A program made the translations under genes and the position numbers. The notes under the pieces were generated by a model. It was not told the DNA's origin, did not search any database, and saw nothing but the letters and a program-made list of their open reading frames with translations. Positions 1-36,194 of a DNA stretch of 36,194 nt are shown here, in pieces. This stretch comes from a virus. Location of the stretch: IMG/VR virus record IMGVR_UViG_3300032331_002153, positions 1 through 36,194 of that record. One strand, given 5' to 3'. How positions within the stretch are numbered: position 1 is the stretch's first letter; the number at the start of each line of letters is the position of its first letter.

Positions 1-34
1 GCTACAGATGCTGCAAGAACTCAAGGGGGAGTGA
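1..34 (+). CDS. C-terminal end of an unidentified gene (partial)
   Basis: Only the last ten codons are in the window; they read LQMLQELKGE followed by TGA. The stop overlaps the start of the next gene by one base (TGATG), the usual sign of translational coupling in a phage operon. The residues are too few to assign a family. Because the next reading frame is also open to the window edge, the alternative is that the zinc-ribbon protein simply begins further left, but the strong ribosome-binding site just before position 34 favours a separate upstream gene. Confidence 0.45.
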   Translation, partial: LQMLQELKGE

Positions 35-225
35 TGCCCAAGTACGATTACAGGTGCAAGAAGTGTGGCCATGTCTTTGAAGGCCAAGCCAAGATGGATG
101 ACCCTTGTCCTGAGTGCCCGCAGTTACTGTGCGGCGGCATCACCGAGAAGGTATTCATCACCGCATCTCCGGTCCACTTCCACGGTGGTGGCTGGGCCGC
201 ATCAGGCTACAGTAAGGGGGAGTAA
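34..225 (+). CDS. FmdB-type zinc-ribbon protein, 63 aa
   Basis: The protein opens with MPKYDYRCKKCGHVFE, the hallmark of the FmdB/CxxC_CxxC_SSSS zinc-ribbon family, and has a second pair CPEC around residues 25-28, giving four cysteines that can hold one zinc. FmdB-like proteins are often called regulatory, and small versions occur in many phages, but their role is not firmly established. A GTG at 31 is in frame, yet the ATG at 34 sits at a better distance from the purine-rich AAGGGGGAG and overlaps the previous stop. Its own stop overlaps the next start (TAATG). It is the first complete gene of a short rightward operon that ends with a transglycosylase. Confidence 0.8.
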   Translation: MPKYDYRCKKCGHVFEGQAKMDDPCPECPQLLCGGITEKVFITASPVHFHGGGWAASGYSKGE

Positions 226-476
226 TGGCATGGACCTGCATGTTCTGTAGCCAGCAGCACCCAGGCAGCGTATGCCCAGACAATCTGGTCGTCTGCTGCA
301 TATGCTTTATGCGCGTTCCCAAGAGCCAGCTCATGGTCGAGCACGGCAAGGTGTGGAACGTCTGCAAGGAGTGTGAACATGACGTGGCTGATATCTCTAG
401 TGTTTCACCTGAATCCAGCACTGCTCGCAGCAGTGGAACACATCGAGTCAAGGGGAGCGTGGACCGCCAAGTCTAG
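225..476 (+). CDS. Cys-rich putative zinc-binding protein, 83 aa
   Basis: I do not recognise a named family. Cysteine pairs are visible at residues 5 and 8 (CMFC), 24/25 and 28 (CCIC) and 47 and 50 (CKEC), with a further Cys at 17, so one or two zinc ribbons are likely in the first 50 residues. The last 30 residues are Ser/Arg-rich and probably disordered. That tail is encoded in the stretch that also encodes the start of the transglycosylase in another frame. The ATG overlaps the FmdB-like stop (TAATG), with GGGGGAG just upstream. A DNA- or protein-binding accessory role is possible, but nothing here proves it. Confidence 0.6.
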   Translation: MAWTCMFCSQQHPGSVCPDNLVVCCICFMRVPKSQLMVEHGKVWNVCKECEHDVADISSVSPESSTARSSGTHRVKGSVDRQV

Positions 477-771
477 CGCCGGCTGCATTGGCGTTATGCA
501 AGTCTGTCCTCGCTTCTCTCCTGTTAAACCAAACTGGCTGCTTTGGATACCTGTAATCAACCGAGCAGCAGGCGCGCACGCTTTAAGCTACTGGCACAAG
601 CGAGCACATGGCAACTGGTCTCTTGCGTTAGCTGCCTACAACTGCGGCAATGCAGGACTGCGTGGGCGCTGTGGCCGAGGATACGCTCGTCGAGTCTTGA
701 GCATTGCTGCCAATCGAGTCAACTGCTCATCCAACAAATCGCATCGCTCCCACAATGCACCAGGTTCCTGA
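379..771 (+). CDS. Small lytic transglycosylase (SLT-type), 130 aa
   Basis: This enzyme is expected to cleave the MurNAc-GlcNAc bond of peptidoglycan without hydrolysis. The goose-type/SLT pattern is clear: AVEHIESRG with Glu23 as catalytic residue, then a GVMQV block near residue 40, then ALAAYNCG near residue 90 and GYARRV after it. The N-terminus is hydrophobic (WLISLVFHL) and could be a weak signal sequence or simply core. A GTG at 373 is in frame, but the ATG at 379 has AAGGAG seven bases upstream, so I use it. The gene overlaps the preceding one by 98 nt and the convergent membrane-protein gene by 136 nt. It could be a second lysin or an entry enzyme; T7 carries such a domain on its ejected gp16, whereas I see none in the large protein here. 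Confidence 0.85.
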   Translation: MTWLISLVFHLNPALLAAVEHIESRGAWTAKSSAGCIGVMQVCPRFSPVKPNWLLWIPVINRAAGAHALSYWHKRAHGNWSLALAAYNCGNAGLRGRCGRGYARRVLSIAANRVNCSSNKSHRSHNAPGS

Positions 772-1301
772 GGCTGCGGTAAGTCAGCACATCGAAACGT
801 TGCCAACTGCGCTTTAAAATCGTTTAGCTTAGAATCAGAAGCCGTCGCGCATTGCTTCCTCCGCTGCTCGTCCTGCTTCTGCTGGGCTTGAGCAGTTGCT
901 GCCGCTGCCGACTGCATGGCCTGCCATCCTAGCCAGCCAGCCGCGCCGGCAACGCCGACAGCCAGCACCACCGTGACCGGACTGACCGACGAGTGCGGCG
1001 GCATTCGCTTGAGCTCAGGCGGCAGCACGGCAACGACTGCGGTCGTGTCTGCTGGCACGTCATCGGTAGTTACCGGCGCCGGCTGTTCGACGATCACCTC
1101 TGCAATCGACTTGTGCTTTGGTTTGTGTTTGCGTGGGCGCCCTTCACTCATCGATACCTGCATGGTAAACGGCGGCGATACTTCGCAACCTTCCAGCGTT
1201 TCGCGGGTGCTACCGTCTGGTAGAATCCAGTAGTTGTCTAGGATTTCAACCGTGTCGCCATTGTTAATGGAGCAGGTTGGATCAACTGGCGGGTTTAGCA
1301 T
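636..1301 (-). CDS. Single-pass membrane protein of unknown function, 221 aa
   Basis: The N-terminal half is soluble and begins MLNPPVDPTCSINNGDTVEI; a basic Lys/Arg/His stretch lies near residues 56-65. One transmembrane helix follows around residues 105-127 (VTVVLAVGVAGAAGWLGWQ). After it comes an Ala/Gln-rich segment that may form a coiled coil, then a basic Pro/Arg-rich tail. The start has AAGG upstream and overlaps the stop of the preceding gene by 20 nt. Its last 45 codons lie opposite the transglycosylase gene, so the 3' ends collide. It closes the leftward late operon. A lysis or superinfection-exclusion role is possible from position alone; I recognise no family. Confidence 0.65.
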   Translation of the reverse strand: MLNPPVDPTCSINNGDTVEILDNYWILPDGSTRETLEGCEVSPPFTMQVSMSEGRPRKHKPKHKSIAEVIVEQPAPVTTDDVPADTTAVVAVLPPELKRMPPHSSVSPVTVVLAVGVAGAAGWLGWQAMQSAAAATAQAQQKQDEQRRKQCATASDSKLNDFKAQLATFRCADLPQPQEPGALWERCDLLDEQLTRLAAMLKTRRAYPRPQRPRSPALPQL

Positions 1302-1782
1302 CGGCCTTGGCCTTCGCCTTGGCAGCCTTCTCAGCTTTCTTTACCTTGGCTTCAGCAGCGGCCACTTGCTGCTGTACTTGAGTGAACTTGGCTTCCAGTT
1401 CGCCGACACGGGACTCGGCCTTCTGCACCACCTCGACGGCCCTATTCTCTGCTGCCTTCGCTCGTTCTTCCAACGACTGCACAACACGAGCCATCGACGC
1501 GACTTGTTCTTGAAGCGTGTTTTGTTTGGCCTGGCACTCGGCGTGCACCGACTTGCCGGCCTCGATCTGCGCCATCTTTTCTTCATGCGCAGATTCTTGC
1601 CGCTTCTGCACAATCTCCCAAACCTTCTTTCCACCTAACAGCGCAACGGCTGCCATTGCCAGCAGCATTACCGGATTGCCATTGGCGCTCTTGGCAAGCG
1701 TGGCAGCATCAATACCGGTGTCGTTGGCAGCCGTCGCAGTAGCAGCCAGCGCTTCGGGAATCTGCGCAATCGGAAGCAGCAT
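1282..1782 (-). CDS. Membrane-anchored coiled-coil protein, inner-membrane spanin candidate, 166 aa
   Basis: A hydrophobic segment at about residues 37-51 (PVMLLAMAAVALLGG) is followed by roughly 100 residues of charged heptad-like sequence rich in Ala, Glu, Gln and Lys, typical of a long coiled coil, and an Ala/Lys tail. One membrane anchor followed by a coiled coil is the layout of i-spanins (Rz), which pair with an outer-membrane lipoprotein to fuse the membranes in lysis of Gram-negative hosts. The gene sits four genes downstream in a cluster that also holds a holin candidate, an endolysin and two lipoproteins. GAGG lies seven bases before the ATG. The spanin call is inference from layout; an unrelated membrane coiled coil is possible. 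Confidence 0.72.
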   Translation of the reverse strand: MLLPIAQIPEALAATATAANDTGIDAATLAKSANGNPVMLLAMAAVALLGGKKVWEIVQKRQESAHEEKMAQIEAGKSVHAECQAKQNTLQEQVASMARVVQSLEERAKAAENRAVEVVQKAESRVGELEAKFTQVQQQVAAAEAKVKKAEKAAKAKAKADAKPAS

Positions 1783-1784
1783 GG

Positions 1785-2015
1785 TTAACCTCGATGGTCC
1801 TTGATTACAACAGCGTGTGCCTGAACCTGAATCGGCTTGGCGATAAGCGCATCAACCTCATGTACCGCAGCTGTTGCCAACTCCGCTGCCATTGATGACA
1901 CAGGCACACCAGGAAACGCGGCCAACAATCGCTGCGTCATCTGGTGATGGAGAGCGGTCACCAACACGGTGCGCTCAGTCGAGCTAATCCAGTTCACGCG
2001 AACCTGCTCAAACAT
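1785..2015 (-). CDS. Hypothetical protein in the lysis cluster, 76 aa
   Basis: I do not recognise this protein. It begins MFEQVRVNWISSTERTVL and contains an alpha-helical Ala/Val-rich middle, with no clear membrane segment or cysteine motif. Its ATG overlaps the preceding stop codon (TAATG), with GGGGGCAAG just upstream, and it ends two bases before the coiled-coil membrane gene. This tight packing argues that it is a real, co-translated gene. It separates the lipoprotein from the possible i-spanin, so it may belong to the lysis machinery, but the sequence itself gives no functional clue. Confidence 0.65.
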   Translation of the reverse strand: MFEQVRVNWISSTERTVLVTALHHQMTQRLLAAFPGVPVSSMAAELATAAVHEVDALIAKPIQVQAHAVVIKDHRG

Positions 2016-2197
2016 TACTTGCCCCCAGACTGCACGTTGTCAGCCAACGCCTCGACAACCTTCTTGCCATCGCAACGCATGACCAGCTTGCCAGCAGGCG
2101 CCGGCTTGCGCGGATGGTTGTAGATGTCAATCGCAAACTGTTGACAGTTTAGCGGGCCGCAAGCCGTAGCAAGTAGCACCAAGGCAAACCACTTCAT
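2015..2197 (-). CDS. Small lipoprotein, outer-membrane spanin candidate, 60 aa
   Basis: The N-terminus MKWFALVLLATAC has a short basic n-region, a hydrophobic core and a lipobox-like ATAC ending at Cys13, so signal peptidase II processing would leave a lipidated peptide of about 48 residues. Two more cysteines (Cys18 and one later) and a PRKPAPAG stretch follow. Small Pro-containing lipoproteins next to a membrane-anchored coiled coil are the usual form of two-component spanins (Rz/Rz1). Here the gene is separate from its possible partner rather than nested inside it, and a second lipoprotein exists nearby, so the pairing is uncertain. Start overlaps the endolysin stop as ATGA. Confidence 0.68.
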   Translation of the reverse strand: MKWFALVLLATACGPLNCQQFAIDIYNHPRKPAPAGKLVMRCDGKKVVEALADNVQSGGK

Positions 2198-2574
2198 GCG
2201 CCACCCCAGCGGGTTTTACTGCCGCGCACGTCGTAGTGAACCCAGCCGTCATACAAACCAACCCCGCCCTGCTTCATCTTGCCGGTGCTGATAAGCAACT
2301 TGATAGCGTTGCAAACCTGCACAGGCGTCATGCCGGCAACCTGGATGTCGGCTGCCTTGGCCTCCATGTGCTGAGACTTCAGTTCGCCGCCACACTTCAG
2401 ATTGTATTCCGGCGTTCGGTATCCGCTCATAATCGTGATTGGCTTGCTGATATGGTCACGCAGAATTTGCAGGTTGGCAGCAAGCTCTTGCACGTTGGGC
2501 AACAACGGGTCTGGAACGTTGCAACCATCCTTGCAACGAAACTCTTCCAACTTGAAGTTAGCGGTCAGTTGCAT
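2194..2574 (-). CDS. Endolysin: M15 family zinc peptidase, 126 aa
   Basis: This is a D,D- or L,D-type carboxypeptidase/endopeptidase of the peptidase M15 family, expected to cut peptide stems or crosslinks of peptidoglycan. The family pattern is complete: SGYRTPEYN at residues 50-58, SQHMEAKAADI at 67-77 with zinc ligands His69 and Asp76, and WVHYD with His113. Length is typical of single-domain phage M15 endolysins. There is no signal peptide or cell-wall-binding domain, so release would depend on a holin; the small membrane protein at 2949-3143 is the best candidate. GAGG precedes the ATG by five bases. It is the clearest lysin in the window. Confidence 0.92.
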   Translation of the reverse strand: MQLTANFKLEEFRCKDGCNVPDPLLPNVQELAANLQILRDHISKPITIMSGYRTPEYNLKCGGELKSQHMEAKAADIQVAGMTPVQVCNAIKLLISTGKMKQGGVGLYDGWVHYDVRGSKTRWGGA

Positions 2575-2581
2575 AGTTACC

Positions 2582-2956
2582 TCAGTCCAAAGTCAACAGG
2601 TACTTGACCGTATTGGCCGTGCCCAAAATCTCATCGCGGATGTTAAGCAAATCGCTATCCCGCTTGGCGTCGTACATCTGATTAAACGACAACAAGAAAT
2701 CGCAAATCTCTTCCATGAACTCGCTGACCGACAGGTCGTCCATGTTCATCAGTTCAATCGGACCACCCACGCAAATGCGTCCGTACTTACCCATGTGGCA
2801 CTCGATGAACTGGTCCATGCCGCTGGACAGCTTGTCGTACAACATGCCGTAGGCATTGTGCCGGGCAAACTTCTTGGTCTGCCAGTGCAGGATGCGAGCT
2901 TGGTTCTGATACTTGAGGAAACAGGTCACGATGTGACCGGTCTTGTCGTCATGCAT
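2582..2956 (-). CDS. DUF5856 family protein with Dps-like residue spacing, 124 aa
   Basis: I recognise the DUF5856 pattern known from phage and large-virus proteins: a conserved LHWQT, ARHNAYGMLYD and a final MGKYGRI block. Its function is not described. The helices resemble the ferritin/Dps fold: His24-Trp25, His33, Asp48 and Glu52 reproduce the order of the Dps ferroxidase ligands, with the same 15- and 4-residue spacings for the last three. An upstream in-frame ATG would add a hydrophobic leader, but that part is encoded within the next gene in another frame, and the ATG at 2956 has AAAGGAG upstream; I therefore use it. The gene overlaps the holin candidate by 8 nt. A metal-binding role is inference only. 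Confidence 0.85.
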   Translation of the reverse strand: MHDDKTGHIVTCFLKYQNQARILHWQTKKFARHNAYGMLYDKLSSGMDQFIECHMGKYGRICVGGPIELMNMDDLSVSEFMEEICDFLLSFNQMYDAKRDSDLLNIRDEILGTANTVKYLLTLD

Positions 2957-3143
2957 TGGGCTTCTCCTTTGCGGGATGAGCGACCGAGCGGAAATAAGCA
3001 GCAGCAGCAGCAAAGGCAATAGCCAAGGCATCAACCAGGTCAGCTTGAAACGGCGCCAGGTCAAAGCCATGGCGGGCCGCTACACCAATCGCTACCGATA
3101 CAATCACACCGGCAACAGCTGCGTAAGTCCGCTTACCCTTCAC
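2949..3143 (-). CDS. Small two-helix membrane protein, holin candidate, 64 aa
   Basis: Two hydrophobic stretches are visible: residues 8-23 (AAVAGVIVSVAIGVAA) and about 33-52, which is Ala-rich and contains AIAFAAAAAYF. The N-terminus is basic (MKGKR) and the C-terminus is short and charged. Size, two helices and a place upstream of the endolysin fit a class II holin, which would open the inner membrane to let the M15 enzyme out. The start is GTG, overlapping the lipoprotein stop by four bases (GTGA), and has only a weak ribosome-binding site, consistent with coupling. The holin call rests on topology and position, not on sequence homology I can name. Confidence 0.68.
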   Translation of the reverse strand: MKGKRTYAAVAGVIVSVAIGVAARHGFDLAPFQADLVDALAIAFAAAAAYFRSVAHPAKEKPNA

Positions 3144-3319
3144 GGGGTCACCGCGCTCGGAGCGTCAGCCGGGCTAATGGCATCAGGCTCAGCAGTGGCG
3201 GTGGTCTCAGTGGGCAGCGCGTCAGCAACGATAGTCTCGCTTGCATCAGCAGCAACGACAGACTTGTCGGCCGACTTACTACAAGCACAAACAGTCAAAG
3301 CAAGAAGAAAGTAACGCAT
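3140..3319 (-). CDS. Small Ala/Thr-rich lipoprotein, 59 aa
   Basis: MRYFLLALTVCACSKS shows a lipoprotein signal, with Cys13 (VCAC) or Cys11 (LTVC) as the lipidated residue. The mature part is acidic, rich in Ala, Thr, Asp and Pro, and probably extended or disordered. I chose the ATG at 3319 because GGAG lies seven bases upstream and the start then follows the tail-fibre stop; the longer in-frame version runs into that gene. It is one of two lipoproteins in the lysis cluster. An o-spanin role, perhaps paired with the membrane coiled coil further downstream, or an outer-membrane exclusion role are both possible. Confidence 0.68.
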   Translation of the reverse strand: MRYFLLALTVCACSKSADKSVVAADASETIVADALPTETTATAEPDAISPADAPSAVTP

Positions 3320-3321
3320 AA

Positions 3322-4815
3322 TCAACTCCGAATCGCAACGATGCGATAAGTTCCTGAAGCCGGCGTCAAGGCGCCTTGGCAAAACCAGGTCAACGATAGC
3401 GTATCCGCTGCGCTGACGCGAAAGCTAACAAGAGCAGACAATGCTGTTGCAGCCGGTCCATTTACCGTAACTGTATCAGCAGTTGTCAACCCGGTCACGG
3501 TAAATGTCTGCGTCGAAAAGCCGGCAGAGCCTACCGCAGCCGGGGTCAGCGTGGGCGTGTAAACCACAACCTGCGTCAGCGCGGTTCCGTTGGTGCCTAG
3601 TTTGGTCGAGCCAGCAATATGCAAACGAGCAGTTGGTGTGTCAGTACCAATGCCGACGTTGCCGCCGCCGTTTAAAATTGCATCGTATTTGGTCGTTGCT
3701 GTACCGCCACCATCCAAAACAGCAATACCAATCCACTTGGTAGCTGAACCAATAAAAGCGCTAATCATACCGTAAAGCAAAGGCATAACAGCGCCAGCGC
3801 CTACTTCCGGTAAAGTTTGCAAAGCGATTGCGTTTACTCCGGTATTGCCGGTGTATTTAGGATGAAACGTAAGCGTTCTAGCGTAGTTGCCTGGTGATGC
3901 AACAACCGGTTCAAGCCGTGTTGAGACCGCGCCATCAATGCTGATGTTGCCGGCGCCGATGTGGAGGTCGGTCGCATTGATAGCGCCGCCACTACGATTG
4001 ATGCCGAGAGCTCCTGTCATGGTATCGCCGGCCCGCTGCACTGCCGTGCTGGCAAGCGTGCCTTGAGCGGCCGTGGCAAACGCAGTGCTGTTCTGCGTAG
4101 CCGCCGTTCCCAAACCCAAGTTGGTACGAGCGGAGCCAGCATTGGTCAGGTCCGACAAGTTGTTAGATACTTGAGCAAACGCGGTGGCCGCATAGGTCGC
4201 CGCCGTGCCCAAACCCAAGTTGTTCCGCGCCGTCGTTACGTTTTGGACATCCGACAAGTTGTTGGCCGCAAGCAAAGCGCCAATCAGGTTGGCCTGCAAG
4301 ATGCTCCAACTGGAACCAACCGCAGCCTGGGTGCCGCCCGCGTTGTCAGCCAACGCCACCAGCGCATCGCCAGCTTGTACCGCAATGCCAGCGCCACCAC
4401 CAATAAGACCCGCGACCGAGACGACGTAAACGTCGCCCTTGCTGGCAGCCGGATAGTTCGGGTTGGCCGAGCAATCAATGGTACCCTTCAGGTCCAGCAA
4501 ACCAACAACGGACGTATCGACGTAGCCCTTGGTCGCAGCATCCGTCGCTACCGTGGGCGCCGCAAGGTTTGTCACCTTCTGCGTACCACTCATGTTGATG
4601 TTGCCGGTCATCGTGCCGCCGGCTTTGGGCAGCGCAGCGTTGGCCGTTGCTTGAGCAGCAGCCGCAGCAGTAAGCGCGGCGTTGGCTGTAGCTTGCGCAG
4701 CAGCAGCACTGCCAGAAGCAGCTACATCGTAGGTTGATCCATTGTAAGTCAGGCTGCCCGGTGTCAGGTTCACCAGGTTGTCGGCATCGTAGGTAACGCC
4801 TTGCCTATTGCTCAC
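3322..4815 (-). CDS. Tail fibre protein, 497 aa
   Basis: This is expected to be the trimeric receptor-contacting fibre. It has low-complexity Ala repeats (residues 36-64), two GGTMTG/GDTMTG blocks (near 66 and 263) common in phage fibres, two copies of an NNLSD...NLGLGTAAT unit spaced 33 residues apart (185-207 and 218-240), and a VGIGTDTPTARLHIAG block near 387-402. A more globular stretch with LLDLKGTIDCSANPNYPAASKGD lies after residue 106. Phage fibres commonly carry all of these. No intramolecular chaperone domain or tail-assembly chaperone gene is evident. The start is GTG, overlapping the upstream stop as GTGA, with AAGGG eight bases before it. Confidence 0.9.
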   Translation of the reverse strand: MSNRQGVTYDADNLVNLTPGSLTYNGSTYDVAASGSAAAAQATANAALTAAAAAQATANAALPKAGGTMTGNINMSGTQKVTNLAAPTVATDAATKGYVDTSVVGLLDLKGTIDCSANPNYPAASKGDVYVVSVAGLIGGGAGIAVQAGDALVALADNAGGTQAAVGSSWSILQANLIGALLAANNLSDVQNVTTARNNLGLGTAATYAATAFAQVSNNLSDLTNAGSARTNLGLGTAATQNSTAFATAAQGTLASTAVQRAGDTMTGALGINRSGGAINATDLHIGAGNISIDGAVSTRLEPVVASPGNYARTLTFHPKYTGNTGVNAIALQTLPEVGAGAVMPLLYGMISAFIGSATKWIGIAVLDGGGTATTKYDAILNGGGNVGIGTDTPTARLHIAGSTKLGTNGTALTQVVVYTPTLTPAAVGSAGFSTQTFTVTGLTTADTVTVNGPAATALSALVSFRVSAADTLSLTWFCQGALTPASGTYRIVAIRS

Positions 4816-5042
4816 GATGCAACCCTTGCCAAGGCCCGCCTTACATCTTCTTCGCGGGCGTCTTCCAACTTCTCAACCCTATCGTGCAACGATTTGTGCA
4901 ACGCTTCAGCTTTGGCAAGACGCTCGCCAAGTTCGGCAAACTGAGACTTCAACCAAGCAGTAGCGCCAACCACAGTGACCATGGTCGACAAGCTTGCGCT
5001 CACCAGTGCAATGATTGCACCCATGCCCACGTTGCCTTCCAT
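4812..5042 (-). CDS. Small membrane protein with coiled coil, 76 aa
   Basis: A single hydrophobic helix at about residues 8-30 (GAIIALVSASLSTMVTVVGA) is followed by a charged heptad-like segment (AKAEALHKSLHDRVEKLED). The start is set at the ATG at 5042 because it overlaps the previous stop codon (TAATG); a seven-residue longer form is less likely. Its stop overlaps the tail-fibre start. Small proteins of this shape are common near fibre and lysis genes in phages, and it could be a second i-spanin candidate or a holin-type protein. I do not recognise a specific family. Confidence 0.73.
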   Translation of the reverse strand: MEGNVGMGAIIALVSASLSTMVTVVGATAWLKSQFAELGERLAKAEALHKSLHDRVEKLEDAREEDVRRALARVAS

Positions 5043-5434
5043 TACTGCTGGCCCTGAAGCCAAACATTAGCGCGGGAACCCGCACCAACAAACGATTCCG
5101 TTTCGATGTAGATGCCATCAGCGCATTCCGACTTATCCAAACTAATGATCGGAAGCTTGATAACACCATCAGCTGCCTTGATGCTAAACGAACCAATATC
5201 GGTATCGTACACCCACTGGTTAGCTGAAGCGTAGTACCACCACACCTTGACGTGAAACTCATCTGCCGGCGTGAACGCAATCAGGTCAATCGCCTGCCAG
5301 TTTCCACGAGGAACCATGGGCACAGTGAAGTTCGGCGTAATCGTCGGAGCACCATTGGGGCCGGTGCCCTGATAAACAATCGCACGCTCCTGAGCAGTCG
5401 CGCCATTCTTCAGAGTACGAGAGACGTGAAACAT
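5042..5434 (-). CDS. Hypothetical beta-rich virion-type protein, 130 aa
   Basis: The sequence has alternating hydrophobic and polar residues, with Trp/Tyr-rich segments (FHVKVWWYYASANQWVYDTD) and no membrane or coiled-coil region, as in small beta-sandwich virion proteins. I do not recognise a family. The ATG at 5434 is preceded by GGAGGAAT, a near-perfect ribosome-binding site, and is preferred over an in-frame start 18 bases upstream. The gene begins a three-gene string with the membrane coiled coil and the tail fibre, all linked by overlapping stop and start codons, so an attachment or fibre-base role is plausible. Confidence 0.73.
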   Translation of the reverse strand: MFHVSRTLKNGATAQERAIVYQGTGPNGAPTITPNFTVPMVPRGNWQAIDLIAFTPADEFHVKVWWYYASANQWVYDTDIGSFSIKAADGVIKLPIISLDKSECADGIYIETESFVGAGSRANVWLQGQQ

Positions 5435-5450
5435 GATTCCTCCGTGGCGC

Positions 5451-5485
5451 AAGACTACTTGAAGAGTTTTGTCAAGTCTAGTCTT
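5451..5485 (-). terminator. Hairpin just after the 2184-aa gene (terminator or processing site)
   Basis: AAGACTA (5451-5457) pairs with TAGTCTT (5479-5485), and CTTGA (5458-5462) pairs with TCAAG (5472-5476), with a two-base bulge and a nine-base loop. The structure starts at the stop codon of the large gene and ends just before the ribosome-binding site of the next gene. No U-tract follows on the minus strand, so it may be an attenuator or RNase site and not a full terminator. Confidence 0.45.
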
Positions 5486-8400
5486 TAGTCGTTTGGCGCA
5501 GGGTACTTTCGGCGCGACTCTTCAAGAGCGTTTCTTTCCTCTTGCAGATTCATCATGGTCTCTTTCAAAGTGCGCTTCAAACCATTATCGAATACCTTGT
5601 AGTAAACGTTCCTGTCCACTTGCTTTTGAATCTGTTCTTCAGTGGCATTCTTGCCAAGCACCTTCTTGGCTTTGCGTTCAACCGACTTTTTGAACGAGTC
5701 ATCGATAGCTTTTTTCAGTTCTTTCATAACAGACTTGGCTTTGGAGTAACCGCGAACATCGTCAGCTTTCTCCTTGCCAGTGCCATAGAACAACTGCTTC
5801 CAGCCGATGCCAAGAATCTGATTAATACCCCACTCCACCAACGTCGACATATCCGGCGTTTCTTCAGACTTGGCGTGAAAACCAGAACGAGCCAAGTCGG
5901 TTCCGTAAGAAGACAACTCGCCAATGCTCTCCAGCCCTGCTTCACCCAAAGCAGCGGCTGTGACATCCATTGCTCGGAACGGAGTAGCGCCTAGCACCAT
6001 CTCACCAAACTTACGCATGGCCGTGTCGGCGTTCCAACCTCTCTCGCCGATCTTCATAATCCAGTTCAAAAGCGGTCCACCGGCCAAGCCCATCGTTTGG
6101 AAGAACTGAGACGGGCTGCTGATTTCATTATTGCCCCATCGCATTAGGTCACGCTTGACCAACGCACGATCCGCGTAATCTTCTGGGTCGTTCTTGGCAA
6201 GCTCTTTCATCTCCTTGCCATAATCAGCAAGTTCCTTAGGCATTGCGGCAATCTGCTCATCAGACATCTTTGCCCAATCCAAATCCGAATTCATCACCTT
6301 GGCGTAGAAGTCTGGCTCGTGGAAAATTGGCGCAAACCTGGCCGCTTCGATCATAGAAACAAGCGAGTTAAGTGTGTTGACTGTTGGCGTTGTAAACATC
6401 AACGGGTCAAGGTTGCGATAGTGCAAGTACGCCGGATTGGTACCTTCAGCCAACACAGTCGCTTCAAGCGAAGGATTGTATCCCAAAGCGTGTCGAAGGT
6501 TGCGCAGCTTGCGTTGGTCCAAGAATGCAGCTTGAGCAGCGTTGACCATCATTGCACGCTTCAAGGCTCGGCCAGTGTATTCCATCGCCTGAGACATGCG
6601 AACAGCTGGAGAGTTGGTTTCGTAAAACGGACCACCAAACATCAACTCGTTGACCAATCCATTTTTGATAAACGGAATATCCATCGCACCCTGGTACCAC
6701 GTGAAGATACCGGACACCAACGGAAGCGAGCCACGCTGCAATGCGCGACCCCACAATCCAAGTTGCTTGGGGTCTAGAAACTTCTTGTTCTGCATCACGT
6801 TGGCATTCGCACCAAGCGTGTCGGCCAGCAGTTGATCTTCTCGACCAACAATCTGTGGCTTTTGTTGACCACTCATGTCTTCAATCTTGTACTTGTTCTC
6901 GGTCATCCTGGTAATCCGTACCTCTCGGTGCCGGCTAACAGGGACATTAACAGATCGACCAACCTCAAGCTCATCAAGCTTGTTGCTTAGGTTGTCATAA
7001 ACAAAGTTCATTTCTTCCAAGCGGAAAGGCGTATCACCAAACTTGCTGTAGAAGTCGGTCATCATGTCCCGCAAACGACCATATGTATCTGGCGCTGCAC
7101 GCAAAGCACGACCGACTTCCGTTACATCAAGACCTTTTTCGCGCTTAAACTGTTGCCACCAGTTGGACTTTGTAATCTCGTTTGTATACTCAGTGTGACC
7201 AATAGGAGCATTGCGATTGATAGCTTTAAACTTGCGAACTTCTGCAGGGGTCAAATCGCCGTAGTCGCCATCCAAGAACTTCTTGTACTTTATTCCAGAC
7301 TCAATCATGCCTGGGATGAAGTCTGTGCTACCGCGAGAGCTAAGCTGCATCAAAGAGTTGGAAAGATTGTTGTTGACCATTGCAGAGAGATTCAAGGGCA
7401 CCACGTTGCGTTGAGCCATCTTGCTCAAGCCACGTACCGCGCCCTCTACTCCTTGCAAAGTGTCGCTGGCCAACAAGTCTTGAAAGTGTGATTCCAACGC
7501 CTTCAGCACCGCCGGGTGCATGTGAACATTGTGAAAGTCCACAGGCTTGGTGTCGGTGCCCTTGAACGTCCGCTCGTTAATGCTGTTGATTGCATTGACC
7601 AGATTAGACTTCTGAGGGGTTCCACCCTTGACTTGCGTTTGGGCCGATTGGAACGAGTCGATGTCATCGATTAGTTGTTGAAGCTTGGCGCGCTCTCCTG
7701 ATGTCCAGTTCCACTTAAACTCGGAGTCCGCATCTTGAAGGATAAGCCTCAGGGTATCGGCGATTTTAGCGCCTTCGTAAGGAAGAATAAGAGGCAAGGT
7801 TTCTTTGTTGCGAACAACGGACTCTGCCAACTGCGCCGCATATCCTTCTGCACCTTGAAGCGCCGCTTGCTTGCCATTAGACAACACACGCGGGTTGCCT
7901 TCTTTGTCGAACCGGAATCGATTCATTTCGGATTCGATTGCGTGAAGCGTGCCATAAGTAGCGGCAGCTCGGTTCATTTCATTTGTAACCGCATCAATCG
8001 CGTTTGCTCGTGCTTGGCCTACAATCTTTGGGTCAAGCCGTTCAGCCGCTTCGATGAAGTCGTCCGCCTTCAAGATTGCTTTGCCCTTGTTGGCCACAAC
8101 AGGGAACTTCTCTTTGCTGTACGCCGACAATCGACGAGGGTCGGTAATGAGTTTATTGACTTCGGTAAGCGCAAGCTTTCGCTCGGCGTTACTAAACCCA
8201 GCCTTCTTAATGCGCTGGTCAACCAACTTCATCAGGTAATCACGAAACTCAGGAGAGTGCAGCGACAGCTGCATCGTGTCATCCATAATGTTGTTAAACA
8301 ACCGTTGGTAAATGCGCTCAGGTGTCAACAGTTTGCGGCCAGCTTCAAGCTCTTGGTTAGCCCACTTGTTGGTGCCTGGTTCACTAGGGGTTTCCAGATC

Positions 8401-11400
8401 GAATCGAGGTTCTCGCACTTCTTGGCCGAACGAACCCATCTCACGGACAGCATCAGCATATTCGCTTGCAACCTTGGCAAATCGACTCTGGTCGCCTTTG
8501 ATATTCTTTGGCGCCTCCCTCTTGGTCAGGTACTCCTGCATCTCATCGAGCGCCAGGTTCAACGCGTTGCGTTCTGGAGTAGGAGCTACCTCGCCTTCAG
8601 CCATTGGCCGAACGGCACGCGAAAGACCTTCGGTGCGCGCTTTGGCACGCGGGACAACCTCGCCTGTCGGAGTAAGTTCAAACTGCTCAACCACTGGGGT
8701 TGGTCGACGAACCGCGCCATAGGTTGGTTCGATCATACCAGATGCAGCATTCTGCACTGCGATCTCAGAGTTGATCCACCGGCTAGCATCATCCACGCCA
8801 CGGGTAACCCCTTCCTTGCGCAGAAACTCCGCGACAAGCACAGGGTCTTTGTGGGTGGTGTCGATGTGCTCGGCCAAGCGCCGAGCCGCAGCGTAAACAG
8901 TTGTGTCCTCGGGTACACCAATCTTACTAGCAGCCTCAGCGCTAATCGGTGCATTAGGATCGAAACCAGCATCAAGCGCCTTGCGCTTGTAATCACTGGC
9001 CTCAACAGCCAGGTCTTCGATGATTTTCCGTCGACCCTTGGGCATCTCTTCAAACAGCCGCGCAAGACGTTGCGGGCCACCCTCTTCAAACATGCGATAC
9101 TCACCACGTCGACCAGACTCAATAGCCTTTTCTACTTGGTCGACAGTATCGAATGCCTTGAGCACCTCAGGCTTCAATGCTTCGCGCCGCTCAGGTGCTG
9201 CCGCCTCGTAAGCATCCTTGGCTTTCTTGAGGCGATACTGTGCTTCTTCCAGCATACGCGGCAAATACTCTGGCGAACGCGGGTCGATTGTCCGAATGAC
9301 CGGCACTTCGCTTGCGAGCGTAGCTTCGGCCGAAGCCAGCTTTTCGCGAGGCACATAGATTCGTCCAGCAGAAATCTCCTCTCGGCCAGCCGCTTTCTCC
9401 GCTGCTTCAGCAGCAGTCTTTGCTGCGCGCTCAGCAGCGCTCACGCGACCGGCTTGAGCGGACGCCGCACGGCGCGCCGCTTGGGCAGCCGCCTCGGTAT
9501 CCTCGATGCCCTTGACGCCCTCAGCCATCTCAACGCCAGCAACAGCAGCCTTGCCAGCCGCCGCACGCTCACGCTCTCTCAACCGAGCCTGGGCCTCTTC
9601 GCCGCGTTGCTGCAAAGCTTCTTCAGTAACCAAGCCTTGCTGACGAGCCTCTTCAGCCGCAGATTGTTTACGTTCCATTTCTGCAAGAGCATTAGTTACT
9701 TCTCGCTCTGCGGCCCTCGCTTTAGCCCTTGCTTCTTTGGGCAATCCGGATTCTGGCTTTTTCATTTCTTCAGCAAAGCCAACTCCAGTTTCCATCGCCT
9801 CTTCGCTGGCGATCTTTGCCTTACCACGCAAGCGTGACTCGCGTGCTTCAGCGGCAAGCTGTGCTTCTCGCGAGGCCTGCTCTGTGCGGAGCACCTCCAA
9901 CTTCTGCTTGAGTTGCGCTTTGTCAGCCTCAGTCGCAGCGCCAGCGATTTGCTTTTGAACCTTGTCGGCTTCTTTCTTGAGTTTGCGAACCTGCCGGTCC
10001 AAGACTTTCATCTTCTCGGCCGTCTCGATGGACATCGCCTTGGCCTGCGCCATGGATTCGGCTCGGGTGCCAGCTTTCTCTGCGGCCCTCTCAGCGGCGC
10101 GAGCAGCGCGCACACTAGGCTCAGGCGTAATCTTCAGTTCGATCTCAACCAAGTCCTGGTCGGTAAGGTCTGGAACCTTTCCCGCCTTGGCATCTCGTCG
10201 CAAAAGTTCCGCAAGACCATTCAACTGGCTTTGGTCTTTAATGATGTTGTCCAGAATCTGAGTGCGCTCTTTGTCGCCAACTTCAAGGCTATCAGCCATG
10301 TACTGGACAAGCTTTTGCTTCAGCTTCTTGGCTATGTTTGGCGTAATGGCATCAACAGCCTCGGAGATAAAATTGCGAGCGCCCTTTTCAAAAGCCGTCA
10401 GCTTAGCGTCAAGCGCCGGGTACTTAGCCGCCTTTGCGCGCAGAATCTTGAACCCGCCAATAGCTGGCTCGGAGCTTGTAAACGCCGTGAACGGGTGAGT
10501 GAAGATGATATTGGCGCCGCTTGGATCGGTTAAGCCACCAGCCAAACCAACAAGTTGACCAGGCAATCCGCCCAAACCAGCACCCAGCTCAGCGCCAATC
10601 GCCTTTTGCGAAATGTCGTTCAGTTCGTTTTCAGCTTCTTCGATAAGTTCCTTGTCACCGCTCTTCTTGGCTTTTTCCAATTGAGCCTTGGCAGTAACAA
10701 CTTCGGGTGTTTCTGGCACAACCTCGGCGCCAACCACCTTGTTGGCCATCTCAGCCAAACCAGCAAGCGAGGTGGTGAGATCCAAACCAAAGTTGTAAAG
10801 CGCTTGATGCGGAGCGGTAATACGACGCTGCCTGCGCTCTTTGGTCATCTGCTCAACAAACGGTCGAAACCGTTCAGGAAGAATCACTTCATCCTTAGAT
10901 GTCTCAAATACCGTAGGCAAGCCTTCGCCATGGAGCGGAGCGCCGCGTGCGGTACGGGCCGCATAGGTTCGCTCCCAATCACGACGAATCTTGGCAGCCA
11001 TCTTAGGGTCTTCTTGCATCTCATCCCAAAGACGCTGCTGAACCGCAAGACGACTATCGCTCAACATCCCAGGTTCACCAGGTGGGCGCGGGCGATCTGG
11101 ATCTGGAGCAAATGGTTCTTCAAGCGTTTGAGTAAGTTCAGTTTCACCAAGCAACTTGCTAACCGCACCCTTGCCGATACTACCGACTCGACGAACAACG
11201 TCCGTAGGTGTAGCCCATTTGAACTCAGGTTCAGCGTAAGCCCCGACCTTGTGTTCTTTGGATTGCTCACTTTGAAAATGCCTAAGGTCGTACACGGTGG
11301 AAGGGTCTTCACCCTTGACGCGCCGGTACATGTTGACAATCTCTGCGCTAGGCGGCTTTGCGTAATCCCAAGCATTCAGCTTTTCAGCTTCGCTTTGAGT

Positions 11401-12039
11401 AATCGCCGGCTCAGTCGATGCCGGCTTAGCTACGCCAGTTGTCCGCGCCAACGGCTCTTCAACCTCAGCGGCTTCTTTCTCTGCCTTGGGCTTAATCTGA
11501 CCAGTGGTCTTGAGATACTCAAGTTGGGTTTCAAAATCCCTGGAACCAGCTCGATAAGGATCGTACTTGGCAGTTTCCTTCATAGGAAACTTGGCGCCTA
11601 GCGCAGCACCAGCCAGCGCCCCTGGAGCACCAAACAAGGCGCCGCCAAGCGCAGCGCCGGCACGGCCAGTTTCGATCCGCTCGGCTGGCGTTGATGGCTC
11701 AGGCTTCTCAACCTTTGGCTCAAGCAACTTGCCGATACCAGCGCCGATAGCAGCGCCAGCAGTGGGCGCACCAAACGCAGCGCCTAGTGCGCCACCGATA
11801 CCAAAGCCCTTGGCAGTGGTGCCGGTGGCCAGTTCCTTGCCAAGCTCGCGAGCAGCAGGCATCTCGGGCGCAATAGCCGGAGCTTTCTTTGAGGCAAGCT
11901 GATCAAGCGGGGTGTCAAGCTTATCTTGGTAGTCGTCTACTTCTTGACCATACTTCTCGCGAAACCGCTCGCGAAACTGGTCTGCGTTGTAGCCACGATT
12001 CTTGGCCTCGGCCATCAAATCTTTGATTGTCTCGGCCAT
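5485..12039 (-). CDS. Giant internal-virion/DNA-ejection protein candidate, 2184 aa
   Basis: This is the largest gene in the window. Residues 78-104 and 126-149 are two Gly/Ala-rich hydrophobic segments resembling glycine-zipper membrane hairpins. A long Ala/Glu/Arg-rich region, roughly residues 620-950, should be coiled coil. The last third is a mixed helical region with Asn/Leu-rich and aromatic stretches, including VPLNLSAMVNNNLSNSLMQL near residue 1550. It is third in a 237-717-2184 series that parallels T7 gp14-gp15-gp16, so ejection through the envelope at infection is the best guess. I see no lysozyme, protease or polymerase motif. A TTG two codons upstream is possible, but AGAGG spacing favours the ATG at 12039. 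It could instead be a polyvalent protein delivered to the host. Confidence 0.82.
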   Translation of the reverse strand: MAETIKDLMAEAKNRGYNADQFRERFREKYGQEVDDYQDKLDTPLDQLASKKAPAIAPEMPAARELGKELATGTTAKGFGIGGALGAAFGAPTAGAAIGAGIGKLLEPKVEKPEPSTPAERIETGRAGAALGGALFGAPGALAGAALGAKFPMKETAKYDPYRAGSRDFETQLEYLKTTGQIKPKAEKEAAEVEEPLARTTGVAKPASTEPAITQSEAEKLNAWDYAKPPSAEIVNMYRRVKGEDPSTVYDLRHFQSEQSKEHKVGAYAEPEFKWATPTDVVRRVGSIGKGAVSKLLGETELTQTLEEPFAPDPDRPRPPGEPGMLSDSRLAVQQRLWDEMQEDPKMAAKIRRDWERTYAARTARGAPLHGEGLPTVFETSKDEVILPERFRPFVEQMTKERRQRRITAPHQALYNFGLDLTTSLAGLAEMANKVVGAEVVPETPEVVTAKAQLEKAKKSGDKELIEEAENELNDISQKAIGAELGAGLGGLPGQLVGLAGGLTDPSGANIIFTHPFTAFTSSEPAIGGFKILRAKAAKYPALDAKLTAFEKGARNFISEAVDAITPNIAKKLKQKLVQYMADSLEVGDKERTQILDNIIKDQSQLNGLAELLRRDAKAGKVPDLTDQDLVEIELKITPEPSVRAARAAERAAEKAGTRAESMAQAKAMSIETAEKMKVLDRQVRKLKKEADKVQKQIAGAATEADKAQLKQKLEVLRTEQASREAQLAAEARESRLRGKAKIASEEAMETGVGFAEEMKKPESGLPKEARAKARAAEREVTNALAEMERKQSAAEEARQQGLVTEEALQQRGEEAQARLRERERAAAGKAAVAGVEMAEGVKGIEDTEAAAQAARRAASAQAGRVSAAERAAKTAAEAAEKAAGREEISAGRIYVPREKLASAEATLASEVPVIRTIDPRSPEYLPRMLEEAQYRLKKAKDAYEAAAPERREALKPEVLKAFDTVDQVEKAIESGRRGEYRMFEEGGPQRLARLFEEMPKGRRKIIEDLAVEASDYKRKALDAGFDPNAPISAEAASKIGVPEDTTVYAAARRLAEHIDTTHKDPVLVAEFLRKEGVTRGVDDASRWINSEIAVQNAASGMIEPTYGAVRRPTPVVEQFELTPTGEVVPRAKARTEGLSRAVRPMAEGEVAPTPERNALNLALDEMQEYLTKREAPKNIKGDQSRFAKVASEYADAVREMGSFGQEVREPRFDLETPSEPGTNKWANQELEAGRKLLTPERIYQRLFNNIMDDTMQLSLHSPEFRDYLMKLVDQRIKKAGFSNAERKLALTEVNKLITDPRRLSAYSKEKFPVVANKGKAILKADDFIEAAERLDPKIVGQARANAIDAVTNEMNRAAATYGTLHAIESEMNRFRFDKEGNPRVLSNGKQAALQGAEGYAAQLAESVVRNKETLPLILPYEGAKIADTLRLILQDADSEFKWNWTSGERAKLQQLIDDIDSFQSAQTQVKGGTPQKSNLVNAINSINERTFKGTDTKPVDFHNVHMHPAVLKALESHFQDLLASDTLQGVEGAVRGLSKMAQRNVVPLNLSAMVNNNLSNSLMQLSSRGSTDFIPGMIESGIKYKKFLDGDYGDLTPAEVRKFKAINRNAPIGHTEYTNEITKSNWWQQFKREKGLDVTEVGRALRAAPDTYGRLRDMMTDFYSKFGDTPFRLEEMNFVYDNLSNKLDELEVGRSVNVPVSRHREVRITRMTENKYKIEDMSGQQKPQIVGREDQLLADTLGANANVMQNKKFLDPKQLGLWGRALQRGSLPLVSGIFTWYQGAMDIPFIKNGLVNELMFGGPFYETNSPAVRMSQAMEYTGRALKRAMMVNAAQAAFLDQRKLRNLRHALGYNPSLEATVLAEGTNPAYLHYRNLDPLMFTTPTVNTLNSLVSMIEAARFAPIFHEPDFYAKVMNSDLDWAKMSDEQIAAMPKELADYGKEMKELAKNDPEDYADRALVKRDLMRWGNNEISSPSQFFQTMGLAGGPLLNWIMKIGERGWNADTAMRKFGEMVLGATPFRAMDVTAAALGEAGLESIGELSSYGTDLARSGFHAKSEETPDMSTLVEWGINQILGIGWKQLFYGTGKEKADDVRGYSKAKSVMKELKKAIDDSFKKSVERKAKKVLGKNATEEQIQKQVDRNVYYKVFDNGLKRTLKETMMNLQEERNALEESRRKYPAPND

Positions 12040-12054
12040 GGTCAAGCCTCTTGA

Positions 12055-14208
12055 TTAGTCGTTGAAAAACTTGTCTACATCACTACCTTTCTTTTTGGGT
12101 GCGGTAGTGGCGCCACCGCCAAGCGCATCTACGATTCCGGTAATCAAACCACCCGCACCACCGCCCGACTTGATTTCTTTCTTAACCTCAGGATTTTTCT
12201 TTGCAAGCAAAGGAAGTCCCTTAGACTTGTAGTATCGTTCCCACAAAATCTCGGTTCGATCGTTATTTTCGCGAGCCGCAGCTTGTGCCTCGGCTCTCTT
12301 GGCTTGCATGTCTCGTTCGTTTTGATAAGCAATTCGGCCCTGAGCCTCCGAAGCAGCAGCCTTCTTGTTAGCCGACTCAGCGTTCACTCTTGCCTGCTCT
12401 GCGCGAAGCCTTAAATCAAAACGCTCTCTTTCTGTCATTTCGACAGTACCAGCACGCTTGATAGCTTCAACAATCGAGTTGTATTCGTTACTGGCTTTTG
12501 TTGCGTCTCGGGCGTCATCATCGGCTTGAGCATGAATTCGCTGCCAAGTATCCTGCTCACCCTTCAGTGTGCCATCAATATTCTTAATCAGCTCTTGGTC
12601 TTGCTTTTGTTGAAGCGCAATAGCTTTCAACAAATCGTCTTTCTTGCCGCCACCACCAGCAAGCTTCCGTTGAAGAGCCGCCGAACGGGACTTCATCAAG
12701 GCGATCTCATTAGGCAATTTTTCGTTGATAGCTTTGGTCTGCGCGTTCAATCTCTCTTCTTGAGCGTGCTTAAGTTGCGCGGCTTCTCGCAAGTCAATTA
12801 CCTTTGGCTCACGAGTCGCCGCTTCGGTCTCGGCTTTCTCAGCAGCCACATTAGCTTGCTGCATTTTCAAGATAGCCGTAGCCCTATCGCGAGCTTGTTT
12901 CTCTGGAAGACCAGCAGCAAGCCCTTCCTTGTAAAGGATGTTGGCCTGCTTGAGTTTGATCTCCCAATCGCTAACCGGTCGCGGCACTTCAGGGAACAAC
13001 CCCTTCTCTTCGCGAGTGCCAAGCGCTGCTTCCTTGGCACGCTCAAACCCGGTCTTGAGCAGTCCTTGCAGGCCACCAACGGGCATCCGCACGTTCTTGG
13101 CCATCTCCAGAACCTTGGCCTGTTCCTCGACCGTATCGGCCGCACGCGCACGCGCTGCCCAATCCTCGTATTCCATCTGCTCGCCACGGTGCCGAAGCTC
13201 CAGATCGATTTGCTTGAGGCGGCGAGCGTACTCGGTGTCTTGCGGATTCTGTGCTACCAACGTCTCAAGACGACCACGCGCTTTCTTCAACTCATCATCA
13301 CTGGCCGTAGCAAGCGTCTTGGGCGCAGCAGGAGCAGCAGCAGCCTTCGCTGTTGCAGCAGTCTGCGTAGGCTCAGCCAGTGCCTCAGTGCCAGCAAAAC
13401 CACCCTCTGCTTTAGCGCCGAGCGATTCCTCGGTATACTTGGGCTGGTAGGGCTTTGTCGGCTCAATGCCTTCGACCATCGGGTGAGGCGGCATTCGGCG
13501 CGCTTCAGGCTTCTCGACTTCAGCTGCCCGCTTGCGGGGCATACCAGTCACCTGGCGGCTAACCTCCATGGCATAAGCCGGGCTGCCTTGTTCAAGAGCG
13601 CCGCGCTCTGCCGGGACAAGCGCGCCAGTACGCGGGTCGCGAAAGACCACCGGAGAACGCAAGCTAACCTTCTCTTCCTTTCTCGGCTCAGCGCGCTCAG
13701 CAATCGCTTCTTGTTCTGGCGAGTAATACTCACCGAACGAAGGACGATCTTCGCCAAACATTTGAGCCAACTCTTCGCCACCAACATACTCTGGCCGCTG
13801 AGCACCAAGCTCAGGAGACTTCGGCATCTTGGTGATGTCGTACATTTCCTCCGCTTCTTTCTCCCAGGCGGAAGTATCAAACGGCTTCTGGCTCTTCTGT
13901 GCTTCCAAGCGTTGCCGTGCAATCTTCTGCATCGGGGTTTCGTCAGCCTCTAGAAGCTCACTGCCCGCACCAGACTTGCCGTACTCTTCTTCGCGGCCCT
14001 CTTTCAGGTATTGCTGAATCGGAGTAACAACAAACTTGTCGATACCCTTGATGCCCTCGCTGACGTAGGGAAGCACTTGGTTGGCAAGCTGAAGCTTGGT
14101 CCCCATGCGACGAAGCTCGGTGTCTGCCCGCGCTTCTCTAGGTTCTTGATAAGCCTTTTGATAACCAGGAGCAAATGCTTCGGTATCTACGTCGATGATG
14201 CGAGGCAT
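12055..14208 (-). CDS. Internal virion protein candidate (T7 gp15-like position), 717 aa
   Basis: The protein is strongly charged and rich in Ala, Glu, Lys and Arg, with long predicted helices from about residue 290 onward and an Ala/Lys/Glu coiled-coil part in the last 300 residues; it ends in a Gly- and Lys-rich tail. The N-terminal 50 residues (MPRIIDVDTEAFAPGYQKAY and on) are more ordered. There is no signal peptide and no enzymatic motif I recognise. It lies three bases after the 237-aa gene, whose neighbour order and size match T7 gp14-15-16. GAGGAG seven bases upstream of the ATG gives a clear start. The role in genome ejection is inferred from order and composition. Confidence 0.8.
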   Translation of the reverse strand: MPRIIDVDTEAFAPGYQKAYQEPREARADTELRRMGTKLQLANQVLPYVSEGIKGIDKFVVTPIQQYLKEGREEEYGKSGAGSELLEADETPMQKIARQRLEAQKSQKPFDTSAWEKEAEEMYDITKMPKSPELGAQRPEYVGGEELAQMFGEDRPSFGEYYSPEQEAIAERAEPRKEEKVSLRSPVVFRDPRTGALVPAERGALEQGSPAYAMEVSRQVTGMPRKRAAEVEKPEARRMPPHPMVEGIEPTKPYQPKYTEESLGAKAEGGFAGTEALAEPTQTAATAKAAAAPAAPKTLATASDDELKKARGRLETLVAQNPQDTEYARRLKQIDLELRHRGEQMEYEDWAARARAADTVEEQAKVLEMAKNVRMPVGGLQGLLKTGFERAKEAALGTREEKGLFPEVPRPVSDWEIKLKQANILYKEGLAAGLPEKQARDRATAILKMQQANVAAEKAETEAATREPKVIDLREAAQLKHAQEERLNAQTKAINEKLPNEIALMKSRSAALQRKLAGGGGKKDDLLKAIALQQKQDQELIKNIDGTLKGEQDTWQRIHAQADDDARDATKASNEYNSIVEAIKRAGTVEMTERERFDLRLRAEQARVNAESANKKAAASEAQGRIAYQNERDMQAKRAEAQAAARENNDRTEILWERYYKSKGLPLLAKKNPEVKKEIKSGGGAGGLITGIVDALGGGATTAPKKKGSDVDKFFND

Positions 14209-14211
14209 GGG

Positions 14212-14925
14212 TTACTCCTCAAAGTATCCTTGTTTCTTTTCAATCTGGTCAGCCATTTCCATTGCCCGAGCCTTAACAGCCGGGTTTGGCCAGTTGGCGT
14301 ACTTTTGACGAAGCTGACTGGCAAACAACTTGGCGTCGTTGTCGCTCCACCAAACTTCGTTATCGACTGCAGTGTTAAAGGCGTCAGTAATTTCTTTTTC
14401 TACGTTACTCTGTTCTTCAACTTGCGTCTTTGCTCGGTCAGCTTCCTGCTGCTTGAGCTTCTGCTGAGTCGTGGCGTACTCGCCCGCAGCCTGCGCAGCT
14501 TCCTTTTGAGCCTGCGCGGCCAAGCGCTGAGCAGCAACCTTCTGCATACCGAAGTCACTCATCAGTTGGCCTTCAGCCACGCCACGCGACAACTGCGCCT
14601 GACGCATACCAGCCAACGAGCCACCGCCACCCTGTGCCATCTGACCAGCGAACGCTTGACCAGCCTTGGCGCGAGCGCCGGTAAGTGCGGCTTGTTGCTG
14701 CTTCTCGATTGCGCCAGGAGCCTCTTGCGCGTACTTGGCGCCCAGTTGCGTAGCGGCAAGCTGACCAGCCGCACTGCCAAGCACGCTAGCTTGCGACTCC
14801 TGAAACTGCTTGAAGTACGGATCTTCTTTGGACGCCGGTTTTCCGCCAGCTTTGCCAAGCAAAGTTGTTTGCTGTTCTTCTACAGGCTTTTCCCAAAAAC
14901 CCGGTTCTTCCCAAGCTTCAGCCAT
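14212..14925 (-). CDS. Internal virion protein candidate (T7 gp14-like position), 237 aa
   Basis: Ala/Gln-rich and largely helical, with a GQMAQGGGGSLAGMRQAQLS segment near residue 95. Comparable Gly-rich turns occur in phage internal virion proteins that insert into the outer membrane. A charged helical stretch follows, then a Trp-containing C-terminal part (NEVWWSDNDAKLFASQLRQ). T7 gp14 is about 196 aa and sits in front of gp15 and gp16, as here. The start has GGAGG six bases upstream. I cannot show sequence homology to gp14; the assignment depends on order, size and composition. Confidence 0.77.
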   Translation of the reverse strand: MAEAWEEPGFWEKPVEEQQTTLLGKAGGKPASKEDPYFKQFQESQASVLGSAAGQLAATQLGAKYAQEAPGAIEKQQQAALTGARAKAGQAFAGQMAQGGGGSLAGMRQAQLSRGVAEGQLMSDFGMQKVAAQRLAAQAQKEAAQAAGEYATTQQKLKQQEADRAKTQVEEQSNVEKEITDAFNTAVDNEVWWSDNDAKLFASQLRQKYANWPNPAVKARAMEMADQIEKKQGYFEE

Positions 14926-14943
14926 AACATCCTCCGCACGCGC

Positions 14944-14972
14944 AGTGTAACGAGACGAGAACAGATTGACCA
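14944..14972 (-). promoter_or_regulatory. Possible sigma70-type promoter before the ejection genes
   Basis: In the 54-bp gap 14926-14979, the minus strand reads TGGTCA (14967-14972), a 17-bp spacer, then TACACT (14944-14949), each matching four of six consensus bases. Transcription would begin only about a dozen bases before the start codon at 14925, so the call is weak. Confidence 0.22.
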
Positions 14973-14979
14973 GAGCTTC

Positions 14980-17067
14980 TTAAATCGTAACCACTTGACG
15001 CCCGCACAAAATCACCCACTCGCCACCTTGGCCAACAATCGTATCGGTATCTTCCATCGCAGCATAGTTCGTCAGGTTCTTTTGCCAACGAATCTCAAGC
15101 ACATTTTCTCGACCCTTGGTGACAGGTGTTACCCAATCCACACCGCCAAATGCTGTAGGCAACTCGCCACACACCTCTCGGTTTTCCGTCAAGGTGTTAG
15201 CCTTGCCCATATAGAACGGCGGGCCACTGCTAAACCAACTATGGCTGGTCCATGGGTCGCTGTTGTTGACCAACGGAATTTGCAGTAGGCGCCAGCCGGG
15301 CACAGATGCAAGGGGCGTGTACTCATCCAGCAACCAGTGCTCATAGCTCAATGCATCAAACGGACCTGCACCGTTCCAGTTCAGGTATGCAACCTGCTGG
15401 TGCTTGTAATCATCGCCGTGCCAGCCAGAGTTCAGGATGATACCGACTGATTGTTCGTAGTCAGGATCGACGGGCCAGGTTCCAGCTTGAGTTCGGTCTG
15501 GGTACACAGTGGTGGGCGGGCTGTATCCATTCCAAACCGCAAACGCATGGTGCAACACAAACCCTTCTGGAACCGGTAGCACAAACACGTCAAGCGTCTT
15601 TGTTGTGTCTTCCAGATCGCCAACATACGGCAAGCCAGCAGAAGTGACATCCTTCTTGCGAATGGACTCTCGATACTGACCGCTCCACATGGGAACCATA
15701 ATCATCGAGTAGTGCGCATCGTTTGCAAGCAACTCTTGTGGAGGCGGGGCGCTGGCTTCAAGCGGACTGGCGAGCGGGCCGTAACCAGTGCCATATCCAC
15801 TACCACCACGCTCACGCAGTGCGCGGTCAAAACCATGCATCGCATCCTGCGCATCATCACCGGTCATTATCGCATCAGCGACAACAGGAGTCAGCGGGAT
15901 GGTAGTGCCGGTCTTCTGACCATCATGTACGGTCGGCAGGTTTTGGATCGGCTTTGAACCAGGTTGAAACGGAAACTCACCAAAGTCTCCCTGCTTGTCA
16001 CGCACCGTCAACGGAGACTCAATCGTGGCGCACACATGGAACGACACGAGTTCCAGTGGTTCAATCGGAACACCAGCTTGGCCAATCTGATTGTGAGTAG
16101 GATAGACCGTGCCAGTGCCGCCAACACCAACACTAATGAACACGCAAGTCAGCACGTTCACATTATTCGATGCGGTAATCTCTTCAGCAACGATTGAGTT
16201 GCCAACAGCCGTCACCGTATAAAGCGGATTGGCTGCGGCCAATGCGGCAACAGCAGCGGCAATCGTCAATAGAGTATCGCCAGCAACTGTAGTGTAGTCA
16301 TATACGGTGCCGTTGATGGTCAGTCGGCAGATGTCGCCTGTAGGTGGAGGCAACAGCGGCGCTCCACCAAGCGCAAACGTCCACTTGTCCTTCACGCCTG
16401 GGTCCGAAGCCTGGTAAAGACCTGGGCAAGAAATTTCCCACTGGTAGGTATTCCATGGGCGCAACGGGATGTTTTGATCTGCAATCACAATCGGGTTAGC
16501 ACGGGCCACACCATTGCCCGCTTGTCCTCCGGTCACAGCATTCTGCTGAGCACCAAAAGCAAGCACTCCATCAATCTGCCACCTACCAACCACTTCGTAG
16601 TCGGTTGTTTCGCCAGTGACCGAAGACGGCTGGCGCTCCAACAATCGAACCGTCATGTTGTAACGCGACATGTCGGCAGCGGTCAGGTTGCCTACCCCAA
16701 GCGGATAAGTAGTTCCGTAACCATTAAGAGCAAACGGTTCGGCTCGTTGGTCAATCGACAACGAGAACTCGGTTAGCGTTGTCGGGTATTGCGGATCCGC
16801 AAACGTGGCCCGCTCAAAGTTCTGCTGAAACGGAGGCAGCACAAACGGCCACATCAGAAGCGGGTAACCAAGATCGTCATACTGTGCAGCTGCTGGTCCA
16901 ACATACGGGATAACCCAAGACACCTTGTTCCGAGCAACACGCTCAACGGTATCTTCCAAGCCGGCATCTTCAGCAGAAGCTTGAATACTAACGAGCGGCT
17001 CGTTCAGGTGCTGAGTAGTAACCTTAACGCCACGAGCAAAACGCTGAACCGGAAACTGCTTCGACAT
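14980..17067 (-). CDS. Virion structural protein, unknown role, 695 aa
   Basis: A beta-rich protein with many Pro, Gly, Thr and aromatic residues and no membrane or coiled-coil segments, as expected of a tail or capsid-surface protein. Residues about 246-327 form a distinct module (LTINGTVYDYTTVAGDT, then NPLYTVTAVGNSIVAEE and TVYPTHNQ) resembling a module inside the nozzle protein. The N-terminus (SKQFPVQRFARGVKV) and its early helical part look similar in layout to the start of the neighbouring 285-aa protein. GAGG precedes the ATG. Possible roles are tail spike, collar or attachment platform. I recognise no named family. Confidence 0.8.
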   Translation of the reverse strand: MSKQFPVQRFARGVKVTTQHLNEPLVSIQASAEDAGLEDTVERVARNKVSWVIPYVGPAAAQYDDLGYPLLMWPFVLPPFQQNFERATFADPQYPTTLTEFSLSIDQRAEPFALNGYGTTYPLGVGNLTAADMSRYNMTVRLLERQPSSVTGETTDYEVVGRWQIDGVLAFGAQQNAVTGGQAGNGVARANPIVIADQNIPLRPWNTYQWEISCPGLYQASDPGVKDKWTFALGGAPLLPPPTGDICRLTINGTVYDYTTVAGDTLLTIAAAVAALAAANPLYTVTAVGNSIVAEEITASNNVNVLTCVFISVGVGGTGTVYPTHNQIGQAGVPIEPLELVSFHVCATIESPLTVRDKQGDFGEFPFQPGSKPIQNLPTVHDGQKTGTTIPLTPVVADAIMTGDDAQDAMHGFDRALRERGGSGYGTGYGPLASPLEASAPPPQELLANDAHYSMIMVPMWSGQYRESIRKKDVTSAGLPYVGDLEDTTKTLDVFVLPVPEGFVLHHAFAVWNGYSPPTTVYPDRTQAGTWPVDPDYEQSVGIILNSGWHGDDYKHQQVAYLNWNGAGPFDALSYEHWLLDEYTPLASVPGWRLLQIPLVNNSDPWTSHSWFSSGPPFYMGKANTLTENREVCGELPTAFGGVDWVTPVTKGRENVLEIRWQKNLTNYAAMEDTDTIVGQGGEWVILCGRQVVTI

Positions 17068-17073
17068 GATGCC

Positions 17074-17931
17074 TCAGTGGGTCGGGCTATACGCAAGAGC
17101 GCGCAGGTTCCAGGTATTATGAATCTCAGGGTCATGTCCCCAAGTAGACGTAATCGAGTTGCCATACCAAGGAATCGTCCACTGGAACACCATGCGAGCA
17201 CCCACCGGCACAAGCACAAGCGCGTCGGCCATGACCGCAAAACCCTTCCACTTGGTCGGCTCTCCACTACCAGCTTCCACAGGCATGGGAGGCAATGTGG
17301 TGTCCGCGCTTAGAAGCGCAGGCGGAATGCCGGCCGGCGAAAACTTAAATGCATCAGAAGGCGTCTGATAAATAAGCGACTCTTGTCGCAACTTCTTTCG
17401 GTTCTCCAAGTCCCATCCATCGGAGATGCAGACTTGTAACGAGAAGTCTTGCGTAGGATCGCCAATGCCTTGACCAGGAGGAGGCTCAGCACCGTACAAC
17501 CATGGGTTATTGTAGGTAGAGTTCTGGGCATTAATGAGCCCGGCCATCACCACAAACGATCCAATAATCATCGGATGAGAGGCAAGAACCGTAACTTCCC
17601 AAGTCAGCAAGTAGCCTTCATCCGGCGGGTCACCAAGCCCCTCAACGTAACAAGACTTGCACCGATATGGATTGGTGATTTGCGAACCGGTGACCGGCTG
17701 AGCGGTGTTAGTTCCGCCATTGTCATATCGCAAGTATGGAGTACCAGCTGCGCTAACGCTCGGTGGCGAGAAGCCCCACAGCATATGCGAAGGAGACCAG
17801 CGGCGCTGAACAAACTCAGGCGGCACATCGTCGTACAGTTCAGCAATCTTGAGTAGCGATTGCTCAATACGAGTGGGCGAAGCGTCCAGCCCCGGCGCGA
17901 ACTGATAAGGAAGTAGCCGGTTGCTGCTCAT
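17074..17931 (-). CDS. Virion structural protein, unknown role, 285 aa
   Basis: The sequence is rich in Pro, Gly, Trp and Tyr and is predicted to be mainly beta. It begins SSNRLLPYQFAPGLDASPTR and contains two cysteines in YRCKSCYVEG near residue 90. The closing RMVFQWTIPWYGNSITSTWG part looks like a beta-sandwich edge. The gene overlaps the upstream stop by four bases (ATGA), and GGTGGAGAGG stands before it, so it is probably made in a fixed ratio to its neighbours. Position between the beta-helix gene and the 695-aa gene suggests a tail or fibre-attachment part. No family is recognised. Confidence 0.78.
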   Translation of the reverse strand: MSSNRLLPYQFAPGLDASPTRIEQSLLKIAELYDDVPPEFVQRRWSPSHMLWGFSPPSVSAAGTPYLRYDNGGTNTAQPVTGSQITNPYRCKSCYVEGLGDPPDEGYLLTWEVTVLASHPMIIGSFVVMAGLINAQNSTYNNPWLYGAEPPPGQGIGDPTQDFSLQVCISDGWDLENRKKLRQESLIYQTPSDAFKFSPAGIPPALLSADTTLPPMPVEAGSGEPTKWKGFAVMADALVLVPVGARMVFQWTIPWYGNSITSTWGHDPEIHNTWNLRALAYSPTH

Positions 17932-18425
17932 ACTGCCTCTCCACCTGGCAGCGTCACATTAACGTGCGCTGTGCTGGAGGTATGCACACCACCAGCGACC
18001 ACGCACTTTGACGCATTTCCACCGTTTTGGATAGAGGAAGTTCCATCAAATCTGCAACCAGACCATGCGCCTTTACCACCGCTGGCCACAGTCACAGTCT
18101 TCTGGAACACGCACCCATCAAACACCACCACCGCTGCTGCGGTTAACGCGACCGTATCTGCGAACACTACGCCCCGCACGATGATGTTGGCGCTGAACGT
18201 CACCGGGCCGTTGACTACCGGCCAGCCTAGCCCATCGATGCGGGCGTCCTTGGTAAAGGTGTTGCCCTTGTAGGTGCCTGGCGCAAGGATGCCGCCTTGG
18301 ATTGGCGCGTTATCAACAATCGGTTGAAGTCGCAAGATAATATTAAATATTTGTTGACGACTTTGCATGTTTGCAAACTGCAAGTCGTTGATGTTCTTTT
18401 GCGGGATTTCAATCTGTTGTGACAC
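17928..18425 (-). CDS. Small beta-helix-like virion protein, 165 aa
   Basis: An N-terminal helical part (NINDLQFANMQSRQQIFNII) is followed from about residue 45 by short repeating strands with regularly placed Val, Phe, Cys and Gly (for example NIIVRGVVFADTVALTAAAV and VFDGCVFQKTVTVASGGKG), the look of a right-handed parallel beta-helix. Such folds are used in phage tail spikes and fibres and often trimerise. At 165 residues it would be only a few coils, so it could be an adaptor or cap more than a full spike. Start is GTG with GGGAGG upstream. Confidence 0.7.
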   Translation of the reverse strand: MSQQIEIPQKNINDLQFANMQSRQQIFNIILRLQPIVDNAPIQGGILAPGTYKGNTFTKDARIDGLGWPVVNGPVTFSANIIVRGVVFADTVALTAAAVVVFDGCVFQKTVTVASGGKGAWSGCRFDGTSSIQNGGNASKCVVAGGVHTSSTAHVNVTLPGGEAV

Positions 18426-18427
18426 AG

Positions 18428-19207
18428 CTACCTCCCGGTCGGATTAACCGCTTCAGGCAGCGACACCGGGACATCAGATTTACCACGCAGCATTGGCTCT
18501 TCTTCACGCATCATACCGCGCAAGCGCTCTTGGGCGATACGCTGCTTCTCTGCCTGCTCTTCCATGTCTTCAAGGTCTCGTGCCATCTTCTCCCGCCAGT
18601 CTGTGGAGGATGGCTTGTAGGCCCCTTTACGGGCCATTTCCTCAAAGCCCTTGATGGTGTCAGCATACTTGCCGTATGGCGAAGTCACTTGGGCAGGCTT
18701 CTGGACAGGCGCCACCACAGGCTTGGGCGTCGGTGGTGCAGTGCGCATCGGTGGTGCGATCGTAGGCTTCTGTGGCTGCGGAGTGGGTAGACGCTGTTGC
18801 GGTTCGGCTACCGGCTGCACGCGCCCAGTCTCCATGCGGGAAACAAGGTCGGGGTACTGCTGGCGCAACGTGCGCTCGGTAGTCTCCGGCTCCCACAACG
18901 GGTCGGTAGCCTCTATATCTTCCAATACGGTAAACAGTTTCCTTTCATGCGGCCGAGTAAACATCGACTCAAGCTTGTCATAATCCGCAAAGTATTTGCG
19001 TTGCTCCGACTCTGGCCAATCTTTTAGGTCGCCACCATACTTGTCGGCAAACTGATCAAACAATTGGCCAGCCGAATCGCTGTACGCTTCATATCGGTGG
19101 ACAGCATTAGGCCCGAGCTCTTTACGCAAATGCTCGGCCAGCGTCTCCGAGAACGGTTTCTTGCCGCCGCGTTGATACCAGCTCTTGCTGTAATCCGGCT
19201 CAGCCAT
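18428..19207 (-). CDS. Proline-rich, charged hypothetical protein, 259 aa
   Basis: The first 110 residues are charged and helical (SETLAEHLRKELGPNAVHRY near residue 20). A linker at about residues 130-175 is exceptionally Pro/Gln/Thr-rich (for example RLPTPQPQKPTIAPPMRT), followed by a charged coiled-coil segment (ARDLEDMEEQAEKQRIAQER). No enzymatic motif is visible. The ATG overlaps the nozzle stop codon (TAATG). Coupling to the nozzle gene and the long flexible linker suggest a virion or assembly protein, perhaps one that spans two substructures; this is inference. Confidence 0.72.
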   Translation of the reverse strand: MAEPDYSKSWYQRGGKKPFSETLAEHLRKELGPNAVHRYEAYSDSAGQLFDQFADKYGGDLKDWPESEQRKYFADYDKLESMFTRPHERKLFTVLEDIEATDPLWEPETTERTLRQQYPDLVSRMETGRVQPVAEPQQRLPTPQPQKPTIAPPMRTAPPTPKPVVAPVQKPAQVTSPYGKYADTIKGFEEMARKGAYKPSSTDWREKMARDLEDMEEQAEKQRIAQERLRGMMREEEPMLRGKSDVPVSLPEAVNPTGR

Positions 19208-22200
19208 TACTTACCCCACCGCTGACGCAGACCAACCTGCTTGATAGCCGCTTCGATGCGGCCGAGCTTGACCACTTCGCCGGGCGCATTCATCGTGCCG
19301 TGAATCATCACCGAGCCGCGCATACCCTTGCTGCCATCGGTGGTCGCCAGCGTATCAATCGCTGGGTCATCGACCAGCAGATTGCCCTTCGCGGGGTCAG
19401 CAACATCACCCCACTTGGCCACGTTGCCAAATGTCTTGAGCGTCGGGTCAACCGCCAGGTCGGGATCGCCGCCAGTCGTCGCCGGCACCATGCGCGGAAA
19501 CGACAGCATATCGTTCTGCGTGCTATTGCCAGGAGGCGTAGTCGCAAAGTCCAAAGCTTGCCCGCTCCAGTCTCGCCAATCGGTCGATGTCGCGGTATTG
19601 AGCGGGCCGTAGAGCCAACCTGGCACAACATCATCAGTGCCGTTGCCCATGTGCATTGCGGTCACAAACAAGCCGCGAATGGTGAACTGGTAACCAGCAA
19701 GCTCAAACTCGCGAGACTTCACAGCCCAATCAACAGGCTGTTGCTTGTCTGCAAGCTGAGCATACTGAACCGGGTAGCGCCCTGTCTGCCAGGCGTAAAG
19801 GTACGCATTGGTGCCGCCGATGGTCATGTTTGCGCTGGGATCAACGTGCAGCGAAAGCGTAGAATCGGTGCCCTTGTAGCGGAAGCCGATGTAGAAAAGG
19901 ACATCAGGCCCGATTGAACCAACGTTCAAGTCGGGAGCCGCAGTCCAAGAGCCACCAGCCCCATTGAAGTCAATCCGAATCTCGTCGCCACCAGGCGCTT
20001 CTGTGCCAGAGCCAGAACTGTAAACGCAGATTTGATGCGTTGCGTCATGGGTATCAAGTTGATACCCGCCAACCGAAGCAAGACGTTCAGTCGGAAACAC
20101 GGCCGCAATCTCTCCGTACTGCGGGTCGCCTGGATTGGCGGGCACGCAGATAGGTTCCCATCGCGTATTGTCAAACTTGAAGTGAAGCTTGAGCGTCGAC
20201 GGCGGCGAGCTTACTGAACCGACAGCCACTGGCCACCAATAGGTTTGCTCGGTCTGAGACGGCACAAACCGGGGTGGCGTGAATCCAACCGGAGCGGTCA
20301 CGGGTGGCCCAATATAGAATGCTCTAACACCGATGTTCGGAGAAAACTCATACTTGCGCCAGCCGCTAATCGGTGTGCGCCAGTCTTCCAAGTCGGCATC
20401 AACCAGGTTGGCGTCGGCAGCAAACTGTGTATGGGTCGAGACAACAGAGCCAGAACCCACAATCATAGCTGCGACAACAGGAGAGGCGGGCGTACCAGCC
20501 ACTTTGGCAATCGCTACAATCCCAGTCGGCAAGCCAACGAAGTTGTATTCAGGATCGTTTTGAGCCTGAAGGTCATCGCCAAACTTTTTGTACGTTGCAG
20601 CGTAATCATCATCTGGCTTGATGTTCCAGATGTAGCTATTGGCGCCAATCGTTATCTCGATTGTATCGAAAGGAATCACATAGCCAGACAACGTAATCGT
20701 GTACACATCTGCATCTGCCGCGTCCATGCAAGTGGAGCGATCGATAGCCCCACCACGACCAAGCTTCAGCAAGTAGCAGGCACGATCTTGCAGGTACTTG
20801 GAATCGTTGCCATCAAAATAGATGGAGTCGTCTGGTCCACCAATCAGGTACAGGTCGTTGCGTACCGGCACAAACGTAGGCGTGGCGATATTGGCCATGC
20901 CCTGCACCGTGGCGGCGGCACCAGCATGAGTCTTGAGGTACCACACGCTCCAACCAAAGTCGGTCGTCCAGCACAGCGTGATGTCATCGCAAACGCAATA
21001 CAACACCTTGCGGTGGTCATCCCAGCAAAGCCTGGCCGATTGCATCTGCTCACGCATATCAATGCGAGCAGGCAACTGAACACTACCGAGGCTGGTGGTG
21101 CCGTTGTGCTGGTAGTAATCGGTCAGTGGCAACTCAAGCGATTGCGGGTCAGCCCACAACCGATCGATAGGTCGGGACAACCACACGAGTTGCACACCAC
21201 CGGTCCACAAGAACACACCGTTGGCGTCAACAAAGAAGACACCCTCGTTACCAACGCAGTATGCACGGTTATTTACGCAACCGTTGGTGAGCGAAATAGA
21301 AGTCAAGCTTCCGACCGCAGCTGTGCCGGCGCTACCAAGCGCAGGTTGATACGCCCAACACTTGCCACCGCTGGTCGCGATAAACACGCTGGAGCGCAAC
21401 GGGGCAACGCAAGTAATCGGGTCAGAAGTCGGAATGACATATCGGCTATCGGCCAGCACAGCCTGTGGCATGTTCGGGTCCGAGAACCAAAGCGTGTTAC
21501 CAGCAGCATAGATGAGCCGGTCCTCGTTCCAAGTGCATTGCGCGGTAATCGTGCCAATGTCGTTGGTGGTCAGATAGACCGCGCCGTCCGCTTCGGACAG
21601 CAAACCCTGCGCCAGGTTTAGCGGAGAGAACGCTCCCTGCTCGCCCATGAACGGGCCGAGATAAGCGCGATCGAGGCTATCGTTCTGCCGACTCCACTCG
21701 ATTGGACAATCTACTGGACGGTACGTCCACAAGCCCATGCCGTCGATGCAAACGACAACATTAAAAGCCTTGGTGCCAGCAGCGATACCGGTTTGAATCG
21801 GAGAAAAGATTGCCCATTGCGGCTCGTGTGCTGGGATAGCCCAAGTAGAGTTATCCTCATCATAACGAGTTGAGTAGTTTGGATAGACTCGCGGCAGGAA
21901 GTCTTTCTGAGCATCCTGCTCGTGCAACACAAACTCTACTTTGCGATTGGTGTGTAGGTCGTGAACGATCGCCACAACGCCAGCCAAGTAAGTAGCGCGA
22001 CGACCATATAGCGGAGTCAGGCCACCAGACTCTCGCGGACGCCAACCATAGAAGTTGCCAGTAAACGCATACAACGTATGGATGGAAAGAATCTGGTCGG
22101 TCTGCCATGCGGTGCGAACGTTGGTCGCTCCGATGCAAGGACCAATACCATATTGCCTGTTATCGTACCGCCCGTTCGACAAGCTGGTGTCGTACTCGCG

Positions 22201-22347
22201 GACAAGACCAAACCCAGGACGCACCCAGAAGTCGCCGTTGCGCGGGATGACGTTTTGGATAAACGGCGTACCATCGCTACGCGAATTGGTGCGCAAGTCC
22301 ATTCCGGTCTTGGGCGTAACGTCTGCGGTTTTATCGATGTTGGACAT
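19207..22347 (-). CDS. Tail nozzle protein (T7 gp12 / tail tubular protein B-like), 1046 aa
   Basis: The N-terminus has the pattern of podovirus nozzle proteins: NVIPRNGDFWVRPGFGLVRE near residues 32-51. The next 500 residues contain repeated beta blades with aromatic-Asp-Gly turns (for example LIYAAGNTLWFSDPNMP), consistent with a propeller. A separate module at about residues 547-641 resembles one in the 695-aa protein. The nozzle closes the tail tube and releases DNA at infection. At 1046 aa it is longer than T7 gp12 (794 aa), the extra length lying in the second half. It follows the adaptor gene directly, as in T7-like phages. AGAGG precedes the ATG. Confidence 0.82.
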   Translation of the reverse strand: MSNIDKTADVTPKTGMDLRTNSRSDGTPFIQNVIPRNGDFWVRPGFGLVREYDTSLSNGRYDNRQYGIGPCIGATNVRTAWQTDQILSIHTLYAFTGNFYGWRPRESGGLTPLYGRRATYLAGVVAIVHDLHTNRKVEFVLHEQDAQKDFLPRVYPNYSTRYDEDNSTWAIPAHEPQWAIFSPIQTGIAAGTKAFNVVVCIDGMGLWTYRPVDCPIEWSRQNDSLDRAYLGPFMGEQGAFSPLNLAQGLLSEADGAVYLTTNDIGTITAQCTWNEDRLIYAAGNTLWFSDPNMPQAVLADSRYVIPTSDPITCVAPLRSSVFIATSGGKCWAYQPALGSAGTAAVGSLTSISLTNGCVNNRAYCVGNEGVFFVDANGVFLWTGGVQLVWLSRPIDRLWADPQSLELPLTDYYQHNGTTSLGSVQLPARIDMREQMQSARLCWDDHRKVLYCVCDDITLCWTTDFGWSVWYLKTHAGAAATVQGMANIATPTFVPVRNDLYLIGGPDDSIYFDGNDSKYLQDRACYLLKLGRGGAIDRSTCMDAADADVYTITLSGYVIPFDTIEITIGANSYIWNIKPDDDYAATYKKFGDDLQAQNDPEYNFVGLPTGIVAIAKVAGTPASPVVAAMIVGSGSVVSTHTQFAADANLVDADLEDWRTPISGWRKYEFSPNIGVRAFYIGPPVTAPVGFTPPRFVPSQTEQTYWWPVAVGSVSSPPSTLKLHFKFDNTRWEPICVPANPGDPQYGEIAAVFPTERLASVGGYQLDTHDATHQICVYSSGSGTEAPGGDEIRIDFNGAGGSWTAAPDLNVGSIGPDVLFYIGFRYKGTDSTLSLHVDPSANMTIGGTNAYLYAWQTGRYPVQYAQLADKQQPVDWAVKSREFELAGYQFTIRGLFVTAMHMGNGTDDVVPGWLYGPLNTATSTDWRDWSGQALDFATTPPGNSTQNDMLSFPRMVPATTGGDPDLAVDPTLKTFGNVAKWGDVADPAKGNLLVDDPAIDTLATTDGSKGMRGSVMIHGTMNAPGEVVKLGRIEAAIKQVGLRQRWGK

Positions 22348-22350
22348 CGG

Positions 22351-23064
22351 CTACCTCTGGTATTCTTCGTTCACATACCGGGAAGCCTTGCCAGAACGGG
22401 CTTGGGCAAAGAACTCCATCATCTTGTCCGTGCGACGACGCAACTGGATTTCAAGCGACGGGTTCGGTTGAGCTTGCTGAATGTAGTACTGCTCAGCAGC
22501 CAGCAACGCGATGATGTCATGGAACTGAGTCAAGTCGTCAACATGCACAGCAGTCGTTGACGTAATCGCCGACAGCCAGTTCACGGTCTGCGTGGGTAGA
22601 TACCAGATTTGAATCTGGCCGCTGACCGGAACGCTGAAGCGCAGAATCTTGCCATCCAACCAGTACCGCTGACCGGTCCAAGCATAGTTCGACAACATTG
22701 CTGCGCTGGCGTTGGGAATCTGACCCAACGTTTCCCAGCTAGTTGCAGGCTGAAACGTGCCAAGGATGCCGCCGGATACCGGGTCAACCAAGACCACGCG
22801 AGTCAGCCGGCTAGCCAACGCCTCGCTAGGGGGAAGGTTCAGTGGCGGCGCGCCAGTGAACAGGATGCCGGTCAGATCGACATTGTACTGGCCCACAAGA
22901 AGCGGAGGGGCGTAATAACGCTCCCACACTTCCCATGGCGCCATGTTGCGAAACTCTTCATAGGCGATCTCAAGCATCGTCGCCAGCAAAGAGTTAGGCA
23001 AGCGAACGATACCAGGATCGTCCACCAGCCTTCGCATGTACTGTGCAATCTGCGCAGCGTACAT
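22351..23064 (-). CDS. Head-tail adaptor / tail tubular protein A-like, 237 aa
   Basis: A helical N-terminal half (MRRLVDDPGIVRLPNSLLAT, then AYEEFRNMAPWEVWERYYAP) is followed by a beta insert and a C-terminal helix pair (HDIIALLAAEQYYIQQAQPN), the usual architecture of gp11-like adaptors that form a ring between portal and nozzle. The size is close to T7 gp11 (196 aa). It lies immediately before the nozzle gene with a three-base gap and two genes after the portal. The assignment combines fold pattern and order. Confidence 0.77.
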   Translation of the reverse strand: MYAAQIAQYMRRLVDDPGIVRLPNSLLATMLEIAYEEFRNMAPWEVWERYYAPPLLVGQYNVDLTGILFTGAPPLNLPPSEALASRLTRVVLVDPVSGGILGTFQPATSWETLGQIPNASAAMLSNYAWTGQRYWLDGKILRFSVPVSGQIQIWYLPTQTVNWLSAITSTTAVHVDDLTQFHDIIALLAAEQYYIQQAQPNPSLEIQLRRRTDKMMEFFAQARSGKASRYVNEEYQR

Positions 23065-23066
23065 CT

Positions 23067-23414
23067 TTACTTCCCGTACTTGCCGCCCATAACAGGCTCT
23101 TCGTCTTCAATCGACTCGCCCAAGCCTGGGTGCTTCTGCGGCATACCATGCGGCATCGGCTTGCCGATACCAATCATCACCGCAACACCCTTGTCGCCGC
23201 CGAGACCAGGATGACCCTGATGCCGCAGATGCTTCGGCGCCTCTTCAGGAGCCGGAGTCATCTCTTCGGTGTCAGCATCCATCTCGTACTCGTCGTCGCC
23301 CTTGTACTTGCTCTTGGCCATGTGCGCACTCTTGTGATGCGCGGGCAGCTTGCCCTTGGCCTCCTGCATCTTCTTGAGCCGAGCCTTGGCCATTTCCTTC
23401 ATATCGTACTTCAT
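23067..23414 (-). CDS. Small charged hypothetical protein, 115 aa
   Basis: The first 35 residues are basic and helical (MKYDMKEMAKARLKKMQEAK), the middle is acidic and Met-rich, and the end is rich in Gly, Pro, His and Met (GIGKPMPHGMPQKHPGLGE). No fold is evident and much of the protein is probably disordered. It lies between portal and adaptor genes, with AGGAGAAG upstream of the ATG. It may be a minor virion or assembly factor. A short similarity of its Lys/Met-rich helix to the end of the 57-aa protein at 34992-35165 may only reflect composition. Confidence 0.68.
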   Translation of the reverse strand: MKYDMKEMAKARLKKMQEAKGKLPAHHKSAHMAKSKYKGDDEYEMDADTEEMTPAPEEAPKHLRHQGHPGLGGDKGVAVMIGIGKPMPHGMPQKHPGLGESIEDEEPVMGGKYGK

Positions 23415-23422
23415 GGCTTCTC

Positions 23423-25432
23423 CTACCTACTAAACTCGTCCGCACCTTCCGGTCGGGCATTGGCTACTTCAATTCGGCGCGTAGTATCATCAGCCGAACT
23501 GGTCGGCCCCTGATTGCCTACAGCATTCGCGTTGCCAGCGGGAGCACCCACTGGCTGCGGAATCTTTGCGCCACCACCAGCCGGCGCTTCCGGCGCAGGC
23601 GGCGTCATCATCTGAAGGATGTCTTGATAGTAGGCGTCCACAGCATCCTGCTTTTCAACAGGCAATCTGTAGAACTCATCAGACCGAATGAACTGGCTGA
23701 CAACCTCAGCAAAGATTGGGAAGTTGTCGTTGGAGTAGAACTTGACTGTCTTGCGCGTGACCGGTGTCCCATCAGGATTCACCTTGGTCGTATCGACAAC
23801 TTCAAAACCATTGCGAACGACCGCATCCAGCGCACGCTTGGCCGTAACGTAATCCGCAATCGGCTTCTGCGGACGCAATGGGTCACGGTTGTCCTGAATC
23901 AGCTTGATGGCCATCTGCGGCGTAAGAGCGCCCATCTGAGCAAACTGCATGATGCGCTGCTGCCGGGCTTCCACATCATCACGGAACAACGTGTCAGCCT
24001 CGATGAAAACTTGCGGGTCTTGCGACAAATCGCCGCTGCGAACCATCGTGCCAATCGCGCTGCCATAGCGATCGAACTGGCGAATGAACTTCTCTTGCGG
24101 ATAGTACGCCTGCATGTAAAGCAGAGCCGTGCGCCCATGGCGCTCCATTATCCGCTTGATGTTTCGCTTGGTGATTCCGAACTGGACTTCATCGTTTGAA
24201 ACAATAGCCTCAACCGCTCGGCCAGTAACGACGCCAGGCGTGCGCTTGCCCTGCGATGCGCCGTGAATGCCGGTCGAATCAGCAAGAGCCGAAGCAGCCG
24301 ACGCCGGCAGCTGCACAGCATATTGCGGCAGTGGCAACCCTTGCCAAGGCTGCGGAGCAAGACCTTGGCGGTAATATACCTTCTCACCCGCACGGGATGT
24401 AAACGCATCGGGAGCGACACCTGAGTTGTGCGGGATAAGAATCTTCGGGTTGCTCATCAACCGGGCGTTGGTAAGAATCTGATTCCAGCTTGCGCTGTAG
24501 GCGTACTGGCCAGGGAGCGCTTGCTCCACCATGCCAACACCCCAGAAGTCAAACGGCACGCTGGTGTACTTGTGAATCTCCAGCGGCATACAACGCTGCG
24601 GGGTCCAGCCAGACGCCAACACAGCGCCACCACTACCGCACATCAAGAACCAGTGCCCGCTACGGCAGTAGACTTCCAAGACTTCGATGCGGTCAGGCGC
24701 CATGCGCTGATAACCACTCCACCAGTTCAACTGCTGAAGCGGAGGCGGCGCCTGGTTGATGACATCTTCCTTGTCAGGAAACTTCTGCTTGAGTTGCGCC
24801 TTGGTGGTTACACGCGACACAGCCAAGAACCGGCTATCTTCCGGCTTGGCAATCGCAGGTTCAGCGCGAATGCGGTCAGGGCCAAACACTTCAGGCTTGA
24901 GGTTGTCGCCATCCATGACGGCCAACATAGCGCTGGTACCGAACATGATAGCCCAATCAACCATTTCCATCGCGGCGTAGGGAACCTCGCCACGGCGGCA
25001 GTAATAATCGAGTGCCTGCTCATCGGCGGCAGCCCGCATCAAATCTTCAATCGAATCGCTCGCAGCATACGCGCCCCACGATGGCTGCGTCATTTCCAGA
25101 CGAGCGGAGGCATTACGGAACTGCGGCAGCGTGATGTTGAAGCTAACGTCACGCACGCGATTGAAGTACGCCATTTCCATGCCGGCGCGAATCACAATGT
25201 CGCTGGGCGTGTAGGCGCGGAAGTTGGTGATTACATCGCGGCACAACCACCAGAGGCGCTGCATTGGCGCCATCTCGTTATAGAACTGGCTGCACATGCG
25301 TGCGATTTCTGGAGGCTTCAGCGACGGGGGATCGTTTGGATCGTTCCAGTCGTACTCGATGGAACCTTTGCTAGACTCAGCTGGGTTCCAAAGGTCTGGT
25401 TGCCGATCATCGATGACTAGGGACGTTTGCAT
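23423..25432 (-). CDS. Portal protein, 669 aa
   Basis: The portal is the dodecameric DNA gate of the head. Support comes from length, a Trp/Arg-rich N-terminal helical part (EMAPMQRLWWLCRDVITNFR near residue 55), a wing-like alpha/beta middle (residues about 130-300), a long helical crown/stem region with a Gly-rich turn before ASQGKRTPGVVTGRAVEAIV near residue 400, and a Pro/Gly/Ala-rich C-terminal tail. Neighbours are capsid, adaptor and nozzle genes. The family is not T7 gp8-like in any motif I can point to. It lies after the capsid gene instead of before it, which is unusual. The start has only a weak GGGA. Confidence 0.82.
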   Translation of the reverse strand: MQTSLVIDDRQPDLWNPAESSKGSIEYDWNDPNDPPSLKPPEIARMCSQFYNEMAPMQRLWWLCRDVITNFRAYTPSDIVIRAGMEMAYFNRVRDVSFNITLPQFRNASARLEMTQPSWGAYAASDSIEDLMRAAADEQALDYYCRRGEVPYAAMEMVDWAIMFGTSAMLAVMDGDNLKPEVFGPDRIRAEPAIAKPEDSRFLAVSRVTTKAQLKQKFPDKEDVINQAPPPLQQLNWWSGYQRMAPDRIEVLEVYCRSGHWFLMCGSGGAVLASGWTPQRCMPLEIHKYTSVPFDFWGVGMVEQALPGQYAYSASWNQILTNARLMSNPKILIPHNSGVAPDAFTSRAGEKVYYRQGLAPQPWQGLPLPQYAVQLPASAASALADSTGIHGASQGKRTPGVVTGRAVEAIVSNDEVQFGITKRNIKRIMERHGRTALLYMQAYYPQEKFIRQFDRYGSAIGTMVRSGDLSQDPQVFIEADTLFRDDVEARQQRIMQFAQMGALTPQMAIKLIQDNRDPLRPQKPIADYVTAKRALDAVVRNGFEVVDTTKVNPDGTPVTRKTVKFYSNDNFPIFAEVVSQFIRSDEFYRLPVEKQDAVDAYYQDILQMMTPPAPEAPAGGGAKIPQPVGAPAGNANAVGNQGPTSSADDTTRRIEVANARPEGADEFSR

Positions 25433-25452
25433 GTCTCTGGTCCCTGTGTTGG

Positions 25453-25890
25453 CTAATAGCCAAAATCGGCGTCGGACAGATCGAGCATAGGGTTCTCTTC
25501 AGTTTCTTTCAAGGCTTTAAATCGATTGTACGCCCGCTTAATTGGCTGCTCAACCGCATTGTATGCTTGCTTTAGAGCGTCTTTGCCTTGATCAAACTCT
25601 TGAATAGTAGGAGCTTTTTCAGAGGGATTGGCGTTTGTTGCACCACCAACACCGCCTACGAGGGCTCCGACGCCAGCGCCAATAGCTGATCCAACGCCAG
25701 GGATAATCGAGCCAAGAGATGCGCCAGCGGTAGCGCCACCGAGAGTGCCCTTCACGGCACCGAGTGCACGATCACCGCCCGAAGGTCCGGTTGGCAGGTT
25801 CTGTCGTTCCATGAGTCGCCGCTTGGCGATATCACGGCTCAGGCCAGAGCCAGTCCAAACATCTTCGTCTTCATCGTACATCGGTGCCAT
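25453..25890 (-). CDS. Glycine-zipper protein, 145 aa
   Basis: Residues about 42-85 are a Gly/Ala/Val-rich hydrophobic run with GxxxG spacing (for example GSAIGAGVGALVGGVGGATN), typical of glycine-zipper membrane insertions. The ends are charged. It resembles, in miniature, the N-terminal Gly-rich hairpins of the 2184-aa protein, so it may also be ejected with the DNA or sit in a membrane at entry. It is next to the portal and decoration genes, and GGAGG lies six bases before the ATG. No specific family is recognised. Confidence 0.75.
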   Translation of the reverse strand: MAPMYDEDEDVWTGSGLSRDIAKRRLMERQNLPTGPSGGDRALGAVKGTLGGATAGASLGSIIPGVGSAIGAGVGALVGGVGGATNANPSEKAPTIQEFDQGKDALKQAYNAVEQPIKRAYNRFKALKETEENPMLDLSDADFGY

Positions 25891-25912
25891 GAAGGGCCTC
25901 CAGTGTATTTAC

Positions 25913-26422
25913 TTACGCGCCGATCACATCGACGTAAACGGTGGCCGCGCAGTTATTCACCTTGCTCGCCGTCACCTTCAAAGTCTCGCCAGCGGCAAGA
26001 TTCGGAGTGAACGCGAGGTTAGGCGTAAACGCCGACTCAAGAACAAAGGTGTTGACCGTCGCGGTGAGCAGAAGCTCGCCGAGAGTAGTGGTCGTAACAC
26101 CGTCAGCCGACACCTTCGACAGGATAGCCTTATCAGCGCCCGCCGTCGTAGCACCAGTCTTAAGAGCGCGAATGCCCTTGATGATAAAGTTGCGAGGCAG
26201 AACCTTGGAGACGGTCGTCGCCGTAGTGTCCACCTGAAGGAACATGAACGCACCAACACCACCGGGGGTATCGTCAGTGGCCGGAGTCGACGAGAAGAAC
26301 GTCGACAGATCGGACACCACCGAGCCAGCGGCAGGCTGCTGGTTCACACCGTAGGGCGAACCAATCGGGGTAAAGTTGTCGGTCTTAAGGTAGCCGACCA
26401 CACCAGGATTAACAATAGACAT
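25913..26422 (-). CDS. Capsid decoration / head-surface protein candidate, 169 aa
   Basis: A Thr/Ala/Val-rich, beta-strand-patterned protein with an N-terminal arm (MSIVNPGVVGYLKTDNF) and a body that looks like a beta-sandwich (NFIIKGIRALKTG; LGELLLTATVNTFVLESAF). A short tandem duplication, AFTPNL repeated twice, appears near residue 135. Genes of this size and composition directly after the capsid gene usually encode capsid cement or decoration. The 31-bp gap contains TAAGGAGAT ahead of the ATG. I cannot exclude a head-fibre role. Confidence 0.68.
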   Translation of the reverse strand: MSIVNPGVVGYLKTDNFTPIGSPYGVNQQPAAGSVVSDLSTFFSSTPATDDTPGGVGAFMFLQVDTTATTVSKVLPRNFIIKGIRALKTGATTAGADKAILSKVSADGVTTTTLGELLLTATVNTFVLESAFTPNLAFTPNLAAGETLKVTASKVNNCAATVYVDVIGA

Positions 26423-26453
26423 TATTTGATCTCCTTAGAGTTCAGAAGTTTGG

Positions 26454-27851
26454 TTAGACCGGGGCGGCGATGCCGACCAGAATACCGTTGCTCAGCGGCT
26501 CGGTGCAGACCTGCTCGGGCATCAGAGCGCGGGTCGCGCCCCACTGAGTCTCGCCCTGAAGCTTGACCAGCGGATTGCTGCCAGGGCCGTTCACGCCCAG
26601 CCACACACCCTCTTCCTTACCACGGAACAGACGCTCCCACGACTCGTACCGCAGTGCGATCGCGATGCCGTCCGGACAAAGCTCCGAGCACATGATCGGA
26701 ACCTTGCTCACGCCGTAACCCGAATCGTTGTCCTCTTCCGAGGGCAGCGCCGGGGTCGGGTCCATCTTCTTCACGGCTTCCTGCGGCATGACACGCATGT
26801 GGGCATCGAGGGTGCCGATGAGCGACTGCGGCAGCGCGTTCATCGTGTTCCACGACATCCAGGTCGCAGTCGGACGCTTACCGCTCTTGGTGCGGATGGC
26901 GCCGTACAGCTTCAGGAACTCGATGGTCGACAGCGTGTCGCCGCCCTGCGCGTTCGTGTTGTTCACGATCGCGAAGTTCGAACGAATACGCTTGGTCAGC
27001 GGGTCCGTCAGCGAGCGGTCATTGCCGAAGTGAATCGGCTGGGTCAGGTTCGAAATGGCGCCGGTCGGGTCGCCAACGAACGCGCCCACCGGGTCGCCAT
27101 TCGGATCAAACACGCACGGGGTGTCAATGTTGTCGCCCGAAATGGTCGCCGCATTGAACGCCTGCGAAGCCGCGCCAACCAACAGCACCGCGCACGGAAC
27201 GCCAGCCGGCAGCGTCGAGGTGTCGATGTTGGCGTTGATCGTGATGGTCGACGGCGAGATGCCGGTCAGCGTGCGATCCACACCCACCTGAGCGTAGGTG
27301 TCGAGACGGATGAACCGAATCTGGTTGTTCGGGTTCACCACGATGTCATCGAACCGGCCATGATAGCCGTAGGTGGTGATCACATTGCTGTGCTGCCACA
27401 CCAGACCAATCGGCGAGCCAGCCGCGTTGGCGCCCACACCCTGGAGACCACCACCACCGATGAACGCATAGCGCGTCATCTGCTTGGCGATGTCGTTCAG
27501 CATGTTGTCCAACTCGTCCGCCGGCTCAACAGCCAGCGAGCCCTTGACATCTTCCGCCGCCAGGAAGCCCAGCAGATCGATCTGGCAGCGAGCCAGAACG
27601 GTCTTCGACTGGACAGTCAGGCGCAGGAAGCCCTGCTGACCCGGCTTCGGCTCCACGTTGCCGATCGTCGAAACCACCGAGCCGTTACGCTTGACGCGCA
27701 GGCCGATGATCGCCACGTCGCCCGACCACGAGCGGCCCTTGACGGGCAGCTTCGACCAGAAGGCCGTGTCGGTCTGGAGAAGGTTGTGAATCACCTTGTC
27801 GGTGCGGTCGTTGATCAGAACCGCAGCGATGGTCTGGAAACTAGCAGCCAT
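26454..27851 (-). CDS. Major capsid protein, 465 aa
   Basis: Length, composition and place between scaffold and head-surface genes identify the major capsid protein, most probably of the HK97 fold as in all tailed phages. An N-terminal arm (LINDRTDKVIHNLLQTDTAF) leads into an Arg/Gly/Thr-rich beta region, then a spine-like helical part (ELDNMLNDIAKQMTRYAFIG near residues 113-132), a Gly-rich loop, and a long beta-rich second half. There is no fused protease or scaffold. GGAG and AAGGAG precede the ATG. This gene is noticeably richer in G and C than its neighbours by eye, as is common for very highly expressed capsid genes. Confidence 0.88.
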   Translation of the reverse strand: MAASFQTIAAVLINDRTDKVIHNLLQTDTAFWSKLPVKGRSWSGDVAIIGLRVKRNGSVVSTIGNVEPKPGQQGFLRLTVQSKTVLARCQIDLLGFLAAEDVKGSLAVEPADELDNMLNDIAKQMTRYAFIGGGGLQGVGANAAGSPIGLVWQHSNVITTYGYHGRFDDIVVNPNNQIRFIRLDTYAQVGVDRTLTGISPSTITINANIDTSTLPAGVPCAVLLVGAASQAFNAATISGDNIDTPCVFDPNGDPVGAFVGDPTGAISNLTQPIHFGNDRSLTDPLTKRIRSNFAIVNNTNAQGGDTLSTIEFLKLYGAIRTKSGKRPTATWMSWNTMNALPQSLIGTLDAHMRVMPQEAVKKMDPTPALPSEEDNDSGYGVSKVPIMCSELCPDGIAIALRYESWERLFRGKEEGVWLGVNGPGSNPLVKLQGETQWGATRALMPEQVCTEPLSNGILVGIAAPV

Positions 27852-27860
27852 TGCAACTCC

Positions 27861-28694
27861 TTAGTGCATCTTGTTATTGAACTCTCCGCGCACCCACTTC
27901 AAGTAGTTTTCTTTGGTCATCGTCTCGTTTCCGATATTCGGAGTCGAGTTCGACGGACCATCGATGCGCGGGGGAGCGGCGCGCTGAACCTGCGCAACCT
28001 GCGCAGGAGCCTGTTGAGACGGCGCGTCACCATACACATCCCGGTACATGGCAACAACCATGCGCGGCGGAACGCCATTGGCAATCATCGTCGTCAGACG
28101 TTCTTCATCCCACTTGGGGCAGTACGATTGCAGCTTCGACATGCTCTGGTCGTAAGCCGCATTCGCCTGCGCCCATTCCACATTCTGCCACCGCTGGTTG
28201 TGCATCTGAACCGACTGGTTCATCTGGTTTAGCTTGTTCTCAAGCGAACGAATCTGCTCAACCAACTTCGGGTTGACTTCCTCGCCCTCATCCAACAAAC
28301 GCTGCAACCAATCGCTCTGAGTCTCGCCAGACTTCGGAGCAGCCGCCTGCGGGTCAGCCTGAACAACCTGCTGAGTCAACTTGGACTCAAGCTGCTCCAG
28401 CCGCTGCTGCATCGTCTCCATGTTCGACATGGCCTGAGCGTGCTCTTGACGCAACGTCTCATACCGCGACCACGACACCCGCTGAGGATGGCGCTCCACC
28501 GCAACCGCCTGGCTCTCACCGGAGGGGTCGGCAGAGCCAGACGGCGCGGACTCGGCTGGGGTAGCCGAGGATTCAGTAGACGTAGAGGCCGGCTCAGGAG
28601 CGGTCACCTCAGGCGCGGGCGTGGCGGTAACACCAGCCTCAGCAGCAGAGACATCCTTAAAAATCTGAGCCATCGTACCACTAGGAACAGGCAT
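27861..28694 (-). CDS. Scaffolding protein candidate, 277 aa
   Basis: The first 100 residues are rich in Pro, Ala, Glu, Ser and Thr and should be disordered. A long coiled coil follows (for example QRLEQLESKLTQQVVQADPQ and LVEQIRSLENKLNQMNQSV), and the C-terminal 60 residues are shorter and more basic. Acidic, helical, Gln-rich proteins just before the capsid gene are the usual internal scaffolds that guide prohead assembly and then leave. The start is set by GGAGG four bases before the ATG at 28694; another ATG seven codons later lacks such a site. No protease gene is seen. Confidence 0.82.
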   Translation of the reverse strand: MPVPSGTMAQIFKDVSAAEAGVTATPAPEVTAPEPASTSTESSATPAESAPSGSADPSGESQAVAVERHPQRVSWSRYETLRQEHAQAMSNMETMQQRLEQLESKLTQQVVQADPQAAAPKSGETQSDWLQRLLDEGEEVNPKLVEQIRSLENKLNQMNQSVQMHNQRWQNVEWAQANAAYDQSMSKLQSYCPKWDEERLTTMIANGVPPRMVVAMYRDVYGDAPSQQAPAQVAQVQRAAPPRIDGPSNSTPNIGNETMTKENYLKWVRGEFNNKMH

Positions 28695-28708
28695 AGAACC
28701 TCCGAGCA

Positions 28709-28725
28709 GAAGGATGATTTCCTTC
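28709..28725 (-). promoter_or_regulatory. Small hairpin in the scaffold leader
   Basis: GAAGGA and TCCTTC form a perfect six-bp stem with a five-base loop, about eight bases upstream of the scaffold ribosome-binding site GGAGG. It may affect translation or mRNA decay. A stem this short can occur by chance. Confidence 0.3.
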
Positions 28726-28757
28726 AGGTTAAGATTGCAAGAACTATCAACACATTA

Positions 28758-28780
28758 CCCAACTTTTTCCCCAACTTTTT
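28758..28780. repeat. Tandem direct repeat between terminase and scaffold genes
   Basis: CCCAACTTTTT occurs twice with a 12-bp period (28758-28768 and 28770-28780); on the minus strand it reads AAAAAGTTGGG. It lies in the 92-bp gap 28695-28786, the longest gap between minus-strand genes to the left of the recombinase cassette. The A/T-rich runs could belong to a promoter or binding site, but no convincing -10/-35 pair is adjacent. Confidence 0.5.
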
Positions 28781-28786
28781 CTTTGA

Positions 28787-30376
28787 TTACTCAAAGAAAT
28801 CCGACTGTTGCGATTCCGCTGTGAAATCAAACCAATCGTTTCTTCCGCTTGACATTGCTCGTTCTAGATCAAGCATATAGTCTTCAAGCGCGTTCTTGGG
28901 CTGTTGTTGCACTTCAGGCGATTGTTTTGCAGGCAGGGCTTGCACAACCCCGATAAGAGCAAGACCAAACGCCACAACCAAGTCGTCGTGGCCGTTCTTG
29001 GGCGCAGCTGGTTTGCCGCGCTTATCGTAACACAGTGCGTTAAGCTGTTTGACCAGACGATGGCAACCAATCTTCCATCGGCTATTACCGCTCGCGCCTT
29101 CGTAGATTTCGCCAAACAAGATGCCGCGAGTCTGCACGTCAGTACGCCAGCCGTGGCGAGGCAGCATGGTGGGCGACAGACCACCGAATGCGGTCATGTG
29201 ATACATTGGGATGCCAGCGCCACGCAGGAAATCGCACAGGCCCAAGCCTTCTGCGGCTGTTTCGATAACGGTCAGTGGCGAGCCGAACGCCTTGATAAGC
29301 TCCAAGCATGGGCCTTCAAAGTCACGGGTTGGCTGGCGAATCTCTTGCGTCAGTACCACGCAACGATCAGTGATATCGATGATGACCAAGCCGGTGGGGT
29401 CGCCCTTCTCGCTTGAGCCTGGTGCAGGGTCAATACCTACCACATACTGATGCGTTGGGTTGTAGGGGTGGTAGACAATGATTCCGGCTTCGTCTGGGTC
29501 GCGAGAATCGCCAGCAGGAGTTGGAACCTGACGGCGCAGATACCTGTCACCGCTAAGCAGGAAGGCTTCTTCTGGTGTGGTCGGGTGCTCTTGCACCATG
29601 AACGGGCGCTTGTGAAGCGGCAATGCACGTCGCTCGCGAACCCACCAGTTGGACTCAAGCTTGCTCAGGTTGTGCAGCTTGATGTAGTCCCTTTCCACTT
29701 CTTGCAACGGGCCGTCGATGCCGGTCGTCGCACGGTATTCCTTGTGGTCGCGCCAGCAGAAGAACACTTTCTGGAACGCGCTCTCCGCATCATTCCAGAT
29801 GTGATAGAAGTCGTCCTCGCCGCCGGCCGTAGACTCAAGCAGCAGCGTACCTTCTGGTGCAACCTTGATAGACGCCAGCGTTTCGCCCAAGTCATCGTAG
29901 TCGCGGACTTCGGACAGGTGCGCAAAGTTCAGCGGCATCGAACGAAGCACAGCTGAGTTAGCGGTAACGAACAACATCTGCGAGCCGTTGGCAAACAGAA
30001 TCTGGTGGTCGTTCTGCCGGTCGATCGGCATCAACTCAGCAAGAACATCGTTGCCTTTGTAGAGATTGTACGCGGTAAGCGACATCTGCCTGGCGTTGAA
30101 GTCCGATTGCATACCTACTGCGCAGATCGCACCAGGCTTAAACAAGCAAAGCCGCAACTGCCAGACCAAGCAGATGGTGGTAATCCACATCTGGCGTCCC
30201 TTCAGGAACACCAGCTTTTGGTTGTTGCTCAGGGCTTGAAGCGCCAGTTGCTGCGGAACTGAGACGCGGAAGTCGACTTCGGTACGATCTTTGTTCTTGA
30301 TGCGAAAGCATTCAGCAAACGCTCTAGGAGACGTTGCCCACTGCTCAAGCAAGAAGTCGATATCGTGATCACTCAT
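28787..30376 (-). CDS. terL: Terminase large subunit, 529 aa
   Basis: This is the ATP-driven DNA packaging motor and headful or end-cutting nuclease. The ATPase half has a Walker A variant LKGRQMWITT (58-67, with Trp where Gly is usual), a Walker B region LNFAHLSEV (149-157, catalytic Glu156) and the coupling motif LLESTAGG (179-186). The nuclease half shows GIDPAPGS with Asp316, VIETAAEG with Glu372 and GHDDLVVAFG with Asp464/465. Length is typical. The start overlaps the upstream gene by 8 nt. The Trp64 in Walker A is worth noting. Packaging type, cohesive end or headful, cannot be decided from the motifs. Confidence 0.93.
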   Translation of the reverse strand: MSDHDIDFLLEQWATSPRAFAECFRIKNKDRTEVDFRVSVPQQLALQALSNNQKLVFLKGRQMWITTICLVWQLRLCLFKPGAICAVGMQSDFNARQMSLTAYNLYKGNDVLAELMPIDRQNDHQILFANGSQMLFVTANSAVLRSMPLNFAHLSEVRDYDDLGETLASIKVAPEGTLLLESTAGGEDDFYHIWNDAESAFQKVFFCWRDHKEYRATTGIDGPLQEVERDYIKLHNLSKLESNWWVRERRALPLHKRPFMVQEHPTTPEEAFLLSGDRYLRRQVPTPAGDSRDPDEAGIIVYHPYNPTHQYVVGIDPAPGSSEKGDPTGLVIIDITDRCVVLTQEIRQPTRDFEGPCLELIKAFGSPLTVIETAAEGLGLCDFLRGAGIPMYHMTAFGGLSPTMLPRHGWRTDVQTRGILFGEIYEGASGNSRWKIGCHRLVKQLNALCYDKRGKPAAPKNGHDDLVVAFGLALIGVVQALPAKQSPEVQQQPKNALEDYMLDLERAMSSGRNDWFDFTAESQQSDFFE

Positions 30377-30953
30377 CTTCAGTCTCGGGCGTGATATCTA
30401 CTACGGTCTTCTTGCGGCGGCGCTCGGCTTCAATAGCTGAGGCCGCTTTCTCTAAGGCCACACGCACTCGATCTGTAGGGCCAGTCTTCTTGGGGCCAGC
30501 GGCTTTGGAGTTCATGCCAGCCATAACCGAATAGACCGCAGCAGCGGCACGGTGGTCTGGCCTATCTTGAGCCACCGCGTCTTTTAGCAATGCCATTCCA
30601 ATAATGTTCAGATCGCTCAGCGACAGTTTTGAATGGGAACGGGTAAGCGCAAAGGATGCAAGGTCGGTGCCCTTCAGGGCTGGTAGCTCCAATGCACCGT
30701 CTTCGGATTGAGCCCGCCGCAACACCATCGGGTCCATCGCCTCGGTTGATTCCATCGAGGAAGAGAGATCGCCGATAGTTGATTTCTGCCCGGCTTGGGT
30801 ACTCGTTTCGGTATTGGAAAATTTGTGCTGATGACCATATAAAGAGACGGTAGTGCCACTGTCTTCGCTGCTCGATGCTGGCTTTGCAGTGCTGAACGAG
30901 GTGCTGCGCGAATACGAGGTAGGTGTAGTTTCGGTGTTCTCGGTCTCTTTCAT
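30369..30953 (-). CDS. Small terminase subunit candidate, 194 aa
   Basis: The gene directly precedes and overlaps the large terminase, the usual place of the DNA-recognition subunit. The first 75 residues are Ser/Thr/Glu-rich and probably disordered; the C-terminal part is helical (LNIIGMALLKDAVAQDRPDH; ALEKAASAIEAERRRKKTV). I do not see a clear helix-turn-helix, so the call is positional. The ATG at 30953 has GGAGGAAGG upstream; a start 11 codons further is less well supported. Its first 392 nt are also read in another frame by the upstream gene. Confidence 0.6.
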   Translation of the reverse strand: MKETENTETTPTSYSRSTSFSTAKPASSSEDSGTTVSLYGHQHKFSNTETSTQAGQKSTIGDLSSSMESTEAMDPMVLRRAQSEDGALELPALKGTDLASFALTRSHSKLSLSDLNIIGMALLKDAVAQDRPDHRAAAAVYSVMAGMNSKAAGPKKTGPTDRVRVALEKAASAIEAERRRKKTVVDITPETEDE

Positions 30954-31290
30954 TGCCTTCCTCCCCGTGTCCCAAGTACCTGGCAATCAATATGCGCCTG
31001 GTCTTCAACTTACGCTTACCCCGTGGCGTTAGCACGGGCAATCCATACTCCTTCCAAAGCGCAATCACCTCATCGAACTTTGCTTGAGGCGCTGCTCGTG
31101 CGCCCGCCAAAACCTTGTAGTGAGCATCGCTAATCAGGTCGTAGTATCGAAACGCCGCCCAAGGTCCAACATCACACTCCAACGCCACAAACGAATCCGC
31201 CATATGCGGTATGTCCAGCTTTGCTATCTCGTCAACGTATCGCAGGCAATGCCTGATGTAGTCCTCGGTGTAACCATTCTCCGCGTACAT
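30562..31290 (-). CDS. Hypothetical protein whose C-terminal half overprints the next gene, 242 aa
   Basis: The first 112 residues look like a normal soluble protein (YAENGYTEDYIRHCLRYVDE at the start; ALWKEYGLPVLTPRGKRKLK near 88). From about residue 113 the same DNA also encodes the small-terminase candidate in another frame, and the protein becomes unusually rich in Arg, Tyr, Trp, His and Cys. Since no stop occurs until 30562, ribosomes entering at the start (TAATG overlap with the previous gene) should make the whole 242-residue product unless they frameshift. No family is recognised. Confidence 0.6.
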   Translation of the reverse strand: MYAENGYTEDYIRHCLRYVDEIAKLDIPHMADSFVALECDVGPWAAFRYYDLISDAHYKVLAGARAAPQAKFDEVIALWKEYGLPVLTPRGKRKLKTRRILIARYLGHGEEGNERDREHRNYTYLVFAQHLVQHCKASIEQRRQWHYRLFIWSSAQIFQYRNEYPSRAEINYRRSLFLDGINRGDGPDGVAAGSIRRRCIGATSPEGHRPCILCAYPFPFKTVAERSEHYWNGIAKRRGGSR

Positions 31291-31877
31291 TAGCCGATGG
31301 CCTCGATAAGCTTGGTTGCCTCAAACAACGCTTGCCGCCACTGCTGCAAACCTTCAGCCCGGTGCTTCTTGCGCAGGCGCAGGTTACGAACCAGACCATC
31401 ACAATAGAACCACTTGATGCCAAGCACGATGCCAGGCGCGCAGTCCTTCTTCATGTTTACGCGCATCAACACGTTGCAAAGCTGCGTCAGCATGTCCATG
31501 CCTTCGATGTCCACGATGTCGTCAGCCTTGTACCCATGACAGGTCTGCATCGTTTTCACGGCCAGCGTCTTGATAGCGGTAAACGTATTGTCCGAGATGT
31601 GGTCCATATCAGCAGAGTTCAGCTTAGCCACTTTGCCATGACGCTTGCCCCAGCGATCATGTCCAAGCTCAATGCCGCTGTAATCAATCCACGATCGGAT
31701 GATACCCTGAACCGATACACGCAAGTTGTTCAGTTCCTCGGTAATGCGAGAGACGCCAACATCAACCTCGTCGCCGTCGCCAAGCGGAGCGCCGTCCTCA
31801 ACCGAGAACGCGCCAGTACCGTCTGCCGCCATGTGCAGCGTGTCCTTGACTGGCGCCTGCTGATACTTACGCGACAT
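31290..31877 (-). CDS. Hypothetical protein, 195 aa
   Basis: A mostly helical, charged protein with an acidic N-terminal third (DGAPLGDGDEVDVGVSRITE) and a longer C-terminal part containing DDIVDIEGMDMLTQLCNVLM and RLRKKHRAEGLQQWRQALFE. I recognise no motif. The ATG at 31877 has GGAGGAAAGCG upstream, better than the in-frame start 12 codons earlier, which lies in the previous gene. The order terminase module then this gene, reading upstream, suggests an early-late or packaging accessory protein. Confidence 0.7.
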   Translation of the reverse strand: MSRKYQQAPVKDTLHMAADGTGAFSVEDGAPLGDGDEVDVGVSRITEELNNLRVSVQGIIRSWIDYSGIELGHDRWGKRHGKVAKLNSADMDHISDNTFTAIKTLAVKTMQTCHGYKADDIVDIEGMDMLTQLCNVLMRVNMKKDCAPGIVLGIKWFYCDGLVRNLRLRKKHRAEGLQQWRQALFEATKLIEAIG

Positions 31878-32361
31878 CGCTTTCCTCCTGCTTTTTGGAC
31901 TTCTTGCTGCCAAAGCTGTAGTAGCCCCAAGACTCGCGGCTAATCTTGCCCTCGGTCACCAAGACGCCCAGCGCCTCGTCAATGGTATCTTGGCTGTACC
32001 CACGATCTGCCATGGCTTGCACGATATCGCCACGCTTGGCGCGAGTGTTTTCTTCCAAGAACTTTAAGGTAATATCTTTTGCGTTAACCGGTTGCTCAGC
32101 AAAAGCAGTTGAAACTACACGACGATTGTAATCGTCATCCCACGGGCAGTTCTCTTCGCTGCCACGTTCCCGCCGGAAAGCATCGCGAGCACGACGAATC
32201 AAAAGGCGCATACGCACGCGAGCATCGCCGCCACGGCGGAACCGCAGAACGTAGTCGCAATGAGCCATGGAGATGTAATCGTCCAGCGTCCAGCTTACTG
32301 GACCGCCGTTATCGATGCCGCACTGACGCAACAACTCCAAATCCTTTTGATCGTAGTTCAC
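31867..32361 (-). CDS. Winged-helix-like hypothetical protein, 164 aa
   Basis: The C-terminal 50 residues look like a winged-helix DNA-binding domain: KRGDIVQAMADRGYSQDTID then EALGVLVTEGKI and an aromatic wing (SWGYYSF), followed by a Lys/Ser tail. The N-terminal half is Arg-rich and helical (RVRMRLLIRRARDAFRRERG). The start is GTG, overlapping the upstream stop by four bases (GTGA), with GGAGGAG before it. It could be a terminase-associated DNA-binding protein or a late regulator. The precise partner is unknown. Confidence 0.7.
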   Translation of the reverse strand: MNYDQKDLELLRQCGIDNGGPVSWTLDDYISMAHCDYVLRFRRGGDARVRMRLLIRRARDAFRRERGSEENCPWDDDYNRRVVSTAFAEQPVNAKDITLKFLEENTRAKRGDIVQAMADRGYSQDTIDEALGVLVTEGKISRESWGYYSFGSKKSKKQEESDVA

Positions 32362-32858
32362 GACATCTCCTCCTTGTGCTTCAAATCTTCCAATAGCTCG
32401 GTCAGGTTCTTTCTCGCCAACTCTTCCATCATCTTGCGGCCTGAGGTTTGCAATGCCTCAAGTGCCCGCTGGTGACATTCGATAACCAACGCAGGCCAGC
32501 CATCATCATCACGCTCTTCGTATCGCCTGGGTGCACCACGGTCTGGAACTCCCATGCTTGCGGTACACAACACAATCGGAATACCCATGTGCCGGTAACG
32601 AACGCTGACCGAGATGAAGGCTTTGTCGTCTACCACGGCAAGCGCCTGGTACATCGCAATCATTTCTTCATGCGTCCACGATGTGGTGATTTCCAGTGGG
32701 CGACGATCAGTAATCGCGCCCTCTCGGCCAGCAATCTCCCAAGCCACCGTGTAATACCTGCCGGCAAACCCAGGCGCGGGTACTTCTGCGTTGGCAAACG
32801 TGTCGCCGTCGTGACCGGGCGGCACTTGTTGTTCTTGGTCGTCGAAATCCCCAAACAT
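32358..32858 (-). CDS. Hypothetical protein, first gene of the leftward operon, 166 aa
   Basis: Acidic N-terminus (MFGDFDDQEQQVPPGHDGD), a beta-rich middle (RYYTVAWEIAGREGAITDRR; FISVSVRYRHMGIPIVL) and a helical, charged C-terminus that may be coiled coil (MMEELARKNLTELLEDLKHK). The ATG at 32858 has AAGGTG upstream; a longer in-frame reading reaches into the divergent recombinase cassette and is rejected. It is transcribed away from the repeat cluster at 32880-32940, so it is likely the first gene controlled by that region. Unknown family. Confidence 0.7.
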   Translation of the reverse strand: MFGDFDDQEQQVPPGHDGDTFANAEVPAPGFAGRYYTVAWEIAGREGAITDRRPLEITTSWTHEEMIAMYQALAVVDDKAFISVSVRYRHMGIPIVLCTASMGVPDRGAPRRYEERDDDGWPALVIECHQRALEALQTSGRKMMEELARKNLTELLEDLKHKEEMS

Positions 32859-32879
32859 GCACCCGCACCTTAGCGCACG

Positions 32880-32940
32880 TTTGCACGCATTGGCAAGCAC
32901 CTTTGCACAAAAGGTTGACAGCCCGTGCAAAGGGGTGCAA
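32880..32940. repeat. Cluster of TTTGCAC half-sites, including a 34-bp inverted repeat
   Basis: Half-sites TTTGCAC lie at 32880-32886 and 32902-32908; inverted copies GTGCAAA lie at 32925-32931 and, partly, at 32935-32940. The two central ones extend to a perfect 9-bp inverted repeat, CCTTTGCAC (32900-32908) and GTGCAAAGG (32925-32933), with a 16-bp spacer. The cluster fills the divergent intergenic region upstream of the HTH gene and serine recombinase. It may be an operator or the recombinase's crossover/res-type site. Confidence 0.72.
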
Positions 32941-32943
32941 TCT
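32915..32943 (+). promoter_or_regulatory. Possible promoter for the HTH-recombinase operon
   Basis: A perfect -35 box TTGACA (32915-32920) sits exactly inside the inverted repeat. Seventeen bases downstream the -10 position holds CAATCT, a poor match, so activation or repression by a bound protein is likely. A ribosome-binding site GGAGGTG at 32951-32957 follows. Confidence 0.35.
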
Positions 32944-32961
32944 GGTGCGCGGAGGTGAAAG

Positions 32962-33141
32962 ATGGAGTTGGTATCGGAGCAGGACGCAGCAAAGCTGCTA
33001 GGAGTTAGCGAAACAACCGTGCGCCGCTGGGTAAATCGCAAGATTCTTACGGTTTACCACACGCCGACGCGGCGAAGGCGCTACAAGTTGGACGACATCA
33101 AGCGTTTCCAGAACACGATTACCCCTGTGGAGGTAAAATGA
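32962..33141 (+). CDS. Excisionase/MerR-type helix-turn-helix protein, 59 aa
   Basis: The translation begins MELVSEQDAAKLLGVSETTV and continues RRWVNRKIL, a classic HTH_17/MerR-type N-terminal helix-turn-helix as found in Xis-like excisionases and in the N-terminal part of IS607-type transposases. A winged, Arg-rich part (TPTRRRRYKLDDIKRF) follows. GGAGGTG stands four bases before the ATG. Its stop overlaps the recombinase start (ATGA), so the two are coupled. Likely roles are recombination directionality factor, accessory DNA-bender or autoregulator binding the repeats just upstream. Ordinary HTH regulator is the fallback. Confidence 0.8.
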   Translation: MELVSEQDAAKLLGVSETTVRRWVNRKILTVYHTPTRRRRYKLDDIKRFQNTITPVEVK

Positions 33142-33803
33142 CCCGCGTCGTTGCGTATCTGCGTGTTTCCACCAACGAACAGGCTAGTTCTGGGCTTGGT
33201 TTGGCTGCGCAGGAAGAGAAAATCCGCGCATACGCCAAGCTTTATGACTTGGATATCGTTTCGGTGGAGGTTGATGCGGGTATTTCGGCCAGCACCATGG
33301 AGCGTCCTGCGTTGCAGCGGGCTTTGTCCATGCTTGGCGCGGGCGTTGACGGGCTTTTGGTAGCAAAACTCGACCGGCTCACCCGTTCTGTGCGTGACTT
33401 GAGCGACATTTTGCACGATTACTTCATGGATACGCCGTATACGTTGCTTTCGGTGAGCGACCAGGTGGACACTCGCACGGCTTCTGGCCGGCTAGTGCTC
33501 AACATTCTGATGTCGGTGTCCGAGTGGGAGCGTGAAGTCATCGCAGAGCGCACCAAGGCGGCGCTTGGGGTGTTGAAATCCAGCGGCAAGCGGGCTGGTA
33601 ACGTGCCTTTGGGCAAGAAGGCGCTGGCTGACGGTACGCTTGTGGATTGCGAGGAGACGATGTGTGCTATTCGGATGGCAAAAAGCTGGCGCGCTGCTGG
33701 TTCCAGCTGGCAGCAGATTGCTGATGCGATGAATTGTACCTACCGCACGCAGACTGGTGGGCTGTTTAACATCACTTCTGCTCGTCGATACGCGCTGGCG
33801 TAA
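33138..33803 (+). CDS. Small serine recombinase (resolvase/invertase type), 221 aa
   Basis: The catalytic domain is complete: YLRVSTNEQ with nucleophile Ser11 and Arg9, KLDRLTRS with Arg80 and Arg83, and the long E-helix SEWEREVIAERTKAAL. A short C-terminal domain (about 165-221) has a resolvase-like helix-turn-helix (AAGSSWQQIADAMNC) and an ending similar to the first part of the PF07508 recombinase domain. It would cut both strands at a crossover site, leaving 2-bp overhangs. It is much shorter than large serine integrases. It may resolve multimers, invert or integrate DNA; no partner site other than 32900-32933 is evident. Coupled to the HTH gene by ATGA. Confidence 0.92.
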   Translation: MTRVVAYLRVSTNEQASSGLGLAAQEEKIRAYAKLYDLDIVSVEVDAGISASTMERPALQRALSMLGAGVDGLLVAKLDRLTRSVRDLSDILHDYFMDTPYTLLSVSDQVDTRTASGRLVLNILMSVSEWEREVIAERTKAALGVLKSSGKRAGNVPLGKKALADGTLVDCEETMCAIRMAKSWRAAGSSWQQIADAMNCTYRTQTGGLFNITSARRYALA

Positions 33804-33813
33804 AAACACTGAA

Positions 33814-33838
33814 GCCCGCCTGGAACATCCAGACGGGC
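33814..33838 (-). terminator. Leftward intrinsic terminator
   Basis: On the minus strand a 10-bp stem GCCCGTCTGG/CCAGGCGGGC (one G-U pair) with a five-base loop is followed by TTCAGTGTTTTTA. It stops leftward transcripts from 33863-34923 before they run into the recombinase. On the plus strand no U-tract follows and one pair is lost, so it is probably one-directional. Confidence 0.78.
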
Positions 33839-33862
33839 CTCAATGTGATCCCCCGAACGGTA

Positions 33863-34168
33863 TCAGTACTTGATGATGGGCGGTTCAAGCTCGGTGCTAA
33901 TCGCCAGGCGATACGGCCCGGTCGAGTTAGCATCACCACCAATCGTCAGCACCGTGGCATCCGACAAGCCGGTCACCACGCGCTGCTCATTGGCCTTAAC
34001 CGTGAATACCGACTGCCCGTTATCAAGCTGAAGGATGTGGTCCTTGGCGCCGTCGTCGTTCTTGTAAACAAGCGACATAGCACCAGCGGAACCAATCAAA
34101 TTATCGAAGTTAAAGCTTTGCGCCGTGTTGGCCAGCAGCGTCCCTTCCTTAGCACAAAAGTTAGCCAT
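33863..34168 (-). CDS. Short paralogue of the neighbouring 243-aa protein, 101 aa
   Basis: Begins MANFCAKEGTLLANTAQSFN; the whole protein aligns by eye to the first 100 residues of the 243-aa upstream protein, sharing KEGTL, SLVY.NDD, EQRV and VLTIGGDA blocks and ending where that protein continues with a second domain. Mostly beta-strand pattern, no membrane or enzymatic motif. AAGGAGG precedes the ATG. A virion surface or host-interaction role is possible. It lies just upstream of the leftward terminator, suggesting that the pair is a separately controlled unit. Confidence 0.75.
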   Translation of the reverse strand: MANFCAKEGTLLANTAQSFNFDNLIGSAGAMSLVYKNDDGAKDHILQLDNGQSVFTVKANEQRVVTGLSDATVLTIGGDANSTGPYRLAISTELEPPIIKY

Positions 34169-34191
34169 GATTAGCCTCCTTGAAGCTTAGG

Positions 34192-34923
34192 TTAGGCGAC
34201 GGGCAGCATGAACAGAACCAGACGGCCGTTCACATTGCCAGCATTCTTGGCGGTCAACACCTTAAAGCTAGCGCCGCTAGCCAGCGTAGCGTTAGCAACC
34301 ACGCTGGTCGAAGAAAACGAAACACGACCAGCCACAGCAACCGCACCGGTAAAGGTAAGGATGGTAGTAGCAGCTGCGGTTTGCAGGGTCACAGCAGTCG
34401 TAATCGCCGGAGTTCCATCAAACATCATGTAGCCGCCCAACACTTCATGCTTACCAATCAAACCAGTGTAGGTGGTGGTGCCATCAGCATCGGCAATATC
34501 AATCACCATCATCGAAAACGGCGACGGCGCTCCAGCAACAGTCGTCGTAACGTGCACGCCCTTCACAAACTTGGCATCGGTCACCGCGCCATCCGCAATC
34601 GCGGCCGTGGTGATGGGGCCGCCATACGGCTTGTAAAACAGCGGGGCCGGTTCGTCCGAAGAAGCGTACACGCGATAGGCGCCGGTCGAACCAGCGTCAC
34701 CACCGATCGTCAGCACATCCCAATTCTGCACGCCGCTCAGCACGCGCTGCTCACTCGGCTTGACCGTGATGTTTTGGCCATCGACCTGAAGCGTGTGAGT
34801 AGCGGCAGCATCATCGTTGCTGTACACCAGCGAGGAAGCGTTCACACCGAGAAGCTGCTTGAAGTTAAAAGTCTGGGCAACATTAGCAACGAGCGTGCCT
34901 TCCTTAGAAGCAAAATTAGCCAT
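34192..34923 (-). CDS. Two-domain beta-rich protein, paralogue of the 101-aa gene, 243 aa
   Basis: Residues 1-100 (MANFASKEGTLVANVAQTFN; VLTIGGDAGSTGAYRVYASS) are the domain shared with the downstream gene; residues about 105-243 are Ala/Thr/Val-rich, with a beta-sandwich-like pattern (TTILTFTGAVAVAGRVSFSS). The ATG at 34923 has AGGAGA upstream and follows a possible promoter; an in-frame start 59 codons earlier reaches into upstream genes and is rejected. Composition suggests a decoration or adhesin-like structural protein. No named family is recognised. Confidence 0.77.
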   Translation of the reverse strand: MANFASKEGTLVANVAQTFNFKQLLGVNASSLVYSNDDAAATHTLQVDGQNITVKPSEQRVLSGVQNWDVLTIGGDAGSTGAYRVYASSDEPAPLFYKPYGGPITTAAIADGAVTDAKFVKGVHVTTTVAGAPSPFSMMVIDIADADGTTTYTGLIGKHEVLGGYMMFDGTPAITTAVTLQTAAATTILTFTGAVAVAGRVSFSSTSVVANATLASGASFKVLTAKNAGNVNGRLVLFMLPVA

Positions 34924-34948
34924 AGTAAGGTCTCCTAGTTGGGTGCCG

Positions 34949-34976
34949 ATTCTACGGCGTGATGCACGCTTGCCAT
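34949..34976 (-). promoter_or_regulatory. Possible promoter with palindrome upstream of the 243-aa gene
   Basis: The minus strand has ATGGCA (34971-34976) and, 16 bases on, TAGAAT (34949-34954), a good -10. Between them is the perfect palindrome GCGTG-CAT-CACGC, a possible operator. An overlapping inverted repeat ACGCTTG/CAAGCGT spans 34966-34992. Function is not proven. Confidence 0.38.
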
Positions 34977-34991
34977 AAACCAGAACAAGCG

Positions 34992-35165
34992 TCAAGTCTT
35001 TTTCTTCATTTTCGCCAACCTTTCCTTGGCGACATCTTGCATGGTCGGCTTGGAGCCAACATGCTCGGGCAGCTTGCCTTCGGGAGTTTCCTTCTCCCAC
35101 CGCTTGGCAATCTCAGGGTGCTTGGCGTACATGAATCCACGCTGGGCCTGCGACTTGAACGGCAT
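34992..35165 (-). CDS. Small Lys-rich phage protein, 57 aa
   Basis: MPFKSQAQRGFMYAKHPEIA, then an acidic stretch and a Lys-rich helical end (KERLAKMKKKT). Short proteins beginning with a similar KSQAQR motif are common in phage genomes, usually unannotated. The ATG at 35165 lies just behind GGGAGAAG and within three bases of the previous stop; a longer in-frame version without such a site is rejected. No function is known to me. Confidence 0.7.
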   Translation of the reverse strand: MPFKSQAQRGFMYAKHPEIAKRWEKETPEGKLPEHVGSKPTMQDVAKERLAKMKKKT

Positions 35166-35167
35166 GG

Positions 35168-35503
35168 CTACTTCTCCCTCATCTTCTTGAGCCGGTCGCT
35201 CGCAATGTGCTGAACCCAAGACTTTCCAGGCTCGCCGCCCCACAACAACCAGGCCTGCTCCCCCTTGGAGCCCTCGCCCCAGCCCTCACCTTGCTTGTCC
35301 ACTTCATGCCGAGCAAAGAAGCTCTTCATGCGGGCCATCGTCGACTCGGACACCGGCTGACGATTGGCAAGCTGCTTGGCTCGCGCAATCCCGACTTCGG
35401 TTCCGCCGCGATTACTGGGCGATTGTTCTTCACGCATCTCCAGACCACGGCGAGCCGCCGAAGCTACAGATGCTGGTGGGATGTGGGTAGTATCCTTGGC
35501 CAT
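35168..35503 (-). CDS. Conserved-looking phage hypothetical protein, 111 aa
   Basis: The second half has a distinctive FFARHEVDKQGEGW...AWLLWGGEPGKSWVQ motif that I associate with small, unnamed phage proteins; the first half is Ala/Arg-rich with ARAKQLANRQPVSESTMARM. No catalytic residue pattern is clear. The ATG at 35503 has no exposed Shine-Dalgarno, because the region is taken up by the hairpin at 35505-35539, and AGG ten bases upstream lies in its stem. A structure-controlled start is therefore likely. Unknown role. Confidence 0.7.
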   Translation of the reverse strand: MAKDTTHIPPASVASAARRGLEMREEQSPSNRGGTEVGIARAKQLANRQPVSESTMARMKSFFARHEVDKQGEGWGEGSKGEQAWLLWGGEPGKSWVQHIASDRLKKMREK

Positions 35504-35504
35504 T

Positions 35505-35539
35505 GTTGCAGCCTAAACTTAAAACCGTTTGGCTGCAAC
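35505..35539 (-). promoter_or_regulatory. Hairpin covering a ribosome-binding region
   Basis: GTTGCAGCC (35505-35513) and GGCTGCAAC (35531-35539) form a perfect 9-bp stem, extended by AAAC/GTTT with one bulged base, around an eight-base loop. It fills the space between the upstream stop codon and the start at 35503, so it could block translation until melted by a protein, temperature or ribosome. There is no U-tract for a terminator. Confidence 0.6.
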
Positions 35540-35733
35540 TAATCTTCGTCGCCTTCAGTGAGAATCGGCAACGAGCGAGCACTCTCGCCGAGCGCCCTCA
35601 GCTGACAGGCATCGTAATCTTCAGGTAGTGATTCCATTAACGGTGCGTTCATCAAAGAGTGGGTAGTCTGGCAGTGGCAAGTTGGACAATGCTCCGGCTC
35701 TCTGTTCCTCGTCATCACACTTTGCACATTCAT
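35539..35733 (-). CDS. Small CxxCxC protein, 64 aa
   Basis: MNVQSVMTRNREPEHCPTCH with CPTCHC near residue 16 suggests a partial zinc knuckle; the C-terminal part is acidic (ILTEGDED). The ATG at 35733 has GGGGGA upstream and is chosen over longer in-frame starts. The first 113 nt overlap, in a different frame, the end of the next Cys-rich gene. Function unknown; a fusion or dual reading frame with that gene is possible. Confidence 0.6.
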   Translation of the reverse strand: MNVQSVMTRNREPEHCPTCHCQTTHSLMNAPLMESLPEDYDACQLRALGESARSLPILTEGDED

Positions 35734-35980
35734 CTCGGTCCCCCTGGTTAACGGTCCAATACACCCGATGCGAACAGACCCGCAGAAAGTGGTCAGGCGA
35801 ATGGTTTGCCGGGTGCGTGGCGCAAGACTCACAAGCGCACGCTGGCCACAAGGTGGCCGTGTCTTTGGCCAGTTTGGCTTCGCAGCACCACAGACATGAG
35901 CAGTTTTGATACGGAACAGCCTTGGCGCTAACCATCTTCAGCACAGATTTGCTCAACTTGTTCGCCAAGCAATCAGCCAC
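35621..35980 (-). CDS. Cys-rich putative zinc-binding protein, 119 aa
   Basis: At least ten cysteines occur, in groups NCSCLWCCEAK, CACESC and CAKCDDEE, with nearby His residues, so two or more zinc sites are likely. The N-terminal part is basic and helical (LANKLSKSVLKMVSAKA). The GTG at 35980 overlaps the upstream nuclease stop by eight bases and has GGAGG six bases before it, which makes it the best start. Cys-rich small proteins next to nucleases in phages may aid DNA binding, but no specific role can be claimed. Confidence 0.65.
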   Translation of the reverse strand: MADCLANKLSKSVLKMVSAKAVPYQNCSCLWCCEAKLAKDTATLWPACACESCATHPANHSPDHFLRVCSHRVYWTVNQGDRDECAKCDDEEQRAGALSNLPLPDYPLFDERTVNGITT

Positions 35981-36194
35981 GAATAGCCTCCACTTGCGTA
36001 ATGATTGCCCGGCTGGTTTCCTTGGGCGAGATATCCGCAATCTCGCAAGCAGCGGCTACCCCATCGCGCACCACCCATACTTCCCCGCCTGCCGCACTCA
36101 GCGCAGTATGCCACACTTTCTGGCTGGTTTCACTCCTGCCGCCACCAGGTTTCTTGAACTCCAGCCACAGGTGCCGGCCATTGACGCAGCAGTA
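35973..36194 (-). CDS. VRR-NUC domain nuclease, C-terminal part (partial)
   Basis: Seventy-three codons from the window edge read LWLEFKKPGGGRSETSQK near the beginning, then HTALSAAGGEVWVVRDG. The ExK pair (Glu12 and Lys14 of the visible part), the following Gln and the VWVVRDG strand match the VRR-NUC branch of the PD-(D/E)xK nuclease superfamily, found in many phages and in FAN1-type repair nucleases. It probably acts on branched DNA in replication or recombination. The start and N-terminus lie outside the window. It marks the likely boundary of the DNA-metabolism genes. Confidence 0.82.
   Translation of the reverse strand, partial: YCCVNGRHLWLEFKKPGGGRSETSQKVWHTALSAAGGEVWVVRDGVAAACEIADISPKETSRAIITQVEAIRG

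Follow-up and report, generated by a model that had tools for sequence, protein, structure and literature searches.

Results

A rightward gene pair among leftward phage genes

The stretch of DNA analysed here (the window) comes from a tailed phage recorded in IMG/VR. It is a fragment of 36,194 bases whose genes are read leftward nearly throughout. The exception is a cassette of two rightward genes lying between two − strand neighbours:

32358–32858, − strand: left flanking gene, function unknown; same neighbour in relatives
32962–33141, + strand: winged-HTH gene, 59 aa (HTH_17/excisionase/BldC-like by ORF list, Pfam, NCBIfam and fold model)
33138–33803, + strand: small serine recombinase gene, 221 aa, with a catalytic domain and a truncated C-terminal DNA-binding domain of the large-serine-recombinase type (Pfam, profiles, model)
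33806–33846, no strand assigned: 18-bp hairpin between convergent genes, terminator-like with its U-run leftward; kept in relatives
33863–34168, − strand: right flanking gene, function unknown; same neighbour in relatives

The first-pass annotation of this DNA had described an HTH gene and a serine recombinase gene overlapping by ATGA, and an ORF check of the window recovered both, with that overlap. Its view of the pair as a compact, self-contained operon, which has a conserved upstream region of its own and no TnpB, also holds; the absence of TnpB, likewise noted earlier, was borne out by a domain search for PF07282, which found nothing in the window and nothing in the four relatives. No RNA families were found in the window.

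Two further observations concern other genes. The right flanking gene and the next one (34192–35100, − strand) share a duplicated N-terminal part (~100 bp, 75% DNA identity) that starts with a sequence like MANF.(A/S)KEGTL; these neighbours are an apparent tandem duplication and have no clear Pfam or PHROG family. In the structural region, a single 2186-aa ORF (5485–12045, − strand) presumably encodes a large virion protein, and its DNA is poorly conserved between relatives compared with that of its neighbours.

The cassette is conserved in an undescribed phage group

Recombinases 75–81% identical to this one at the amino-acid level are encoded in four other IMG/VR records, and in all four the HTH gene lies upstream, the overlap is the same and so are the flanking genes. 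Two of these records (G001 and G002) are one sequence in the cassette region, leaving three distinct relatives and, with the window, four distinct sequences. The HTH protein is 73–93% identical across relatives; the HTH protein, the recombinase and the promoter region are under purifying selection, and the relatives are all colinear. One relative, G004 (L023–L025), is a closed genome of ~52.3 kb because its ends overlap exactly over 123 bp, and it could be a reference for the phage group. Its remaining part encodes a helicase, a VapE-type primase, SSB, exonuclease VIII, an Erf annealing protein and a DNA methyltransferase, and no tRNA was found in the closed genome. Compared with 50,697 records of published phages, the capsid was unmatched and the terminase and portal were weakly matched. 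The group, with genomes of ~52 kb, is undescribed.

A terminase profile search found no cassette-free relative that would show an empty site, and no integrated copy of the cassette was seen: the five related records are all phage contigs, and a scan of genome contigs returned distant recombinases only. The five records contain no tyrosine integrase, zinc-ribbon recombinase, ParB, ParA-type ATPase (AAA_31) or HTH_3 repressor; the sole match in the HTH_3 search was the cassette’s own HTH, below the cut-off. No published account of this HTH and recombinase pair surfaced in the literature searched. The cassette is real and conserved, and it is a modestly interesting variant.

The recombinase resembles a truncated large serine integrase

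The recombinase matches the Pfam Resolvase family (PF00239, 1.1e-33), and its profile matches include the TP901-1 integrase (2.8e-41), Bxb1, SPbeta YokA and gamma-delta; its structural model (pLDDT 92.5) gave Foldseek matches to TP901-1 and Bxb1. The catalytic residues S11, R9, D79, R80 and R83 are invariant in 39 viral homologues. Judged by its sequence, the protein belongs to the resolvase/invertase superfamily and its active-site residues are intact. In the model, a long E helix (115–148) is followed by helices 172–186, 191–201 and 212–220, so that a resolvase-type helical DNA-binding domain is predicted directly after the catalytic domain and E helix. The C-terminal DNA-binding tail, YRTQTGGLF.ITSARRYA, is nearly invariant, as is the active site, which indicates that selection maintains catalysis on specific DNA.

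Despite these matches, the protein is not a large serine integrase. It has 221 aa versus ~500 aa, its model stops after the first C-terminal helical domain, and it lacks the part of those enzymes that contains the zinc ribbon and coiled coil; the zinc ribbon (PF13408) was found neither in the window nor in the relatives. These features bear on the main rival explanation, in which the recombinase is a lysogeny integrase and the HTH protein is its excisionase or directionality factor. It ranks first among the rivals because this enzyme has no competitor that we found: no second recombinase turned up in the phage group, and none besides it that is site-specific in the closed genome of 52.3 kb. 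In addition, the HTH protein matches excisionase families and, in its fold, Pukovnik Xis, and several other HTH_17 genes lie near tyrosine integrases in related viral records. However, the region that large serine integrases use is absent, and neither an HTH_3-type repressor nor an integrated copy was seen. We regard an integrase role as a serious alternative, although one that is rather unlikely to be correct.

The wider family gives further context. Relatives of the recombinase occur in >300 IMG/VR stretches. Among 42 viral records with a related recombinase, a tyrosine integrase over the cut-off is also present in 11 and a large serine integrase over the cut-off in 2 more (13/42); as a separate integrase is present, the small enzyme probably does not serve as integrase in those lineages. 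The large genes near the related viral recombinases are mostly replication, methylase, ParB-like and terminase genes. The nearest full-length non-viral homologues found are plasmid-borne, with 45–50% identity, and come from Picosynechococcus, Marinitoga, Solidesulfovibrio and Azospirillum. As a separate observation, in several viral records (L050, L062 and L080) a related recombinase is followed, after about 39 bp, by a gene for a 550-aa protein. In L050, where this gene was scanned, it encodes a terminase large subunit, a hint that recombinases of this type may be connected with DNA packaging.

The HTH protein is BldC/Xis-like, and a split IS607 transposase is unsupported

The HTH protein matches Pfam HTH_17 (PF12728) at 3e-11 and 43.8 bits (cut-off 27), and its NCBIfam matches are excise, the IS607 N-terminus (2.7e-7) and BldC. 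Its model (pLDDT 83) has BldC (6amk/6ama) as its top fold matches in Foldseek, with TM 0.76–0.85, followed by RacA and Pukovnik Xis. The protein is a single winged-HTH domain of the BldC/Xis HTH_17 family.

An HTH_17 gene also adjoins a related recombinase in pMO1, pDCAR2, L038 and L055, where it lies downstream of the recombinase; the L038 match is below the Pfam cut-off. We rejected HTH_17 as a universal partner, as most relatives of the recombinase have no HTH_17 neighbour. A possible second type of partner was seen in small Picosynechococcus plasmids (L027 837–1079, L031 3178–3417 and L032 3184–3423), in which a conserved ~80-aa protein gene overlaps the recombinase gene by 4 bp; the two proteins that were scanned (L027, L031) had no Pfam match.

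Because IS607-type transposases join a similar HTH to a serine recombinase catalytic domain, the cassette had earlier been likened to a split version of one. In IS607 TnpA the DNA-binding domain is N-terminal and fused to the catalytic domain (PMC6188088). The HTH protein’s match to the IS607 N-terminus speaks for this origin, and both systems join such an HTH with serine recombinase function. However, the cassette has two separate proteins, and its recombinase keeps a C-terminal DNA-binding domain of its own; it needs no HTH for DNA binding, and with this the main reason for a split IS607 falls. Its catalytic domain is far nearer to large serine integrases, it scores 23 bits against the IS607 model (cut-off 110), the position of the cassette is fixed in all relatives, and there is no TnpB. 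On domain content and scores we rejected the split transposon, which we find barely credible.

The upstream DNA is constrained as a promoter-like region

The DNA between the cassette and the divergent left flanking gene contains the following features:

32859–32961, no strand assigned: divergent intergenic region, 103 bp, under purifying selection
32869–32898, − strand: possible leftward promoter (TTGCCA, 18 bp, TAAGGT) for the gene at 32358–32858; ATTGGCAAGC invariant
32900–32908 and 32925–32933, no strand assigned: perfect 9-bp inverted repeat CCTTTGCAC/GTGCAAAGG, spanning 34 bp; exact in the window, not conserved
32915–32943, + strand: promoter-like element of the cassette, TTGACA-N17-CAATCT; neither hexamer varies in relatives
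32925–32944, + strand: two direct repeats GTGCAAAGGG/GTGCAATCTG with 10-bp spacing, over the promoter spacer and −10; candidate operator, GYGCAA core mostly kept
32951–32956, + strand: ribosome-binding site GGAGGT of the HTH gene, invariant in relatives

In pairs among the four distinct sequences, identity is 78–89% in the intergenic region versus 51–66% at 4-fold sites of the recombinase gene, and this excess indicates that the region is under selection. The blocks invariant in all four sequences are TTGACA and CAATCT (17 bp apart), GGAGGT and ATTGGCAAGC. By these motifs, the conserved part of the region looks promoter-like; its −10 is weak, which is why the promoter is absent from the consensus-scan list.

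The direct repeats lie over this promoter. In the relatives they read GYGCAAAGGG/GYGCAATCTK, with GTCC within the first copy in one relative, and the 10-bp-spaced direct repeat persists better across relatives than the inverted repeat. BldC binds as head-to-tail oligomers on 9-bp direct repeats and not as a palindrome-bound dimer (PMC5859096), and the DNA binding of RdfS/Xis is similar to that of BldC (PMC11963761). As these proteins bind head-to-tail, a direct repeat would be the more natural operator for the HTH protein, and we consider these repeats a candidate operator for a BldC/Xis-type HTH.

A constrained promoter-like region with repeats over it would also fit a regulatory operon or remnant, in which the HTH protein represses the promoter through the repeats and the recombinase either targets DNA of the host or of rivals or serves no essential purpose at present; the lack of a site pair in the phage genome agrees with this. 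The near-invariance of the active site and of the C-terminal tail argues against it, and we think such an operon or remnant quite improbable.

The inverted repeat is not a conserved crossover site

The perfect 9-bp inverted repeat described in the first-pass annotation is exact at 32900–32933, and TTGACA lies within it at 32915–32920. Of the four half-sites reported there, three are exact copies of TTTGCAC/GTGCAAA (32880, 32902 and 32925) and the fourth (32935) is only the 6-mer GTGCAA. In dinucleotide shuffles of the 103-bp region, a perfect 9-bp inverted repeat with arms ≤30 bp apart arose in 2.8%, and any 7-mer in at least three copies in ~4%; the whole window has six 9-bp inverted repeats of the same kind versus a random expectation of roughly four. 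The inverted repeat is therefore mildly unusual at its spot, but it was chosen post hoc.

The perfect arms and dimer-sized span in the window had suggested a crossover site that shares its DNA with the promoter. Overlaps between promoters and res sites of the Tn3 type are known, which is a point in favour of this reading. However, of the nine positions in the arms, all 9 pair in the window but 5, 4 and 8 in the three distinct relatives, and the spacing of the arms is 1 bp longer in two of these relatives. Half-site columns are invariant at 18/27 positions versus 34/59 elsewhere, with the promoter and ribosome-binding site excluded. No conserved dyad rose above column-shuffled controls at any centre, although a comparison of four sequences could overlook a dyad that is weak and imperfect. 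The repeat is thus not conserved in relatives that carry both genes, an outcome that the first-pass annotation itself had named as counting against its proposal. Nor did a search for the 34-bp site elsewhere, which had been proposed, produce a counterpart: the intergenic site does not recur in the phage genomes, and across all of IMG/VR the arm pair had six matches, about the chance level and all with other spacings, while the exact core had none. As relatives do not keep the dyad, the shared-site reading is unsupported and, in our view, very unlikely; the inverted repeat is probably incidental or lineage-specific.

An invertase that flips a phage segment between two inverted sites is suggested by the recombinase’s match to the PHROG DNA invertase family. 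We rejected segment inversion: the relatives are colinear, and the phage genomes yielded neither a further copy of the intergenic site nor a long inverted pair that keeps its position, as the flanking sites of a Gin/Hin-type invertase would. A role as invertase is highly improbable.

Discussion

The explanation that we tentatively favour, and whose chance of being right we place a little below even, is a ‘moron’-like antisense operon that encodes a BldC/Xis-type autoregulator or accessory factor and a resolvase-type recombinase. Of the traits of a moron, the promoter-like region, the hairpin and the antisense position are present, and a cassette-free relative was not found. The operon, with its own promoter and terminator-like hairpin, would be expressed antisense within the late gene block. 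The HTH protein most likely binds the 10-bp-spaced direct repeats over the promoter and so regulates the operon, and it may also aid the recombination complex. The recombinase most likely acts intramolecularly, with one site per genome; on phage DNA that is circular or concatemeric it would resolve multimers or redundant ends. Small serine recombinases of plasmids and plasmid-prophages work in this way, and for the phage enzyme we infer the resolvase mode, as we do the place of a crossover site, which was not found.

Several lines of evidence point to a resolvase operon. The operon recurs with its neighbours in four relatives, both proteins and the promoter are under purifying selection, and the hairpin is conserved; the zinc-ribbon and coiled-coil part is absent, and the nearest non-viral homologues are on plasmids. 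The neighbourhoods of the related viral recombinases (13/42 with a separate integrase), the HTH_17 genes adjoining recombinases in pMO1, pDCAR2, L038 and L055, direct-repeat binding by BldC (PMC5859096) and the recombinases of phiCD38-2 and D6 (PMC8026635) are also consistent with it. Against it stand the missing crossover site, the weak −10, and an HTH_17 adjacency that is recurrent yet uncommon and elsewhere places the HTH_17 gene downstream of the recombinase. ParA (AAA_31), ParB and an HTH_3-type repressor were not found in the closed genome, so a plasmid-prophage state would be hypothetical.

A more far-reaching idea, which we consider improbable, is that the pair is a recurring phage and plasmid module, in which an oligomerising BldC/Xis-type HTH protein is the architectural or directionality factor that makes a truncated large-integrase-like enzyme a regulated integrase or resolvase. 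Such a role for the HTH is so far known mainly with tyrosine integrases. If the HTH protein did control the direction or assembly of the recombinase, the pair would form a highly compact recombination system of two proteins (59 + 221 aa), which could give insight into how large serine integrases gained regulatory parts and perhaps provide a tool. If the pair is a plain autoregulated resolvase, it belongs to the ordinary maintenance biology of phages and plasmids, in a phage group that has no close relative in the searched collection.

Comparison with known systems places the cassette between several of them. With the large serine integrases (TP901-1, Bxb1, SPbeta YokA) it shares the catalytic domain together with the beginning of the recombinase domain, whereas the zinc ribbon, the coiled coil and the remainder are absent. 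The phages phiCD38-2 and D6, proven plasmid-prophages (PMC8026635), likewise have small serine recombinases, but they have their own partition genes and the cassette phages have none that we found. The HTH protein has the single-domain HTH_17 fold of the BldC, Xis and RdfS family, with BldC as its best structural match; however, BldC governs development and RdfS and Xis partner tyrosine integrases, whereas the partner here is a small serine recombinase and oligomeric binding is putative. The plasmid recombinases of Picosynechococcus pAQ3, Marinitoga pMO1 and Solidesulfovibrio pDCAR2 resemble the cassette enzyme in size (~225 aa), domain order and sequence (45–48% identity), and they too combine a large-integrase-like catalytic domain with a small overlapping partner gene, which is HTH_17 in pMO1 and pDCAR2. 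In these plasmids the partner, which has no known domain in Picosynechococcus, comes after the recombinase, whereas in the phage cassette the HTH comes first.
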